From Fimbriiglobus ruber (GTDB taxonomy: Bacteria; Planctomycetota; Planctomycetia; Gemmatales; Gemmataceae), in assembly GCF_002197845.1 (NCBI RefSeq), contig NZ_NIDE01000004.1:1116001-1180000 (forward strand): a DNA stretch of 64,000 nucleotides. Reading direction: 5' to 3'. Each line of letters starts with the position of its first letter. Position 1 is the stretch's first letter. This document shows, one piece after another, positions 1 through 64,000 of the stretch. The notes beneath the pieces were generated by a model. That model was given only the letters and a program-made list of their open reading frames with translations, made no database searches and was not told where the DNA came from. The position numbers and the translations under genes are program-made.

Positions 1-65
1 GCTCTTGCGCTGGTAATTCGCTATAGGCTTTCCATGCTCTGTCAAAATACTGTACCTGCTCAAGG
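1..65 (-). pseudogene. 3' portion of TPR-like gene split by the insertion sequence
   Basis: Read on the minus strand, positions 65 to 1 are open with no stop. They continue the exact frame of the TPR-like gene at 1782-2512 once the insertion sequence and one copy of the 12-bp repeat are removed. The joined protein would read LEQV then QYFDRAWKAYSELPAQE and run off the window. The aromatic/Ala-rich helical composition suits a TPR-like protein. The native stop codon lies outside the window. Confidence 0.7.
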
Positions 66-1781
66 GGTGAAGTCTCTCTGATGCTGTGAAATGCCGGGGT
101 TTTTGGCGTTCGGGCCGGGAAACACGCTGCGAGTCCCTTTTCGCCCTCCATGCCATTCGCCGTTTGTGCTTGAAAAAGTGCGGCGTTCCGACTCTCTTTG
201 GGTTTACTACGACTCATCGAGCGAAGGAACGCCGCATGACCCTTTCTATCCCCCTGACCCTCGTCATGGCCACGTGTACGGCCCCCTGCGAATCGGACAC
301 GCCCAGCCCTCGGGACCGCTCCCTCGACGATCTGTGTACCGCGTCCCGGGACCAACTCCAGGCGCTCGTCGACGCCTTCCGGTCGGAGCCCATCACCCCG
401 GCACGGACCCAGCAATTCGAGCACGACGTTCAGAACGCTCTCCGCGGGCTCGGCCGGCACGTCGTCCAGTACACCTACAACCACGTCGAACCGGCGGCCA
501 TCGCCGAGCAACCCCGGCACGCCCAGTTCGCGTGCGAGAGGTACACGCGGGTCGGCGCAAAGACCCCGCAGAACGTGTGGACGGTGTTCGGCCAACTGGT
601 CGTCCGGCGGATCGGCTACCGGCCATCCCAGGCGGGCGAACCGATGCTCTTCCCGCTGGCCCACCGGCTGGGATTGATCCACGGGGCGAGTCCGGCTCTG
701 GCCGCCCGGGCGTGCCAGTTCCTGGCCGAGGCCGGATCCAACCAGCAGCGGGTTCTGGCCCGCCTGCGGACGGACCACGGGGTCGGTTGGGGGGTCAAGA
801 AGTTGCGCCAGGTGAGTCGGGCCGTGTCGGACGAGATGGCCGAATACCGGCACGACGCCCAGGTCGACCAACTCGTGGCCTGGCTGGTCGCGGCCGGGGC
901 ATCGACCGGCCGACACAAGCCGGTCGTGTGTGTCGGTCGGGACGGGATCACGCTCCGTCTGCGGATGACACGCGGGAGTCTGTACGAGGTGGCCAGCACG
1001 GGCACGGTCAGCGTGTACGACCGCCGGGGGACGCGGTTGGGGACCGTGTACCTGGCGTACGCGCCCGCATCCGGCCAGCCCGCGATGCGTGGGGCGTTGA
1101 CGGCCATCATCCGCGACGTGTTGACCCGGTGGGAGGGTCCGTTACCCCGGTGGTGCTACGTGACGGACGCCGGGGACAACGAGACCGGGTACTACGACGA
1201 CGTGCTCAAGGGGATGACGCACCCGCGGACCCAGCAGGTCTTAGAGTGGGTCCGGGTGGTCGATTACTACCACGCGAGCGAGCGGGTGTGGACGTTGGCG
1301 AACGTGTTGTTCGGTGGCGACCGGGGGGCCGTGGGGTGGGCGAAGAAGATGCTGAAGTGGATGCTCCAACCGGGCGGGGTGAACCGGGTGCTGCACTCGG
1401 CCGCGGCGTTCCGGGTGGCCCGGACGCTGACCCGGACCCAGAAGAAGGAGTACGACCGGGCGTACGCGTACCTGCGAAACCGGATGGGTCACATGGACTA
1501 CGCGAGATACCGACGGGTGGGTGTTCCGTTGGGCAGTGGAGTAACCGAGGCGGCGTGCAAGACGGTGTTCACTCAGCGGTTGAAGCTCAGCGGCATGCGG
1601 TGGACGAAAGAGGGGGCGCAAGTGATCTTGAACCTGCGGGTGATCCTCCTGAGCGGGGTCTGGGACGTCGTGTATGGGCGGGTCTTGGCCGCACGGCCGC
1701 AGCCCATCATGAGGGGTCACGTCGCTTCGGAGCCAAACGAGCTGGGAATCGCCGCATAATCAGCGAGTTAGAGAGACTTCA
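66..1781 (+). mobile_element. ISKra4-like insertion sequence with 12-bp flanking direct repeat
   Basis: The element carries one transposase gene. Its ends share a 12-bp inverted repeat, TGAAGTCTCTCT at 68-79 and its complement at 1770-1781. Directly outside lie identical 12-bp direct repeats ACCTGCTCAAGG at 54-65 and 1782-1793, read as a target-site duplication. The left end has two extra G bases (66-67) before the inverted repeat, so the exact left boundary is uncertain by 2 bp. The intact ends and duplication suggest a fairly recent insertion. The family assignment rests on the transposase. Confidence 0.85.
236..1759 (+). CDS. ISKra4-family transposase
   Basis: This 507-residue protein is a DDE-type transposase that would act on the ends of its own element. 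Visible family signatures are VGRDGITLRL, a VTDAGDN segment, VVDYYHASERVW and the C-terminal GSGVTEAACK followed by RLKLSGMRW. These give plausible acidic catalytic residues: Asp in RDG, Asp in TDAGD, and Glu in VTEAACK. I chose the ATG at 236, preceded by an AAGGA-like ribosome site. An in-frame ATG at 86 would add 50 unrelated residues that begin close to the left inverted repeat. The frame is intact, so the element may still be active (inference). Confidence 0.85.
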   Translation: MTLSIPLTLVMATCTAPCESDTPSPRDRSLDDLCTASRDQLQALVDAFRSEPITPARTQQFEHDVQNALRGLGRHVVQYTYNHVEPAAIAEQPRHAQFACERYTRVGAKTPQNVWTVFGQLVVRRIGYRPSQAGEPMLFPLAHRLGLIHGASPALAARACQFLAEAGSNQQRVLARLRTDHGVGWGVKKLRQVSRAVSDEMAEYRHDAQVDQLVAWLVAAGASTGRHKPVVCVGRDGITLRLRMTRGSLYEVASTGTVSVYDRRGTRLGTVYLAYAPASGQPAMRGALTAIIRDVLTRWEGPLPRWCYVTDAGDNETGYYDDVLKGMTHPRTQQVLEWVRVVDYYHASERVWTLANVLFGGDRGAVGWAKKMLKWMLQPGGVNRVLHSAAAFRVARTLTRTQKKEYDRAYAYLRNRMGHMDYARYRRVGVPLGSGVTEAACKTVFTQRLKLSGMRWTKEGAQVILNLRVILLSGVWDVVYGRVLAARPQPIMRGHVASEPNELGIAA

Positions 1782-2512
1782 ACCTGCTCAAGGTGTAATT
1801 TTCGCTGTGTTTCCCCTGTTGCGGCTACCCCACGTGAGAAACACAGGATCGATGCCACCATATACAAAATTGCAACTGGCAACAAATCAAGTAGACATGT
1901 AATATAGCTCCATGCCTCGTCCAGTCGTCCTGCTGTTCGAAGCTTAAGTGGGTAGGCAGCAGCAATTCTCACCACATCCTTGCCATCTGGCAATTCTCGT
2001 GCTGCCATTGCATAAAACTGAGCAGCTACTCGATACTGTCCTAACTGTTCGCATAGCACCGCACGTATAAATGCGAGCCGCCCATACTCATACAAATATG
2101 GGTGATCTATTAGAAGCCCAAGAACACGCGCGGGTTCGCCGGCCAAGAACAATTGCCTGAGTGCTTTCTCCATTTTGATCTGATAGTCTGGTGAGGACCG
2201 CGTTTCGACATCCCTGAGAAACTTCGGTAGAAGGCGTTTCGAGTCCTCTGTCAGGTATTTGGCTTCGATTCGTTTGGCGAGCTTAATCGCTTTCTTATAT
2301 TCACCGCCGTGGTAGTATTGGCTGGCCGCCAAGAAGCACAACAAGTTCCTTTCCTCCGGACGGCGGGCGGCTGCAAGTTCGCCTTCTAGTATCGTACCAG
2401 CCTCCGCATATTTTTGCCGTGCGGTAGCGGTGTCGCCCTTCCCAAGCGCGAAAGCTCCCTCGGCGGCCGCCCGCGATGCCTTGCCATTCTTATCGACAGC
2501 GGCCGTGATCAT
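1760..2512 (-). pseudogene. TPR-like protein, 5' part, truncated by insertion sequence
   Basis: The frame encodes 250 residues of alpha-helical, TPR-like sequence, for example AEGAFALGKGDTATARQKYA, and 'YYHGGEYKKAIKLAKRI', with no signal peptide. The last native codon lies near 1782. The final residues EVSLTR and the stop come from the right end of the insertion sequence, so the product is a truncated hybrid. The remaining 3' part is at 1-65. The ATG at 2512 has an AAGGGT ribosome-site-like sequence upstream. The upstream neighbour on the same strand (2646-3011) may be co-transcribed, 133 bp away. The function is unknown. TPR proteins usually scaffold protein complexes. Confidence 0.75.
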
Positions 2513-2645
2513 CGGTTTACCCTTCTACTACGACCCTTATTGCCGGGCGGCGCAGAAACAAAATGAAGGAAGCTGTGAACTCCGCCTCCGCCTCCCGAAC
2601 CGAACGAAAACGTCGTCACCGATGCGAATCCTGCTTTACACCGCT

Positions 2646-3011
2646 TCAATACCTGTTGATGCTTTTGCTCCAAGCGACTGCGGGAGACGGACGGGCTGAC
2701 CGCCTCGTAAATTCCGCTACATTCGACTTGAGCCGTTTGATCAACGTCCTGAGCGATACCAAGTAATCGCCACCGCTGCCGATCTGAAGGACACTTAGGA
2801 TCTCAAGTTTTTCCAGATCGTGGATTAACAGAGCCATTACTGCGATCGCTGCCTGCTCCGTAATAACCGTATCGCCAATGGTATTCGCCGCGAGTTGAGA
2901 AGCCTCCATCAAAATCTCAGGGATGTTGCTCCAACCGATCTCTTTCGATAACAATTGAAGGGAATTCGGCGCCCCGCGAGAAGCCCACTCCACATCAATC
3001 GCTCTTGTCAT
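2646..3011 (-). CDS. hypothetical protein, 121 aa
   Basis: I do not recognise this family. From the ATG at 3011 it starts MTRAIDVEWASRGAPN. It is mostly helical, with Ala/Leu-rich stretches (AAIAVMALLIHDLEKLE) followed by SVLQIGSGGDYLVSLRTLI, which looks like a folded cytosolic domain. A longer frame to 3143 adds 44 residues of less typical sequence, and neither start has a strong ribosome site. It lies upstream of, and on the same strand as, the split TPR-like gene, so the two may form a unit. Codon use and AT content differ somewhat from the high-GC neighbours, as in the TPR gene, hinting at an accessory origin. Confidence 0.5.
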   Translation of the reverse strand: MTRAIDVEWASRGAPNSLQLLSKEIGWSNIPEILMEASQLAANTIGDTVITEQAAIAVMALLIHDLEKLEILSVLQIGSGGDYLVSLRTLIKRLKSNVAEFTRRSARPSPAVAWSKSINRY

Positions 3012-3262
3012 TTTACCAGCGGGAAGCGCAAGAGGGGAAAAACATAACCGGGCAATCAACGACGGGGCAAAGTAAACCAGAAGAGCAACCTTGGGGTGAA
3101 TCGCCGGTAGTGTCGACAGTTCCAGAACGTGTCCATTGGGCATGGGCGGCCGGGGAGGAAATCAGTTTCAGGGGATGCAGCCGATTCTATCGACCGTCGG
3201 TTCGCCCGCCACCACTGCCCATTTTCAATCTCTGATCCGCGTTTCTCTGCGGCAAAACTACC

Positions 3263-3655
3263 TTACGTCAACACTTCTTTCACCACGTTTCCCGCCACGT
3301 CGGTCAACCAGTAATCGCGGCCGGAGTGGCGGTAGGTCAGTTTGGTGTGGTCGAGGCCCATCAGGTGCAGGATGGTCGCGTGGAAATCGTGGATGTGGAC
3401 ACTGTCGGTGGCCACATCCACGCCGTACTCGTCGGTCGTGCCGTACACCGTCCCGCCCTTGATACCCGCCCCGGCCGGCCACGACGAGAACGCCCAGGGT
3501 GGTGTTCGCGGCCCTTCGCGTCGGCCGAGTTGTTGAACGGGGACCGGACTGCCAGATCCGGGTCGCCGGGGCGACGGTCGAGGTGGGCGCGGTTCAGGTC
3601 GGCGAGTGCGTCGAGGTCGGCTCGCTGGCGGGCGAGACGACCTCCAAAGCTCATC
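3263..3655 (-). pseudogene. decayed 3' fragment of a DUF1501-family gene
   Basis: The last 61 codons (3448-3263) read [20 protein letters not shown], then [19 protein letters not shown], ending VVKEVLT. This matches the C-terminus of the intact DUF1501 protein at 24411-25877 ([27 protein letters not shown]). Upstream the match continues as [11 protein letters not shown], then shifts frame to a piece reading [10 protein letters not shown]. That piece corresponds to the GRDHHP motif of DUF1501 proteins. Further upstream only degenerate traces remain. There is no start and the frame is broken, so this is a relic. It adjoins the 3' end of the hydrolase gene. Confidence 0.75.
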
Positions 3656-3664
3656 TCACCCCCG

Positions 3665-4744
3665 TCACTTCTTGCCCAGCCACTTCACGCAGAACTCGAC
3701 TACCTCTTTGTGCTGCTGGGGCGTGACCTGGTGGGGGACTTTTTCCGCGACGTTGATCACGAGTTTGTCCGTGGCCCCGGCCTTCGCGAACGCCGCGCGA
3801 GCGGACGCGAAGGCGATCTTTGCCCCCTCGATCGGGCAGTTCGGATCAAGTTCGCCGTTACCGATGTAGAGCGGGCGGCCGGCGAAGAGCGGCAGCAGGT
3901 TCGGGCAGTCGAAGTCGCCCAGGATGCCGGGGATGATCTTGGTCCAGAGTGCCCGGCAGACCTTGGCGTTCACGGCCGGTTCGCCCAGATCCTTGGCTGC
4001 CGCCAGGTGGGTTCCGTTGATCGTCCGCGCACGGCCCTGCCATTGTTCGTGTTCCAGGCTCCACCGGAAGCACTGGACGCCGATTAGCGGAGCCGCCACC
4101 TTCACCCGGTCGTCCACCGACGCGGCCAGCCACGTTTCGATCCCGCCCATGCTAATGCCCATCATCGCGATCCGCTCCTTGTCCACGTCCGGGCGGGTTT
4201 CTAGGTAGTCGAGCGTCCGCCAGAGATCCCAGACGGTGTCGTAGTAGAACGGGTGTTCCATCGGCTGGCCGGCGGGCGTGTGCCACGCCTTCGTGACCGC
4301 ATCGACGTATGCGGCCGCACCCTTGGCGCCGCCGGACCGGGCCCCGTGATACCGCGCGTCAATGGCTACGGCGACGAGCCCGCGCTTGGCGAACTCTTCG
4401 AGCCACGACTTCATCCCCTCCTTGTTGCCGCCGGTCCCGTGCAGCGCGATCACGACCGGCCGCGCCTCGGAGCCCGTCGGCCGGACGACCAGGACCGGCA
4501 CCCGTTCGATCGTTCCGTCGGCTTTCTTTTCGCTGGCGAACGACAGGGTTTCGGTGACGAGGCCATTCTTCTCGGTGGACGATTCCACTTTCGCGTCGAG
4601 CGGCACCTTGGGCCGGTCGAGCAACTTCAGGAAGGCCTGCTTCGCCTCGGTCGGTGGCAGTGGTTTGCCGTCGGGCGCCTGGGCTGGGGCGACGAGTGGG
4701 AGGAGGAGCAGAAGCGAGAAAGCGGCGGGAAGGAGTCGATTCAT
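3665..4744 (-). CDS. secreted alpha/beta hydrolase (dienelactone hydrolase/acetyl esterase type)
   Basis: This 359-residue protein has an N-terminal signal peptide (MNRLLPAAFSLLLLLPLVAPAQA), so it should act outside the cytoplasm. It has an alpha/beta hydrolase fold: LHGTGG near residue 101 for the oxyanion hole, nucleophile elbow GISMGG with Ser198, likely Asp300 in GELDPN and His338 in KVPHQVTP. It probably cleaves ester bonds, perhaps acetylated polysaccharides or other carboxyl esters. The substrate cannot be read from sequence. It is divergent from the penicillin-acylase gene, with an 84-bp shared upstream region. Confidence 0.85.
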   Translation of the reverse strand: MNRLLPAAFSLLLLLPLVAPAQAPDGKPLPPTEAKQAFLKLLDRPKVPLDAKVESSTEKNGLVTETLSFASEKKADGTIERVPVLVVRPTGSEARPVVIALHGTGGNKEGMKSWLEEFAKRGLVAVAIDARYHGARSGGAKGAAAYVDAVTKAWHTPAGQPMEHPFYYDTVWDLWRTLDYLETRPDVDKERIAMMGISMGGIETWLAASVDDRVKVAAPLIGVQCFRWSLEHEQWQGRARTINGTHLAAAKDLGEPAVNAKVCRALWTKIIPGILGDFDCPNLLPLFAGRPLYIGNGELDPNCPIEGAKIAFASARAAFAKAGATDKLVINVAEKVPHQVTPQQHKEVVEFCVKWLGKK

Positions 4745-4828
4745 CGGAGACCTCGTGGCGGGAATGCATCAGACCGTAACCGACCATTATCATGGGGTCA
4801 AGAATCCCGTCTCACTGGTTTCAACTTA

Positions 4829-7249
4829 ATGAACCTCACTCGCGCGCTGTTCCGTCTCGTACTCGGTCGCCGCCTACCGCGCGTAACCGGCGACATCCGG
4901 GTGCCCGGGCTAACCGCCCCGGTCACGATCCGCCGGGATAAATGGGGCATCCCTCACATCGACGCCCAGTCGGGCGCGGACGCCTGGTTCGGCCTGGGGT
5001 TCTGCAACGGTCAGGACCGGGCCGGCCAACTCGAAACGCTCCTCCGCATCGGCCGCGGTACCCTGGCCGAGGTCGTCGGACCGGAGGGATTGGGGCTCGA
5101 CCGGGTGAGTCGGCGGATCGGATTTCGACGGGCTGCTCTTGCCCAGTACGACGTCCAGAACGCGGAGGTGAAAGCCGTCCTCAGTGCGTTCGTCGCGGGC
5201 GTCAATGCCGCGTTCGCGCACGGGGCCGACCGCCCGGCCCACGAATTCGCCCTCCTCAAGATACAGCCGACGCCTTGGGTGGCGGCCGATGTGCTGACGT
5301 TTTTGAAAGTCATGTCGTTCCTGCTGCCCTCGAACTGGGACGTGGAACTGGCCCGGCTCCGTATCCTCGCCGCCGACGGCCCGTCGGCGGTCCGCGACCT
5401 CGACCCGGCCTACCCCGACTGGCTGCCGCGGACCATCGCCTCCTTCCCGTCATCGTCTCCGCCTGCCGACCCACTCGAAGGGACCGGCGGAGCCCGTGCG
5501 TCGGCCGACGCGACAGCCCTCGACCGGCTCGCCGCCGACCTGGCGCTGTTTCAGTCCGCCGCCCCGGTTGTGGGAGGCGGGTCGAATAACTGGGTGATCG
5601 GCGGCAGCCGCACGGCGTCGGGCAAGCCGCTCCTGGCGAACGACCCGCACCTCGCCCCAACTACCCCGCCGCCGTGGTACCTCGCGCACATACGGACGCC
5701 CAAGTGGGCCGTTGCCGGGGCCGCGTTTGCCGGGGCGCCGGGGTTTCCGGTCGGGCACAACGGGACCGCCTGTTGGGGCTGCACCGCGGGCCTGACGGAC
5801 AACACCGACCTGTTCCTCGAAACCCTCGGTCCGGATGGCCGAACGGCTCGCCAGTCGGACGGGACGTTCGCGTCGTGTGAAGTGGTCCGCGAGGTGATCC
5901 GGGTGAAAGGGGCGGCGGACGTCATCGAAGATGTCGTCGTGACTCCGCGCGGTCCTGTGCTGTCGCCGGTCGTCGAGTCGCCGCTGGAAGGGGTGAAGAG
6001 GGTGGTTTCGATGCGGGCCGTCTGGCTCCAACCGCTGCCGCTCGACGGACTCCTGACCGCCCAACACGCGACCGACTTTGACTCGTTTAGGCAGGCGTTC
6101 GCCTCGTGGCCGATCCTGCCTCTGAACATGGTGTACGCCGACAAGAACGGGACGACCGGCTGGCAGCTGACGGGACAACTCCCGGTCCGCACGGCCGGCC
6201 ACGGCATCATTCCGCTCCCGGCCGACGCGCCGGGCGTCGGGTGGAAGGCCGACCTGATGCCGTTCGACCAGATGCCCTTTACCTGTGACCCGGCCGAGGG
6301 GTTCCTGGCCACGGCCAACAACCCTCCGGTGCCCGAGACACCGGGCGGACCGTTCTACGGTCGCGATTACTGTGACGGCTACCGGGCGGCCGTCATCCGG
6401 GAGGAGCTGGCCGCGAAGGAGGCCGGTTGGACGGTGGCAGATTGTCAGGCCCTGCAACAGAACCTCCACTCGAAGCCCTGGAAAGAACTCAGGCCGGACG
6501 TTCTGGCCTTGGACACACCTGACCCCGACGCCCGGTTGGGCCTGGATCTGCTCCGCGCCTGGGACGGCTGGGTCGCCGCGAACTCGCCCGCCGCGGCGGT
6601 GTTCGAGTTGTTCGTCGCCGAAATGTGTGTCCGCGCCGCCAGGGCGAAGGCACCGAAAGCGTGGCGAGCAGCGTTGGGCGGGGACCAGGAAGGGACGTTC
6701 GAGTACAACCTGTTTTCCGAACGACGGATGAGCCACCTGGTCGGGCTCGTCCGGGCCAAACCGTCCGGATGGTTCGCCCGGTCGTGGCAAGACGAGATGG
6801 CCGACGCGCTTGCCGGGGTCGTCAAGCACTTGCGGACCACCTACGGACCCGGCCCGGTCTGGTGGCAGTGGGGCGACGTGCGGCCGCTGGTCGTCGGGCA
6901 CGCGATCTTCGGCAAACACTGGCTACTCGGTCGCGTGTTCAACCTTCCGCCGATACCTGGGGCCGGGGATTCGACCACGGTCGCCCAGGCTGCCATCCGG
7001 CCGGCCGCCCCGAAGACGACGACGCACAGCATGCCCAACCTGCGGGCCGTCTTCGACACGGCCGACTGGTCGAACTCCCGATTCGTGCTGTGCGGCGGGC
7101 AGTCCGGCAACCCGTTCAGCCCGCACCACGCGGACCTTTTCGCCCTCTGGCAACAGGGCGACGGGGTGCCGATCGCGTGGACGGAGGAAGAAGTGGCGAA
7201 GGCGACCGTGGCGACATTGCGGCTCCTGCCAGGATTACCGACCGTCTGA
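4829..7249 (+). CDS. penicillin acylase family protein (Ntn hydrolase)
   Basis: This 806-residue protein belongs to the penicillin/acylhomoserine-lactone acylase family (peptidase S45), which hydrolyses amide bonds after autocatalytic cleavage into alpha and beta chains. The N-terminal part shows the family pattern (VTIRRDKWGIPHIDA, FCNGQDR). The expected new N-terminal nucleophile is Ser252 in GGGSNNWVIGG, followed by LLANDPHL. The ATG at 4829 fits the family start. An open frame extends upstream to 4253, but that part is antisense to the hydrolase gene. No clear signal peptide is visible, unlike most relatives, so export is uncertain. The 3' end overlaps the convergent mtfA gene by 15 bp. 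The substrate is unknown. Confidence 0.88.
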   Translation: MNLTRALFRLVLGRRLPRVTGDIRVPGLTAPVTIRRDKWGIPHIDAQSGADAWFGLGFCNGQDRAGQLETLLRIGRGTLAEVVGPEGLGLDRVSRRIGFRRAALAQYDVQNAEVKAVLSAFVAGVNAAFAHGADRPAHEFALLKIQPTPWVAADVLTFLKVMSFLLPSNWDVELARLRILAADGPSAVRDLDPAYPDWLPRTIASFPSSSPPADPLEGTGGARASADATALDRLAADLALFQSAAPVVGGGSNNWVIGGSRTASGKPLLANDPHLAPTTPPPWYLAHIRTPKWAVAGAAFAGAPGFPVGHNGTACWGCTAGLTDNTDLFLETLGPDGRTARQSDGTFASCEVVREVIRVKGAADVIEDVVVTPRGPVLSPVVESPLEGVKRVVSMRAVWLQPLPLDGLLTAQHATDFDSFRQAFASWPILPLNMVYADKNGTTGWQLTGQLPVRTAGHGIIPLPADAPGVGWKADLMPFDQMPFTCDPAEGFLATANNPPVPETPGGPFYGRDYCDGYRAAVIREELAAKEAGWTVADCQALQQNLHSKPWKELRPDVLALDTPDPDARLGLDLLRAWDGWVAANSPAAAVFELFVAEMCVRAARAKAPKAWRAALGGDQEGTFEYNLFSERRMSHLVGLVRAKPSGWFARSWQDEMADALAGVVKHLRTTYGPGPVWWQWGDVRPLVVGHAIFGKHWLLGRVFNLPPIPGAGDSTTVAQAAIRPAAPKTTTHSMPNLRAVFDTADWSNSRFVLCGGQSGNPFSPHHADLFALWQQGDGVPIAWTEEEVAKATVATLRLLPGLPTV

Positions 7250-8020
7250 TTGCTCTGGGAACCATGCCAACGGCTGCACCCGGTAGTACCCGGCAAGCAG
7301 GTCGTACACGTCCGGGTGGTCGGCTTTCAGGTCCGCAGGGCGGCAGAAAAACGCCTCGGTCGCGTCCGCGAAGAATTCGGTCTCGTTCTCGGCCGCGTGT
7401 TCGGTGAAGAACGATTCCTCGCCCTGTTCGAGTAGACGACGATGGGCCTCGAACGCAGCCGTCATCACCGTCCGCCACCGGGCGGCCAGGGCCGGGTCGT
7501 CGAGCGGCGGGGTGCCGTTGATCGCGTCGTCCAGGAAATCCAGCTGGTGGGCGAACTCGTGGACCACCACGTTGAACCCGTCGTCCGGCTTCCGGCTTTC
7601 TTCGAGAGTCTCATCCCACGACAGGATGACCGGCCCGCGGTAAACCGCCTGCCCGTCGAGAACGGTGTCCGACAGTTCGTCGTCCTCCCAGTCGTCCTCG
7701 GGGTTGGGCGTCCGGAAGTGGCTCGGGTAGACGATGATCGTCGGCACCCGCGCGTAGTAATCGTGATCTGCGCCGAGAAGGAGTAAGGCGGCCTGGGCGG
7801 CGATGGTGATCTTGATCTCGTCCGTCACGAACACGCCCCCGCACCCTTCCCAACGCTTTTCTGCGACGAGAATGCGGGTAATGTCGCGGAGTTTGGCCTG
7901 TTCGGCGGGCGACAGGTGGTCGTAATGGCCCACATTCCGCCGCAAGATGGCTTCCCACCACGACGGGAACGGTTCGGCCAGGAGTTTGCGCCGTCGGCGG
8001 GCGCGGAGCCAGTTGAACAT
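7235..8020 (-). CDS. mtfA: MtfA-type zinc-dependent peptidase
   Basis: This 261-residue protein matches the MtfA (M90) family. In E. coli that protein is a cytosolic zinc aminopeptidase that binds the Mlc regulator of glucose uptake. The zinc motif is HEFAHQLD at residues 154-161, and the downstream acidic segment ENETEFFADATEAFF should supply the third ligand. Other family blocks are WWEAILRRNVGHYDHLS and the YPSHFRTP region. The start MFNWLRARRRRKLL is typical, with no signal peptide. Whether Mlc-like regulation exists in this organism is unknown. It converges with the acylase gene and overlaps its end. Confidence 0.88.
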   Translation of the reverse strand: MFNWLRARRRRKLLAEPFPSWWEAILRRNVGHYDHLSPAEQAKLRDITRILVAEKRWEGCGGVFVTDEIKITIAAQAALLLLGADHDYYARVPTIIVYPSHFRTPNPEDDWEDDELSDTVLDGQAVYRGPVILSWDETLEESRKPDDGFNVVVHEFAHQLDFLDDAINGTPPLDDPALAARWRTVMTAAFEAHRRLLEQGEESFFTEHAAENETEFFADATEAFFCRPADLKADHPDVYDLLAGYYRVQPLAWFPEQSDGR

Positions 8021-8418
8021 ACCCAGGATTGTACGCCACTGACCGGGTTTCTCGCCTCCCCGCCCGGGTGGTCCGCGGGTGCGGCGATGATCCTTGTCTA
8101 TCGAACTGGATTTCCCAACACGTCCCTCCCCACGACCGATCTGCCCGGCTCCCCGCGAACGGTCGTGAGGATTTGTTCGGGTCGGGTAGCCTCTGCCGGT
8201 CGGAATTCTTGCGCAAGTCGCGGGTTAGGAGGTTGACAGGGTAAACCTTCCGTTAGATAACAACCTTACGGTCTCTGCCGACCTTACGGCAGGGTGTGCC
8301 TGTCGGACCGAGTGCCACCTCACCAACCACGGACGGTCTTACCAGATGCGCGGGGAAAACGCCGGGGCCCAACGGCTATCCCGTCCGATCCTCTGCTCCC
8401 CGCCGACGAGGCCAACCC
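8021..8418. other. intergenic region between mtfA and the Ala/Pro-rich gene
   Basis: This 398-bp region separates two divergent genes. It holds a candidate sigma-70 promoter (8233-8261) facing right and a small hairpin CTGCCG-ACCTTA-CGGCAG at 8275-8292. The octamer CCTTACGG also occurs twice nearby. I see no gene in it. Confidence 0.4.
8233..8261 (+). promoter_or_regulatory. candidate sigma-70 promoter
   Basis: TTGACA at 8233-8238 is followed, 17 bp later, by GATAAC at 8256-8261, a 4/6 match to the -10 consensus. It faces the gene starting at 8419. This rests on pattern only. Confidence 0.3.
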
Positions 8419-8919
8419 ATGTCTGCTGTATCGATCTCCGGGACGGTTCGTGAGATTCTGAAAGCCAACCCCACGTACTCGGCCGACGAAGTCATCGCGA
8501 AAGCCAAATCGCGCGGCGTGACGGCTCCCGCGAATGGAATCCGGGTGGTCGTTCACAAGGTCCGTAGTGAGCTGCGGAAAGTTGGCGTCGTGGCCCCGGC
8601 CGCGAAACCGGCGACCCCCGTGGCGAAGCCGGCGACCCCCGTGGCGAAGCCGGGGGTTGCAAAGTCGGCCCCGGTCCCGGCCACGAAACCGGCCGCCCCC
8701 GTCGCGAAGGCATCGGTAGCCTCGACGAACGGAGCCTCGACCGACGGCCTGTCCCACGTCTTCACGAATGTAACCCGAGTCAACACGGTGATCGGCTTGT
8801 GCGGGGGGATCGACCACGCCCGTCAGGCGGCCGAAGCCGTCCGGGCGTGCGGGAGCGTCGAAGCGTTCCTTCAGCACCTGGACCTCGTCGCCGGGATTCG
8901 GACGCCGCAGAAGGCGTAG
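8419..8919 (+). CDS. hypothetical protein with Ala/Pro/Lys-rich linker
   Basis: This 166-residue protein has three parts. Residues 1-55 (SISGTVREILKANPTYSADE, then VIAKAKSRGV and VVVHKVRSELRKVG) look like a small helical, possibly winged-helix-like domain. Residues 56-105 are a low-complexity AKPATPV-type linker. The last 55 residues (VTRVNTVIGLCGGIDHARQA) form another helical segment. The linker contains a perfect 21-bp tandem duplication at 8611-8652. The overall layout of basic domain plus Ala/Pro/Lys linker recalls DNA-binding or histone-like tails, but this is inference. The start at 8419 is preferred over 8296 because the upstream part looks non-coding. Confidence 0.7.
   Translation: MSAVSISGTVREILKANPTYSADEVIAKAKSRGVTAPANGIRVVVHKVRSELRKVGVVAPAAKPATPVAKPATPVAKPGVAKSAPVPATKPAAPVAKASVASTNGASTDGLSHVFTNVTRVNTVIGLCGGIDHARQAAEAVRACGSVEAFLQHLDLVAGIRTPQKA
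8611..8652 (+). repeat. perfect 21-bp tandem duplication in linker
   Basis: The 21-bp unit starting GCGACCCCCGTGGCGAAGCC is present twice head to tail (8611-8631, 8632-8652). It encodes two ATPVAKP units of the low-complexity linker and is a likely site of replication-slippage length change. Confidence 0.9.
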
Positions 8920-8970
8920 GCGGGCTCCGGTTCACTGACTTTGCGTATGGGTGAAGTCGCTTCAGGGTAT

Positions 8971-8992
8971 GCCCAGGGCTGACGACCTGGGC
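8971..8992. repeat. small REP-like palindrome
   Basis: GCCCAGG and CCTGGGC form a 7-bp stem with an 8-nt loop, in the gap between the Ala/Pro-rich gene and the convergent gene ending at 9085. A similar palindrome with the same outer bases lies at 23281-23301. It may act as a terminator or belong to a dispersed palindrome family. Confidence 0.4.
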
Positions 8993-9084
8993 TATTCTCT
9001 ACCGCCACGTTGGGGTTCAATGCCGGTGAAACGGGCAGAGTCCTACCGCTTTTGATAATTCGCCTTCGATCACCTGAATCGACC

Positions 9085-9798
9085 TCATTCCCGACCTGTC
9101 AACAAGTCTATGACCCAACACCCACGAGCGTGTGGCCCGTTTGTGTGGCAGTGAGTCAAAATGTCGGCGTCGTCGCACCCGGCGTCTTGGAGGGCGTCGG
9201 CGAGAATCGGAAAGCGGTCGTAGGCACCATCGGCGTAGATGGCTTCCGCCAAGTCCAGGACATTGGTCGTGAGCCAGGACGGGTTGGCGATAGCGGGACA
9301 AAAGGGATTACCGAAGATGTCGCGCAAGAGTTCGCACTGGGCCGCTTGTTCCACGACGGGGACTGGTAAACGGCCCTGTCCGACCGCATAAGACGTTAAA
9401 CTTGAGACATTATTAGCATCAAGCTGGGCCGATGGGCGGACCCCGGGACCAGGCCCTTTTGTTTCGTCGGCATAGACACGGAAAACAGACAAGGCATAAC
9501 TGGCGGCAACGTCGGCATAGAACTCGGGATCGATTCTGATCCCACCCTCGCCGGCGGCGATCAGGACACCTTCCATCAAAGACACGACGGCGGCACGTTC
9601 GTGGTCAGTTGCCAACCCGTCGACGTGACGCTCGGCCATCTCCACGGCTGTTCGACTTACCTCGAACCGCATTCGATCCCATACCCGCCGGCAGCAGGCG
9701 CAGGCGAATAGGCGCAACTTCCGGTCACAGGCGTCGCCCCGTAGGAACTCCAACATTCGATGAGGTTCAGTCACTGTCAACCATTCGATTTCGGTCAT
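9085..9798 (-). CDS. Gemmata-type paralogous family protein (MLEFL/DRKLRL), with Cys cluster
   Basis: This 237-residue protein starts MTEIEWLTVTEPHRMLEFLR. It carries a Cys-rich motif FACACCRRVW (residues 31-40), then a helical middle and a conserved C-terminus with LLRDIFGNPF, RFPILADALQDAGC and GPHARGCWVIDLL. The same architecture occurs in the protein at 59500-60063. I recognise this as a large lineage-specific family of Gemmata relatives whose function is not known. The ATG at 9798 aligns with the paralog start, while the in-frame ATG at 9828 adds ten residues. No signal peptide is present, so it is probably cytosolic. Confidence 0.8.
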   Translation of the reverse strand: MTEIEWLTVTEPHRMLEFLRGDACDRKLRLFACACCRRVWDRMRFEVSRTAVEMAERHVDGLATDHERAAVVSLMEGVLIAAGEGGIRIDPEFYADVAASYALSVFRVYADETKGPGPGVRPSAQLDANNVSSLTSYAVGQGRLPVPVVEQAAQCELLRDIFGNPFCPAIANPSWLTTNVLDLAEAIYADGAYDRFPILADALQDAGCDDADILTHCHTNGPHARGCWVIDLLTGRE

Positions 9799-9855
9799 CG
9801 TTGACCTCGGATCCACGTGTTCCCACAATGATATCCGAGGCCGGTCTCGTTCGTC

Positions 9856-12036
9856 TCACTTTGGCTTCTCGTTCGTTACCTTGACCCGGTAATAAACCTC
9901 GAACGTTCGCGGCTCGATCTTCCCGACCGGGCAGTTCGGGAACGAAAGCGTGACCTTCGCCGGCCCTTTCCCTCTGCCCGCTCCCTCCGGAATCGTGACG
10001 TCCGCACCGAACTGGTCGACGACGCCGAAGGCGGTCATCTGCCGGTACGAAAGGGTCTTCTGAAACTTGATGGGCGGCTTCCCCGCTTCGGCGGCCGGGA
10101 ATTCGAAATCCGCGACCGGATTCACGTCCTTTGGGAACGATTTGCCCTCGATCGTCGCGAACGTCCCGAAGCCAATCCCGGGTGTGCCGAGTTCGACATA
10201 GAACTTCCGGTCGGGGTTGGCTGGTTCGTTCGCGTCGAGTGCGAACGGGGCGGACATCGACGGCTGCAAGGTCACGACCGGGCTCGCGAAGTGGAAGACC
10301 TTCGCGTCAGCCGGGGTGTCGCGAAACCAGGTGTAGCCGATCCCCGTTTTCTGCGCCGGCTTCCCGCCGACGCGCATCATGGCCAGGATGCGGCCCTCCG
10401 CCTCGATCGCCCCGCTGATGGTCAGGTCGCCGTAGCTCGTCCCGCCCGGAGCCGCGATTCCCCCGGCGACGAAGATGAATGCGGTTTTGGTGTCTTCGGG
10501 TTTGTTGCCGGTTACGAGCGAACTGAAGAGTTCACCCACACCGACGGTGTTGTCGATCTTCTCGCCAGGCTCGGTCAGGTCGCCGTTGCCGTTCCGATCG
10601 ATGTACAGCTTGTTGCCGTCGATCACCACCCAGATTTTGTGCTTCGCCTCGGGGCCGAACGCGAGCAGGAGGTAACCCGGTGTTTTCGTCTCATAGACGG
10701 GCTGTTTGCGGATCGTGCGGTCGATCTTGGTCAGGTATTCGGGCACGAGCGGGTCGGGCTTTACAGCCGGTGGCTCGGTCTTGCGGTAGGTGAGTGACGT
10801 ACTCGCGTCCTCCGCCCGCTCGGGTTTGTACGTGAGCGTGAAACTCGTCCGTTCCTTGTTATCCCACTTGAAGGAAGAAGTCTGGGGCTTCGTCTCGGCC
10901 GGCCGCAGCTTCAAGGGGTCGTCGAAGTGGTATCGCTCTGTAACCGTCGTTTCCATCTCGTCGGGCTTGGGGAATCGGTACGTCTGGCGGCGCGTCATGA
11001 CATATTTGACGCCCGGGCTCACGCCGTCCAGTTCGAGGACACTGTGCTGGCCGTCTGGGAAGCGGAGAGTCCACGTCTTTTTCCCCGTCCCGTCCGGGTA
11101 AATCTGTTCGTTAACCCAGACGCCTTTCAGTTCGTCGGGCGTCGGCGGCGAGGCCGGATCGGGGTCGTAGACGCGAACCGCCTTGGTCGGCGTGCCCGGC
11201 GGCAGAGGAGGGGCGAGCGCCTTGAGCGCGACCACGCCGGACGCGAGTACGCCCGCGAACGCGATCAGGACAATCACGAGTTTCTTTTTCATGCTGGGAA
11301 TTGCCCCGTATGCGAGTGCGGAAGCGGCCGGCGACGGGCCGGCCGGCCCAAGTATGGTGGTTGCCAACGTGGCGGCCCACGAAGCCGCCGAGGCGGTTGA
11401 TGGATTCGTAAAGGCGACGGCGAGAAAGGCCGCGGAAAGCGGAAACCCTCGACGGGCGAGGTCGGCCCGCAGACGGTCGCGCCCACGCTCAAGTCGGCCG
11501 CGGAGGGTGGCGGTGGTCCAGCCGAGTTGGGCCGCCGCCTCGTCTCGCGTGAGTCCTTCGAGGTAGCAAAGGACGACCGGAAGTCGGAACCGCTCCGGGA
11601 GTCGGGCGACCGCGGCGTCGACGAGCCGTTTCGCATCCCGCCATGTGACCTCGGCCGTGGCGTCGGGCACGGCGACATCAGCCGTGTCGGGGGTGTGGAC
11701 TGGTTGGCGGCTCCGCCTGGCGAGCGCCTTCCGGGCGACCCGGATCGCGACGCCGTGGAGCCAGCTCGCGAGCGAGTCGTGCTTTCGCACCGCCGCAGCC
11801 CGTCGGGCGAGAACGAGAAACACGGCCTGGCAGGCGTCCTCGCAGTCCTGCTCGTGCCCGAGTACCCGGTGACACACGCCGCGGACCATCGCCCCGTGCC
11901 GTTCGACGATCGCCGCGAACGCCACCTCGTCACGGTCGGCCAGAAATCGACCGAGCAATTCGCGGTCGCCGAACCCGCGGGCGTCCTCGGCGGCGAGTCG
12001 GCGGCCGAAGTTGCGGATGACGGGTTCGAGGGCCAT
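9856..12036 (-). CDS. ECF sigma factor fused to a membrane segment and a long C-terminal domain
   Basis: The first ~190 of 726 residues are an ECF RNA polymerase sigma factor. Region 2 (about 24-95) includes RHGAMVRGVCHRVLG and DCEDACQAVFLVLARR. Region 4 (about 135-190) includes LPVVLCYLEGLTRDEAAAQL and a helix-turn-helix. A hydrophobic segment at about 253-272 (KLVIVLIAFAGVLASG) follows, then ~450 residues of beta-rich sequence (PDELKGVWVNEQIYPDGTG and similar). Planctomycete ECF factors with such C-terminal extensions are known, and the extension probably senses or anchors at the membrane. The start at 12036 is supported by AGGAGG six bases upstream, while a frame to 12105 lacks this. It is divergent from the DUF1559 gene. 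Confidence 0.85.
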   Translation of the reverse strand: MALEPVIRNFGRRLAAEDARGFGDRELLGRFLADRDEVAFAAIVERHGAMVRGVCHRVLGHEQDCEDACQAVFLVLARRAAAVRKHDSLASWLHGVAIRVARKALARRSRQPVHTPDTADVAVPDATAEVTWRDAKRLVDAAVARLPERFRLPVVLCYLEGLTRDEAAAQLGWTTATLRGRLERGRDRLRADLARRGFPLSAAFLAVAFTNPSTASAASWAATLATTILGPAGPSPAASALAYGAIPSMKKKLVIVLIAFAGVLASGVVALKALAPPLPPGTPTKAVRVYDPDPASPPTPDELKGVWVNEQIYPDGTGKKTWTLRFPDGQHSVLELDGVSPGVKYVMTRRQTYRFPKPDEMETTVTERYHFDDPLKLRPAETKPQTSSFKWDNKERTSFTLTYKPERAEDASTSLTYRKTEPPAVKPDPLVPEYLTKIDRTIRKQPVYETKTPGYLLLAFGPEAKHKIWVVIDGNKLYIDRNGNGDLTEPGEKIDNTVGVGELFSSLVTGNKPEDTKTAFIFVAGGIAAPGGTSYGDLTISGAIEAEGRILAMMRVGGKPAQKTGIGYTWFRDTPADAKVFHFASPVVTLQPSMSAPFALDANEPANPDRKFYVELGTPGIGFGTFATIEGKSFPKDVNPVADFEFPAAEAGKPPIKFQKTLSYRQMTAFGVVDQFGADVTIPEGAGRGKGPAKVTLSFPNCPVGKIEPRTFEVYYRVKVTNEKPK

Positions 12037-12152
12037 CGGTCGCCTCCTGTCGGAATTGGCTCCCATTAGTGCCCGCGGGGAACAAAGCCGACACACTTTT
12101 TTCACGCATAAACGAGAGAATGGGTGGGCGAGGCTTTTCGGAATAAAAGTGA

Positions 12153-12168
12153 AGAATCTATTGATTCT
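12153..12168. promoter_or_regulatory. palindrome in the divergent sigma/DUF1559 promoter region
   Basis: AGAATC-TATT-GATTCT is a perfect 6-bp inverted repeat in an AT-rich stretch between two divergent genes. A second ATTCTCTC lies 16 bp further right. It could be an operator or a hairpin, and the position is the only support. Confidence 0.3.
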
Positions 12169-12292
12169 CTCTTGAAATATTAGTATTCTCTCAGAATCAG
12201 TTCTGTTAACCGCGTATCGCGGATTTGCCGTCCTGGGAGTATCGGGACGGAGGAAGATCGTTACTCGCTTTCACGTCAAAGGATCTCTTATT

Positions 12293-13195
12293 ATGCCAAA
12301 GGCCCATGTTCGTAGGTCGGGGTTTACTCTGATCGAGCTGCTCGTCGTCATCGCCATCATTGCCATCCTGATCGGCCTTCTCCTGCCGGCGGTTCAAAAA
12401 GTTCGTGAAGCGGCCGCCCGCACAACCTGCTCGAACAACCTGAAACAGATCGGCACCGCCGCCCACAACTACCAAAGCACGTACGGCCGGTTGCCCGCGT
12501 TTTTCTACGACGCTACCAATCCTAGCACCGGGTCGACTGCCACCTATCAAGTGTTCGTCTCCCTTCTCCCCTACCTTGAACAGCAACCCTTGGCCACGGC
12601 GTTTGGTACTCCATACGCCAATCTTCAATCGGCTTCACACGGAACACCCCTCAAGGCGTTCGCTTGCCCTTCAGACACCGGATACGGTAGTGGTGTCGGT
12701 CAAGGAAGTTGGGCTTCGGGCTGCTACGCGGCCAACTTCCAGGTGTTCGGAAATCCGGGGGTGGGGAACAACGCCCCGGCCAACGCGAACGGCACCCCGA
12801 ACATTGCGTCCACATTCACCGACGGCACGTCGAACACCATCATGTTTGCCGAGAAGACGACCCAACTTAACGGAAGCTGGTGCCTCTGGGCGCACGGCGG
12901 GTGGAACGACAGTTACGGGCCCGTTTTCGCCTACGGCAGCGCCGACGGGACGACGAACTACAACAGCGGGATGAGCGCGAGTACCGGCTACGTCGGCGCG
13001 TCGTCCTTGTTCCAGGTCCAGCCGAAGCCCGGAACCGGCGACCCCGGCAAAGCGTCCACCCCGCACACGGGGGTGATTCTGGTCAACATGGGAGACGGGA
13101 GCGTCAAGAACCTGTCTGGTTCGATCGACCCGACCAACACGTGGTGGCCGCTCTGCACCCCGAGCCGCGGCGACATCCCGACCGGCAACTTCTAA
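12293..13195 (+). CDS. DUF1559 pseudopilin-like protein
   Basis: This 300-residue protein begins with a type IV pilin/pseudopilin N-terminus: a short basic leader ([10 protein letters not shown]), then [21 protein letters not shown] prepilin peptidase should cleave it after the Gly before FTLIE. A coiled helix ([10 protein letters not shown]) leads to the DUF1559 beta-rich region typical of planctomycetes. The C-terminus has the expected [14 protein letters not shown] block. Such proteins are thought to form pseudopilus-like or surface structures. It is one of two tandem paralogs, with the other at 13765-14727. An AT-rich leader lies upstream. Confidence 0.92.
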
Positions 13196-13262
13196 TCGAT
13201 CCGACGATAAGGCAGCGGCGTGAAAATGATCTGCCATTGTGTGATGTAATTATGCTAGAATG

Positions 13263-13285
13263 CCTGTCTCACGGAGGAGACGGGC
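13263..13285. repeat. imperfect hairpin overlapping a ribosome site
   Basis: GCCTGTCTC and GAGACGGGC pair over nine positions with one G-T pair and a short loop. The right arm carries the GGAGGA ribosome-site sequence of the adjacent 30-codon frame. It may be an inverted-repeat end of a lost insertion sequence. Confidence 0.35.
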
Positions 13286-13378
13286 ATGATCGTACTCACG
13301 GACGATGTCGTTCAGACCATTCAATCGGCTGCGAAATTGCTCACCGGGTATCGGCGCCGGCAGTTCCTAACCTCATGA
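13286..13378 (+). pseudogene. N-terminal remnant of a transposase-like gene
   Basis: A 30-codon frame reads MIVLTDDVVQTIQSAAKLLT followed by GYRRRQFLTS. It resembles the N-terminus of IS630-type transposases of planctomycetes, where an AAKKLTG..RR motif begins the helix-turn-helix. It starts with ATG after a strong GGAGGA site and ends at a TGA, with no continuation recognisable in any frame. This assignment comes from memory of the family and is tentative. Confidence 0.35.
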
Positions 13379-13764
13379 ACACGTCCTGGGCCTTGGTTTC
13401 CGCCAGTCTGTCTGTGCAAGTCATACGGCGGACGATTCTTTGTCGCATTTCACATAATTCCTTGCGTCGCAACGCTCTCGGCAAATCGAAACCGAATGAT
13501 TTCCAGGTAGATTATTTGAAGTCGCGAAGCCGACGGAACGCCGTTCGTTGAACACACCACGTCGGGTAGAATCGGACACAGATGGCGATGTCCCATTCTG
13601 GCGCACGGAAATTTGAAAAAACAGGACGTAATGTGTCGCAAATCATCCGGCCCCGTGATAGAAGGGGGGAGTCTTCAACCCCTCGTCCGGGCCGGCGAGT
13701 CGCACGGTTCGAGCAGGCGCCCGTTCATTGCGCTTCATTTCCATAGTTGCGAGGATGGCTTTTC

Positions 13765-14727
13765 ATGAAATCCACTGTCAGATCATTCGCGCCGACGCGG
13801 CGGGCTTTTACACTCATTGAGTTACTGGTCGTGATCGCGATCATCGCGATTCTCATCGGTCTTCTCCTCCCGGCCGTTCAAAAGGTGCGCGAGGCTGCCG
13901 CCCGGGCCAAATGCAGCAACAACCTGAAGCAGGTCGCGATCGCCCTCCACGCCTACCACGACACCAACAACAAGTTCCCCTACGGCCAGCAGAATTACAT
14001 CGGGCAGGACCAACCCGTAAGCTCACCCGGTCAAGGCCGGTGGTGCTGGTTCCAGTTGATACTCCCGTACGTGGAGCAAGCTCCCCTTTACAACGGGTTC
14101 AATCAGGGCAGCCCGTCATATAACTTGATTTCGCGGAACCTGCCGATCAGTACATTTACGTGCCCGTCCGATCCCAACGGCGGAAAGAACCAGACCAAAG
14201 ACCAGGGGGGCGCGGGCGGCGGCGGGGGAATGGACACGGCACAAGGTTTCCACGGCAACTACGTCACCTGTCTCGGGGCCACGATTTTCGGAAGTGCCGG
14301 CGGCGGCACCAGCCTCGGCGGCATGTTTTACTCCCAATCCGCCACGAAGATGACGGACATCACCGACGGCACCTCGAACACCCTGATGGTCGGCGAGACC
14401 CTGCTCGTCCCGGACTCGTCCACCTCGAACGACTTCCACGGTCGGTACTACAACAACTGGACGGGCGAATCGCTGTTCAGCACCCTGCAACCGCCGAACA
14501 CCGCGCAGGGAGACATCATGTACCAGTGCATCACGATCCCGAACGTCCCGTGCGCGGGTTCGACGACGAGTGGCGTGGTGAAATACGCCCGGAGTCGCCA
14601 CACTGGCGGCGTGAACGCGGCCCTCGCGGACGGGTCCGTGCGGTTCATTGCAAACAGCATTGACGCCCCAACCTATCTATACCTCGGTACCCGCGCGGGC
14701 GGAGAAGTCCTCTCCGGCAGTTTCTGA
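13765..14727 (+). CDS. DUF1559 pseudopilin-like protein
   Basis: This 320-residue paralog of the preceding pseudopilin-like protein has a basic leader (MKSTVRSFAPTRRA) before [20 protein letters not shown], then [20 protein letters not shown]. The body carries the SIF-like beta region with a Gly-rich loop near residue 150. The C-terminus has RHTGGVNAALADGSVRFI, the usual H...DGSV signature. The ATG at 13765 has a GAGG ribosome site, while a TTG six codons earlier is also in frame. A small lipoprotein gene follows 80 bp downstream, a pairing often seen for these genes. Confidence 0.92.
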   Translation: MKSTVRSFAPTRRAFTLIELLVVIAIIAILIGLLLPAVQKVREAAARAKCSNNLKQVAIALHAYHDTNNKFPYGQQNYIGQDQPVSSPGQGRWCWFQLILPYVEQAPLYNGFNQGSPSYNLISRNLPISTFTCPSDPNGGKNQTKDQGGAGGGGGMDTAQGFHGNYVTCLGATIFGSAGGGTSLGGMFYSQSATKMTDITDGTSNTLMVGETLLVPDSSTSNDFHGRYYNNWTGESLFSTLQPPNTAQGDIMYQCITIPNVPCAGSTTSGVVKYARSRHTGGVNAALADGSVRFIANSIDAPTYLYLGTRAGGEVLSGSF

Positions 14728-14806
14728 TCGTCGGGCCGCCATCGCGTTGGCCGCCGTACCCCTCGGCGGCCTCGTTCTTTTAGTCCCTCACCTGCGGATA
14801 ATTCCC

Positions 14807-15196
14807 ATGATTTGCCCGACGCGTCTGTTAACGATCACCGGGTTGATGGCGGTCCTGGCGGTCGCCGGCGGGTGTTCGTCCGATCCGCCGGCTCGCTCCG
14901 TCAAAGGGGCGGTCACCCTGGACGGGAAGCCGTTGGCCGAGGGAGAAATTTCTTTTTCTTCCGACGATCCCAATATCCCGCCGGGCGTGGGACCGGTGGC
15001 GAACGGGGCGTTCGACCTGTCGGTCAAGCCCGGTCCGAAAAAGGTCCGCGTCTATGCACGAAAGGCGGTACCAAACACCAACCCGCCGATGTATAACGAG
15101 ACGCTCCCGGACCGCTATAATGCCAACACAGAACTAACTGCTGAGGTCAAATCGTCAGGCGATAACACTTGCACGTTTGATCTGAAATCACGCTGA
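14807..15196 (+). CDS. small lipoprotein with carboxypeptidase-regulatory-like fold
   Basis: This 129-residue protein has a short signal sequence ending in a lipobox-like AVAGGC, so Cys near residue 21 should be lipidated and anchor it to a membrane. The body (KGAVTLDGKPLAEGEISFSS, ANGAFDLSVKPGPKKVRVYA) matches small planctomycete proteins with a transthyretin/carboxypeptidase-regulatory-like beta-sandwich. It directly follows the DUF1559 gene and is probably in the same transcript. Its role is unknown, and association with the pseudopilin-like surface structure is inference from context. Confidence 0.8.
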   Translation: MICPTRLLTITGLMAVLAVAGGCSSDPPARSVKGAVTLDGKPLAEGEISFSSDDPNIPPGVGPVANGAFDLSVKPGPKKVRVYARKAVPNTNPPMYNETLPDRYNANTELTAEVKSSGDNTCTFDLKSR

Positions 15197-15397
15197 GAAA
15201 CCTGGCAGTAAATTCGCAACAGCGTTTTTTATGCTCCCCCCGGATTCTGGCTTCAGAGGCCGGTTCCGGCGACGGAGTGCCCGCCGCTTGCCGATCTGGC
15301 TGGTCGGGGGGACCATAGATATAGATAACGTTAACGTGTGGCGGGGAACCGACATGTGACGGCAGCCCGCGCAGGTGTGTTCCACTCGACTGTGACA

Positions 15398-16000
15398 ATG
15401 ACAGAGCCACGACCCGACCCAAACCCGCCCCCAGAGTCACCCGGCCCGCCGGTCGCGACCGACCGGCGGGTCAGTCGCGGCATCGCGATCGTTCTCGCAT
15501 TCCTGGCTGTCGGGGCGGCTATCGACCTCGGGATGCGGTGGCGGGCCCGAACGCAGGGGACCACGCGGGAGGAACATCTGACGGTCGCGCAGGCGCGGGA
15601 CAAGGGGTTCCCCCTCGCTTTGCCGGACTCGGCCGCGGACGTCGCGGTGTTTCACCAAACGAACCCGACGCCGGTCGTCATGGCCGATTTCGCGATCGAA
15701 GAGGCCGCGTTTCTGGAGTGGGCCCGCGACACGATGTTGACCAATCTGGAGGGTGATGGCGCCGAAGGGCAGAACCTGCTCGCCCGGGCGCGGGAACACA
15801 ATTGGGTGCCGAATGATCGCGTCATCGGCGCGCGCCCCGCGCTCGTCACGCCCGTCGGCGGCGCGCCGCGTAGCGTCAGTAACGGGTACGAGATAACTTT
15901 AAAGGGGCGGACGCCGGACGAGGAAATTACCATCGTATATGATCGTCCAACTCGTAGGGCGTATTACGCGCGCATGACCGACCCGAGGCACGGGTATTGA
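15398..16000 (+). CDS. single-pass membrane protein of unknown function
   Basis: This 200-residue protein starts with a Pro-rich cytosolic stretch, has one membrane helix (about 28-47, GIAIVLAFLAVGAAIDLG), and a polar domain of about 150 residues outside (ADVAVFHQTNPTPVVMADFA and a final beta-rich YEITLKGRTPDEEITIVYDR). I do not recognise the family. The ATG at 15398 is plausible, but a GTG at 15338 in the same frame is also possible, and neither has a strong ribosome site. It converges with the small TPR-like gene at 16132. Confidence 0.65.
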   Translation: MTEPRPDPNPPPESPGPPVATDRRVSRGIAIVLAFLAVGAAIDLGMRWRARTQGTTREEHLTVAQARDKGFPLALPDSAADVAVFHQTNPTPVVMADFAIEEAAFLEWARDTMLTNLEGDGAEGQNLLARAREHNWVPNDRVIGARPALVTPVGGAPRSVSNGYEITLKGRTPDEEITIVYDRPTRRAYYARMTDPRHGY

Positions 16001-16131
16001 GTGCGGGGTACCACGAGTTTGCAGCGCCCTCGTTTTCGCCTGCCGCGTTCAGATCAAGGAACAGATTGGGGCGAACTCCGATCCCGTGCGGTCGTCCGTG
16101 GAGTCTGTCGCGAGACGAATACTGACTTCCG

Positions 16132-16548
16132 TCATTGTGCCGCCTGGCACAGGCTCATCAAATCGTTTCTGATGTCGACACACCGGGAAAATCCTCTGTC
16201 TTCCATTTGTTCTCTGATGTCATTCCACGCTTTAATGGCGGCGGAATGGAGTTGTTTCCGAACCTCGTGCTGGGGATGGTCCCGGTCGACCGACATGGGA
16301 TGAACGATCACGTGCAGACTCAGAGCCCGCTGCCGGTGTTCGGCGATCGCGGTTGGGTCCGTGGACAGGTCCGCCGCCCGGGTGTACGCGCCGATCGCCT
16401 CGTTGTATTCCCCGTGCCGGACGAAGTCGTCCGCCACCGCCCGCCATTCCGCGGCCGTAAGATCGGGCCTGGCTTTATACTTGTTCGCCACACTCAGGCC
16501 GAACAGAAGCACGGCCGCTCCCAACCCAATAAATTTTGCCGATCGCAT
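16132..16548 (-). CDS. small TPR-like protein with N-terminal membrane anchor
   Basis: This 138-residue protein opens with a hydrophobic segment (MRSAKFIGLGAAVLLFGLSV), which is either a signal anchor or an uncleaved signal peptide. It is followed by one TPR-like pair (EWRAVADDFVRHGEYNEAIG, AYTRAADLSTDPTAIAEHRQ) and a polar tail. A GAGGG ribosome site precedes the ATG. It probably faces the periplasm and mediates protein contacts, but no partner is evident. It converges with the gene ending at 16000. Confidence 0.7.
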   Translation of the reverse strand: MRSAKFIGLGAAVLLFGLSVANKYKARPDLTAAEWRAVADDFVRHGEYNEAIGAYTRAADLSTDPTAIAEHRQRALSLHVIVHPMSVDRDHPQHEVRKQLHSAAIKAWNDIREQMEDRGFSRCVDIRNDLMSLCQAAQ

Positions 16549-17278
16549 TTGGGCGCCCTCGGGTCGAATACCGCGTGCGGTTGCAACCTGATCTGTCAGA
16601 TTTATTCGCTATCCAGGCACAATTATTTTGTGCCTTTCGATGGTTTGCAATCTTGGTGCGAATTTGTCTCGAGTCGTTCTGTCAAATCGATTTGAACTAC
16701 GACTATCTAGCCTGCGATCGGTACGCACCCCCACCCGTGCCAGACAAAACTGGCTTAATAACGGCGACGGGACGCGATTCTTCCCACAAGCACACCCACC
16801 CATTCCTGGCACGGTTGCCAGGAATGGTGCGATAGGGATGCCTAGCGGCGTACGCCGTCGTGCGAAGCGACGGCGTTGCGCGCGGGCTTATGACTCGCAA
16901 TCCGAGTCAGTTATTCACAGATCAAGAATCGAAACCGAGAACACGCGAGACTTTTTAAACAAAGTTAAGAAAATGCGAGTTCACTTTCATAACCTCATCC
17001 AGGGGATTCTGCCCGAATTTCGCCTTTTTGTCAATGAATTTTAGGCCCGCGAAATACGAGATTTGATTCCCAAAAATCATAGGAAACACACGAATACTTC
17101 GAGCAGGCCGCCGACAAGAATGTTGTGGATTAAGCCTTCCTGGCAGCAAATCGAGGGGTTTTGCAGTGCCCGACGAGAGTCGCCGAATGGGAGTGAGATG
17201 TCATCCGATGAAAATCGATTACGTGAATATTCAACGGATAAAATTCTCCCGAGTCATCATTTAAGCCGGGCACCACTC
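16549..17278. other. 730-bp non-coding region with a cluster of hairpins
   Basis: No convincing gene is seen. A 138-codon open frame crosses it but has no protein-like pattern. The region contains three back-to-back perfect hairpins at 16800-16909 (listed separately) and becomes AT-rich towards the VTT-domain gene. It may hold the promoter of that gene and a structured RNA or repeat. Confidence 0.4.
16800..16909. repeat. three consecutive perfect hairpins
   Basis: Hairpin 1 is CCATTCCTGGCA-CGGT-TGCC..., a 12-bp perfect stem (16800-16811 with 16816-16827). Hairpin 2 is ACGCCGTCG with CGACGGCGT, a 9-bp stem (16852-16860 with 16868-16876). Hairpin 3 is TGACTCG with CGAGTCA, a 7-bp stem (16891-16897 with 16903-16909). 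The regular spacing suggests a structured RNA or a composite palindromic repeat. None is followed by a T-run. Confidence 0.6.
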
Positions 17279-18028
17279 ATGACCGAGGCTTCGACAATCG
17301 ATGCGGCTCTTCCCGTTCCGGCCGACGAGTTTCGTCGACCGGTGTGGGTCCGGCCTTTGGCGGTGTTGCTGATCGTTCCAAGTCTGATCGGGGTCGTTTA
17401 TCTCTGCGGGCCCGATCCGGGCGCCAGTTTTACCCGGTTACAGCAAAACCTTGCCGAACTCCAGGCCGAGGTACAGGCCCGGCCTGCCCTTTCGTTGGCT
17501 ATCTTCGTCCTCGTTTACGTGTTGGTTGTGGGCCTTTCGCTCCCGATCACGCCGTTGTTATCGCTGCTGGCCGGGGCCTTGTTCGGGCGGTGGGTCGGGA
17601 CGGGCGCGAGTACCCTGGCGGCGACCATCGGGGCGACCGCCGCCATGCTCCTGAGCCGGTACGTCTTTCGCGAGTGGGTCCAGACGTGCTTCGGAACCCG
17701 ACTCGCCGGACTGAACCGACGACTCGAACGGGACGGCGCGTATTACCTTCTTGCCTTACGGCTGCTCCCGATCGTTCCGTTCTGGCTGATCAACCTCGCC
17801 GCGGGATTGACGTCGATTCGCCCCCGCACGTTCGCGCTCGTCAGCTGGGTCGGAATGTCGCCGATGACGTTTCTGTACGTCAGCGCCGGTACGGAACTGG
17901 CCACGCTGGAATCGCCGCGGGATGTCTTTTCGCCACAAGTATTCGCAACGTTCGTCGCGCTCGGGCTCTCCCTGTTCGCGCTAAGATTCCTTGCTGGGTC
18001 CGTGTTCTCGGGGAGCAAGCGGTCGTGA
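17279..18028 (+). CDS. VTT-domain (TVP38/TMEM64, DedA superfamily) membrane protein
   Basis: This 249-residue polytopic membrane protein has the VTT core: LPITPLLSLLAGALFGRWVG, TLAATIGATAAMLLSRYVFR, then ALRLLPIVPFWLINLAAG and FALVSWVGMSPMTFLYVSAG. The superfamily is linked to lipid handling (scramblase-like activity) and membrane integrity. The start at 17279 is the closest ATG to the conserved region. An in-frame ATG at 17198, preceded by GGGAG, would add 27 polar residues and cannot be excluded. The stop overlaps the GTG start of the next gene, indicating coupling. Confidence 0.85.
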   Translation: MTEASTIDAALPVPADEFRRPVWVRPLAVLLIVPSLIGVVYLCGPDPGASFTRLQQNLAELQAEVQARPALSLAIFVLVYVLVVGLSLPITPLLSLLAGALFGRWVGTGASTLAATIGATAAMLLSRYVFREWVQTCFGTRLAGLNRRLERDGAYYLLALRLLPIVPFWLINLAAGLTSIRPRTFALVSWVGMSPMTFLYVSAGTELATLESPRDVFSPQVFATFVALGLSLFALRFLAGSVFSGSKRS

Positions 18029-18381
18029 TCGACTTCCGGTGCTGGTACTGCAACAAGCGCTATTTCAAACAAGAAGCCCAGATTCGAAGTCGTTTTCGCT
18101 GTTCGTGCGAACACATTCTCAAGGTGCCGAGGCAATCGGGCGGCTATTGCCGGGTGCGGCGGCCGATCGACTGGCTGGTCGAGATCGTCGTGTACGGCGG
18201 CGGTGGGGCGCTACTCGGCTTCTTTCTGGCGATATTCATCGGGAGTCGGCTGCCGTTCTTTCGCCGGTCGATTTACCTGATCGGCGGGTTGACGTTAGCC
18301 GGCTTTTTGTTCGGCGCGCTCGGCGGCGAGAGAGGGATCAACCTGATCGGGCGCATGATCCGCGAACGCGAACAAGGGTGA
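18025..18381 (+). CDS. zinc-ribbon membrane protein
   Basis: This 118-residue protein starts at a GTG whose last two bases are shared with the TGA of the VTT-domain gene, and a GGGAG ribosome site lies upstream. The N-terminus has a Cys4-like metal site (FRCWYCNKRYF, FRCSCEH; Cys6, 9, 26, 28). Two membrane helices follow, around residues 55-75 and 82-102 (WLVEIVVYGGGGALLGFFLA, YLIGGLTLAGFLFGALGG). Its function is unknown. Coupling to the VTT gene suggests they work together. Confidence 0.75.
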   Translation: MIDFRCWYCNKRYFKQEAQIRSRFRCSCEHILKVPRQSGGYCRVRRPIDWLVEIVVYGGGGALLGFFLAIFIGSRLPFFRRSIYLIGGLTLAGFLFGALGGERGINLIGRMIREREQG

Positions 18382-18404
18382 CGAGGTAATCTGAGTGACG
18401 TGTC

Positions 18405-18911
18405 ATGACCAAGAAAGAACTTCGGGAGTCATTCCGACAAGCTGTTTTCGAACGCGACGGTTATCGGTGCGCGATGTGTGGCTATTCGCCGCCGGCCGAA
18501 GCGTGGGCCGGACTGCCCCTCCCCCTCGACGCCCATCACATTTGCGACCGATCCAAGATCCCGTTCGGCGGATACGTTCGCGAAAACGGCATCAGCCTTT
18601 GCCCCGATTGTCACACGCTGGCGGAGGTCTACCACGCCTGCGGGAAACCCGCGCCAGGGTACTCATCCGCCGATCTCTATACTCGGATTCACTCGGACTA
18701 CGACACAGCTGTTCGGCACTCACTGCGGATCGGATGCGACGAAGAAACAGTGACGAACCACTTCCGGCTTCTCGATTCCGTCAAAGCACGAGAGGCAGAA
18801 CTCGCCGCCGAACTCTCGCAGGTGGCTGACGCCACCACCTGGGAATTAAGTTGTCTCGATTTGAATATTACCGACGCTGACTTGTTGCTTTACGGACAGG
18901 GCCGGTTTTGA
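18405..18911 (+). CDS. HNH endonuclease-like protein
   Basis: This 168-residue protein has an HNH (beta-beta-alpha metal) core: FRQAVFERDGYRCAMCG with Cys22/Cys25, LDAHHICDRS with His44-His45, then GGYVRENGISLCPDCH with Cys66, Cys69 and His70. The zinc-stabilised HNH fold cleaves or nicks nucleic acid in known members. The C-terminal half is helical and unassigned. It follows the zinc-ribbon gene by 23 bp and converges with the helicase gene 7 bp away. It may act in DNA repair, restriction or phage-like functions. No partner gene indicates which. Confidence 0.8.
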   Translation: MTKKELRESFRQAVFERDGYRCAMCGYSPPAEAWAGLPLPLDAHHICDRSKIPFGGYVRENGISLCPDCHTLAEVYHACGKPAPGYSSADLYTRIHSDYDTAVRHSLRIGCDEETVTNHFRLLDSVKAREAELAAELSQVADATTWELSCLDLNITDADLLLYGQGRF

Positions 18912-18918
18912 GACACGA

Positions 18919-20940
18919 TTATTCACTCGCGGCCCGCTTCGCCCGCGTTTTCTTTGCCGGCGGCGGGGCTTCGCTCTCTTCAACGCCATCCACAAACCGT
19001 TTGCAGTCCGGCAGGGCCGCCAGGAACAGACGGCCGTAGGGCTTCGTCAAAACACGCGGGTCAAAGAGTACGACCATGCCGCGGTCGGCGGCGGTGCGGA
19101 TCAGGCGGCCGAAGCCCTGCTTCAGTTTGATCGCGGCCTGCGGGATCTGGTAGTCCATGAACGGGTTGCCGCCGGCCGCCTCGATCGCTTCCAGGCGGGC
19201 CTCGGTGAGCGGTCGATCCGGGACGGCAAACGGGAGCTTCGTGATGATGACGTTCGACAGGGCTTCGCCGCGCACGTCGACGCCCTGCCAGAACGTGTCG
19301 ACGCCGAACAGCACGGCTTTCGGTGAGGAGCGAAATGTGGCGAGCATTTTCGCGGCCGGTTGGCCGTCGCCCTGGACGAGCAGTGTGTACCCGTGCTGCG
19401 CGAACCACGGCCGCAGCCGTTCGGCCGCCTTGTTCAGAAACGTGTAGCTCGTGAACAACACGAAGGCCCGCCCCTCGGTCCGCTGGACGTAATCCGGGAT
19501 CATTTCCAGGGCCTTGCTCTCGAAGTCCGTCGGCCGCGCGGACGGATCGGGAACGGACGTTTTGAACAGGTGCAATTCGGCCTGTTCGCGGTAGTTGAAC
19601 GGGCTGCCGAGTTGCTTGGTGTCCGCCTCGTCCAGACCGAGACGTTTCTGAAAATGCTCAAATCCCTCGGTCCCGCCGGCGCTGAGCGTTGCGCTGGTCA
19701 AAACCACCGCCGGTACCTTGTCGTAAAGCTGCTCTTTCAGAGCGGGACCGACCTCAATAGGGGCACTTGCCAGAGAGACCCGGGGCACCCGACCTTGCCG
19801 CACGTCGACCCAGTAAACTTGTCCCGCGAGGTCTTGCCCGAGCCACTGGCGGACCGATTGCGCGAGCCCGAGGAGGCGGTCCGTGCGGCTCGTCAGTTCG
19901 ACCTTTTCTTCCTCGTTGCTTAGCCTCCCGGCGATCCGCTGGAGGGCGTTCGCCAGTTTTCCGAGTTCTTCGGACAGTACGTCGGGGACGATTCTCGTCT
20001 GCCGGACCCGCCCGGTCCCTCGTGCCTGGCTGGCGTGCCAGGAATGGAGCGAGAGGAAAAACCGCTCGGACGCTTGCCGGGTGGCCTCGACCTGGTTGAA
20101 ACTTTCCGCATCCCCATGCTGGGCCAGCACGCCCTTATGCGACCGCGGGGCGAGGATCTGATTTAGAAGGTAATCGACACTCCCTTGCGTGACGGACAGG
20201 CCGAGGTGGTCGGCCGCCACGTCTTCCAGGGTGTGGGCCTCGTCGAAAATGACTGCCTGGTAGTCGGGTAACAAGCCGCCGCCACTTTTCCGCAGCGCGA
20301 GGTCGCTGAAAAAGAGGGCGTGGTTGACGACGAGGAGGTTGGCGCCGAACGCGGCCGTCCGGGCACGGAAGTAAAAGCATTCTTTCCGGCTCGGGCAATT
20401 CCGCCCGAGACAGTTGCCGCCGTCGGACTCCACCATGTCCCACACGGACGGCAGGGGTTGAAAACTCAGATCGCTCCGGCTGCCGTCGGTCGTCTGCCGC
20501 GACCACTTGCCGATTTGAATGAGCTGCTGGGCGGCGGCCGGGTCGGTCAGGAGGGAGCCCATCCGCTGCTGGGCCACCCGGAGCCGGCGCAGACTGAGGT
20601 AGTTCCCCCGACCCTTGACCAGCGCGGGCCGCAGGTCGTTCGGCATCACGGACTGGAGGAAGGGAATATCCTTGGTGACGAGTTGTTCCTGGAGCCCGAT
20701 CGTGTGCGTGGAAATGACGATGCGGTAATCTTTCTTCGCCGCGACGGCCAGGGCCGCGGGCACGAGATACGCGAAGCTCTTCCCGACTCCGGTGCCCGCC
20801 TCGACGAGTAGCTTGCGGTCACGGGCCAGCGCGTCGGCCACGGCCGTCGCCATCTCGACTTGTTGTGGCCGGGACTCGAAGCCGGGCAAGCGCTTGGCGA
20901 CCAACCCGCCGGGACCGAGAACTTTGGATGCGTGAGTCAT
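18919..20940 (-). CDS. dinG: DinG-type (XPD-like) ATP-dependent DNA helicase
   Basis: This 673-residue superfamily 2 helicase should unwind DNA 5' to 3' during repair or R-loop removal. Motifs: Walker A GTGVGKS (49-55), DEAH (233-236), SATLSAGG, and motif [16 protein letters not shown] near the C-terminus. Three cysteines of an Fe-S domain are present at 177, 182 and 188 ([15 protein letters not shown]). The first ligand, normally the Cys in KGRxNYLC, is Ser116 ([12 protein letters not shown]). The Fe-S cluster may be altered or absent. It converges with the HNH gene. Confidence 0.9.
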
Positions 20941-21050
20941 AAGGAAAATTTTGTCCGCACCGGGGGGAGAATGTAAAGGCGGGTTGCGTTGTTAACGCAC
21001 GCGGGCGAACGCCCGAACCACGAGTGGCACGTCGGCTCCCTCCCCAGAAT

Positions 21051-21096
21051 GGCGATAGCCCGCGGCATCCGTGCCACGGGCCATCGCGACTGTCGC
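21051..21096. repeat. imperfect stem plus short hairpin between dinG and BON gene
   Basis: GGCGAT..CCCG..GGCA pairs with TGCC..CGGG..ATCGC over 21051-21087 with small internal loops, followed by GCGAC-T-GTCGC at 21086-21096. Upstream in the same gap are TGCGTT/AACGCA (20985-20999) and CGGGCG/CGCCCG (21002-21015). The gap as a whole is rich in palindromes but has no gene. Confidence 0.45.
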
Positions 21097-21110
21097 TATA
21101 GGCTTACGTC

Positions 21111-21938
21111 TTACTGGAACTTGACCCGCCAGTAATCGTGCGAGGTCGTGTTCCGACCGAGCCACCAGTGGCCGTCATCCCAGCTCAGGGTCACCGACCG
21201 CCAGCCGAGCGGCACCTTCGGGAACGGGTAGAACGGCCCGATGAACGGGAACGCGTTGTACGGGTACGCGGTCGGGTACGCGACACGGGAAACGTTGTTG
21301 TACGGGGCGTAGGTCGGCCACGCGTAAGGCGGCAGCGGCGGGGCGTACCCGTCGTTCGGGCTGGCTCCCGGGCCGCCCATCGCCTGCGGTTCGCCGGCCG
21401 GACCCATCGGCATGCCCATGCCCATCCCCGGGGGCATACCCATACCGCCGGGCATGCCCATACCGCCACCGGGCATACCCATGCCCGGGGGAACGCCCAT
21501 ACCCGGCGGGGGAGCCATCGGCCCCATCGGCAGGCGGGCCATCATGGCCCCGGGCGGCAGGCCCGGTTGTTCTTCGGCCCGCGTCTGCATGACATTTCCG
21601 ATCGTGATCCCGTCGCGGACCATCTTGACGCCGGCGACGACGCGGATTTCTTGCAGAATCGCCTTCTTTTGGGCGACGCTCATCGCCATCCCGGTCACCG
21701 TGACGGACCCGCTGTCGGTGACAACGGTCACGTCCGCCCCTTCGGCCACGGGGGACGACATGATGCGGGAGGCGATCACTTCGGCCAGTTTCTGGTTGCT
21801 CGCCGTCGTGGCGGCATCCGAGGCGGCGTCAGTCTTCTTCGAGGCGGCCGGCGCGGGCTTGGGCGAATCCTTCGCTTCGAGCGCACCGCCGACCCACACC
21901 CCGAGGGCCGCCAGCGGGCAGAGCAATCGCTTGTTCAC
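21111..21938 (-). CDS. exported BON-domain protein with Gly/Met/Pro-rich repeats
   Basis: This 275-residue protein has a likely signal peptide (MNKRLLCPLAALGVWVGGAL). A BON domain follows at about 50-115 (LAEVIASRIMSSPVAEGADV, VTVTGMAMSVAQKKAILQE), typical of periplasmic or outer-membrane phospholipid-binding proteins. Residues ~125-190 are a low-complexity Met/Gly/Pro segment with repeated GMGMPGG-like units. The C-terminus is Tyr/Pro-rich and ends with a Trp-rich block. The start is GTG at 21938, backed by AGGAGG. It probably acts in the cell envelope. Confidence 0.8.
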   Translation of the reverse strand: MNKRLLCPLAALGVWVGGALEAKDSPKPAPAASKKTDAASDAATTASNQKLAEVIASRIMSSPVAEGADVTVVTDSGSVTVTGMAMSVAQKKAILQEIRVVAGVKMVRDGITIGNVMQTRAEEQPGLPPGAMMARLPMGPMAPPPGMGVPPGMGMPGGGMGMPGGMGMPPGMGMGMPMGPAGEPQAMGGPGASPNDGYAPPLPPYAWPTYAPYNNVSRVAYPTAYPYNAFPFIGPFYPFPKVPLGWRSVTLSWDDGHWWLGRNTTSHDYWRVKFQ

Positions 21939-22352
21939 TTGTCTTCCTCCTTGAACGGTCTCGCACGTCAGAGAGAGCGTGTGTGTCGGGAGTACCCGGC
22001 GTTCGGGTACTCGGCGTTACACCATCTCAATCGCCATTTCCGGTTGTCCGAGCGAACCCGAGTCCGATCGGAATGACTGTTCTGTCGGGATGGGGGGGAG
22101 GCGCAAACGGATTGGTGAGAAGAACCAGCACAGCCCAGACGATCCGGCACATTCTCGAAGGAAAACCAACGAATCGAAAAAATCCTCTCAAGTCCACCGA
22201 TTACGGCATCGTTTTTCGAGCCCTTTCCGGGCATTGTTCCCTTGACCGGTGGAGCTGGAACCTTGTAAGTTTTTCATCCGGGACATGAGCTGGCATGGAT
22301 TCGCCACGGGTTCCGCTCGCACTCCGCTAAACCCACGGACGGGTCTTTTCTT
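21939..22352. other. intergenic region between BON gene and RmlD-like gene
   Basis: This 414-bp divergent intergenic region has a perfect 9-bp hairpin GAGTACCCG-GCGTT-CGGGTACTC at 21990-22012. No gene is seen. Promoters of both neighbours should lie here. Confidence 0.4.
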
Positions 22353-23258
22353 ATGCGATGTCTGATCCTCGGCGGCACCGGCCTCATCGGTTCGCACCTC
22401 GTCACCGCCTGCGACGACCGCGGGTACGCCCGACTCGGCACCTGGTATCGATTCCCCCACACCGACCACGTCCCCCTCGACGTCCGCGACGGCGACGCCG
22501 TCACCGAACTGATTGCCGACTATCAGCCGGACGTGACGTTCCTCGCCAGCGGGCTGGTTTGCTCGGGGTACGCCGAAGCGTTCCCGGACGAGTGCCGGGA
22601 CGTGACGGTGACCGGCGCCAGCGAAGTGGCCTTGGCCGTCGCCCGCCACGGCGGCTCGCTCGTGTTGTTTTCCTCCGACGAGGTATTTGGCGACTCAGCC
22701 ACGACCCGTCGCGAGGAAGATCCCGCCGTCCCCACGGGCGCACTGGCCCGGTGCCAGGTCGAGGCGGAAGAAGTGGTCCGCACGCTCCTGCCGGACCGGC
22801 ACCTGATCGTCCGGTCGAGTTGGGTGTTCGGTCACGAGGAGCGTGGCCGGGACCGCGCATGTCGCCTTGTTCGCAAACTCGCTGCCCGCGACACGATCAC
22901 GACCGCGAGCGACCGGCACGGCCAACCGACTTACGCCCCGGACCTCGCGGACGTCGCCCTCGAACTCGCCCGGTTGGGCCAGACCGGGACGGTCCACGTC
23001 GTCGGCCCGGACCGGCACACGGAGTTTACGTTCGCCCGGTTGACCGCGCACATCTTCGGCTACGACACGGACCTGATCGAAGGCGTTCCGGCGGAAACCC
23101 TGGACGACCAGCCCCCCCGCCCGGCCAACATTTGCCTCGACCGCGTGAAACTCCGCTCCCTCCTCGGCCCCCGCGCGATCCGCACCACCGCCGACGGCCT
23201 CCGCGGCCTGCGCGCCGACCTCCAACCCGCGACGATGGTCCGCATCCACGCGGCGTGA
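22353..23258 (+). CDS. RmlD-like (extended SDR) NAD(P)-dependent sugar-nucleotide reductase
   Basis: This 301-residue protein resembles dTDP-4-dehydrorhamnose reductases. The Rossmann motif GGTGLIG is at 7-13, and the typical core order is TFLASG, LVLFSSDEVFG, RSSWVFG, ASDRHGQPTYAPDLADV. The catalytic YxxxK is not present. At the expected place the sequence is ALARCQVEAEE, which puts Leu and Gln where Tyr and Lys should be. It may bind a nucleotide sugar or act as a non-canonical reductase. No rhamnose-pathway genes are nearby. The ATG at 22353 is natural. Confidence 0.8.
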   Translation: MRCLILGGTGLIGSHLVTACDDRGYARLGTWYRFPHTDHVPLDVRDGDAVTELIADYQPDVTFLASGLVCSGYAEAFPDECRDVTVTGASEVALAVARHGGSLVLFSSDEVFGDSATTRREEDPAVPTGALARCQVEAEEVVRTLLPDRHLIVRSSWVFGHEERGRDRACRLVRKLAARDTITTASDRHGQPTYAPDLADVALELARLGQTGTVHVVGPDRHTEFTFARLTAHIFGYDTDLIEGVPAETLDDQPPRPANICLDRVKLRSLLGPRAIRTTADGLRGLRADLQPATMVRIHAA

Positions 23259-23584
23259 TCAGACGGCGAACGACCGGAGCGCCCGGGGCGTTGCCCTGGG
23301 CTGAGAACCGTCAGTCCTTCAGACTGATCAGTGCCGGCACACACCAGCGTGAGTGACAGGGATTGGGCGCGACATTGTCATCGGCTTCGCATGCCGGGAA
23401 CGGAAAATCGCGGCCCCTGCCGGCGACGTCTTTTACTCCTACTATTGCAGTAACGAGGTCGGCGACGGCCGTCCGGGCGAGTCGCCCGGTCCTTTCTGTG
23501 ATCGAGAAGCCCGAAGCCGTTTCGTAAGCCCTTTCACTCCCTCAAAGTGCGGCAGGCTTGCCGCCACACCCGGAAGAATCACAC
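23259..23584. other. intergenic region with several palindromes
   Basis: This 326-bp region between two same-strand genes contains a 9-bp palindrome at 23281-23301 (GCCCGGGGC/GCCCTGGGC with a G-U pair). It also has smaller stems such as CCGGGC/GCCCGG near 23484 and GCGGCA/TGCCGC near 23552. I see no gene. Confidence 0.4.
23281..23301. repeat. REP-like palindrome
   Basis: GCCCGGGGC-GTT-GCCCTGGGC is a 9-bp stem with one G-U pair and a 3-nt loop, just after the RmlD-like gene. It resembles the 8971-8992 palindrome and may act as a terminator or a dispersed repeat. Confidence 0.45.
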
Positions 23585-24088
23585 ATGGCGGACACCACCA
23601 ACCCGCGGGTTTTCTTCGACGTCTCCATCGACGGTAAGCCGGCCGGCCGGATCGTGATGGAACTGCGCGCCGACGTCGCGCCCAAAACCGCCGAGAACTT
23701 CCGCGCCCTCTGCACCGGCGAAAAAGGCTTCGGCTACAAGGGGAGCGGCTTTCACCGCGTGATCCCCCAGTTCATGCTCCAGGGCGGCGACTTCACCAAC
23801 CACAACGGAACCGGCGGCAAGAGCATCTACGGCACCAAGTTCGCCGACGAGAACTTCACCCTCAAGCACACCACGCCGGGCCTCCTCAGCATGGCCAACG
23901 CGGGCCCCAACACGAACGGCTCGCAGTTCTTCATCACCACGGTCAAGACCGAGTGGCTCGACGGCAAGCACGTGGTCTTCGGCTCCGTGGTCGAGGGGAT
24001 GGACGTGGTGAAGGCGGTCGAAGCGTTGGGCAGCCGCAGCGGCACGCCCTCGAAGAAGGTCGTCATCACCGACTGCGGCCAGGAGTAG
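23585..24088 (+). CDS. cyclophilin-type peptidyl-prolyl cis-trans isomerase
   Basis: This 167-residue protein is a single-domain cyclophilin that speeds proline isomerisation during protein folding. Conserved blocks are [32 protein letters not shown], the active-site [15 protein letters not shown] (Arg and Gln catalytic), NGSQFFITT and [10 protein letters not shown]. No signal peptide is present, so it is cytosolic. The length is normal for the family. The start at 23585 follows a GGAAG ribosome site. A hairpin-rich repeat block lies immediately downstream. Confidence 0.95.
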
Positions 24089-24099
24089 TTCTTTGGACT

Positions 24100-24379
24100 C
24101 AAGGCGGCCGACAGCGGCCGCCTTGAACCCGCGCTCGGCGCGGGTCTCCGACCCCGCCGCTCTTCGGACCGCAGGTCTCCCGACGCTCGCCCCCTCGGAC
24201 ACCGCCTCCTCCGCCAGGCTGGCGTTGGAGACCTGCGGTCCGAAGAGCGGCGGGGTCGGAGACCCGCGCCGAGCGCGGGTGTGGGGGTGATTGCGACGAG
24301 AGGGTTATGCCCTTCCATCTCTGCGCCGCCTCATGAGCCCTGATTTTTAGGCTCAAGGCGGCTGCTGTCGGCCGCCTTG
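24100..24379. repeat. large nested inverted-repeat element between convergent genes
   Basis: The core is a perfect 53-bp inverted repeat (24128-24180 and 24227-24279) around a 46-nt spacer. It is flanked by two related hairpins: CAAGGCGGCCG/CGGCCGCCTTG (24100-24125) and CAAGGCGGC/GCCGCCTTG (24354-24379). It lies between the convergent cyclophilin and DUF1501 genes, where it could end transcription from both sides. A 29-bp stretch of the arm recurs at 44067-44095 with two mismatches, which suggests a dispersed element. Confidence 0.85.
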
Positions 24380-24410
24380 AACGATTGAATCCGTGGGCAT
24401 CAGCGACAAG

Positions 24411-25877
24411 TCAGCTCAAAATCTCTTTGACGACCCGCTGGTTCTCGACGCCCGTCAACCGTTGGTCGAGTCCCTGGAATTTGAACGTAAACTTCGAGTG
24501 GTCGATGCCCAGGCAGTGAAGGATCGTGGCGTTCAGGTCGTTGACGTGAACCGGGTTGGCGGCCACGTTGTAACTGAAGTCGTCGGTCTCGCCGTACACC
24601 GTCCCACCCTTCACCCCGCTGCCGGCCAGCCACATGGTGAAGTTCCGCGGGTGGTGGTCCCGGCCGTAGTTCGTCTTCGTTAACGTCCCCTGGCTGTAGA
24701 CCGTCCGGCCGAATTCCCCGCCCCAGACGACGAGCGTGCTGTCGAGCAGGCCGCGCCGCTTCAGGTCAGTCAACAGGGCGGCAGTCGGCTGGTCGGTGTC
24801 CATGCACTGCGATTTGATGTCCTTCGGCAGACTGCCGTGCTGGTCCCAGCCGCGGTGGAGAATTTGCACCGCCCGCACCCCCCGCTCCACCAACCGGCGG
24901 GCGAGTAACGCACTCGCCGCGAACGATCCGGGCTTCTTTACCTCGGGTCCGTAAAGGTCCAGGGTTTCCTTCGACTCTTTAGACAGGTCGGTCAGGTCCG
25001 GCACACTGGTTTGCATCCGGAACGCCATTTCGTACTGGGCGATCCGGGTCAGGGTGTCCGGGTCGCCGTAGTGATCGAACGTCCGCTGGTTGAGCGTACC
25101 GAGGGTATCGAGCATCGCGCGACGATTTTCCGGGCTCACGCCAGCCGGGTTCTGCACGTACAGCACCGGATCACCAACACTCCGCAGCGCGACGCCGCTG
25201 TACTTCCCGGGCAGAAACCCGCTCGCCCACATCCGCGAGAACAACGCCTGGGCCGCGGCCCCGGACGTCCAGAAAGGCGTGAACACGACGAACGCCGGCA
25301 GGTCGTTGCTGACGCTGCCGAGCCCGTAACTGAGCCACGAGCCGAGGCTCGGCTTGCCGGGAACTTCACTCCCGGTCATCACGAACGTGCAGGCCGGGTC
25401 GTGGTTGATCGCGTTCGTGTGGACGCTCCGCACCAGCGCAATGTCGTCCACGACCTTGGCGGTGTGCGGCAGCAGTTCGCTCACCCACATTCCGGACTTG
25501 CCGTGCTGGGCAAACTTGAACATTGAGGGGGCAACCGGCAGCCGGCTCTGGCCACTCGTCATGGTGGTGATCCGCTGGCCCTTCCGAACGCTGTCCGGCA
25601 AGTCTTTATCAAAGAATTCGGCCAGCTTGGGTTTGTAGTCGAACGTATCGATCTGGCTCGGGCCGCCGTTCATGTGCAGGTAAATGATCGCCTTGGCTTT
25701 CGGCGGGAAGTGCGGAAACCCCGGCAACGGCGGGTGAATCGCCGGTGACTTTGAATCGCCGGCCGCAACCCGTCGACCGGCAAGCGCCGCCAGAGCGAGC
25801 CCGCCGAGCCGCACCCCGGACGAGCCGAAGAACTGCCGGCGATTCAGGTTCAAGAGGTGTTCGTGGAGCGGGTTCAT
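24411..25877 (-). CDS. DUF1501 domain protein, Tat-exported
   Basis: This 488-residue protein belongs to the DUF1501 family, related to alkaline-phosphatase/sulfatase-like folds and abundant in planctomycetes. It has a twin-arginine-like signal ([10 protein letters not shown] then [13 protein letters not shown]). The body holds [20 protein letters not shown] near residue 65, the GGEFGRT motif, and the closing [12 protein letters not shown] and [12 protein letters not shown] segments. It is the second gene of a two-gene operon with the cytochrome/DUF1549/DUF1553 protein upstream, 114 bp away, separated by a large hairpin. The pair probably forms an exported complex for polymer or sulfated-sugar handling (inference). 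Confidence 0.92.
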
Positions 25878-25900
25878 GTCGACTTACCCGAAGAGAATTT

Positions 25901-25984
25901 GCCGCAGATTCACGCGGATCAGAAAAGAGATAAGAAAGAATCGCTTTTGTTTGATCTCTTTTCTGATCTGCGTGAATCTGCGGC
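25901..25984. repeat. 31-bp inverted repeat inside the DUF1501 operon
   Basis: The arms GCCGCAGATTCACGCGGATC... (25901-25931) and their complement (25954-25984) match at 30 of 31 positions with a 22-nt loop. It sits between the two genes of the operon. Similar CGCAGATTCACGC-type sequences are common intergenic repeats in many bacteria (from general knowledge). Confidence 0.85.
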
Positions 25985-25991
25985 GAAAAAA

Positions 25992-28900
25992 TCAGTTCTG
26001 GTTGAGGGTTTCGTCCAGGTTCAGGATCAGGTTGGCGATGATCGCCCACGCGGCCGTTTCGTCGGCCGGGGCAACGCCTTTTGGTTTCGACTCGCCGACC
26101 GCGACGAGCTTTTGCGCGGCCGCGGGGTCGGCGCGGAAAAGTTCCCGCTGCTTGTCGAAGGCGGCCGCGACGAGCCGCACTTCTTCCGCGTCTGGTCGGC
26201 GGGACAGCACCGTCCGGTACAAGAAAGCGATACGATCGGCGGTCGTTGTGCCACCCTCGGTAATCGTTCGCTCGGCCAGCGCCCGGGCCGCCTCGACGTG
26301 CTGTACGTCGTTCATTAACTGGAGGGCTTGCAGCGGCGTGTTCGTCCGCTCGCGGACGGGGCACGGCTGCTCGCGGTTCGGGGCGTCAAAGTTGGTCAGG
26401 AACGGGTGCGGGGCGGTCCGCTTGATGAACACGTACAGGCTCCGCCGGTGGACGGCCTCGCCGCGGTCTTGCAGGTAGTAGCGGGTGTTGCTGTCGCCGT
26501 AGCCGATCGGCTCCCAGATGTTCGGCGGCTGATACGGCTTCATGCCGCGACCGCCCATTTGTGGGTTCAGAAGACCACTGACGAACAGCGCGTTGTCCCG
26601 CAGTTGTTCGGCATCGAGCCGGAAGCGGGGTCCGCGGGCGAGCAGGCGATTTTCCGGGTCTTTCGAGCGGTCATTGGGAGTCTGCCGTGAATCCCGACGG
26701 AACGCATCGGACATCACGAGGGCTTTCACCAACTTTTTCGTGTCCCACCCACCCGCGCGATATTCGGCCGCCAGCCAGTCGAGCAGTTCGGGATGGCTCG
26801 GCGGCTCGCCCTGTGACCCGAAGTCGGCACTCGTTTTGACCAACCCGACGCCGAAGAATTGTTGCCAGAGTCGGTTGGCCGCGACCCGCGCGGTCAACGG
26901 GTTTTCGGGAGCGGTCAGCCAGGTCGCCAGGTCGAGCCGAGTCGGGCGCGCACCGGGCTTGACGGCCTTCAGTGGCGGCAGGATGGCCGGCACGTCGGGC
27001 TGAATCTTTTCCCCCGGCTTGTCGTATTGGCCGCGGGCCATCACGAACGCATCCCGCGGCTTGGACAAGTCGCGGTAGATCATCGTACCGGGGATGGCCG
27101 TCTCCGCAGCCTCGTGATCCGCACGGGCTTTCTCCCATGCGGCTTGAAGTGACGCGAGTTCGTCGGACACCGGCCGCGCGATGTACGCGAGGTAGAACGC
27201 CCGGAGTTTTGCGACACCTTCCGGCGGGTGTTTCTTGTCCGGTCCGCCAACGACTACTGATTTCAACTCCGCGGGTAATTCGAGCGGACTGTTCCCGCCC
27301 AATCCTTTCCACCATACCTGGAACGAAGCGAGCTTATCGCCCGCCGGAGTGCTTTCGCCGACGAGCGCGACCGCGTCCCAGTACGTGACTCCGCCATATT
27401 CTTGAAGCGTGATCGAGCCAACTGTCTGGCCGTCTTTCAGCCCGAGGTCGGCCGTGGGGGCGGTCAGTTTGGTCCAGGTGCCGGGCGTGGGAAGTGGACC
27501 TTTCCGTGTCCCCAGGCGACCGCCGGCATACGGCCCGGTGGCCGTGCCTTCACTCCCCCACCAAACCTTCTTGCCTCCCAACTGGACCGCGACGGCAGCC
27601 GGTGGGTGGCCCGGATCGAGGCGGACCCACGCCTCGAACGCGCCCTTCGTCGGGACCACCCACGGCCGCAGGTGGGGCGTGATGACGTCTTCCTGAAAGA
27701 ACGAGTTCGCTTGCCGAAGAACCCGCCGCCCGGCTTTCGCACCGAACGAGGGGTCAGTCACCCAATCGGCCGCGTTCCGGGTCGTGTTTCGCGAGGAGGC
27801 TGCGAGCGGGAAAGTGTCGTCGAACAACAGGTCCACGACCTGACGTTTATCGGGGGTCGGCTTCGCGTCCGCCGGATCGGAGTATTTAGCCTTCGATGCG
27901 GCATCGAGCAGCTTGCGGCGGGCGTCCGCCTCGGCCTTGATCGCCGTGTCGAGAGCCGCCTGGCGGGACGTCGTCGGCAGCTTGGCGAACGGTGCGGTGG
28001 TACTCACGTTACCGTCCAACGGCGGATCTGCCGCGCTCAGGAAGAAGGCGTAGAGCGAGTAGTATTCCTTCTGCGAGAGCGGGTCGAACTTGTGGTCGTG
28101 GCAGACGGCGCACCCGGCCGTCAGGCCGAGCCATGTCTGGACGGCAGTGCTGGTCCGGTCGACCGCGTTCCGGTAAACCCACTCGGCGTCGATCGACCCG
28201 CCTTCGCCCGTCGTCACGTTGCAGCGGTTGAACCCGGTCGCGGCGAGTTGATCCGGCGTCGGGTCGGGGAGCAGGTCGCCGGCGAGTTGCCAGACGGTGA
28301 AGCGGTCGAACGGCAGGTTGTCGTTAAAGGCCCTGACCACCCAATCGCGGTAAGCCCACATTTGCCGCTCGTTATCCAGGTGCAGACCGTGGGTGTCGGC
28401 GTACCGGGCGAGGTCGAGCCAGTGGCGGGCCATCTCCTCGCCGAACCGGGGCGACGCGAGATAGCGATCGACCATCTTTTCGTAAGCCGTCGGCGAGGCG
28501 TCGGCGAGGAACGCGTCCACTTCAGCCGTCGTTGGCGGCAGGCCGGTCAGGGCGAACGCCGCGCGACGGATGAGCGTTTCCTTACCGGCAGCGGGTCGCG
28601 GAGTCAGTTTCGCGTCGCGGAGCCGGGCGAGGAGGAAGGCGTCGATTGGTGCGGACGCGCCGACGATTTTGGGAACCGCGGGCTTGGTGACCGGCTCGAA
28701 CGACCAGTGCTTCTGGTACTTCGCTCCCTGCGCGATCCAGGTGCGAAGCGTTTCCTTCTGTGCGGCACTCAGTGTCTTGTTCGCGTGCGGCGGCGGCATG
28801 ACCAAGTCGGCATCCGTGGACGTGATCCGCGCCCAAACCTCGCTCCCCTTCGGGTCGCCGGGCCTGATCGGGGCGACGCCCTTCCGGTCCGCAAACGCCC

Positions 28901-29078
28901 CTTCGGGAACGTCCAGCCGGAGTTTCGCCTTGCGGGCTTTCGCGTCAAACCCGTGGCAGGAAAAGCAGGCGTCCGACAGGATCGGCCGCACGTCCCGGTT
29001 AAACAGGACATCGTCGGCCCGGGTTGGACTCGAAGCCAGGACGAAGCCGGCGACGAGCGCAATTGCGGTTCGGTTCAT
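25992..29078 (-). CDS. Planctomycete cytochrome c/DUF1549/DUF1553 protein
   Basis: This 1028-residue exported protein has a signal peptide (MNRTAIALVAGFVLASSPTRA). A planctomycete cytochrome C (PSCyt1) domain follows with CFSCH at residues 38-42 and FDAKARKAKLRLDVPEG. Next are DUF1549 (about 150-360, including GCAVCHDHKFDPLSQKEYY with a second CxxCH), a jelly-roll-like insert (~430-600) and DUF1553 (about 715-985, TRLDLATWLTAPENPLTARV). The haem sites suggest electron transfer or redox sensing. It is the first gene of a two-gene operon with DUF1501. Confidence 0.92.
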   Translation of the reverse strand: MNRTAIALVAGFVLASSPTRADDVLFNRDVRPILSDACFSCHGFDAKARKAKLRLDVPEGAFADRKGVAPIRPGDPKGSEVWARITSTDADLVMPPPHANKTLSAAQKETLRTWIAQGAKYQKHWSFEPVTKPAVPKIVGASAPIDAFLLARLRDAKLTPRPAAGKETLIRRAAFALTGLPPTTAEVDAFLADASPTAYEKMVDRYLASPRFGEEMARHWLDLARYADTHGLHLDNERQMWAYRDWVVRAFNDNLPFDRFTVWQLAGDLLPDPTPDQLAATGFNRCNVTTGEGGSIDAEWVYRNAVDRTSTAVQTWLGLTAGCAVCHDHKFDPLSQKEYYSLYAFFLSAADPPLDGNVSTTAPFAKLPTTSRQAALDTAIKAEADARRKLLDAASKAKYSDPADAKPTPDKRQVVDLLFDDTFPLAASSRNTTRNAADWVTDPSFGAKAGRRVLRQANSFFQEDVITPHLRPWVVPTKGAFEAWVRLDPGHPPAAVAVQLGGKKVWWGSEGTATGPYAGGRLGTRKGPLPTPGTWTKLTAPTADLGLKDGQTVGSITLQEYGGVTYWDAVALVGESTPAGDKLASFQVWWKGLGGNSPLELPAELKSVVVGGPDKKHPPEGVAKLRAFYLAYIARPVSDELASLQAAWEKARADHEAAETAIPGTMIYRDLSKPRDAFVMARGQYDKPGEKIQPDVPAILPPLKAVKPGARPTRLDLATWLTAPENPLTARVAANRLWQQFFGVGLVKTSADFGSQGEPPSHPELLDWLAAEYRAGGWDTKKLVKALVMSDAFRRDSRQTPNDRSKDPENRLLARGPRFRLDAEQLRDNALFVSGLLNPQMGGRGMKPYQPPNIWEPIGYGDSNTRYYLQDRGEAVHRRSLYVFIKRTAPHPFLTNFDAPNREQPCPVRERTNTPLQALQLMNDVQHVEAARALAERTITEGGTTTADRIAFLYRTVLSRRPDAEEVRLVAAAFDKQRELFRADPAAAQKLVAVGESKPKGVAPADETAAWAIIANLILNLDETLNQN

Positions 29079-29309
29079 GGCATACCTGGAGTCGAAGCCA
29101 CATGAACGGCGTTGGGGTGGGGTCTTTCAATCCAACCGGAAGTCCGCGTACCGTTTCGGCAAGAGGAGCGGTTACGCCGACGCAGGGAGGGCCTTCACAT
29201 CAAACTCACGTCACTCTAACCGCGTTCGCTCCTGGCGTCGAGACCCTAATCAAATCGCAAAATCGTGTGGCCGGCGCCTGGTCCTCGGGACGGTTTCTGT
29301 GGGGTGAAA

Positions 29310-29633
29310 TCTTGGGGCTCGGCCCCAAACCCCGCCGGAGGGGTTGAACCCCTCCGGACCTCCCCGCTTGCTCCCGATCAGTGGGCCGATCCCAAGGCGG
29401 ATCGGCCCACTGATCGCTCGCGGAACCGTTTGTTGCCCAAGCTGGAAGTCATCGACTGTTGCTCGCGGCGGGAGGACATCGACCATTCGCTTAGTTCCTG
29501 CTGCAATCGACCCAGACCCCTGCGAGCGACCCGCGGACTCATCCGCTCTGGGATGAGTCCGCGGGTCGGGAGCAAGTGGGGAGGTCCGGAGGGGTCCAAC
29601 CCCTCCGGCGGGGTTTGGGGCCGAGCCCCAAGA
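29310..29633. repeat. multi-hairpin inverted-repeat element with 68-bp arms
   Basis: Arms 29310-29377 and 29566-29633 are inverted copies matching at 66 of 68 positions. Each arm itself contains TTGGGGC/GCCCCAA and CCGGAGGGG/CCCCTCCGG stems. Inside the arms sit two further perfect hairpins: GATCAGTGGGCCGATC (29376-29391 with 29400-29415) and an 18-bp stem CGACCCGCGGACTCATCC (29527-29544 with 29551-29568). The whole block is non-coding and nearly symmetric. Confidence 0.85.
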
Positions 29634-29681
29634 CGCCCTCCCGTCAGGGCGCCTTGAGCAAAGGCTCGGTCCCAATAAATA

Positions 29682-29710
29682 AAGGCCCGGGGACACGTCC
29701 CCCGGGCCTT
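29682..29710 (-). terminator. rho-independent terminator of the exported Tyr/Cys-rich gene
   Basis: On the minus strand an 11-bp stem AAGGCCCGGGG/CCCCGGGCCTT with a 7-nt loop is followed by TTATTTATT. It lies 30 bp after the stop of the gene at 29740-30708. Confidence 0.75.
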
Positions 29711-29739
29711 CCCGTTGCTTGCATCACACGTAGCCGTTG

Positions 29740-30708
29740 TTAGCGGCTGACCACTTTGAACTCGCGGGCGTCGAAGTCGTCCACGGTGATCTTCTTGTGG
29801 AACTGGGCCTTGCCGTCGCCGTTGCCCACGTACATGTACCACGTGCCGGCCGGCAGCTTGAGATCGAAGTTGCCGAAGTCGTCGGCCGTCGCGTACTGGC
29901 GGACGGTAGAATCGGCCGCGCTCACGAAGACGAGCTTCGCCCCGGCCCGCGGGGTGATTTGGTCGTTTTGGACCACTTCGCCACGCAGAACAGCCGGACC
30001 GCTACGGGAGGTCGTCCGGGCGTTGATGGTGCCCGTGTATGGACGGGACTGTTGCGAAGTCCGCGGCATCGAACCGGGAATCGTCGGGAGCCCTTGCGGC
30101 GCGATCGTGCCCCCAGTTTCCGGCATCACCGACGGCGGGTTCTGACGCAGTTCGTCGATCCGCGGCGACGCCCCGCTGGCGGCCGGCGCGTCGCAAGTCG
30201 CGCAATCGTAGGTCTTCGTGGTCGGCCCGTAGTAGGTGTAAACGGGTCTCTTTTCGCAGACCTTCCGCTGCACCTGGACCGGAACCATCTGCATCCGTTC
30301 GACGACTTTCATGACCGTGTTGCATTCTTCCTTGCGCACGTAGCTCGTCCGCGGGACGGTCACTTGCTGGCTGCAGCCGCTGCACGGATCGTAGTAGCTG
30401 CGCTGGGTGTACGTCGTCACCGGGTCCCAGTAATAGCTCTTCACCTGGACCGGAACTTCGACCCGTTCGATCTGCTGCTTCATCACCGTGACGGGTTCGT
30501 AATAGCAGCGCTGTTCGTACTGAACAGTGGTCGGCGCCGGGGCGGGCGCCGAGTAGTAGCTGGTCTTCGGCTTCGGCTTGCAGTCCCAACAGCAGACCTG
30601 GAACACGTTGTCCCAGCCGGCGTTCGCGGGGGCGGCCGTGAAAGCGAGCCCGGCGACGGTGAGGACCGGGGCGACCGCGCGAGCGGCCAAACGCAAAAAG
30701 TGTGTCAT
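29740..30708 (-). CDS. exported Tyr/Cys-rich repeat protein
   Basis: This 322-residue protein has a signal peptide ending near APANA. The middle (about 35-175) is rich in Tyr, Cys and Val with loosely repeated units: CYYEPVTVMKQQIERVEVPV, YYWDPVTTYTQRSYYDPCSG, VMKVVERMQMVPVQVQRKV. The C-terminus (~235-322) looks like a carboxypeptidase-regulatory beta-sandwich (VLRGEVVQNDQITPRAGAKL, FDLKLPAGTWYMYVG). Such proteins are typical of Gemmataceae envelopes and may be cross-linked structural components (inference). A terminator follows at 29682-29710. Confidence 0.75.
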   Translation of the reverse strand: MTHFLRLAARAVAPVLTVAGLAFTAAPANAGWDNVFQVCCWDCKPKPKTSYYSAPAPAPTTVQYEQRCYYEPVTVMKQQIERVEVPVQVKSYYWDPVTTYTQRSYYDPCSGCSQQVTVPRTSYVRKEECNTVMKVVERMQMVPVQVQRKVCEKRPVYTYYGPTTKTYDCATCDAPAASGASPRIDELRQNPPSVMPETGGTIAPQGLPTIPGSMPRTSQQSRPYTGTINARTTSRSGPAVLRGEVVQNDQITPRAGAKLVFVSAADSTVRQYATADDFGNFDLKLPAGTWYMYVGNGDGKAQFHKKITVDDFDAREFKVVSR

Positions 30709-31191
30709 GGGTGTCTATCTCCGGGCGGGTGGGTAATCCCGGCGGTCGTACCGCCGCGGCCCGTAACACCGGGGCAACGCCCGGTCCAAACGTATCGATA
30801 CTTTAGCCTAATTTTTGTTCCGCGCGACACAATCTCTTTTTTCCAACGGCGAAACCGGACGAACCGTCCTCGCGCGTTACCACCGGCATTTCTTGTACAT
30901 TTGACACGGTTTTCCCAGACTCATAGGCTTGCCCAGTTGAAGGACAGCATGAGTCGTACCGCGAATTGCAAAAATGTGTGCTGTCAGAGCGGAATCGAAC
31001 AAAAAGACCAGTACGGCTTCTCGAACCGGACGAGCTTACCACTTTCGACGGCAGCTGCTTGCTAATAACCCGGACGACCGAAAAAATCGAAATAACAGAA
31101 GCAAATACCCTCAATGAGTCAGAAACCTGGCAGTTTGCCCAGACTGGAGCCCGAGTCGGGTCGCATGCGAACCCGACTCGGGCGAGTGGGA
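30709..31191. other. intergenic region between exported Tyr/Cys-rich gene and tpx
   Basis: This 483-bp region holds the leader of the gene starting at 30708, including a CGGCGGT-CGT-ACCGCCG hairpin at 30740-30756. Near tpx is the stem-loop listed at 31150-31182. The middle is relatively AT-rich with no convincing gene. Confidence 0.4.
31150..31182 (-). terminator. stem-loop downstream of tpx
   Basis: CCCGAGTCGGGT pairs perfectly with ACCCGACTCGGG (12 bp, 9-nt loop), starting 10 bp past the tpx stop on the minus strand. There is no T-run, so it may be a processing or 3'-stability hairpin rather than a classical terminator. Confidence 0.55.
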
Positions 31192-31713
31192 TTACGCGAC
31201 CGCCTTCACGGCCGCCAGCGCGGCGTCGTAGTCCGGGTGGGAGGTCACTTCCTTAACGTACTCGGCGTGGGTCACTTTGCCGGTCTTGTCCACGACGAAC
31301 ACGGCCCGGGCGAGCAAGCCCAGAGGCAGTCCCTCGATCAGCACGCCCCAGTTCTTGCCGAACGATTGGTCGTGAACGTCCGACAGGGTCGCCATGTGCT
31401 TGATGCCCTCGGTCCCGCAGAACCGCTTCTGGGCGAACGGCAGGTCCAGGCTCACCGTGTACGACGCGACGGTGTCGCCCAGGGCCGCGACCCCTTCTTC
31501 AAATTTCTTCGTCTGGAGGCTGCAGACGGGCGTGTCCAGGGAAGGGACGACGCTGAAGAGCCGGGCCTTGGCCGGCGTGTCCGCGAGCGTGACGGCCGCG
31601 AGGCCGTTGTTCAGGGTCTTGAAATCCGGCGCCTTGTCCCCGACTTTGACGTGCGGGCCGACCAGGGTGACGGGGCCGCCTTTGAAGGTGACTTCGCTCG
31701 TTCGCTTTTCCAT
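31192..31713 (-). CDS. tpx: thiol peroxidase (Tpx)
   Basis: This 173-residue peroxiredoxin of the Tpx class reduces hydrogen and lipid hydroperoxides using thioredoxin. The peroxidatic cysteine is Cys64 in PSLDTPVCSLQTKKF, and the resolving cysteine is Cys99 in KRFCGTEG, the usual spacing for Tpx. The N-terminal VTFKGGPVTLVG, VKVGDKAPDF and the final EVTSHPDYDAALAA are typical. It is cytosolic with normal length. It lies 72 bp downstream of the Lon-N domain gene on the same strand, so they may be co-transcribed. Confidence 0.95.
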   Translation of the reverse strand: MEKRTSEVTFKGGPVTLVGPHVKVGDKAPDFKTLNNGLAAVTLADTPAKARLFSVVPSLDTPVCSLQTKKFEEGVAALGDTVASYTVSLDLPFAQKRFCGTEGIKHMATLSDVHDQSFGKNWGVLIEGLPLGLLARAVFVVDKTGKVTHAEYVKEVTSHPDYDAALAAVKAVA

Positions 31714-31785
31714 GACGCCGTTACTCCAGTTGAGAGGGTCGATCGTCGGACCGGGTTCCCCGGCCCGAACTCTCGGCCGGCCGGG

Positions 31786-32463
31786 TCAGTTCTCGCTGAA
31801 ATCCGGCGGGAACTTCCGGTCGACCGTGGGTTGGTTGATCCGCAGCGCGTGAACCAGGATTTCGGCCCGGGTGTGAACGTGCGGCTCTTCTAGGAGTTGT
31901 TGTTTGAGTTCCAGGTCGATCGGCAAGGCGTAAGCGAGCATATCGCAGAGCGGGCCGAGGGGCGTCTCCCCGTCGAACAGGTTACGCAGGTGTTGGAGCG
32001 TGGCGGCTTCGGCCTCGAACCGCGGCAGGACGACCCGCGCGAGGTGTCGGCGGAGGTCGGTCAACTTCCCCAGATCGGCCGGCACCACGTCCGGGATCAT
32101 GTCCGCCCGCGCGACGCGGTAGAGTTTGTCGGTCGAGAGTTCTTCAGTGAAGCGGATTCGGACGAGCCCGCGGAGCCGGAGGTTGTACCGCCCGTCCGGG
32201 AGCATATCGTGGTGCGTGATCCGCCCCAGGCACCCGACCGATTCGATGGCGGGGCGGTTGTCGTAATCCGATTCCCAGCCCTTCTTGAGAAGCACCATCG
32301 CGATCAGCTGGTCGTCGGCCAGAGCGTCGCCGGTCATTTGCCGGTACCGAGGTTCGAAGATGTGCAGCCCCTGGATCACCTGAGGGAACAGGACCAGATT
32401 CGGGAGCGGGAGCAGCCGGGCGGTGCCGCCGAACCGCGCGAGGGCCGATTGGTCATCGGTCAT
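31786..32463 (-). CDS. Lon substrate-binding (LON N-terminal) domain protein
   Basis: This 225-residue protein consists of a Lon N-terminal-like domain without protease or AAA parts. Signatures are LPLPNLVLFPQVIQGLHIFE, PRYRQMTGDAL, GCLGRITHHDMLPDGRYNL and LRGLVRIRF. Stand-alone versions are common in bacteria and probably bind unfolded peptides or regulate proteolysis. The start at 32463 lies within the end of the DUF309 gene (11-bp overlap), indicating one transcript. Tpx follows. Confidence 0.9.
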   Translation of the reverse strand: MTDDQSALARFGGTARLLPLPNLVLFPQVIQGLHIFEPRYRQMTGDALADDQLIAMVLLKKGWESDYDNRPAIESVGCLGRITHHDMLPDGRYNLRLRGLVRIRFTEELSTDKLYRVARADMIPDVVPADLGKLTDLRRHLARVVLPRFEAEAATLQHLRNLFDGETPLGPLCDMLAYALPIDLELKQQLLEEPHVHTRAEILVHALRINQPTVDRKFPPDFSEN

Positions 32464-32839
32464 GATCGGACTCTCGGCGGGGACCGGTGTCGGGCGGTGG
32501 TTCGGGCCAATGAACGGGGGGCGGGCTCAGTTCGATCCTCGGGCGCGGTGCGCTCGTTCCACTTTCATTGGTCAGGATCGCTTCCACGTCGAACCAGAAT
32601 CGGTCGAGGTCGAGCCCCAAATGAGCTGGTCGGTACGGCCCGGTCTTGCCGCGTCCGGCCGCGAACAGATCGCCCGCGCCGATCCGGTTGCCGTTGCCCC
32701 AATGGTAGAGGGCGACGGCGGCTTGAATCAAGGACTGGTAAAAGCGGCGGTCGCCGGTCGTACAATCTCGCCACAGGTCTTCCCAGACCTCATGTGCGGC
32801 GAAATATTCGCCGCGGTTGAACAGGACGATCCCGGTCAA
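32453..32839 (-). CDS. DUF309 family protein
   Basis: About 128 residues match DUF309: FNRGEYFAAHEVWEDLWRD, RRFYQSLIQAAVALYHWGNG and the following helix with GRGKTGPYRPAHLGLDLDRF. The His/Glu in the AHE.WE motif and the His later in the domain are typical and may bind a metal. The annotated start is a TTG at 32839, but coding similarity (ALEYDARYLTGI) extends upstream with no ATG or GTG before a stop, so the start is uncertain. The 3' end overlaps the Lon-N gene. It is divergent from the GspF-like gene. Confidence 0.8.
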   Translation of the reverse strand: MTGIVLFNRGEYFAAHEVWEDLWRDCTTGDRRFYQSLIQAAVALYHWGNGNRIGAGDLFAAGRGKTGPYRPAHLGLDLDRFWFDVEAILTNESGTSAPRPRIELSPPPVHWPEPPPDTGPRRESDHDR

Positions 32840-32964
32840 ATACCGGGCGTCGTATTCCAGTGCCGAGCCCAGGCCGTTAGTGTAGGTGAAGGACTGGGGC
32901 GGGTCGCGGTACGTTCCGGAAAGTCACCGCCCGCCCAAGTTTTGAGATTAAAGGGGCCGGGAGC

Positions 32965-33996
32965 ATGTTCTTCTCGTCGAAGGTCGCGCTGCCGCAGTTG
33001 ATGCAGTGGTGCCGGGCGCTGAAGCACGGTCTCGACGTGGGCTTATCCCCGGTCAGAATCTTTCGCCAGCAGGCCAAGTCGGGGCCGGCCGCCATCCGAC
33101 CGCTCGCGGCCAAGCTCTCCGAGCGTTGCGAACAGGGCGATTCCCTCGAAGCGGCGTTCGCGCCGGACCGCCACCGCTTTCCCATCCTGTTCGTCGAATT
33201 AATTGCTGTGGGCGAACAGACGGGCCGCCTGACCGAGACGTTCGGGGAACTGGAGCATTATTTCGAAACGGTCATCTCGGCGCGGAAGCAACTCTTCGCC
33301 GCGCTGGTCTGGCCGATCATCATGTACATCTCGGCCATCATGGTCATCGCGATCATGCTGTGCATCCTCGGCCTGATCGGGAAATGGGATCCCATCGGTC
33401 TGGGACTGATCGGGCCGGCCGGGGCGGCTAAGTTCCTGGCGATGGCGGCCGTGTTCACGTTCGTCGTGGTGTTCAGCTTTTTCTACATCCGCGAAAACGA
33501 CGCGATCCGCGGAAAAGCGGAGGCGATGGCCCTAGTTGTGCCCGGGCTCGGGTCCTGTTTCCGCGCCTTTGCGTTGCAGCGCTTTTCGATGGCGTTGCAC
33601 ATGACCAGTGAAGCCGGCCTCAGCGCGGACAAGGCGCTTCACCTGGGATTCCGGGCGACGGCCAACGACGCATACCTCAAACGCGCACTGCCGTCGGCGA
33701 AGCGGGCCAAGAAAGGGAACGAGATCGCCGGCATCCTCGCCGCGTGCGGGACGACGCTGTTCCCCGAGGAGTACGTCGACGCCGTGCAGGTCGGCGAGGA
33801 GTCCGGGCAGATCGCCGAGGTGATGGAAAAGCAGGCCAAGCACTATCGCGACGAAGCCGCCCGCAAGCTCAAGACGTTGACCATGCTTTTGGGCGGCGCG
33901 GTTTACGCGATGGTGATGCTGATGGTCATCGTCCTGATCTTCCGGCTCGTGTTTTCGATCGGCGCGGTTTACGACGACGCCATGCGGGGGCTGTGA
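32965..33996 (+). CDS. type II secretion/type IV pilus assembly inner-membrane protein (GspF/PilC-like)
   Basis: This 343-residue protein has two tandem F-type domains, shorter than the ~400 residues of typical GspF. The first (about 5-110) has LPQLMQWCRALKHGLDVGLS and LIAVGEQTGRLTETFGELEH. The second (about 205-310) has QRFSMALHMTSEAGLSADKA and AVQVGEESGQIAEVMEKQAK. Three membrane helices lie near 110-135, 155-170 and 315-340. Such proteins organise pilin-like fibre assembly and might serve the DUF1559 pseudopilins. No ATPase or secretin gene is nearby. A GGGAG site precedes the ATG. Confidence 0.88.
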   Translation: MFFSSKVALPQLMQWCRALKHGLDVGLSPVRIFRQQAKSGPAAIRPLAAKLSERCEQGDSLEAAFAPDRHRFPILFVELIAVGEQTGRLTETFGELEHYFETVISARKQLFAALVWPIIMYISAIMVIAIMLCILGLIGKWDPIGLGLIGPAGAAKFLAMAAVFTFVVVFSFFYIRENDAIRGKAEAMALVVPGLGSCFRAFALQRFSMALHMTSEAGLSADKALHLGFRATANDAYLKRALPSAKRAKKGNEIAGILAACGTTLFPEEYVDAVQVGEESGQIAEVMEKQAKHYRDEAARKLKTLTMLLGGAVYAMVMLMVIVLIFRLVFSIGAVYDDAMRGL

Positions 33997-34024
33997 GCCG
34001 GACGAACCCGGGCCGCTTTGGGTG

Positions 34025-35701
34025 CTATTTTTTCTCGGGACGGACGAGTAGTTTCGGAAACGTCTTTTGATTCAGTGGCTTGACCGAACCGTCCGTGAGC
34101 AACACCCAGCACGTGCCGTGTGGGTTACGACCGAACACATCGGGTGCCTGATCCGTGATGTATTTCAGATCTGCTGGTTTGGTCCACCAAACTGGTTCGT
34201 CGTCGCCGGATTCCAGAGCGAGGAGCATCGACCCGTCTGAAGGTTTTTTCGCCGCATCGGGACCATCGAACAATGTGCCCGAACCGGAAACGATTTTAAC
34301 ATTCGTCTTGCCGTAATTCTTCGGGTAAATGAACGGCATGTTGAGGCCGGCCGGCATCTTCTCGATGAACTTCTTGTTGTGCAGGCTGTCCCACGGTTCG
34401 TTGAGACGAAATTGAGAGTACAACTCTTTCTCGCCCAGGTAAGGCAGCAGGGCCACCCGCCAGCTGAATAACGGCGTTCCGTCTTTTCCGAGGACGGCAG
34501 CCGGCGGATAGTGGCCGTGTTCGGCGTGGTAGGCGTCGAACGCCCTGCCCAGCTTTTTGAGGCGAATTTCCTCGGGCGCCACAGCAGGAGCTTTTTCGCC
34601 CGGTCGAATCGCGGGTCCGACGGCCTTGAATGCCGAACTCGTATTCGAACCCAGGGCGGTAATCCCGACGATCCCCATCACAAGGGTATTCGCCTTGGGC
34701 AATGTCGTGACGATACGCACGTTCGTGTCTCGTCGCTCGACCGCAAGACTTTGAAGCGCCTTGTCGACACGCCGCGAAATCCCGACCCAGCATACGTCGA
34801 CAAAGTGTGGTGGAAACTCGTCAAACTTGAGTTGCCTTGATTGGCCCGCTTCCTCGGTTTGCTTGCGGAAGCGATCTCCCCGACTTTGGACCTGCTCTCG
34901 CAGCATTGCGATGGCCGTTTTCAGTGCCGTTGCTCCCGCGTCCGCGCCAGCCTCGTCCGGATAGTGGAATTCGAGGCTCCCTTCGATTGAGGCGTTCAGG
35001 TCGATCGCCACCGTTGCCCGCCGGGCTTGCGTCAGCGGGCGAAACTGCTGCGGGAGTGACGCCAGCTCTTGTTTCAGACTGCTCAGGTTGGCCGCAGCGT
35101 ACACGGCATGTTTGGTACACTCCGCTCGAACCGGTGCCAGAGAACCAGGGAGATCGCCCTTCTCCAACCGGTCGATGAGCCAGACCAGTGAGTCTTCAGC
35201 TCCAACGACGAACACGCGGTCATCCGGCAACAGAAGGACACCTCTCCAGGTGTTCTCGTCGAAGAAATATGTTCGGCCGTGGTATACTTTCGGCCGAACG
35301 CGCTCGAAAATTCCGTTCGCGACTTTGGCCCGCTCGAACGGCTTCGAGAGCCCGACGACAACCAGGGCCGACATGGCAGTCGGCCGGTACTCCGGGTCGG
35401 GCTTCATCAAGGTTTGGGCGTCCGGGAAGACAACGGTCACGCGCTCGACCAACAAGGGGTCGACGGCAAACTTCTTCCCGGACGCGGTCAGTTCTTCTGG
35501 CGTCAGTTCGGCCAGCGAGGCGCGCAGTTCTTCACAAAGCGGACTCTTCAGCACTTTCTGGACGTCGACCGAAATGAATCCCGCGGCATCGCCCGGAACC
35601 GCTGCCAGATCCGGGGGCAAATCACCCGCCCGGAGAGGTGTTGCCGATAGCAACCATGTGAGAGCGAAGGCGCCGGCAGCCAAACTCAGGATTCGCGCCA
35701 T
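34025..35701 (-). CDS. exported protein with C-terminal DUF1559 domain
   Basis: This 558-residue protein starts at the ATG at 35701 with a signal peptide (MARILSLAAGAFALTWLLSA). A frame open to 35878 adds implausible sequence. Residues ~30-320 form an unassigned domain (PGDAAGFISVDVQKVLKSPL, VVVGLSKPFERAKVANGIFE). A hydrophobic segment near 370 is followed by a C-terminal DUF1559-type domain (RAFDAYHAEHGHYPPAAVLG, LFSWRVALLPYLGEKELYSQ) ending HGTCWVLLTDGSVKPL. Unlike the true pseudopilins it lacks the FTLIE leader. It converges with the GspF-like gene 28 bp away. Confidence 0.8.
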   Translation of the reverse strand: MARILSLAAGAFALTWLLSATPLRAGDLPPDLAAVPGDAAGFISVDVQKVLKSPLCEELRASLAELTPEELTASGKKFAVDPLLVERVTVVFPDAQTLMKPDPEYRPTAMSALVVVGLSKPFERAKVANGIFERVRPKVYHGRTYFFDENTWRGVLLLPDDRVFVVGAEDSLVWLIDRLEKGDLPGSLAPVRAECTKHAVYAAANLSSLKQELASLPQQFRPLTQARRATVAIDLNASIEGSLEFHYPDEAGADAGATALKTAIAMLREQVQSRGDRFRKQTEEAGQSRQLKFDEFPPHFVDVCWVGISRRVDKALQSLAVERRDTNVRIVTTLPKANTLVMGIVGITALGSNTSSAFKAVGPAIRPGEKAPAVAPEEIRLKKLGRAFDAYHAEHGHYPPAAVLGKDGTPLFSWRVALLPYLGEKELYSQFRLNEPWDSLHNKKFIEKMPAGLNMPFIYPKNYGKTNVKIVSGSGTLFDGPDAAKKPSDGSMLLALESGDDEPVWWTKPADLKYITDQAPDVFGRNPHGTCWVLLTDGSVKPLNQKTFPKLLVRPEKK

Positions 35702-35713
35702 AGCCAAAACCTC

Positions 35714-35742
35714 GCGATAGCCAGTCGATTTCGGGCTATCGC
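35714..35742 (-). promoter_or_regulatory. hairpin next to the ribosome site of the 34025-35701 gene
   Basis: GCGATAGCC and GGCTATCGC form a perfect 9-bp stem with an 11-nt loop. On the minus strand it sits immediately upstream of a GAGG ribosome-site sequence (35710-35713) and 12 nt before the ATG. It may also serve as a terminator of the GT39 gene ending at 35793. Confidence 0.5.
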
Positions 35743-35792
35743 AACTATAGATCGCCCACTTGGGACGCGCCGAACCTGGACGCGCTTTTTGC

Positions 35793-37400
35793 TCACGGGC
35801 TCGCCGCCCGGGCAACCGACTCTTTGGCGATCGGCTCCAACACGACCACGTCGCACAACCCCCACGGGGTACCGCCAACCAGACGATCGATCAGCCCGAC
35901 CTTCGAGCTTTTGTGCCGCAGACTGACCTCGTCGGCGATTCGGAGGTACGGCGGCAGCACTTCCTTGAACGCGGCACACGAATGGTTGTGCGTGAACAGG
36001 ATCACGGTTTTCGGGCGGAAATGGCTGTCGACAATGAACTGGTTGATGTCTTTGGATCGGACCTGCTTCAAGTCGCTTCGGCCGGTGTAAAACGCGACGG
36101 AATCACAATTCCGCGGGTATGTCACGACCACCGTCGAAGGATCGTGAACGAACTTCTCGACCAACTCCGGCCGGCCCATCGGCGACCGCTCCCGGGCGTA
36201 CCAGGGCACTCCAACCCAATTCAGCGCGGCGATCACCACCGCGAATGCCCCCACCAATCCACGAGTCGCCGTTGCCCGATTCCATCGTGATCGAGCCACG
36301 AATTCGCCGAGCGCCAGGCAGAGTGGCGGGAACGCCGGCAGGATGTACGTCGGCAGCTTGCTTCCGGAGACGCTGAAGAACACCACACACCACGCTCCGG
36401 CGAGCAGCCAGAATCCGCCCGCCTGAGACCGGCACGATGCGGCTTCCGCGCCGCCCGACAACAGGCTGCGAACGTAGGGAATCGCCACGATCATCCCCGG
36501 CAGAAAGCCGCCGAGCAACAAGGGCGCGTAATACCAGACCGGCTGCAGGTGATCGAACGGCTGCACGAACCGCATAACGTTGTGTTCCCAGAAGAAGTGC
36601 TTCAGGAACTCCGGCTGCTTCGCATAAATCGCCACGTACCACGGCGTATTTACCGCGATGACGATCCCGGCAAACAGGACGATGTACTTCCACGAAACGC
36701 GGGCGGCGTTGCCGTTCAGATACGCGAACGCGAACAGCGGCGGGAACAGTAAGACTTCCGAGATCGGCCCCTTCGTCAAAAACCCGAGCCCCGAGCAGAC
36801 GGCCGCCGCGATCCACCATCCCGGCCGGAATCGCCCGGTGCGCACGGCCTCAAAGCCGGCCAGAACGGATGTCGTTACGCACAACGTCAGGAGTCCGTCG
36901 AGTAATAGCAGACGCGCGATGCCGATGTAGCCGGGCGCGATCGTCAGCAACATCGAGGCCCATAGTGCGCCACGTTCGCCGATGCTGCGGCGGCCGAGGA
37001 AGTAGACCGCCAGGATCGTCAGATGAACGCAGACCGCAGGAACGAGCCGGGCGGCCGACTCGTTCACGCCGAACGCCGTGTAACTCAACTTCACCAGCCA
37101 GTACATTAGCGGCGGCTTGTCGAGGTACGGCTCCCCCTGAAGTGTGGGCACGACCCAGTCGCCGCGGTCGAGCATCTCCTTGGGAATCTGGGCGTACCGC
37201 CCCTCGTCCGGTTCGAGTAGCATGAACGACCGGGACGGGTACAACAGCGCGGCCGGCAGCAAGAAGACCAGTAGCAGCGACACGAGCCGAACCCGCGTGG
37301 TCGTGTCAGCCGCGCCCGGGAACAAGACGCGCGACCAGAGGAACGGCAGCCACGCCGGCACGGTTCGCGGCAACGGGTCAACAGACGATTCGGCCGACAT
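35793..37400 (-). CDS. GT39-type (ArnT/PMT-like) membrane glycosyltransferase
   Basis: This 535-residue polytopic membrane protein matches dolichyl-phosphate-mannose/undecaprenyl-sugar transferases. An early acidic loop after the first helix, FMLLEPDEGRYAQIPKEMLD, holds the expected catalytic Asp/Glu. VVPTLQGEPYLDKPPLMYWL is the family-typical DKPP block. About ten hydrophobic helices follow, and the C-terminal ~130 residues are soluble. It should transfer a sugar from a polyprenyl carrier to lipid A or protein on the outer face. The ATG at 37400 has a GAGGA site. A frame to 37460 is less likely. Confidence 0.9.
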   Translation of the reverse strand: MSAESSVDPLPRTVPAWLPFLWSRVLFPGAADTTTRVRLVSLLLVFLLPAALLYPSRSFMLLEPDEGRYAQIPKEMLDRGDWVVPTLQGEPYLDKPPLMYWLVKLSYTAFGVNESAARLVPAVCVHLTILAVYFLGRRSIGERGALWASMLLTIAPGYIGIARLLLLDGLLTLCVTTSVLAGFEAVRTGRFRPGWWIAAAVCSGLGFLTKGPISEVLLFPPLFAFAYLNGNAARVSWKYIVLFAGIVIAVNTPWYVAIYAKQPEFLKHFFWEHNVMRFVQPFDHLQPVWYYAPLLLGGFLPGMIVAIPYVRSLLSGGAEAASCRSQAGGFWLLAGAWCVVFFSVSGSKLPTYILPAFPPLCLALGEFVARSRWNRATATRGLVGAFAVVIAALNWVGVPWYARERSPMGRPELVEKFVHDPSTVVVTYPRNCDSVAFYTGRSDLKQVRSKDINQFIVDSHFRPKTVILFTHNHSCAAFKEVLPPYLRIADEVSLRHKSSKVGLIDRLVGGTPWGLCDVVVLEPIAKESVARAASP

Positions 37401-37655
37401 CGCGGGTTCCTCAGTCAATAAGGGCCGCGGAGTGTAAACCGAAGCATAAGAACCGGTCAACGCGGGCTTGAGGTGATCAAGAAATGTCCGGCAGTGGCCA
37501 CCGTTTGACCAGAGATATATGAGCGTCTGTTTACAAAATGGCTTGTCGTCCAGAGAAGTAAGCGTTGATTGCCAGAGTCATGAGACTCGGATAACCGGCA
37601 CCTCGTTTGCCCCGTACCATACATCCGTGTTCCCATTTCGCGAGGGCCTTACCCG

Positions 37656-38798
37656 ATGTCCAGGTTACTTCTCCGTGCCGCATCCCTGGTCGCGGCCACC
37701 GCGATTCTGACGCTGGCCCCCGCCAGTCGTGCCGACGACGCGCCGGCCAAGCCGACCAAAGAGCAATGGCAGGCGGTGGTCGACAAGGCGGCCGGATATC
37801 TCAAATCGACACAGGAAGACAACGGCGGGTGGAGTACGCAACGGAACATCGGCGTGACCGGGGTAGTCGTGACCGGGCTGTTGCAAACCGGGAAGAGCCC
37901 GGACGACGAACCGGCCGCGAAGGGCTTGAAGTACATCGAAGGGCTCATCAACCCGAAAGCTGGTCACCTCGCCGGGGCCGACCCGAAGGTCGGCCTCCAG
38001 AACTACGTGACCAGCGTGAACGTGCTGGCCCTCGTTGAAGCCAAGCGGGACGAGAAGTACAAGCCGGTGATCGGTAATGCTGTCCAGTTCCTGAAGAAAC
38101 TCCAGTGGGACGACTCGGAAGGGAAGCAGAAGGACGACGATTTCTTCGGCGGTGCGGGCTACGACAGCAAATCCCGCCCGGACCTCTCGAACACGCAATT
38201 CTTCCTCGACGCCCTCAAGGCCGGCGGGGTTGCCTCGGACGACGACGCGATGAAGAAAGCGATCGTGTTCGTGAGCCGCTGCCAGAACTTCAAGAGCGAA
38301 CACAACGACCGCCCGTGGGCCGGCAAGATCAACGACGGCAGCTTCATTTACTCGGCCGCGGCGGGCGGGCAGACCAAGACCAGCGACGACTCGATGGCCC
38401 CGCTCTCCGGCTACGGCAGTATGACCTACGCGGGTGTAAAGAGCATGATTTATTGCGGCGTTTCCAAGGACGACCCGCGCGTCAAGGCGGCGATCGACTG
38501 GCTGAAGAAGAACTACACGACCGAATCGAACGCCGGCATGCCGCCGCAACTCGGCGGCCGCGGGCTCTACTACTACTACCACACGATGGCCAAAACTCTC
38601 GATCTCCTCGGCGAAGACACGTTCACGGACGATAAGGGCATCAAGCACGACTGGCGGGCCGACATCACCGCCGCCCTCGCCAAACGGCAGAAGCCCGACG
38701 GGAGCTGGACCAACGGCACCGACCGCTGGCTGGAAGGCGACCCGAACCTCGTGACCGGGTACGCTCTTATGGCGCTGAGCCACTGCAAGCCGAAGTAA
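37656..38798 (+). CDS. exported squalene/terpenoid-cyclase-repeat (alpha/alpha toroid) protein
   Basis: This 380-residue protein has a signal peptide (MSRLLLRAASLVAATAILTL, cleavage near SRADD). Several prenyltransferase/squalene-oxidase-type repeats follow: AAGYLKSTQEDNGGWSTQRN, QFFLDALKAGGVASDDDAMK, TAALAKRQKPDGSWTNGTDR. These build an alpha/alpha barrel. No cyclase DxDD motif is seen, so an enzymatic role is unlikely, and these exported forms in planctomycetes are of unknown function. A strong terminator (38885-38914) follows. A second, distant repeat protein is at 58164-59183. Confidence 0.85.
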   Translation: MSRLLLRAASLVAATAILTLAPASRADDAPAKPTKEQWQAVVDKAAGYLKSTQEDNGGWSTQRNIGVTGVVVTGLLQTGKSPDDEPAAKGLKYIEGLINPKAGHLAGADPKVGLQNYVTSVNVLALVEAKRDEKYKPVIGNAVQFLKKLQWDDSEGKQKDDDFFGGAGYDSKSRPDLSNTQFFLDALKAGGVASDDDAMKKAIVFVSRCQNFKSEHNDRPWAGKINDGSFIYSAAAGGQTKTSDDSMAPLSGYGSMTYAGVKSMIYCGVSKDDPRVKAAIDWLKKNYTTESNAGMPPQLGGRGLYYYYHTMAKTLDLLGEDTFTDDKGIKHDWRADITAALAKRQKPDGSWTNGTDRWLEGDPNLVTGYALMALSHCKPK

Positions 38799-38884
38799 GA
38801 CCGGTCGGCCGGCGCGGGTAAAACTTTTTACCCGCTGGCCCCGGCTGATCGGTGGCGACTCCGCCGCAAATGCCGGATCTCGAC

Positions 38885-38914
38885 GCCCGCCCGTGGCAAC
38901 GGGCGGGCTTTTTT
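38885..38914 (+). terminator. strong rho-independent terminator
   Basis: GCCCGCCCGT-GGCA-ACGGGCGGGC forms a 10-bp perfect stem followed by TTTTTT. It lies 87 bp past the squalene-repeat gene and only 14 bp before the NicO/RcnA start, which separates the two transcripts. Confidence 0.9.
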
Positions 38915-38928
38915 GGTTTCATAGTACT

Positions 38929-40455
38929 ATGAACCGCTTCATCTTCGCGACGATCGTGCTGCCCTTGCTCTCCGCAGCCGCCCTCGCGCACCCGCTGCCG
39001 AACATGCGCTTCGACCGGACCGTCCACGTGCGCCTCACGGCGACCGGCGTGACGGTGAAGTACAGCCTCGAATTGAATGACTGGACGATGGTTCTCGACG
39101 GCAAGAACCTCGTGTCCGCCGAGGAGACCAAGGACGTCGCCGGGCAGCGTGCGTTCGCGCAGGTGTACGCCCGGAAGAAAGCCCCGCTGATTGCGGACAA
39201 CCTGCGCAGTACCGTCAACGGCACGAACCTGACTTTCCGCCAGTTCGGCAAAACGGAACTCGAGCCCGAGCGGGACCACCTCCAGCTCCGCTTCCAATTT
39301 CGTGCCGACTGGCCGCAAGGCGGTGGAAAACAATCCTTCGCCTTTGAGGACCAAAACTTCGAGGATCGGTCCGGGCAGAGTTTCCTCACTCTGGACAAAT
39401 CCGGCGAGGGATTGACGCTCATTTCTTCGGACGATCCGGCCGACCTCCGCGGGAAATCGCCCCTCGATTACAAGCCGGGCGACGAGAAGCGGGCGAGACA
39501 GGCGTCCGCCGTGTTCGAACTCGCGAACGCACCGCCCCCCCCTGCCCCTTCGCAACCTAGTAAACCCCAACCCGAAGCCACCGCGCCGTCAGTCGAGGTA
39601 GTCGGCGCGCCGAAGCCGTTGTTCGAAGACATTCGCGACCGCGGCCTCGTCGCGTTCTTCGATTCCAACGTCGGCTTCGGGGTGATGCTCTTACTTTCGG
39701 CCGTCTTCGGTATCGCGCACGCATTTACGCCGGGGCACGGGAAGACGATGGTGGCCGCCTACCTCGTGGGCGAGCGCGGCACGGTACGGCACGCGGTCGT
39801 CCTCGGCTGCGTCGCGACGGCCGCCCACACCGGGTCCGTGATCCTACTGGCGGCCGTGACGTACGCCGTTTATGGAAACGAGCCTCCGAAGGACGCCCAG
39901 GGTTGGCTCACAATCATCGGCGGTCTACTCATCGCTGGGGTAGGACTGTGGCTATTTCTGCAGCGCGTGAGAGGACGCGCGGACCACGTCCACCTATTCA
40001 GCGACCATCACCACCACCACGACCATGAACACGGGCACGCCCACGGCCATCATCACGATCATAACCACGACCACCATCACGGACCGCCGCCGGAAGCCGC
40101 GAAGACCGAGTTCGGATGGATGCGGGTAATCCTGCTCGGATTAGGTGGAGGCATCATCCCGTGTTGGGACGCGGTGTTGCTGTTCCTCGCCGCATTGACA
40201 CGGGGCAAGGTGGGCCTGGCGATTCCGCTCCTGATCGCCTTCAGCGCGGGATTGGCTTCGGTCCTCGTGGGGTTGGGGATCGGCGTGGTCTACGCGAACC
40301 GGGCCGGTGGGAGACAGTTCGGCGAACGCAAGTGGTTCAAGTTGTTGCCCGTACTCAGCGCGATACTCTTGATGTGTCTGGGCGTGTGGTTCGCCCGCGA
40401 CGGCTGGCACGCGCTCGGAGCCAACCCAGACGAGGAAGTGAACGGGCGGCCGTAA
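38929..40455 (+). CDS. NicO/RcnA-family nickel/cobalt exporter with long periplasmic N-terminus
   Basis: This 508-residue protein begins with a signal-like segment (MNRFIFATIVLPLLSAAALA). A ~215-residue extracytoplasmic domain of unknown fold follows, and then the NicO transporter core. Core motifs are FGIAHAFTPGHGKTMVAAYL and, later, LGLGGGIIPCWDAVLLFLA. Between them lies a His-rich cytosolic loop (about 358-386: HHHHHDHEHGHAHGHHHDHN) that probably binds Ni2+ or Co2+. The family exports or moves nickel/cobalt. The added N-terminal domain resembles that in HoxN/HupE-fused relatives, but I cannot assign it. Confidence 0.85.
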   Translation: MNRFIFATIVLPLLSAAALAHPLPNMRFDRTVHVRLTATGVTVKYSLELNDWTMVLDGKNLVSAEETKDVAGQRAFAQVYARKKAPLIADNLRSTVNGTNLTFRQFGKTELEPERDHLQLRFQFRADWPQGGGKQSFAFEDQNFEDRSGQSFLTLDKSGEGLTLISSDDPADLRGKSPLDYKPGDEKRARQASAVFELANAPPPPAPSQPSKPQPEATAPSVEVVGAPKPLFEDIRDRGLVAFFDSNVGFGVMLLLSAVFGIAHAFTPGHGKTMVAAYLVGERGTVRHAVVLGCVATAAHTGSVILLAAVTYAVYGNEPPKDAQGWLTIIGGLLIAGVGLWLFLQRVRGRADHVHLFSDHHHHHDHEHGHAHGHHHDHNHDHHHGPPPEAAKTEFGWMRVILLGLGGGIIPCWDAVLLFLAALTRGKVGLAIPLLIAFSAGLASVLVGLGIGVVYANRAGGRQFGERKWFKLLPVLSAILLMCLGVWFARDGWHALGANPDEEVNGRP

Positions 40456-40807
40456 TACTAAACCAGGATCGCAAATTTGGAGTGCGGCGCTTGACCTACC
40501 GCTGTCACTATTGACAAAGCCCAGGACCGCCTAACCGGCGGAAATCTCAGCAGAATCCAGAAGGGATGGGTGATCGGAACGGGCCGAAGCCCCATCCGAC
40601 AGATCGAAACCGTATGCCAATCCAGTCGCCACACTCTCGACGCATCCGCTTGTATTATCAGCAATTGCGGCAAGGATCACGAACAATCCATTTGTCAATA
40701 GTGACAGCGGTAGGCGCTTGACCGCCGCTTTTGCTTTTAAAAACCAAAGCGGCGGTCAAGCGCCGCACTCCAAATTTGTTCCCGCCCAGCCAGGGTAGAC
40801 CCCGCCC
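40456..40807. other. intergenic region occupied by a MITE-like element
   Basis: Almost all of the 352-bp gap between the NicO gene and the enolase-like gene is the repeat element at 40472-40778. Outside it only 16 bp and 29 bp remain. No gene is seen. Confidence 0.6.
40472..40778. mobile_element. MITE-like element with 25-bp perfect terminal inverted repeats
   Basis: The ends CAAATTTGGAGTGCGGCGCT... (40472-40496) and their exact complement (40754-40778) form 25-bp terminal inverted repeats. Just inside the left end, TACCGCTGTCACTATTGACA... (40497-40518) is repeated in inverse at 40691-40712 (22 bp perfect). The right half also carries a perfect 19-bp palindrome (40713-40731 with 40746-40764). 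No coding sequence and no clear target-site duplication are seen. It looks like a non-autonomous or composite element. Confidence 0.75.
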
Positions 40808-41977
40808 ATGCAGATCGTCGCACTCGAAGCGTTTCACGTCCGCATCCCGCTCCGTCGGCCGGTCAAGCACGCATCTCATACGCGCACAGAAACGGATAAT
40901 GTTCTCGTCCGTTGTGGCCTGTCGGACGGCTCGGTCGGCTGGGGCGAAGGGGTGCCGCGGGATTACGTGACCGGCGAGACGATCGATTCCGCACTCGAAC
41001 TGCTGAAGACCAGCGATCTCCCTCGCCAACTTGAGTCCTGTTCGGATTTTGAACGAGCGGTTCAGTTTGCCGGGCGTCTTCGGCTCAATCCTGTTCCGGG
41101 CGACGACCGGCTGTGTCAAGGGAACGCGGCTCGATGCGCGGTGGAACTGGCCGTTCTCGACGCCTACGGCCGGGCATTCGGTGAGTCGCTGGTACATGTC
41201 ACAAAGTTCGTCGCACCGGATCTGTACGAGCCGCGGGAACGGGTTCAGTACAGCGGCGTAATATTGTCCGCGAAAGGGTGGAAGGCGCGGGCTTACGCGG
41301 TCGGGCAGCGACTATACGGCTTCCGCCAATTGAAGGTCAAAGTCGGCATCGCGGGGCAAGACGACGCCGCCCGACTACGAGCCATCCGAAACTGGGCCGG
41401 GCGGGCGATGGACCTCCGCGTGGACGCGAACGAGGCGTGGTCGCCCGCGGAAGTCGCAGACAAGATTCGCGCGCTGGAGCCGTTCGGCATCACCTCGGTC
41501 GAGCAACCGGTGCGGCACGAAGATGTCGCCGCGCTGGCGGCCGTCCGCCAGCAGGTGAAAGTGTCGATCATGTTGGACGAGTCACTTTGCTCGGAGGTCG
41601 ATGCCGAGCGGGCGATCGGCGGCGGGTGGTGTGATCTCTTCAACCTCCGTCTCTCAAAGTGCGGCGGGCTCATTCCCGCGCTGAGACTGGCAGCACTCGC
41701 GGGCAAACACGGATTGGGCTACCAGCTCGGGTGCCAGGTCGGGGAGACCGGCATCCTCTCGGCCGCGGGCCGCCAGTTCGCGACGAGCGTCAAGGGCATT
41801 CGTGCCCTTGAGGGCTCATACGACCGGCGACTGGTCTACGACTGGCTGACGACCGAAGACATCACGTTCGGCCGCGGCGGGTGGGCACCGACACTGACCG
41901 GCTGCGGTCTCGGCGTGACGGTCGAGCCCGCGCGGGTCGAGTCGGTGACGGTCCGGCGGGAGGTGTTGCTTGGGTGA
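40808..41977 (+). CDS. enolase-superfamily enzyme (dipeptide epimerase/mandelate-racemase type)
   Basis: This 389-residue protein has the enolase-superfamily catalytic layout: KxK with Lys176/Lys178 (FRQLKVKVG), metal ligands Asp206 (RVDANEAW), Glu232 (SVEQPV) and Asp257 (MLDES), and the second-side Lys284 (RLSKCGG). This pattern fits the muconate lactonizing/dipeptide epimerase group. The exact substrate (L-Ala-D/L-Glu-like dipeptide or an acid sugar) cannot be told. The stop overlaps the start region of the next gene, so the two are translated together. Confidence 0.88.
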   Translation: MQIVALEAFHVRIPLRRPVKHASHTRTETDNVLVRCGLSDGSVGWGEGVPRDYVTGETIDSALELLKTSDLPRQLESCSDFERAVQFAGRLRLNPVPGDDRLCQGNAARCAVELAVLDAYGRAFGESLVHVTKFVAPDLYEPRERVQYSGVILSAKGWKARAYAVGQRLYGFRQLKVKVGIAGQDDAARLRAIRNWAGRAMDLRVDANEAWSPAEVADKIRALEPFGITSVEQPVRHEDVAALAAVRQQVKVSIMLDESLCSEVDAERAIGGGWCDLFNLRLSKCGGLIPALRLAALAGKHGLGYQLGCQVGETGILSAAGRQFATSVKGIRALEGSYDRRLVYDWLTTEDITFGRGGWAPTLTGCGLGVTVEPARVESVTVRREVLLG

Positions 41978-42827
41978 ACCAGACGCACCTACCCGCCTCG
42001 TTCTTCAGGCGTTCCGCGCTTCGGACGGTTACCGCTTTTACTACCGAACCTGGGTTCCTCCCGTCCGCCCCCGCGCGCGGCTGGTCATCTTACATGGCAT
42101 CCGCAGCCACGGCGGCTGGTACGAACGGTCGTGTCAGCGATTCGCTGCGGCGGGGTTCGAGGTGTCGTTTCTGGACCGCCGGGGAGCCGGGCTCAACACC
42201 GCGCGTCGTGGGGATTGCCCGAGTTTCCGCCGACTCATCGACGACGTGGCCGAGTTCCTGCTTAAACAGCGCGAAACGGCAGCCTGGCTACCAACATTCG
42301 TGGCGGGGATTTCGTGGGGTGGGAAACTCGCGGTCGGGCTCCAGGCCCGCCGGCCCGGGTTAACGAGCGGCTTGATTCTTCTTTGCCCCGGGTTGAAGCC
42401 CCAGGTGAGCCCGCCGCTTGCGAGTCGTCTACGTATCGCGCTTGCGCGATGCGCCCGCCCCGAGAAGTTCTTCCCGATCCCGCTCAACGACCCGGAGCTT
42501 TTCACATCGAACCCCGAGTGGCAGCAATTCATCGCCACCGACCGATACGGGCTTCGCGAGGCCACTGCCCGCTTCCTGTTCAATAGCGCGACCTTCGATA
42601 TCTACCTGAAACGGGCCGCCAGCCGCGTCACCGTGCCCACCCTGCTCTTGCTCGCCGGCCGCGACAAAGTCATCGATAACGCCCGGACGCGAGCTTACGC
42701 CGCGTCGTTCCCGAGCCGCGACAACCGCGCGATCGACTATCCGGACGCCCATCATACGCTGGAATTCGAAGGCGACCGGCACCCGTTCATGGACGACGTG
42801 GTGAAATGGATCGAACGGAGAATCTAA
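41970..42827 (+). CDS. alpha/beta hydrolase (monoacylglycerol-lipase type)
   Basis: This 285-residue protein starts at TTG 41970, preceded by GGGAGG, 8 bp inside the end of the enolase-like gene. Motifs are LHGIRSHGGWYE (oxyanion), GISWGG with nucleophile Ser115, likely Asp in LAGRDKVID and His in DAHHTLEFEGD. It resembles serine aminopeptidase S33/monoacylglycerol lipase proteins and should cleave a small ester or peptide. The overlapping gene pair suggests a linked catabolic step with the epimerase-like enzyme. No signal peptide is present. Confidence 0.85.
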   Translation: MGEPDAPTRLVLQAFRASDGYRFYYRTWVPPVRPRARLVILHGIRSHGGWYERSCQRFAAAGFEVSFLDRRGAGLNTARRGDCPSFRRLIDDVAEFLLKQRETAAWLPTFVAGISWGGKLAVGLQARRPGLTSGLILLCPGLKPQVSPPLASRLRIALARCARPEKFFPIPLNDPELFTSNPEWQQFIATDRYGLREATARFLFNSATFDIYLKRAASRVTVPTLLLLAGRDKVIDNARTRAYAASFPSRDNRAIDYPDAHHTLEFEGDRHPFMDDVVKWIERRI

Positions 42828-43010
42828 AGGTAGTTTTCGCCGCAGATTACCCACGTGACCCGTGACCCGACGCGCAGGTTGCGAGGGGCCGAACAGGTGC
42901 GTAAAGTTATCACACGAATCCCGTGCGGCCGAGAACACTACGCCCCGGAAAACCTATCCCCGGCGACCGGCCGCACCACAATTCCCTCGGCCCCAAACGA
43001 CCCGATTGGA

Positions 43011-43871
43011 ATGCCCATGACCAGCCGACTCAGCCCCGTCCACGTTCTGTACGTCTTGGGTATGGCGGCGACGGTGATGATCTCCGCCGGTTACCTCCGG
43101 GCGGCGGACAACCCAGATCAGGCCAAGGAGGAAGAGGCCCGGCGCGGGCAGCAACTTAAAGCCATGCAGCGGTCCGCGGAACAGATCATCCTGTCGTCGG
43201 CCGACGACCCGAAGCGGACCTTTCAGTTCCGCAAGCCCGCCCTCCTGCGGTTCAGCAATCCCGAGAGTGGCACGAAAGACGGGGCCATTTACCTGTGGTC
43301 CGACAACGGCCGCCCGCAGGCCGCCCTGAAGCTCTACACCTACGATAACAAGCGCTACGCCCACGCTTGGTTGTCGTTGTCCGAAAGCGCGATGGTCGCC
43401 GACCGCACGGGGACGACGGTCTGGAGTCCGGAACTGCCGGGGGTCAAATTCCGCGACTTGCCCGACGCCCCCAGGCCCGCGGAAACTGCGGCCGAGCGGT
43501 TGCGGCAAATGAAGACGATGTCGTCCCAGTTCAGTGCGGCGTACACAGCCGAACACATCGAGCAGAAACCGTCCGAATTGAGACTTCTATCCCAGCCCTT
43601 GTACCGCTACGAAGTTTCCGGCGACCAGGGTGCCGACGGCGCGATTTTTTCGTTCGTCCAGAGTACGGCCCCGGTCGTACTCCTCCTGTTGGAAACCAAA
43701 CAGGTTCGTGACGAGCGTCGATGGCGGTATGCTTTCGCGAGCTTCGTTAACGGTCGGGTGACGGCCCGGCACGGCGGGAAGGAAGTTTTCTCCTGCGCGA
43801 ACGATCACACCAGTCGCGATAAGAGGCTGCCCTTCCTACACCTCCACAACCAGCCGGTGCCCCCGGAATAA
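43011..43871 (+). CDS. exported protein of unknown function
   Basis: This 286-residue protein has a signal peptide (PMTSRLSPVHVLYVLGMAAT, cleavage near LRAADN). The mature part has a charged helix (EEEARRGQQLKAMQRSAEQI), then a mixed alpha/beta domain with RKPALLRFSNPESGTKDGAI and YLWSDNGRPQAALKLYTYDN. I recognise it only as a planctomycete-type exported hypothetical. ATG codons at 43011 and 43017 are both possible. It ends before a region with 39-bp direct repeats. Confidence 0.75.
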   Translation: MPMTSRLSPVHVLYVLGMAATVMISAGYLRAADNPDQAKEEEARRGQQLKAMQRSAEQIILSSADDPKRTFQFRKPALLRFSNPESGTKDGAIYLWSDNGRPQAALKLYTYDNKRYAHAWLSLSESAMVADRTGTTVWSPELPGVKFRDLPDAPRPAETAAERLRQMKTMSSQFSAAYTAEHIEQKPSELRLLSQPLYRYEVSGDQGADGAIFSFVQSTAPVVLLLLETKQVRDERRWRYAFASFVNGRVTARHGGKEVFSCANDHTSRDKRLPFLHLHNQPVPPE

Positions 43872-43940
43872 CTCGGGTCGCCGAATGCCCGATTTGGCCC
43901 TGTCAAACGAAGTTGCGAGATAACCGTGGCGACTCGCTGG

Positions 43941-44060
43941 TCCCAAAGCTGGGGTTTCAGCGCAATAAATGCAAAAAATGCTCCCACGTGCCACGGCACG
44001 GCAGTCGCGGGGACGCGCCCGTCCCAAAATAGGGGTATTAGCGCAATAAATGCAAAAAAT
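43941..44060. repeat. pair of 39-bp imperfect direct repeats
   Basis: Units at 43941-43979 and 44022-44060 both run from TCCCAAA to a shared AGCGCAATAAATGCAAAAAA core of 21 identical bases. They are followed at 44067-44095 by a stretch that matches the inverted-repeat arm at 24131-24159 with 27 of 29 identities. The area is a small patchwork of repeats between two convergent genes. Confidence 0.75.
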
Positions 44061-44130
44061 ACTGCGGCACTCGGCGCGAGTCTCCGACCCCGCCGAGCAG
44101 GAGTGGGTCGACTATCAACTCCCGAACGCC

Positions 44131-44919
44131 TTATAGAGAACCCGAGCCGCGTTGCGACCACCACGGCAAGAACAGACCGCCGTCGACGTGCAGGACCGTG
44201 CCGGTGATATAGTCGGAGCCGGGGTCGGCGAGGAAGAGGACGGCCCGGGCGATCTCCTCGGAGGTCGCGAGGCGGCCCCACGGGAGGCCCTTGGCGGCTT
44301 GCTTGATCGCCTCGTCCGCCAGGAACTTTCGTTCGCCGGGGGTGTCCGTCCACCCAGGGTAAACGGAGTTGACGCGGATCTTGTGCGGGAGCAGTTCGAC
44401 GGCCGCCGTTCGCATCATCTGGTCGAGGGCGGCCTTGGCCATGTTGTAGGCCATGCAGTTCGGGAACGCGATCTGGGCGTGCGGGCTGCTGACGATGACC
44501 GCGGCCCCGCCCTCGCCTTGCTCGATCATCCGGGCACACGCCGCCCGGAGCCCGTAGTACGCGCCCCACATCGACACGTCGATCGTCTTGCGGAACCCCG
44601 CCATGTTGGCCGTGGTGAACGGCTCGCGCTCGCTGAACACTGCTGAGGAAACGTATACGTCGACCCGCCCGAGCTTGGCGACCGTTTCCCCGACCATCGC
44701 TTCGACATCAGCCTGCACGGACACGTCGACCGGGAACAGGAGGGCCTTCCGGCCGAGCCGGCGAATGTCCTCGGCGGTCTGTTCCGCGTACTCGGCCAGC
44801 GAGAAGTAGTTGAGCGCCACGTCCGCGCCGGCGGTGGCCAGGGCCACCGCAGCCGCCCGGCCGATCCCGGACGACGCGCCCGTCACGAGCGCCACTTTAC
44901 CCGTCAGCGATCCCGTCAT
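44131..44919 (-). CDS. short-chain dehydrogenase/reductase (SDR)
   Basis: This 262-residue classical SDR has the cofactor motif TGASSGIG at 13-20. The catalytic set is Ser145, Tyr158 and Lys162 (VSSPHAQIAF...YNMAKAAL), and the C-terminal VDGGLFLPWW is usual. The common NNAG structural motif is replaced by SSAV (VYVSSAVFSE). It is related to glucose-dehydrogenase-like SDRs and should oxidise or reduce a hydroxyl/ketone with NAD(P). The ATG at 44919 has a GGGGGA site. A frame to 44973 is less likely. Confidence 0.9.
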   Translation of the reverse strand: MTGSLTGKVALVTGASSGIGRAAAVALATAGADVALNYFSLAEYAEQTAEDIRRLGRKALLFPVDVSVQADVEAMVGETVAKLGRVDVYVSSAVFSEREPFTTANMAGFRKTIDVSMWGAYYGLRAACARMIEQGEGGAAVIVSSPHAQIAFPNCMAYNMAKAALDQMMRTAAVELLPHKIRVNSVYPGWTDTPGERKFLADEAIKQAAKGLPWGRLATSEEIARAVLFLADPGSDYITGTVLHVDGGLFLPWWSQRGSGSL

Positions 44920-45070
44920 CTCGTCCCCCGGTTCTGGGTCAAACCCGGTACGCTGGTCATGGACAACGAACAAACGAAAGGGGCCGCGAAGTGTTGGCCG
45001 CCGGACTCACACCCGCGGGCAAACCTCACGACCCCAACCGACTCAAATTACGAACGATGGCGGACCGTCG

Positions 45071-45496
45071 TCACCCGCGCGGGCCCGATTTCGGCCCCGG
45101 CTTGCCGCTCTTGGGCTTTTCCAGCCCGGCCTTCTCCATCAGCGACTGGGTAAAGATGTCTTCCTGCTGGGCGAGCGCCTCGTCGAGTTTGTTCCCGGGC
45201 GCGAGTTCGTACCGGATCTTGTACCGGTGCGTGGCGACGCTGACCTCGTCGTCCGGGCGGAGTGCTTTCTTGGGGGTCCGCTCGCCGTTCACCTTGACAC
45301 CGTTTGTGCTGCCGAGGTCGCGAACGAGCCAGTAACCGTCGGCGAAACAGAGTTCGCAGTGGCTGCCGGAAATGTTCTGGAATTTGAGGCAAATGTCGCA
45401 CGACTCGCGGCGACCGATGGTCACGACTTCGGTGAGCAGCGGGATCGGGTCTCCGCCACCGATCGGCACGAGTTCGCCGAGTAAGTTTCGCGGCAT
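45071..45496 (-). CDS. FHA domain protein
   Basis: This 141-residue protein has one forkhead-associated domain that should bind phosphothreonine peptides. Conserved elements are VVTIGRRESCDICL with GR at 28-29, SGSHCELCF with the Ser/His pair, and RDLGSTNGVKVNG. The last ~45 residues are a basic, unstructured tail (EKPKSGKPGPKSGPRG). An AGGAGG site precedes the ATG. Planctomycetes have many Ser/Thr kinases, so it probably reads kinase signalling, though no kinase gene is in this window. Confidence 0.9.
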   Translation of the reverse strand: MPRNLLGELVPIGGGDPIPLLTEVVTIGRRESCDICLKFQNISGSHCELCFADGYWLVRDLGSTNGVKVNGERTPKKALRPDDEVSVATHRYKIRYELAPGNKLDEALAQQEDIFTQSLMEKAGLEKPKSGKPGPKSGPRG

Positions 45497-45641
45497 GATG
45501 TCGACCTCCTAGAGAGGCTGTCCGATTCTGAATATACGCCGGCCGTTCGGACATGAGCCGACGGAGAAAATGGAAACGAAATTATACCTCATGATGACGT
45601 CAGTGTCGGGTGAACTTATACGGCGTTGGCGAAAAAAAAGT

Positions 45642-45675
45642 CCCGGTATCGCCGAACAGTCGGCTCGATACCGGG
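45642..45675. terminator. bidirectional rho-independent terminator
   Basis: CCCGGTATCG pairs with CGATACCGGG around an inner CCGA/TCGG stem. On the minus strand it is followed by eight Ts (45639-45632), which terminates the gene at 45796-46095. On the plus strand seven Ts lie at 45683-45689. A second hairpin CCCCTG.GTGC/GCAC.CAGGGG is at 45754-45777. Confidence 0.85.
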
Positions 45676-45795
45676 TCACGAGTTTTTTTCAGACGAGCTG
45701 TCTGCCGCGGGCAGTCCCTCAATCACACTCTTCGGGCGACTCACTCTTTGTCCCCCCTGCGTGCAAGCACACAGGGGAAAAATTCCCTTCAGAGA

Positions 45796-46095
45796 CTAGC
45801 GGGCCGGAACGTAAGGCGTCGACGGGAAGTACGGGTTGCTGAGTCCGCCGGAGGCCGGGGGTGCGTAATACGGGCCGGTCAGCGGGGAGGGCGTCTGGAA
45901 GTGCGAGTCGTACGGCCAGTAGAGATACCACGGGGCGGCCTGGAACGCCGGCACCGGCTGCTTGCGGAACCACGACTGGGGCGGGTTGCCCGGGCCTTGG
46001 TAAAACGGGCCCGGCCCGAGGCCGAACGCGGACGCGTCTTGCGCGGCCGCACAGATACCGGCAACAACGGCAACGGCAAGAATGAACTTCTTCAT
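45796..46095 (-). CDS. small exported Pro/Tyr-rich protein
   Basis: This 99-residue protein has a signal peptide (MKKFILAVAVVAGICAAAQD, cleavage near ASA). The mature part is about 77 residues rich in Pro, Gly, Tyr and Phe (LGPGPFYQGPGNPPQSWFRK, PWYLYWPYDSHF). A GAGAGGA ribosome site precedes the ATG. Exported short proteins of this type are common in planctomycetes and may be envelope components. The function is unknown. A strong terminator is downstream. Confidence 0.75.
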   Translation of the reverse strand: MKKFILAVAVVAGICAAAQDASAFGLGPGPFYQGPGNPPQSWFRKQPVPAFQAAPWYLYWPYDSHFQTPSPLTGPYYAPPASGGLSNPYFPSTPYVPAR

Positions 46096-46277
46096 ATTTC
46101 CTCTCGGCGGTTTCGATCCGTGAAAACCTTTGCGCGTCTCCCTACGAGGCCGCGCCGAAAAGATGTCACACTACTCTGCCCGACAATTTGCAGCTGGACG
46201 GTGATTTTGGCAGAATCGAGACCCCTTCTACCCGGGCGAAACGCGGCAAATCCGTCACGACCGCGACGACCGATTCA

Positions 46278-46910
46278 TTACCGTTCCCGGCGGGGGTAGC
46301 CGGTGGTTTCGATTTCGGACGGGCGCTCGGTGATGTTGCCGGAAATGATCGTCCCGTCGATCGTGCCGGTCGCACTGCCGCACGTCGAGCAGCCAGCGGT
46401 ACCGCGGCGACGGTAGGCAAGCGGGTGGACGCGGTGAAACACGTTGGTCCAGGTCGTCTTGGCATACGTACCCCAGCCAGCGCCCGCCGAACAACCGGCC
46501 GCACCGCCGCCGCCCGCACCCCACCCGGCCCCGCCACACCCCGCGTGGAGGCCGTGATACCCGCCGCACTTGCCGCAGAGCCCGATCGGCCCACACGAGG
46601 GCTGGAGATCGCCCGGCCGCGGCCCGGTGTATTGCAGTTGAGCGTTCCAGGGGCCGTAGGGCTCGAACGGGTAATACCCGTAGTACGGACCGTAGTTAAA
46701 CAGCGGCCCGTTCTGGTGAATCGCGCCGAGGAAGCGGAAGCAACACCCGCAGGTCTGCGCCGGCCCGCACACCCCGAAAAAGGCACAGTTGCGCTGCCAG
46801 GAAGTCGCCGGCTGCGGGCAGGATTGGGCGGGGGCTTGCGCCCGGCTTTCCTGGGCGGCGGTCAACAACAGCGGCAGGGCGAGCAACCCCGCACCGAAGA
46901 TCCTTTTCAT
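46278..46910 (-). CDS. exported Cys/Gly-rich protein
   Basis: This 210-residue protein has a signal peptide (MKRIFGAGLLALPLLLTAAQ). The mature sequence has paired cysteines (RNCAFFGVCGPAQTCGCCFR), a Tyr/Pro/Gly block (NYGPYYGYYPFEPYGPWNAQ), a Cys/Gly segment (SCGPIGLCGKCGGYHGLHAG) and a final CSTCGS motif. The many Cys pairs suggest disulfide cross-links or metal binding outside the cell. Similar proteins are widespread in Gemmataceae. Its function is unknown. It shares orientation with the gene at 45796 but is 182 bp away. Confidence 0.75.
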   Translation of the reverse strand: MKRIFGAGLLALPLLLTAAQESRAQAPAQSCPQPATSWQRNCAFFGVCGPAQTCGCCFRFLGAIHQNGPLFNYGPYYGYYPFEPYGPWNAQLQYTGPRPGDLQPSCGPIGLCGKCGGYHGLHAGCGGAGWGAGGGGAAGCSAGAGWGTYAKTTWTNVFHRVHPLAYRRRGTAGCSTCGSATGTIDGTIISGNITERPSEIETTGYPRRER

Positions 46911-47163
46911 GGCGTCCGATCCGTATCCTGATGTGCCCGGACCCAGGCCGACTCCCGGCCAGGTCCATTGCCCGGGTCGTGGTCAACCATGCCGCACGAA
47001 CGGCCGATCGCCAGCCGATTCGGACGGAACCGGACGAAGAGACAGACCTCTGCGGCGGCGATAATCGCTCAACTGGCACAACGAACAACGTGCGCGCGTC
47101 TCCTGCGGTGGTTCCAACTCAACTCGCGACCCCCGAGGTGGGGGAAAAAAAGGAAAAAAACCC

Positions 47164-48066
47164 TCAAGTCGAAGCGGAATGACCAGACAACTGTCGGAGC
47201 GCGTCGAGTTCGTCCCGCGTGACCCCTTTGCTGCCGATCGTCCGGACCCGCCCGGTCGGTTCCGGGCCGTGGCAATCGCTGCCGCCCGTTACCGCCAGTC
47301 CGAGTGCGGCTGCCAACGCACGAAGGCGGCCCGCGTGCCCCGCTGTGGCGGCCGGGAACGCGACTTCGACGGCTTGCAGACCAAGATCGCGCAGTAGGCC
47401 GAGGTGCGTTTCGGTGATCTCGGCCGGCGGGTGAGCGAGTGACGCGACGCCGCCCGCGCCGCGAATCAGTCGAATGGCGTCGGCGGCCGGTATGAGGTGC
47501 GTGCGCGGGACAGCGTTTGCACTCGGTTCGAGAAACCGGCGGAACGCATCGTACCGGCTACGGGCCACCCCGCACCGCACCAGCAACCCGGCGAGGTGGC
47601 GCCGCCCGACGCTGACCGCCCCGGCGATCACGGTGTCGGCCAAGCCACTCGGTAGAACGACCCCTGATGTGGCCAAATGAGTCAGATAAGCTTGAAACCG
47701 CTTTCGTCGTCGGGCACACGCCACTTCGAGGGCATCGAGAAGGCGGGTATCGGTGGGGCAGACGTGATAGCCCAGAATGTGGACCTCGCGCCCCTCGAAC
47801 TCGGCCGAACATTCTACCCCGGCGATGACTTGCAACCCACGCCCGAAAGCCGCCGCCGCAGACTCGGCGGCGGCCAAACCCCCGAGGGTGTCATGATCGG
47901 TGACGGCCACCGCCGACAAACCTTCCCTCACCGCCAGCGCCACGACCTGGGAAGGCGTGTACTCGCCGTCACTCGCCGTCGTGTGGAGGTGCAGGTCCGC
48001 GACGATCGGTCGCGCGTGCGCGGCGATCGCCTGGCAGAGTGCGGTGAACGGTTGACCGCGGGGCAT
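47164..48066 (-). CDS. PHP-domain phosphoesterase
   Basis: This 300-residue protein has the PHP metal-binding motifs: DLHLHTTASDG (Asp24, His26, His28), VTDHDT, GVECSAEF, ASLAHPPAE and GSDCHGPE. The family includes bacterial 3',5'-nucleoside bisphosphate phosphatase/5'-3' exoribonuclease (RNase AM) proteins of about this length. It should hydrolyse phosphoesters in the cytosol. The ATG at 48066 is the most conserved-looking start. A frame to 48180 adds unrelated residues. Confidence 0.88.
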   Translation of the reverse strand: MPRGQPFTALCQAIAAHARPIVADLHLHTTASDGEYTPSQVVALAVREGLSAVAVTDHDTLGGLAAAESAAAAFGRGLQVIAGVECSAEFEGREVHILGYHVCPTDTRLLDALEVACARRRKRFQAYLTHLATSGVVLPSGLADTVIAGAVSVGRRHLAGLLVRCGVARSRYDAFRRFLEPSANAVPRTHLIPAADAIRLIRGAGGVASLAHPPAEITETHLGLLRDLGLQAVEVAFPAATAGHAGRLRALAAALGLAVTGGSDCHGPEPTGRVRTIGSKGVTRDELDALRQLSGHSAST

Positions 48067-48251
48067 GCAGTGGGTGGCGGTCCGGAGCCGTTTTAGGGAG
48101 GGGAATCGCGTTCCCTCCAAGATATGAGTTCCGAGCTGCGTCGAGTCGTGGCCCGATCCGACATGACTGCGCCGAACCACCGGGCGCAGTGGGTCGGTGT
48201 TTGAGTACGTCCAGATTTAACGACGTGGCAGCCCGCGGAACGTCGCCAGCG

Positions 48252-49592
48252 TTAAAGGCCGGTGAGCCGTTTGTCGGCGTCGCCGAAGCGTTCCAGTGGG
48301 ACGCCCATGCGGTCCAGCAGAGACAAGTAGAGGCTGCAAAGCTTGCGGCTGTCGTTCCCCTTGTCGAGATAGTCGAGCGCTCGTCCGGTTTGCAAGGTTC
48401 CGCCGAGCCCGCCGACGAGCAATACCGGGACTTTCGTGGAGTCGTGCTTGCTGCCCGCCCACATGTTCGAGACGAACATCAGGCAGGAGTTGTCCAGGAC
48501 CGTGGAATCGCCTTCTTTCATTTCCGAAAGACGGGTCGCGAGGTACGCGAGTTGGCTCACGTAATACGTCGTGATCCGCTCGTACTCGTCGGACAGATCG
48601 TCGTGCGATGCGGGGTGGTGGGCACCGCGGACGTTCAGAAAGGGGTACGTCAGCCCCGAAAGGTCGCGGCACATGAGCAGCGTGGCCACGCGCGTCCGGT
48701 CGGTCTGGAAGCCGAGGGCGACGATGTCGCACATGAGCCGCATGTGGTCGCGCAGGTCTTCCGGCAGCCCGTTCTCCGGCCGCTTCAGCGCGGCGGCCGC
48801 CACGGGGCCGCGATCTTTCACCGCACCGTCCGCGGCAGCCTTGGCCTTCCGGGGCGAGTCGAGCCGCTTCTCGACCTCGCGCACGCTGGTCAGGTACTCG
48901 TCGAGTTTGGCCTTGTCGGCCGAACTGACCTGCCGGCTCAGGCTCTCCGCCTCGCCCCGGACGCGGTCGAGAATGCTCTTGGTCCGCTGGCTGCCCCGGT
49001 TGTCGAACAGGGCGTCGAACGCGAGCGACGGGTAGACTTCCATCGGCACCGGCGACGTGGCGTTCTGCCAGGAAATGTGCGAGCTGTAAGCCAGCGAGAA
49101 GTTCGACTCGTGGTAACCCGTGGTCGGCTGTTCGCAGCCGAGGACCAGGCTGGGTTGCACGGTCTCTTTCCCGAGGTGGTTGGCCAGCACCTGGTCGATG
49201 CTGATGCCGCCCTTCAACTCGGCGCCCTTCTGCAGTGCAGCGCCAGAAAGGATGTTGCCGGTCTGGCCCGGGTGAATCCCGACGCCGGTGGCGGACTTGT
49301 TGAACAGCCCGTGGATCAGGTTGAGCTTCGTCTTCAGGGCGGCAAGCGGTTGGATGCTCTTGCCCAGTTCCATCTCGGCGCCGCTACCCTTGGCCCACCA
49401 GTGCTTGGCGTTGATGCCGTTGCCCATGAAGAGGGCCGCGAACCGCTTCGGGATCGTCGATGCCGGCGACCCGCTCGCCGGCGCGGCTCCCCACACCGGT
49501 AGCGATTCCAGCCACGGGAGGGCCATCGCCACGCCCGCGCCGCGGAGAAAGGTCCGTCGGGCGATCTGTGTATTCGCGGCCGAAGTCGTCAT
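48252..49592 (-). CDS. DUF1552 domain protein, Tat-exported
   Basis: This 446-residue protein has a twin-arginine signal (QIARRTFLRGAGVAMALPW, Arg12-Arg13). The body matches DUF1552: FAALFMGNGINAKHWWAKGS, LNLIHGLFNKSATGVGIHPG, ISIDQVLANHLG and SYSSHISWQNATSPVP-like blocks. It is the second gene of an operon. Its ATG overlaps the stop of the DUF1592-type gene by four bases (TCAT on plus), indicating coupled translation. The two form the usual planctomycete exported pair, whose role is thought to be polysaccharide-related but is unproven. Confidence 0.93.
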   Translation of the reverse strand: MTTSAANTQIARRTFLRGAGVAMALPWLESLPVWGAAPASGSPASTIPKRFAALFMGNGINAKHWWAKGSGAEMELGKSIQPLAALKTKLNLIHGLFNKSATGVGIHPGQTGNILSGAALQKGAELKGGISIDQVLANHLGKETVQPSLVLGCEQPTTGYHESNFSLAYSSHISWQNATSPVPMEVYPSLAFDALFDNRGSQRTKSILDRVRGEAESLSRQVSSADKAKLDEYLTSVREVEKRLDSPRKAKAAADGAVKDRGPVAAAALKRPENGLPEDLRDHMRLMCDIVALGFQTDRTRVATLLMCRDLSGLTYPFLNVRGAHHPASHDDLSDEYERITTYYVSQLAYLATRLSEMKEGDSTVLDNSCLMFVSNMWAGSKHDSTKVPVLLVGGLGGTLQTGRALDYLDKGNDSRKLCSLYLSLLDRMGVPLERFGDADKRLTGL

Positions 49593-52500
49593 CGCGGTCC
49601 TTCCTTCTTGGGTTCCCCAGGCCCGCGCCTGGTGAGGAATTGGGGACTGGTCACAATTGTCTCAATTAAGCCGCCGAAACGGTAGTCGTCGCGGGACAGG
49701 CGGGTGCGCATCGCGGTAATCGTCGGGTCGTCGGACAGCATCAGGCTGCGGCCGAGGGCATAAGCGAGTAACTTGCGGCAGAGGTTATCGAGGAAATCGT
49801 CCCGCCGGCGCTCGCTCAGGTAACCGCGCAAGCCTGAAATCCCGTCGTCCTCCGCACCTCCCGGGAACGAGACGCGAGTATCCACGGCGTGCCCGGCGAG
49901 GTCGGCGGTGCGGCGCTCGCCGATCGGCCCGAAGCCCTCGAACGCCAGCCCGAACGAGTCGAAGCGGGCGTGGCAGGTGGCACAGCTCATGTCCTCGCGG
50001 TGCCGGGCGAGTGTTTCGCGGAGCGTCAGCGAGCCCAGCTTTTTCTCGTCGGCCGGAAGCTCGGGGACGTTGGGTGGCGGCGCGGGAATCTTCTCGCCCA
50101 GCAACCGCGTGACCACCCAGTAGCCCCTTTTCACCGGACTGGTCCGCAGGCCGGGCGCGTTCTTGGTCGCGAAAACAGCCATCGGCAGCAGACCGCCCCG
50201 GCCGTACTTGGTGGCATCTTCGATCCGTATCCACTCGCCCTTCCCGGCGGGAGCGGGCATGCCGTAATGACGGGCCAGCGAAGCATTCACAAAGGTATGC
50301 CGCCCGTTCAGGCAATCGAGTACGGAGCGGTCGTTTTGAATCAGATCAAGGAGGAATCGCATCGGTTCCTCGTACATCGCCTGGCGAAGCTCATTGTCAA
50401 ATTGCGGGAAGCGACCGCGGTCGACGGCGTTGTGTTCGTCGAACCGCCGGAAGTCGAGCCAGCTCCCTCCGAACTGGGTCGCCAGCCCGCGGGCGCGATC
50501 ATCCCGCAACATCCGCCGGGTTTGCGCCACCAACACCTCGGGGCGGTGAAGCGTCCCCTTCGCGGCACACTCCAACAGTTCCCGGTCAGGCATACTCGAC
50601 CAGAGAAAGTAGCTGAGCCGATTGGCGAGGGCTTCGTCGGACAGAGCCTCCGTGCGGCCCGGAGTCGTCGTGCCGGTCGAGACGGGCAGGTCGACGCGGA
50701 AACAGAAGTGCGGGGACATCAAAATGCCCGCAAGCGTGTCGCGCACGGCGTCCTCGTGCCCCAGCCCTTCGGCCCGCAGCGAGCGATAGAAGCCGGCCAC
50801 AGATTCCCGCTCCCGTGCCGTGAGCCGACGGCGGTAGGCCCGCTCGGCGAAGTCCTGGAGCGCTTTAACGTGGCCCGGCTCGGCCGTTTCGTGGGCGCGT
50901 TCGACCCGGCGGATATTCGCCTCGCTCCGCTCGAAATGGTCTTGAACCGCTTTGATGACGACTTCCTTCGACGTGGACCGCTTCGTTTTCTTCATGTACA
51001 TGTCGACGAACCGCTTGAGTTTGTCCGGCGACGTGACGTCCTTGTCCTCCGCCCGGGCAAAATCGAACTCGGTGCCGCTCAGGTAAGGCGACTCGGACCG
51101 CTCGAACCAGATCAGGCCCGAGTGCATTCGCGCGGGCACGTTGGAGGCGTAGTCGAACTCTTCCCACAACTTGTCCAGGTGTCGTTTGTCGGCCTCGTCC
51201 AAGATCAGTTCGCACAAAGGCTGATCGTCGCGGAAATAGCCCATCTGGTTGTGGAAGCCGGCACTGAGCAGGCGGCCCGTGTTGAACCGATCTTCCTTGG
51301 GATCGAGGAACACCCGGCCTCGCTCGGAGACGTAAAACGCATCCGGAAACACCGAACAGAACCGCTCGAACGCGGCCTCGTAACGCTTCCGCTCGGGCTC
51401 CCCCGCTGGAACAGTCAACGCCTTGGCCACGTCGGGGCCGAGTGCAGGGTCGGCGGCTTTCAATTGCAGTCCGCCGCCGCCGTAGTGCCGGCGGTTGGCG
51501 GCCATCTCGCGATCCTTCCAGAGTACGAGCGCCTGCGCGCCGCGGTTCATACCCGACACAGTCAGGTTATCGACCTTCACTTTGACCTGACCGCGGAGTT
51601 GCAAAACAACGTCACGAAGCTTTTCACACCCGCGTCGTAACTTCTCCGGCTGTGCGTCGGCGGGCTTGGGTAGCGCCCGCCAGAGAGCCCGTATGGCCGC
51701 GATCGGTCCACGCTCGTCCGCGGGCTCGCTCAGCAGCGGCCAGACGACTTCCAGATATTTCGGGCTGACCTTTGCCCCTCGCGCGCATTCCGTCAGCGAC
51801 TGATTCGGCCGGCCGAGTTCAGACCTGTAGCGGTACTCCCAGGCAGCCCGGAAGTAGTCGGCCAGGTCGGTCGGCTGCCGTTGGTAGAAGTCCACGATGC
51901 GGCGAACGCAGAACTTATCGCGATCGGTGTCGGTGAGTACGGGGAAGGGAGCGAAGGTGAAGCCTTCGGGCAGCAGGAGCAGGTGGTCCGCGACAAACCG
52001 GCTGGCCGCGAAGTATTTCGTCGCCAGCGCCGGCGACATCGTGAGCGATTCGCCGGTGTTGTCGAATCCCGCCCCGTTGGCCGGGTCGACCGGGAACTCG
52101 CGGGCCGGGTGAATGTCCACGCCGGTCAGGTCGCGGACGGTGTAGTCGTATTCCGCGTTGCTGAGTCGGCGGGCGAGGACCACTCCCGGGTCGCCCGCGT
52201 TCCGCTCCGCCTCGTTCTTGCGCAGTGATTCGATCCAGGTCATGACGGCCCGGCGTTGATCCTTGGTCGGCTGCGATTTCGCGGTTTTGGGCGGCATCTC
52301 CTGCGACTTGAGTTGATCGAATACGGCCTCCCAGTGTGGGAAGTCCGCCGCGACTTCGGCCGCACTGGTAAACCGACCCAGATCGATTCCACCCTTGGGC
52401 TTATCGTGCGCGTGGCACGAGACGCAGTGCGCGTCCAGGAACGGGCGAACGGTCGCCCGGAATTCCTTGTCCAAACCAGTGGGCTGCGGTTCCACCGCGG

Positions 52501-52651
52501 GAGCGCGGAAATCCGCCCAATGAACCACGGTTACAGCCAGAACCAGCGCAATCACACCGGTCCAGCACTTCCGGCCAGAGCGCTGGTGGCAAACACTGCC
52601 TTCAGTCGCAGTTTCCGCATGACGGGATGCGAATCGCGTTCGCCTGATCAT
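49589..52651 (-). CDS. PSCyt1/DUF1587-1592-1588-1585-type exported protein
   Basis: This 1020-residue protein has a basic N-terminus and one hydrophobic segment (TGVIALVLAVTVVHWA). A cytochrome-like domain with CVSCH (residues 76-80) follows. Then come DUF1587 (LARRLSNAEYDYTVRDLTGV), DUF1595/1592 (YRRRLTARERESVAGFYRSL, LANRLSYFLWSSMPDRELLE), DUF1588 (RTSPVKRGYWVVTRLLGEK then CATCHARFDSFGLAFEGFGP) and DUF1585 (CRKLLAYALGRSLMLSDDP). Two CxxCH motifs suggest haem. It is the first gene of the operon with DUF1552. Confidence 0.93.
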   Translation of the reverse strand: MIRRTRFASRHAETATEGSVCHQRSGRKCWTGVIALVLAVTVVHWADFRAPAVEPQPTGLDKEFRATVRPFLDAHCVSCHAHDKPKGGIDLGRFTSAAEVAADFPHWEAVFDQLKSQEMPPKTAKSQPTKDQRRAVMTWIESLRKNEAERNAGDPGVVLARRLSNAEYDYTVRDLTGVDIHPAREFPVDPANGAGFDNTGESLTMSPALATKYFAASRFVADHLLLLPEGFTFAPFPVLTDTDRDKFCVRRIVDFYQRQPTDLADYFRAAWEYRYRSELGRPNQSLTECARGAKVSPKYLEVVWPLLSEPADERGPIAAIRALWRALPKPADAQPEKLRRGCEKLRDVVLQLRGQVKVKVDNLTVSGMNRGAQALVLWKDREMAANRRHYGGGGLQLKAADPALGPDVAKALTVPAGEPERKRYEAAFERFCSVFPDAFYVSERGRVFLDPKEDRFNTGRLLSAGFHNQMGYFRDDQPLCELILDEADKRHLDKLWEEFDYASNVPARMHSGLIWFERSESPYLSGTEFDFARAEDKDVTSPDKLKRFVDMYMKKTKRSTSKEVVIKAVQDHFERSEANIRRVERAHETAEPGHVKALQDFAERAYRRRLTARERESVAGFYRSLRAEGLGHEDAVRDTLAGILMSPHFCFRVDLPVSTGTTTPGRTEALSDEALANRLSYFLWSSMPDRELLECAAKGTLHRPEVLVAQTRRMLRDDRARGLATQFGGSWLDFRRFDEHNAVDRGRFPQFDNELRQAMYEEPMRFLLDLIQNDRSVLDCLNGRHTFVNASLARHYGMPAPAGKGEWIRIEDATKYGRGGLLPMAVFATKNAPGLRTSPVKRGYWVVTRLLGEKIPAPPPNVPELPADEKKLGSLTLRETLARHREDMSCATCHARFDSFGLAFEGFGPIGERRTADLAGHAVDTRVSFPGGAEDDGISGLRGYLSERRRDDFLDNLCRKLLAYALGRSLMLSDDPTITAMRTRLSRDDYRFGGLIETIVTSPQFLTRRGPGEPKKEGPR

Positions 52652-53252
52652 CGTTTTCTCTTAAACGTCATGCACGGTTCAAGGTGATAAACAACCTGCG
52701 GCGTTTGGGACCAGGACGTCTGATCGCTCAGGGGATGTCGAACGTCCCAACATCGAGGCTGGTGCGGCTCAGGCAGGTAGGTCGCCGAGGTATGTGGTCG
52801 TAAATCGCGTAGAGACTTATTCTAACGTCTCGGATTAACGAAAACACCATGTTTGCAAAAGTTGGTAGGCTCCGTCTCTCAGCCGACCCAAAGTTCGGCG
52901 AGATCGGAAGTATACCATCGTTCGGAAGAAAGGGTGTCAACAACGCGGGCGTCTGGGTACTCCGCCGACCCGCCGACTACCGGGGCGCCGTCCATGACTT
53001 TTATGGCAACGGCGTCAAAATAATCTACCAGCAGTGATCACCGATTCCGCACGTGCAGAATCGAGGGGTTTGCGGAAAGCCTGGTAGTTTATTTTCAAGC
53101 CGCTGCCTATGGCCTCGCCAGCCATCCAACGACAAAGGGTTAGCCCGTCGGAATCGAGCGTATGGCGTGTCTTGGAGGCGGCGAACGAAACAGCGCGAAC
53201 CTCTGGCCGATTCGCGCTGTCCGTGGCATCCCGCTCCCTCACAAGGTGTCAC
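52652..53252. other. 601-bp gap before the DUF6194 gene
   Basis: I see no convincing gene. A 62-codon frame at 52849-53037 and others have no recognisable pattern. The region must contain the promoter of the operon starting at 52651 (leftwards) and that of the gene at 53253 (rightwards). Confidence 0.35.
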
Positions 53253-53720
53253 ATGGATGAATCCGCAATCACCCAATTTATCACCGACACCTTTGCCGGT
53301 GTCGATGTCCTCGTTGCCTGCCGCGAAGACGGGTCACCGGAAATCGCATGGGGCGATTCGTTCTTCTATTACGACCCCAACCGTGATCTCCCGAAGAACC
53401 GCAGGATGCCCTTCGCTACTATCGTGACCAAAGATTACGACGGGTTTGACTGCGCCTCAAACCTGAATCGCCCCGGTGTCTTCCGCCTGAACGTCGCCGC
53501 AAGCAAGCAGACTGTCTCCGCCTTGTTTGGCACCGCGAAGCCCGAAGACCATGACTTCACGGCCTTGGACAGGATCATGCCTCACCCGGTTTATGGGAAG
53601 ATGTACTGGGTCTGCGTACTCAACCCCAGTGTGGAAACGTTTCGGGCCGTGCAGCCCTTGCTGGCCGATGCTTATCAACTCGCCGTCAGTAAGTACGCTA
53701 AACGCGAGGACATGGGATGA
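53253..53720 (+). CDS. DUF6194 family protein
   Basis: This 155-residue protein shows the DUF6194 pattern: ITQFITDTFAGVDVLVACRE, GDSFFYYDPNRDLPKNRRMP, FATIVTKDYDGFDCASNLNR and PGVFRLNVAASKQTVSALFG. The family, found mostly in actinobacteria and scattered elsewhere, has no assigned function. It is cytosolic. The ATG at 53253 has an AAGG site and matches the family start, while the longer frame from 53109 does not. The protein stands alone between two terminators/operons and is possibly horizontally acquired (inference). Confidence 0.85.
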   Translation: MDESAITQFITDTFAGVDVLVACREDGSPEIAWGDSFFYYDPNRDLPKNRRMPFATIVTKDYDGFDCASNLNRPGVFRLNVAASKQTVSALFGTAKPEDHDFTALDRIMPHPVYGKMYWVCVLNPSVETFRAVQPLLADAYQLAVSKYAKREDMG

Positions 53721-53772
53721 GTTTGCTGGCCGCGGAGGATGGCTGAAGGATGACGCCCGAGTGCGACACCAA

Positions 53773-53814
53773 AAAAGTCGGAGGCGAGGCACAATCGCCT
53801 CGCCTCCGACTTTT
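53773..53814. terminator. bidirectional terminator between DUF6194 and DUF1501 genes
   Basis: AAAAGTCGGAGGCGAGGC pairs perfectly over 18 bp with GCCTCGCCTCCGACTTTT around a 6-nt loop. The A/T ends give T-runs on both strands, suited to the convergent genes on either side. Confidence 0.9.
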
Positions 53815-53829
53815 GCAATCACTTCACCG

Positions 53830-55155
53830 TTATCCGATCAGTTCTCGGATCGGCTCGCCTTCGCTCAGGATCGGCATCGGCCGCTTGCCGTCGTCGTAGA
53901 AAACGTGCTTGTGATCGACGCCTAGCGCGGCGTACATCGTCGACAGGGCGCAGCCCGGCGTATACGGCTTGCTCGTCGGGTATTCGGCCAGGGCGTTGGT
54001 CGTGCCGATGGCCTGGCCCATCTTGAGACCACCGCCGGCGTACAGGACAGACATCGCGCCGGGCCAGTGGTCGCGGCCGGCGTCCTTGTTGATCTTCGGC
54101 GTCCGGCCGAACTCGCCCGTCGCCATCACGAGTACGTCGTTTTCCAGGCCGCGGTCGTAGATGTCGCTCACCAGGGCGGCGACCGCCTGGTCGTATTTCG
54201 GCAGCAGGTTGTTTTTGAGCTGCTTGAAGTTGTCGCCGTGCGTGTCCCACCCGCCACCGGCCTGAACGGTCACGAACGTCACACCCGCTTCAACTAAACG
54301 ACGGGCGAGGAGGCAACACTGACCGAGGTCGTGCCGGCCGTAGCGGTCGCGGAGGGCGGGCGTTTCCTTGTTCACGTCGAACGCGGTCTGGGCCTTGGTG
54401 TTCGTCACCATCTCCATCGCGTCGCGGTAGAAGGTGTCGAGCCCTTCGATGTCGCCCTTGGCGTCGATGTCGCGGCGGATCGTGTCGAGGTCGTGGAGCA
54501 GTTCCTTCCGGCGGTCGAGTCGGGCCGCGTCGACCCGGCCGGGGCGGCGGAGGTTGCGGACCTGGAAGCCGGGTTGGTTCGGGTCGTTGTCCGGCGTGAA
54601 CGGGTTGAACGACGCCCCGAGGTACGCCGCCTTGCCGAAGCTGACGGCCCGCGGGAGATTCACGTAAGCCGGCACGCCGGGTTCGTTCGGCCCCTTCATC
54701 CGGGCGACGATCGAACCCGTGGACGGGTAAATGTTGTCGTTCACTTCAATCGTGGGCTGATACCCAGTCTGCATCCATTGCGAGCCCATGCCGTGCCCGG
54801 CGTTCGTGTGGAACGCCGACCGGACGACAGCCATCTTGTCGAACACCTTCGCCTGATGCGGCAGATGTTCGGAGATCTGGATGCCTGGTACGATAGTCGG
54901 CACCGGCTTGAATTCCCCGCGGACTTCGGCCGGCGCGTTCGGCTTGAGATCGTACATGTCGATGTGCGACGGCCCGCCGGCCTGCCAGATCAGGATGACC
55001 GACTTCTTGGCGGACGTCGGTATCCCTTGAGCGGCCCGGGCGCGAAGCACGTCGGCGAGCGTCAACCCGCCCAGCGCGAGCGCCCCGACCTGCAAGAAGC
55101 CGCGCCGCGACACGCCATCGCACGCCCTGGACCCGCGGCCGAAAAATTCGAGCAT
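53830..55155 (-). CDS. DUF1501 domain protein, Tat-exported
   Basis: This 441-residue protein starts at 55155 (GGGAG site) with a twin-arginine signal (GVSRRGFLQVGALALGG). DUF1501 blocks are [80 protein letters not shown]. It has the usual length. It is the second gene of an operon with the DUF1549/1553 protein upstream, 29 bp away. The GEFGRTP motif is more canonical here than in the DUF1501 at 24411. Confidence 0.93.
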   Translation of the reverse strand: MLEFFGRGSRACDGVSRRGFLQVGALALGGLTLADVLRARAAQGIPTSAKKSVILIWQAGGPSHIDMYDLKPNAPAEVRGEFKPVPTIVPGIQISEHLPHQAKVFDKMAVVRSAFHTNAGHGMGSQWMQTGYQPTIEVNDNIYPSTGSIVARMKGPNEPGVPAYVNLPRAVSFGKAAYLGASFNPFTPDNDPNQPGFQVRNLRRPGRVDAARLDRRKELLHDLDTIRRDIDAKGDIEGLDTFYRDAMEMVTNTKAQTAFDVNKETPALRDRYGRHDLGQCCLLARRLVEAGVTFVTVQAGGGWDTHGDNFKQLKNNLLPKYDQAVAALVSDIYDRGLENDVLVMATGEFGRTPKINKDAGRDHWPGAMSVLYAGGGLKMGQAIGTTNALAEYPTSKPYTPGCALSTMYAALGVDHKHVFYDDGKRPMPILSEGEPIRELIG

Positions 55156-55184
55156 CACAATCTCCCAGCAATTCTCTTCTGTTC

Positions 55185-57590
55185 TCAGTGATTGAACATG
55201 AACTCTTTGCTGTTCAGGATCGCCCACAGCACGTCTTCGATCGCCTTTTGTTGATCCTTGCCGCCCTTAGTCACGAACTCGGTCGCCCGCTTGATTTCGG
55301 CGTCCGTCGGCCGGCGGGAGAGGGCTGTGAGGTACAGTTCGTCGATCATGTCCCGCGTGGGCTTCTTCTCTTTGACCCATTTCGCGATCCGACCGTTCCC
55401 GTCCGCGATTTTATTTTCGATTTCGTCCGAGTTCGCCAGCAGGAGAACCTGGGCGAGCGTCGCTCCCGTGGAGCGTTCGCATTCACACACGGTCACGCGC
55501 TTGGGCCGGTCGAAGGCGTCGAGGAAGAACGAATTGAAGCCCTCGTGCGGAAGATCGACCGCGCGGGCGTTGGTGCCGACGCCGCTGAAGCCGCCGCGGG
55601 TGCCGCAGGTCTGGTTGACCGCGTCGAGAAAGACTTCGGCCGGCATCCTCCGGGCGTAGTACCGGGCGAAGTTTTGGCGGTCGTGCTTGTTGTGGTCGTT
55701 CGGCTCGGCGGACAGCTGGTACACCCGGCTGGTCACGATCACTCGAATCAGGTGCTTTACATCGAACTTGTGCGTCACGAAATCCTTGGCCAGCGCATCG
55801 AGCAGTTCCGGGTTGCTGGGCGGGTTCGTGTCGCGGAGGTCGTCCAACTCGTGATAGAGGCCGCGGCCGAAGAAGTGCCCCCAGAGGCGGTTGGACAGCG
55901 CCTTCGAAAAGAACGGGTTCTCGGGCTTCGCCATCCAGTCGACGAGGGCGTGCCGCGGGTCGTCTTCGGGCTGGAATTTGCCAACGGGACCGTCGGGGAA
56001 CTTCGGCTCGGGCGATTTGCCGGTGAGCGGGTTTTTCTCGCCGGTCGTCACCTGGGCCGACGCGTAGTACGGCGGCGGTTCCCCGAACCCCTTGCGGCCG
56101 ACGCGGGCAAAGAAGCCGGCCAGCCCGTAATAGTCCGCCTGACCCCATCGCTCGTAGGGGTGGTGGTGGCACTTCGCGCACTGGAGGCGGACGCCAAGGA
56201 ACACCTGGGCTACGTCGGCCGTGACCTGGTGGAGTTGGTCGTCGCGGTTCTGCCAGTACCAGTTGATCGCCGGCGCGTCCTGCCACTCCCCGGCCGCCGC
56301 GACCACGCCGCGGACGAACTCGTCGTAAGGGCGGTTCCGGGCGATCATCTCCTTGATCCAGTTGTGGAATGCGTAAGCCGCCCGCTCGGACCCGGCCAGG
56401 TTCGAGTTCCGCAGGATGCTGCCCCACTTCATCGCGAAGAAGGCCGGGTAATCCGGGGAATCGAGTAACGTGTCGACGAGGCGAATCCGTTTGTCCGCAG
56501 TGGTATCCGCGAGAAACACTTTGGTCTCGGCGACCGTCGGCAGCCGGCCGCACAGGTCAATCGTGACCCGGCGGAGGAACGTGGCGTCATCCACGACGGG
56601 CGACGGCAGCAAGCCGAGTTTCTTCCACTTGGTAACAGTCAGTTCATCGACGTAGTTGAGGGGCTTGAAGTCGGGGATCGCGGCGACCGGTTCGCCGTGC
56701 GGGACGAGCGCCCGGAAAACGGCGACGTAGCCCATGTGCCGGGCCATCACCGCCGCCTCACCGCTCTGCTCGCCGGTCTTCACCAACCCGTCGGCGTCGA
56801 CGGCCGCGACCAAATCAAGGTTGCTCTTGAATTCGGAGTGCCGGGTCACGTCGCGAACCGACCCGTCGGAGTATTCCGCGCGGACGGCGAGTTGCTGCAA
56901 CTGCCCGTGCTTCAACACGCGGTCGCCCGGCGCGATCGAGAGTTTCACCACCCGCGGCGAGTCCGGCGCGGACGCCGGCGCCCCGGACGCGATCCACTCC
57001 CGGATCACGCGGTAGTCACCGCTCCCCGCAACCAGTTTCCGCCCGCCGCCGTGTGGCACCTGGCCCGACCCCTTGAGCAGAAAGAGCGACTGGTCCGGCG
57101 CGCCGGGGAAGAGTCGGCGACCGCGGGCTTCTTTCGCGATCGCGTTGTGATCGAAGACGGGGTCGAAGCCGAACAGCGAGAGTTTAAACCCGTTCTGCCC
57201 GGACGCCTTGCCGTGGCAGCCGCCCGCGTTGCAGCCGTGTTTGCTGAGGAGGGGAACGATCTCGGTCTGGAAGTCGACTGAGCGCCCGTTCCCCGCGCCG
57301 CTCACCGCGACGGGTATTTCGAGCTGCTGTCCCTTAGCGAGAACGCGAATCACGGCGGTACCGTTCCCGGTCGGTGTCACGTACCCTTTGGCTTCCACGA
57401 CGGCGACGGCTGGGTTGGTCGTTTCGTACTGAGCGTCGCGGGTGAGGTCGTGTTCACCGTCACTGACGAGCAGTTGCCACCCGGCAAAGGCGTCGCGGAA
57501 TTCGATTTTCGGAGTCTGGCAAATGACCCCGGCGGGTGCTTGAGAGGCACCCAACACGAGGAACGCCAGAACCACGAACAGGCACCGCAA
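55185..57590 (-). CDS. exported BIG2/cytochrome-like/DUF1549/DUF1553 protein
   Basis: This 801-residue protein has a signal peptide (CLFVVLAFLVLGASQAPAG). It contains bacterial Ig-like (BIG2) segments at about 30-95 and 225-305 (AEYSDGSVRDVTRHSEFKSN). A CxxxxCH-type site follows (HGCNAGGCHGKASGQNGFKL). DUF1549 comes next (about 335-530, with a CAKCHHHPYERWGQADYYG motif) and then DUF1553 (about 560-790). The only start compatible with the signal peptide is TTG at 57590, since a stop lies just upstream without ATG or GTG. It is the first gene of the operon with DUF1501. Confidence 0.92.
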   Translation of the reverse strand: MRCLFVVLAFLVLGASQAPAGVICQTPKIEFRDAFAGWQLLVSDGEHDLTRDAQYETTNPAVAVVEAKGYVTPTGNGTAVIRVLAKGQQLEIPVAVSGAGNGRSVDFQTEIVPLLSKHGCNAGGCHGKASGQNGFKLSLFGFDPVFDHNAIAKEARGRRLFPGAPDQSLFLLKGSGQVPHGGGRKLVAGSGDYRVIREWIASGAPASAPDSPRVVKLSIAPGDRVLKHGQLQQLAVRAEYSDGSVRDVTRHSEFKSNLDLVAAVDADGLVKTGEQSGEAAVMARHMGYVAVFRALVPHGEPVAAIPDFKPLNYVDELTVTKWKKLGLLPSPVVDDATFLRRVTIDLCGRLPTVAETKVFLADTTADKRIRLVDTLLDSPDYPAFFAMKWGSILRNSNLAGSERAAYAFHNWIKEMIARNRPYDEFVRGVVAAAGEWQDAPAINWYWQNRDDQLHQVTADVAQVFLGVRLQCAKCHHHPYERWGQADYYGLAGFFARVGRKGFGEPPPYYASAQVTTGEKNPLTGKSPEPKFPDGPVGKFQPEDDPRHALVDWMAKPENPFFSKALSNRLWGHFFGRGLYHELDDLRDTNPPSNPELLDALAKDFVTHKFDVKHLIRVIVTSRVYQLSAEPNDHNKHDRQNFARYYARRMPAEVFLDAVNQTCGTRGGFSGVGTNARAVDLPHEGFNSFFLDAFDRPKRVTVCECERSTGATLAQVLLLANSDEIENKIADGNGRIAKWVKEKKPTRDMIDELYLTALSRRPTDAEIKRATEFVTKGGKDQQKAIEDVLWAILNSKEFMFNH

Positions 57591-58163
57591 CGGGTGGTGG
57601 GGAGAGACATCATTGCGTACTGTCGTTCAAGAAGCGGGACCGATGGCGGGTGGGGCGGTCCGAGCGGGCGGGTAGGATATTAACTGGAGCGTACCCCAAC
57701 GCACGGCAAATGGCAAGAGATTGAGTCGGCAAAAAACACACCAATCACGCGAAAGGAGTCGTTGATAGATGGGCCGGCTCGTGCGCCCCCCTATTTTGAC
57801 AGCGACTCCAGCTTCGTTTTCATTTTCGCGGTTGCTGCCACCCGGGCAGCTTTGGTCTCTTTACCCATCCCGCTGCTCGAAACGTAAACGTCACTCCGTT
57901 TCAGGGCGGCGGTCGCCAAATCGATTCGTGGGTCGTAGTCCAGTTGATCAGCTCGATCGCCCACGCCGATACGATCATGAAGGCTACCGAGAAGAACATC
58001 GCTGAAAATGCAAAAGTATTGTAAGAGGCTGGTGGCCAAGTGAGGCGGCCGTTCCTCGCTGAGTCGCGTCGAACAGGCTTGAAAGATCGCTGGGCGTCGC
58101 CGCGTTGCGACCGATGCTTCCAGGACTTCGCAGCGGTCCCTCTGGTTGACCGGCCCCACTGAC
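57591..58163. other. 573-bp gap with possible gene remnants
   Basis: No intact gene is evident. On the minus strand one frame ends with SDVYVSSSGMGKETKAARVA and another contains a membrane-like MFFSVAFMIVSAWAIELINW (57999-57901). These could be pieces of a small decayed membrane protein in two frames, but the evidence is weak. Confidence 0.3.
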
Positions 58164-59183
58164 CTACTTTGCCGGTAGCGTGTGCCGCAGACCGATGGCA
58201 GCCCATGCGGTGCCCCAGTGGGTACTCGGGCCGTGCACCCTGTCCGGCTTGGTACTGAACGTCTCCCGACTGGGAGCGTGCCACCGGCCATCCGGCTGCT
58301 GCGTGCGGACGAGGTGCTTCCACGCCCGCCGCACCGCCGGATTGTCTTCGCCCAGGCCCATCGCCCCGAGGCAGTACAGGCACTCCCCGGTCGTGTGCGC
58401 GTAGCTCGTCCCGCCGCGAACGTAGCCCCATCCCCCGTCCGCGTTCTGCTGGGCGAGCAGTTCGCGGAGCAGTTCCTGCGCGCGCTCCGGGGTTTCGTAC
58501 TCCTTCGCCACCAGCACGCGGAGCAGGAGCCAGTCGACCCGCGTGCCCGGTTTCGCGGCCCCGAGGAACGTCCGCGCCCGGTCGCGCTCGCCCGTGAGCC
58601 CCTTGCGGACCTCGGCCGGCAGCCGGTCGCCGAGCCGCTCCAGCGCCCGGATTGCCAGGAGGGTCCACATCGTGTCGACCTCGTCGGCCTCCCGCTGCGC
58701 GCCCTCGATGCGCACCTGCCGCCCTTCCCGCCACGAGCCGTCGGGTTTCTGCCGCTTGGCGAAGAGCGTCTCGAACAGCGGGTAAGTCTTCAGTGCGTCG
58801 GCCCGGACGCCGGCCGCGGATTGGGACAGGATCATGAAAGCCGACGTGAGGTGGAACCCGCCGGTCCGCTCACCCTTTTCCTCGTTCGTGGCGCAGAAGT
58901 GAAACGCCCACCCGGCCAGGTCGTCGAGCTTCGCCGCATCCACCGCGAACCCGCGGTCCTTCGCCGCGGTAAGCGCCCAGACGGCGAACGGGACCTGGTG
59001 GCAGGTGACGCACTTCCGCTCGGCCCGCCACGCGGCCGAACTCTTCTCCAGGAACGGCAGCGCGTTCTCCACCGCGCGCCGAGCCTCACTGGTGGAAACC
59101 TCGGCCGTCCGCGGACGCGGTGCGAGTTCGGCCCCGGAGGTTGCGGTGGCAAGCAGAAGTGGGACGAAAAACATGATGGGCAT
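58164..59183 (-). CDS. exported squalene/terpenoid-cyclase-repeat protein with CxxCH motif
   Basis: This 339-residue protein has a short signal (PIMFFVPLLLATATSGAEL). Four or five alpha/alpha-toroid repeats follow, such as TLFAKRQKPDGSWREGRQVR, LRELLAQQNADGGWGYVRGG and LVRTQQPDGRWHAPSRETF. Before the first repeat is ERKCVTCHQVP, a CxxCH motif like those in c-type cytochromes. No cyclase DxDD is present. The combination suggests a haem-bearing or metal-binding exported protein. The start may be the ATG at 59183 or at 59174. A frame to 59240 is less likely. Confidence 0.82.
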   Translation of the reverse strand: MPIMFFVPLLLATATSGAELAPRPRTAEVSTSEARRAVENALPFLEKSSAAWRAERKCVTCHQVPFAVWALTAAKDRGFAVDAAKLDDLAGWAFHFCATNEEKGERTGGFHLTSAFMILSQSAAGVRADALKTYPLFETLFAKRQKPDGSWREGRQVRIEGAQREADEVDTMWTLLAIRALERLGDRLPAEVRKGLTGERDRARTFLGAAKPGTRVDWLLLRVLVAKEYETPERAQELLRELLAQQNADGGWGYVRGGTSYAHTTGECLYCLGAMGLGEDNPAVRRAWKHLVRTQQPDGRWHAPSRETFSTKPDRVHGPSTHWGTAWAAIGLRHTLPAK

Positions 59184-59287
59184 ACCGGGAGGGGAAAGGT
59201 GGCAAGTAACCGCATTGTACCACGCTACGGGCTCATGCAATTGAACAGTGGTGGCAGGGTGAATCGTCTTCGTTGCCGCCGTCGTTG

Positions 59288-59483
59288 AACCGTGCTGCCG
59301 TTGCCTGCAAACGGGGGATCGAGGACGAGGCCGTGCTGAATAAGAGCAACCCCACGGTTCGGTTTACGGAAGCTGGCAGCAGCGGGAATTCCGGTGCGGA
59401 TCGACTACCGATACGCGATCATGCACGACAAGTTCATCGTGGTTGATCAGGCGAGCGTGAAAATGGAGCCATTCAATTGGTGA
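59288..59483 (+). pseudogene. decayed phospholipase D-like nuclease
   Basis: Two frames of the plus strand preserve a PLD/Nuc-type domain. The first, from ~59288, reads VACKRGIEDEAVLNKSNPTV, like the KRG..V..LLDKSNPT block of PLD nucleases. About 90 bp on, a frameshift leads to LAAGIPVRID then YAIMHDKFIVVDQASVKMEP and FNW before a stop at 59483. The second part holds the HxKxxxxD catalytic motif and the G(S/F)FNW-like end. The start, the first HKD half and the C-terminus are missing, so this is a relic. Confidence 0.75.
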
Positions 59484-59499
59484 TGAGGAGTAGTTAGCC

Positions 59500-60063
59500 G
59501 TGACGGAAGAGAATTGGCTATCCGCGACCAACCCCACCCCGATGCTGGAATTCCTCCAGGGGAAGGCCAGTGATCGGAAGTTGCGGCTGTATGCGGTGGC
59601 TATTCTGACGACCGGAATGTCCCCGGACACGAATCGAGAATATCGCGCACGAATGGAGTGCGCAGAGCGGTTTGCAGACGGGCGAGTTCCAGTCGAGGTT
59701 CTTCGTGAACAATGGGGCAGTTCTGAAATCACTTGGGCTGAACGCGCGTACGAATGGGCTTTCGATCTCACGAGACAAGAGACCGTCGAAGACCCTCAAC
59801 AGGCAGAACCACTCGCCTATCTCCTCCGCGACATCTTCAATCCCTTTTACCCCATCACTCTCGACCCTGCCTGGCAAACCCCTACCGTCCTTTCTCTCGC
59901 CGAGGGCATCTACACCGACAGCGCCTTCGACCGCCTCCCGATTCTCGCCGATGCACTCGAAGAATCAGGCTGCGACAACCCCGACCTCCTGAACCACTGC
60001 CGTTCCGAAGGTCCACACACACGAGGTTGTTGGGCAATCGATCGACTGTTGGGAAAAGAATAG
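59500..60063 (+). CDS. Gemmata-type paralogous family protein lacking the Cys cluster
   Basis: This 187-residue protein starts at GTG 59500 with an AGGAG site. It has the same ends as the 9085-9798 protein: NPTPMLEFLQGKASDRKLRL at the start, LLRDIFNPFYPITLDPAWQT, SAFDRLPILADALEESGCDN and GPHTRGCWAIDRLLGKE at the end. The middle is about 50 residues shorter, and the FACACCRR cluster is replaced by YAVAILTTG. Its function is unknown. It belongs to a lineage-specific family and is probably cytosolic. Confidence 0.8.
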   Translation: MTEENWLSATNPTPMLEFLQGKASDRKLRLYAVAILTTGMSPDTNREYRARMECAERFADGRVPVEVLREQWGSSEITWAERAYEWAFDLTRQETVEDPQQAEPLAYLLRDIFNPFYPITLDPAWQTPTVLSLAEGIYTDSAFDRLPILADALEESGCDNPDLLNHCRSEGPHTRGCWAIDRLLGKE

Positions 60064-60136
60064 GGCTTTGAGAGTCCTCTCGCCATCTCGCGCAGTCGTG
60101 GATTCTCATTACTCATCGGCCCGGTAAACTTATTTG

Positions 60137-61321
60137 ATGGACCTGGCTACCCTCGAACAACTGCTCACCCCTCCCGGCCGCGCCGCCTTGGCCGCGGCAG
60201 CCGAGTTGGAACTGTCGGAAACGAAATACCCGGCCCACTTCGACCGCCTCCGCAAGCACTTCGGTCCGGACCTCGCCCGCGCCGCGCTCGACACGGCCAT
60301 GCTCCGGGTCAAAGCCCGGACCAAGTTCGCCCGCGCGGGCGAGATGTTCTTCACCCGCGACACCCTCGAAATGGCGACGAGCGAGACCGTGGCCCGTTAC
60401 CGCGCCGGCTGGTTCGCGGCGTACCCCACCGTGGCCGACCTCTGCTGCGGCATCGGCGGCGACGCGCTGGCCCTGGCGGCCGCCGGGCGGACGGTGGTCG
60501 CGGTCGACAACGACCCCCTGCGGCTGCGCATGGCCGAGGTGAACCTGGCCGCTCACGGGTTGTCGGCCCGCTTCCTCCGCGCGGACATCCTGACAGACGA
60601 CTTGCCTCCGTGCGACGCCTGGTTTGCCGACCCGGAACGCCGCGCGGGCGGCCGCCGCAAGCTGTCGGTCCATGAATACGCCCCACCCGTCAGGTCGATT
60701 CTCGCTCGGCTCCCGCCGGGCGCCCCGATCGCCGTGAAGGTCGCGCCGGGCCTCCCGCGCGAGGAACTGTCCGACTTCGATGCCGACCCGGAGTTCATCT
60801 CGCTCGACGGTGAATTGAAGGAGTGTGTTCTCCGCTTCGGCCCCCTGCGAACAGGCCACGTCCGCGCGACAGTCCTGCCCGGCCCCCACACCCTAACGGG
60901 AGGCCCGACTGATCAGGCCGATGTTCGGCCGGTCGCGGCTTACCTCTACGACCCGGACCCGGCTGTGACGCGCGGCGGGTTGGTTGCTGCCCTCGCCGTG
61001 CCGCTGGGAGCCCACCAGATCGACCCAATGATCGCCTTCCTCTCGGCCGACCACCTCGCGCCCACCCCGTTCGCCGCTGCTTACCGCGTCGAGGAGACGC
61101 TACCGTTTCACGCAAAGCGGGTCGGGGCGTGGCTCGCGGCCCGCGGCGTCGGGCGGGTAACGATGGTCAAGCGGGGGTCGTCGGTGGATACGGACGAGTT
61201 GGCGGCGAAGTGGAAGCTACGCGGGACCGAACACCGTGCCGTGATCCTCACCCGGGCGGCCGGGCAAGCGGTCGCGATCGTCGCGGTGCGCGTGGAAACA
61301 GCAGGATGTGATCCCGGGTGA
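60137..61321 (+). CDS. class I SAM-dependent methyltransferase, THUMP-like domain type
   Basis: This 394-residue protein has an N-terminal helical segment, then a methyltransferase domain with motif I VADLCCGIGGDALALAAAG, acidic motif II AVDNDPLRL and the FADPERRAGGRR catalytic-like loop. The C-terminus (about 320-390, RVGAWLAARGVGRVTMVKRG) resembles the THUMP-like domain of the same family. Such enzymes are thought to modify RNA or protein, but the target is unknown. The ATG at 60137 is preferred over the adjacent TTG at 60134. Confidence 0.87.
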   Translation: MDLATLEQLLTPPGRAALAAAAELELSETKYPAHFDRLRKHFGPDLARAALDTAMLRVKARTKFARAGEMFFTRDTLEMATSETVARYRAGWFAAYPTVADLCCGIGGDALALAAAGRTVVAVDNDPLRLRMAEVNLAAHGLSARFLRADILTDDLPPCDAWFADPERRAGGRRKLSVHEYAPPVRSILARLPPGAPIAVKVAPGLPREELSDFDADPEFISLDGELKECVLRFGPLRTGHVRATVLPGPHTLTGGPTDQADVRPVAAYLYDPDPAVTRGGLVAALAVPLGAHQIDPMIAFLSADHLAPTPFAAAYRVEETLPFHAKRVGAWLAARGVGRVTMVKRGSSVDTDELAAKWKLRGTEHRAVILTRAAGQAVAIVAVRVETAGCDPG

Positions 61322-61438
61322 GAGTCTGGTATGATCGTTCCGCAACACCGGGGCTGACGGTACGCGCGCCCCTTGTTTTCTCCCGCCCGCCCGCGTTTCA
61401 TACCCTTATTCACTCACCGTGTCGCCGAGGATTCCGCT

Positions 61439-63538
61439 ATGTCGCGGGCGTTCCGGGCGTCGGCCGTTTTGGCCGCGTGTGCCGTTCTGGGAGGGCCGGT
61501 CTTGACCGCGCAATCCGACGAGGGGATGTGGCTGCCGACCGACCCGCCCCGGCAGCAACTCAAGGACAAATACGGGTTCGACCTGACCGACGCCTGGGCC
61601 GCCCGGGCGATGCGGGCGTCCGTCCGCTTCGGCGGGGCGTCCGGCGGGTTCGTTTCGCCGGACGGGTTGATCGTCACCAACCACCACGTCGGCGCGGACT
61701 CGATCCACAAGCTCAGCACCAAGGACCGCGACCTGCTCCGCGACGGGTTCTACGCGAAAACCCGGTCCGAAGAACTCAAGTGCCCGGACATGGAACTCAA
61801 CGTCCTCCAGTCGATCGAGGACGTGACCGACCGGGTGAACGCGGCCGTCAAGCCGCAGATGACGACCGCCCAAGCCTTCGCCGCCCGCCGCGCGGTCATG
61901 GCCGAGATCGAGAAGGAATCGCTCACTGCGACCGGCCTCCGGTCGGATGTGGTCACGCTCTACCAGGGTGGTCTGTACCACCTCTACAGGTCCAAGAAGT
62001 ACACCGACGTCCGCCTCGTCTTCGCCCCGGAGACGGGGATCGCGGCTTTCGGCGGCGACGTCGACAACTTCGAGTATCCCCGGCACGGGCTCGATGTTTG
62101 CTTCTTCCGCGCGTACGAGAACGATGCCCCGGCCAAGGTCGCGGACTTCTTCAAGTGGAACACGACCGGCCCCGCGGAGAACGACCTGGTGTTCGTGACC
62201 GGGCACCCGGGCACGACGAACCGGCTCGAAACGTTGGCTAAGCTCAAGCACCGCCGCGACGTAACGCTGCCGTACACGCTGTACCGCCTGCGGACACTCG
62301 AAGCCGCCCTCACGCAGTTCAGCGAACAGAGCCCCGAGCAGCGCCGGCGGGCGTCCGCCGACCTGCACCGCGTCGCCAACGCGCGGAAGGCGTTCGCCGG
62401 CCAGATCCAGGGCTTGCTCGACCCCAAGATCCTCGGCCAGAAGCGGGACGCAGAGGCCCAGTTCGCGGACACGCTCAAGACTCAGCTCACCGGCAGCGGG
62501 CAAGCCGACGAGCGCTACCAGAAGAGCCTCCGCCGCATCGCGGACTTGCAAGCCGTGTTCGCCGGATTCGAGAAAAACTACTACCTGATCGAACGCGGCG
62601 ACGCGTTCTACTCGGAGCTGTTCGCCGTCGCCCGGCACTGTGCGCGGATGGCGGACGAGTTGCCGCGGAAGTCGGCCGACCGGCTCCGGGAGTACCGCGA
62701 CTCGAACCTCGATTCGCTCAAGCTCCAGCTTTATTCGCCTGCCCCGCTTTACCCCGACCTGGAGCGGCGGAAGCTGGAAGCCTCGCTCACGTTCCTGGCC
62801 GAGAACCTCGGCGGCGACCACCCCCTCGTGGTCCGCGTCCTTGATGGCAAGAACCCGGCCGCCCGGGCGACCGAACTCGTCGCGGACACGAAATTGTTTG
62901 ACGTGGCCGAGCGGAAAAAGCTCGTCGAAGGCGGTAAGACCGCGGTCGACGCGAGTACCGACCCGTTGGTCAAGTTAGCCAGGGCAATCGACGCGGACGC
63001 CCGGGTGGTCCGCAAGCGGTATGAAGAAGAGGTTGAGGAGCCGGAGCGGCAGGCTTACGCGGAGATCGCCCGCTTACGGTTCCTGGCCCTCGGCCGGACC
63101 GTCCCGCCGGACGCGACGTTCACCCTGCGGCTCGCGTTCGGCACGGTGAAAGGGTACGAAGTGGACGGCGCCGCGCTACCCTTCCACACGACCTTCGCCG
63201 GGGCGTTCGCCCGCGCGGACGCGCTCGGCAACCGCGACCCGTTCGAGCTGCCGTCGCGATGGCGGGACGGCAAGGCGAAGCTCGACCTGTCGACGCCGTT
63301 CGACTTCGTGAGTACGGCCGACACGATCGGCGGCAACAGCGGCAGTCCGGTGCTGAACCGGGCCGGCGAACTGGTCGGCATCAACTTCGACCGGAACCGC
63401 CACGGCCTAGTCCGCAACTTCGTCTACACGGACATCCAGGCCCGGCACATCGCCGTCCACAGCCGGGCAGTCCTCGAAGCACTGCGGAAACTGTACGGCG
63501 CGGGCGAACTGGTCAAGGAACTGACCGGCCAGGAGTAG
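61439..63538 (+). CDS. S46-family peptidase (dipeptidyl-peptidase 7/11 type)
   Basis: This 699-residue protein has a signal peptide (RASAVLAACAVLGGPVLTA). The chymotrypsin-like catalytic set is His in VTNHHVG (about 82-83), Asp in AFGGDVDNFEYPRH (about 207-209) and Ser634 in TIGGNSGSPVLN. The S46 helical insert occupies the middle (about 270-530). Family members remove dipeptides from the N-termini of oligopeptides in the periplasm, feeding peptide uptake. The ATG at 61439 has a GAGG site. Confidence 0.93.
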   Translation: MSRAFRASAVLAACAVLGGPVLTAQSDEGMWLPTDPPRQQLKDKYGFDLTDAWAARAMRASVRFGGASGGFVSPDGLIVTNHHVGADSIHKLSTKDRDLLRDGFYAKTRSEELKCPDMELNVLQSIEDVTDRVNAAVKPQMTTAQAFAARRAVMAEIEKESLTATGLRSDVVTLYQGGLYHLYRSKKYTDVRLVFAPETGIAAFGGDVDNFEYPRHGLDVCFFRAYENDAPAKVADFFKWNTTGPAENDLVFVTGHPGTTNRLETLAKLKHRRDVTLPYTLYRLRTLEAALTQFSEQSPEQRRRASADLHRVANARKAFAGQIQGLLDPKILGQKRDAEAQFADTLKTQLTGSGQADERYQKSLRRIADLQAVFAGFEKNYYLIERGDAFYSELFAVARHCARMADELPRKSADRLREYRDSNLDSLKLQLYSPAPLYPDLERRKLEASLTFLAENLGGDHPLVVRVLDGKNPAARATELVADTKLFDVAERKKLVEGGKTAVDASTDPLVKLARAIDADARVVRKRYEEEVEEPERQAYAEIARLRFLALGRTVPPDATFTLRLAFGTVKGYEVDGAALPFHTTFAGAFARADALGNRDPFELPSRWRDGKAKLDLSTPFDFVSTADTIGGNSGSPVLNRAGELVGINFDRNRHGLVRNFVYTDIQARHIAVHSRAVLEALRKLYGAGELVKELTGQE

Positions 63539-64000
63539 AGGAAGTGATACGCTAATCCCGGTGGTACAAGGTGTACCGCCGGGTCCACAGTGTTGCATGC
63601 CGACGCCGACTACCACTCGTTGCCAGTGCTACCGTTAATCAGACAGGAATCTCATCGCCCCGACCAGTCGGTGCTTAGGCAAAGCAAAAAGGATGACTCG
63701 TTTAGGCAGTATTTATCGGTGAGAACACGTCTCGTTGATGAAGAATCATTCGTTGTAGCCAATGCGACAACGGTTTATGTTCTAAATTCATGACCAATCG
63801 CACATTCTCAAAGTGCGCTTTTGTCGGTGTCTTCCTCGTAACAGTTCCAGTAGTTCAAAATCCCCGTGAGTGAAACCCTTTATTCTTTAAACAGTTATGT
63901 TCGCGTATCAGAAAGCGTTTCGTTGTCGTTATTTCCTTGAGCAAGTACGGCCAACATCCACCTGAACTGGAATCGTTTCGATGCCGCTTGCACTCGCGGG
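63539..64000. other. right-end region without a clear gene
   Basis: A 12-bp stem CCCGGTGGTACA/TGTACCGCCGGG with one T-G pair (63557-63583) follows the S46 peptidase and may end its transcript. Beyond it the sequence becomes AT-richer. A 67-codon frame at 63590-63793 shows no recognisable protein pattern. Nothing else can be supported to the window end. Confidence 0.4.
63557..63583 (+). terminator. stem-loop after the S46 peptidase gene
   Basis: CCCGGTGGTACA pairs with TGTACCGCCGGG across an AGG loop, 18 bp past the stop codon. It has no T-run, so termination is only plausible. Confidence 0.45.

What the first reader, a model, noticed from the sequence alone, without database searches (positions are those of the whole stretch)
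29310..29633. Symmetric multi-hairpin element: 68-bp arms that contain their own stems
Arms match at 66 of 68 positions in inverse, each arm has two internal stems, and two more perfect stems (16 and 18 bp) sit inside. The layout is a hierarchy of palindromes spanning 324 bp without coding capacity, directly upstream of a surface operon. I know no named element with this exact design.
Basis: seen in the sequence. Interest (0 to 1): 0.6.

Follow-up and report, generated by a model that had tools for sequence, protein, structure and literature searches.

The report
Dispersed mobile element of nested palindromes
The window holds one of about 36 scattered copies of a short mobile DNA element, found so far in only this bacterium, whose hairpins-within-hairpins seem to be kept nearly perfect by DNA copying itself rather than by RNA function, which makes it an unusual natural record of how palindromes evolve.

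Summary
In detail: 68-bp arms match at 66/68, with two inner stems (both 18 bp) and two small hairpins per arm. It is not an isolated oddity. The same genome (12.36 Mb) holds about 36 independent loci of this family; none was found in 94 other family genomes. The unit is larger than 324 bp: most copies carry a specific flank A (~45-68 bp) on one side and flank B (~73 bp) on the other, found nowhere else. Copies with an intact B end are bounded by 9-11 bp target-site duplications (8 of 11 with 0-1 mismatch; control 3 of 110), so the family has moved. The B end is fixed, the A end variable, and they are not inverted repeats of each other. Stems differ between copies by paired changes (256 double, 1 single) nearly without G-T wobble; the two arms of a copy share private variants; interiors occur in both orientations. 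This fits DNA-level template switching (arm homogenisation, spacer inversion), not RNA selection. Best reading: a lineage-restricted, non-autonomous foldback (MITE-like) element with unknown mobilising enzyme. The window copy itself has a truncated B flank and no detectable duplication.

The parts
29270..29309 (+). Flank A of the repeat unit (variable outer end; similar to ..CCGGTGCCTGGTCATGTGGACGGTTTTTGTGGGGTGACG)
   Evidence: 88% match of A consensus plus H1 at C4:1145270-1145329; A occurs only next to cores
29310..29633 (+). Symmetric core of the element (324 bp)
   Evidence: about 36 loci in the genome
29310..29377 (+). Left long arm (66/68 inverse match to right arm)
29566..29633 (-). Right long arm
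29312..29328 (+). H1 hairpin, left arm (almost never varies between copies)
   Evidence: helix 1; the 22-base H1 block occurs 69 times in the genome, 0 for the reversed control
29335..29357 (+). H2 hairpin, left arm
29375..29416 (+). H3 hairpin type I, 18-bp perfect stem, 6-nt loop; hypervariable stem with conserved apex
29422..29521 (.). Central spacer, variable in length and content between copies, in either orientation
29527..29568 (+). H3 hairpin type II, 18-bp perfect stem, 6-nt loop
29586..29608 (-). H2 hairpin, right arm
29615..29631 (-). H1 hairpin, right arm
29634..29652 (+). Remnant of flank B (CGCCCTCCCGTCAGGGCGC); the rest of B, including its fixed ..CAAGCCCCTC end, is missing in this copy
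   Evidence: B consensus does not match at this copy

Best explanation
The feature is one copy of a lineage-restricted, non-coding mobile element (a bacterial foldback or MITE-like repeat) that inserts between genes and makes 9-11 bp target-site duplications. Shown: the dispersed family, the conserved unit A-core-B, the duplications, the fixed B end and variable A end, the paired changes without wobble, the sharing of private variants by the two arms of one copy, and the inversion of interiors. Inferred: (1) the element is moved in trans by an enzyme not identified here; (2) its nested palindromes are kept nearly perfect because a polymerase that switches strand at the hairpins copies one arm from the other, which also inverts the spacer between them; (3) the almost invariant parts (H1, H2, the H3 apex ATCCCAAAGCGGAT and the H3 foot GCTCCCG/CGCTCGC) are what the mobilising enzyme needs, while the H3 stem sequence itself is free as long as it pairs.
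For: Copies: ~36 loci, both strands, many contigs. Flanks A and B occur only next to cores. Target-site duplications: 8 of 11 copies with an intact B end have the 9-mer after the B end repeated at the A side with 0-1 mismatch, against 3 of 110 swapped pairs; examples L022 GGGGAGACCG, L023 AACAGGTCGGG, L013 CGGCAACCAAA. Stem upkeep: on 64 half-elements 98.5% of cells are paired, 256 double changes, 1 single change, covariation score reached by 0/500 shuffles; H3 census 1082 of 1100 Watson-Crick, G-T 2, A-C 7, 42 distinct stem starts. Arms of one copy: H2 apex identical in 23 of 31 copies, 2.4 expected by shuffling, maximum 9; arm identity 0.933 within versus 0.879 between copies, 0 of 5000 permutations. 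Inversions: order of H3 types from A is I-II in 12 copies and II-I in 9; spacer forward in 21, reversed in 6; at least 5 changes on a weakly supported tree of arms. Published: template switching between inverted repeats homogenises arms and inverts the spacer (PMC8604942) and can make compensatory double changes in one step (PMC8794818).
Against: No transposase or other mobilising gene was found linked to it; reverse transcriptase and Y1 transposase loci share no element sequence. The A end is variable and the two ends are not inverted repeats, which ordinary MITEs have. Three of 11 intact-B copies and the B-truncated copies, the window copy included, show no clear duplication. Only one genome carries the family, so no empty sites could be compared. 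Gene conversion between arms or cruciform resolution could give the same homogenisation and inversion.
Confidence: 0.72

Rival explanations
1. It moves through an RNA or single-stranded copy joined at a staggered nick (target-primed copying), as the fixed B end, ragged A end and duplications of slightly variable length suggest. This is a sub-hypothesis about how the element moves.
For: B end fixed at ..GCAAGCCCCTC, A end 48-69 bp from the core, duplication directly next to both; longer copies share further A sequence (L023, L018:2012, L013), so shorter ones look truncated; ends are not inverted repeats; many reverse transcriptases in the genome, mostly group II intron type and two retron-like.
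Against: No sequence link between any reverse transcriptase locus and the element; no 3' tail; a DNA transposase with one well-defined end could leave the same trace.
Confidence: 0.15
2. It is a structured RNA (a regulatory RNA or 5' UTR element) whose stems are kept by selection on the transcript.
For: Strong fold (z -21); intergenic; in 14 of 15 tandem gene pairs where it could be scored the A end faces the start of the downstream gene.
Against: 256 double changes but 1 single change and almost no G-T pairs, whereas RNA selection tolerates wobble pairs; H2 apex bases, unpaired in the local hairpins, are shared between the two arms of a copy; no Rfam family reaches its threshold; interiors found in both orientations.
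Confidence: 0.1
3. It is a transcription terminator or insulator family, dispersed and kept for that role.
For: GC-rich hairpins; the B end often lies within about 0-100 bp of the upstream gene's stop codon (from coordinates).
Against: Only 3 of 33 classified copies lie between convergent genes, 9 between divergent ones, the opposite of what terminators favour; the gene before the window copy has its own GC hairpin at about 29682-29710; H1 and H2 have no T run behind them.
Confidence: 0.07
4. It is a REP/BIME family moved by a RAYT (Y1) transposase.
For: Intergenic inverted hairpins; three Y1 transposase genes in the genome.
Against: RAYT genes are described as always flanked by their REPs (PMC2817692); the three Y1 loci carry no arm; Y1 transposition is not known to make target-site duplications (general knowledge).
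Confidence: 0.05

Closest known systems
MITEs and foldback transposons (long inverted repeats, 8-11 bp duplications)
   Same: Short, non-coding, dispersed, long inverted arms, duplications of 9-11 bp, some larger copies with unrelated sequence between the arms
   Different: The true ends (A and B) are not inverted repeats of each other, one end is variable, the arms contain further hairpins, and no cognate transposase was found
REP/BIME repeats with RAYT transposases (PMC2817692)
   Same: Inverted pairs of GC-rich hairpins between genes
   Different: Not flanking any Y1 gene, far longer, with target-site duplications
Mitochondrial repetitive and double hairpin elements (RHE; Allomyces, sponges; PMC2800124)
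   Same: Hairpin-forming mobile repeats with complementary substitutions in stems and unknown moving mechanism
   Different: Bacterial, longer, hierarchical, and with duplications, which the Allomyces elements are reported to lack
Template-switch sites at quasipalindromes (PMC8604942, PMC8794818)
   Same: Arm homogenisation, spacer inversion, one-step double changes
   Different: Here a whole multi-copy family carries the pattern at several nested levels
Parvovirus terminal repeat (recalled, analogy only)
   Same: Long stem enclosing two smaller palindromes, inner part in two orientations
   Different: No replication protein or virus linked; chromosomal and dispersed

Membership tests
MITE / non-autonomous transposon | Multiple dispersed copies | tested here: met
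MITE / non-autonomous transposon | Target-site duplication at the ends | tested here: met
   8 of 11 intact-B copies versus 3 of 110 controls; not seen at the window copy
MITE / non-autonomous transposon | Terminal inverted repeats at the duplication-flanked ends | tested here: not met
   A and B ends differ and the A end is variable; the long inverted arms are internal. So it works like a MITE but is not filed as one.
MITE / non-autonomous transposon | Autonomous relative with the same ends encoding a transposase | tested here: not met
   B end occurs only at these copies; L041 and L038 carry ORFs without Pfam match
REP/BIME | Associated RAYT gene flanked by cognate repeats | tested here: not met
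   three Y1 loci lack the arms
Structured RNA family | Covariation that passes through G-U pairs on the transcribed strand | tested here: not met
   1 single change against 256 double; G-T 2 of 1100
Structured RNA family | Match to a known family | tested here: not met
   no hit at gathering score
Structured RNA family | Stable transcript | not testable with these tools
   no expression data
Retron msd / group II intron product | Sequence shared with a reverse transcriptase locus | tested here: not met
Template-switch site | Arm homogenisation within a copy | tested here: met
Template-switch site | Spacer inversion | tested here: met

The most novel reading that the evidence does not exclude
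A bacterial element that spreads by copying a folded single strand (RNA or DNA) into a staggered nick, with a fixed hairpin end and a ragged other end, and whose palindromes are regenerated at each round by self-templated copying.
Probability: 0.15. Interest if true: 0.85.

Novelty: new variant of a known kind. Interest (0 to 1): 0.58.

Why it matters
Perfect stems with many paired changes are commonly read as proof of RNA function. Here 64 half-elements in one genome show hundreds of paired changes with almost no wobble, shared variants between arms, and inverted spacers, so DNA copying alone may give covariation of that strength; this is a caution for RNA discovery and a ready test set. The fixed-end, ragged-end insertions with 9-11 bp duplications also point to a mobilising process that does not match the usual two-ended transposon.

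Tried and rejected
Structured RNA (rejected on lack of wobble; Rfam). Terminator (gene context). RAYT/REP. Retron or group II intron origin (no sequence link). Empty sites inside the genome: A and B are never found without a core. Relatives: blastn in 58 genomes, exact H1 in 40, covariance model in 94 family and 391 phylum genomes; one weak hit outside (G297, 42.7 bits), which shows only a similar two-hairpin motif. Plasmids and phages: only short chance-like matches. A literature search for planctomycete palindromic repeats gave nothing, and the arm sequence is not printed in any held paper.

Full report
Observation. The core at 29310-29633 is as described: 68-bp arms matching at 66 positions, H1 and H2 hairpins in each arm, and two perfect 18-bp stems between them. 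Folded as one DNA strand it forms a long stem topped by the two H3 hairpins and a central loop (z -20).

Copies. The window is C4:1116001-1180000 of a 12.36 Mb genome (a size I recall for Fimbriiglobus ruber; identity not tested). Searching that genome with the core gives 29 full-length copies (best-strand identity 74-87% apart from the window copy), five with a longer or rearranged middle, three half-elements and a few fragments. Two of the full copies lie in a 4-kb stretch that is 99.98% identical on two contigs and may be one locus, so about 36 loci are independent. The 22-base H1 block occurs 69 times, its reversed control never, and not once in 40 relatives. A covariance model of the half-element finds nothing in 94 other genomes of the family, and in the phylum sample only one weak look-alike.

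Unit and ends. Beyond the core, most copies share flank A on one side and flank B on the other; searches with A or B find them only next to cores or, for A, joined to H1. Immediately after the B end ..GCAAGCCCCTC lies a 9-11 base word that is repeated on the A side: L010, L012, L013, L014, L015, L022, L023, L029, and L036 with one mismatch. In a formal test 8 of 11 copies pass at 0-1 mismatch against 3 of 110 swapped pairs. The A-side repeat lies 48 to 69 bases from the core, so that end varies; long copies share additional A sequence, so the short ones look truncated (read). The window copy has A, but only the start of B, and no clear duplication.

How the palindromes are kept. On an alignment of 64 halves, 35 pairs are formed in 98.5% of cells; there are 256 cells with both sides changed and one with one side changed, and no shuffle reaches the covariation score. 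H3 stems: 1082 of 1100 Watson-Crick, 2 G-T, 7 A-C, in 42 sequence types. RNA selection would be expected to leave wobble pairs; none accumulate. The apex of H2 is not paired in the local hairpin, yet is identical in the two arms of a copy in 23 of 31 cases, 2.4 expected. Some copies have turned the H3 foot GCTCCC/GCTCGC into the perfect GCTCCC/GGGAGC (L012, L021, L037), and L033 has the whole H3 apex inverted. The interior occurs in both orientations relative to A (12 to 9) and the spacer relative to the H3 stems (21 to 6), with at least 5 changes on a weakly supported tree. Template switching is published to produce arm homogenisation and spacer inversion (PMC8604942) and one-step double changes (PMC8794818). 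That this is the process here is inference; arm-to-arm gene conversion and cruciform resolution are not excluded.

Context. By a simple codon-usage gene finder, 21 copies lie in tandem gene pairs, 9 between divergent and 3 between convergent genes. Where A and B could be told apart in tandem pairs, A faces the downstream gene in 14 of 15 (sign test p about 0.001; the gene finder and side assignment are rough). Whether this reflects insertion or selection is open.

Mobilising enzyme. None found. The genome has 16 reverse transcriptase matches, among them group II intron proteins and two retron-like ones, and three Y1 transposases, none sharing sequence with the element beyond 13-17 bases. L041 and L038 carry unrelated ORFs of about 150-160 codons between arms, without Pfam match.

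Verdict. A real, mobile, lineage-restricted foldback repeat, a new variant of a known kind, with an unusually clear record of DNA-level palindrome upkeep and an odd one-fixed-end insertion pattern.

Noticed in passing
L041:2215-2703; L038:2270-3046 (minus): Two long copies enclose unrelated ORFs (162 aa; one AT-rich and apparently foreign) between the arms, as if cargo; no Pfam match.
   Followed up: partly
contig C1 1338513-1338712 (in L027): Tandem array of flank A plus H1 (45-bp unit, about four copies) next to a full element.
   Followed up: no
L094-L099, L136 and viral loci L100-L135: A short motif of the same grammar (GGGGC-NNN-GCCCC followed by AAACCCCG, and/or GGAGGG..CCCTCC followed by GGACCTCC) occurs in Clostridia, Magnetococcales, another planctomycete and viral contigs; homology or convergence not tested.
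   Followed up: partly
L039:2166-2367: Spacer contains another inverted repeat (GTGGGGGCACGTTTCCAACGTGCCC), possibly a different palindromic family.
   Followed up: no
L070 (C1:1346958), L071 (C17:1415261): Two retron-like reverse transcriptases, under the curated cut-off of retron St85 RT.
   Followed up: partly
L033 and L034 (C17:1071657, C3:438012): 4-kb stretch 99.98% identical on two contigs, one near a contig end: duplication or assembly overlap.
   Followed up: partly
window 29682-29710: GC-rich inverted repeat (AAGGCCCGGGGACACGTCCCCCGGGCCTT) after the stop of the minus-strand gene 29740-30708, likely its own terminator.
   Followed up: no
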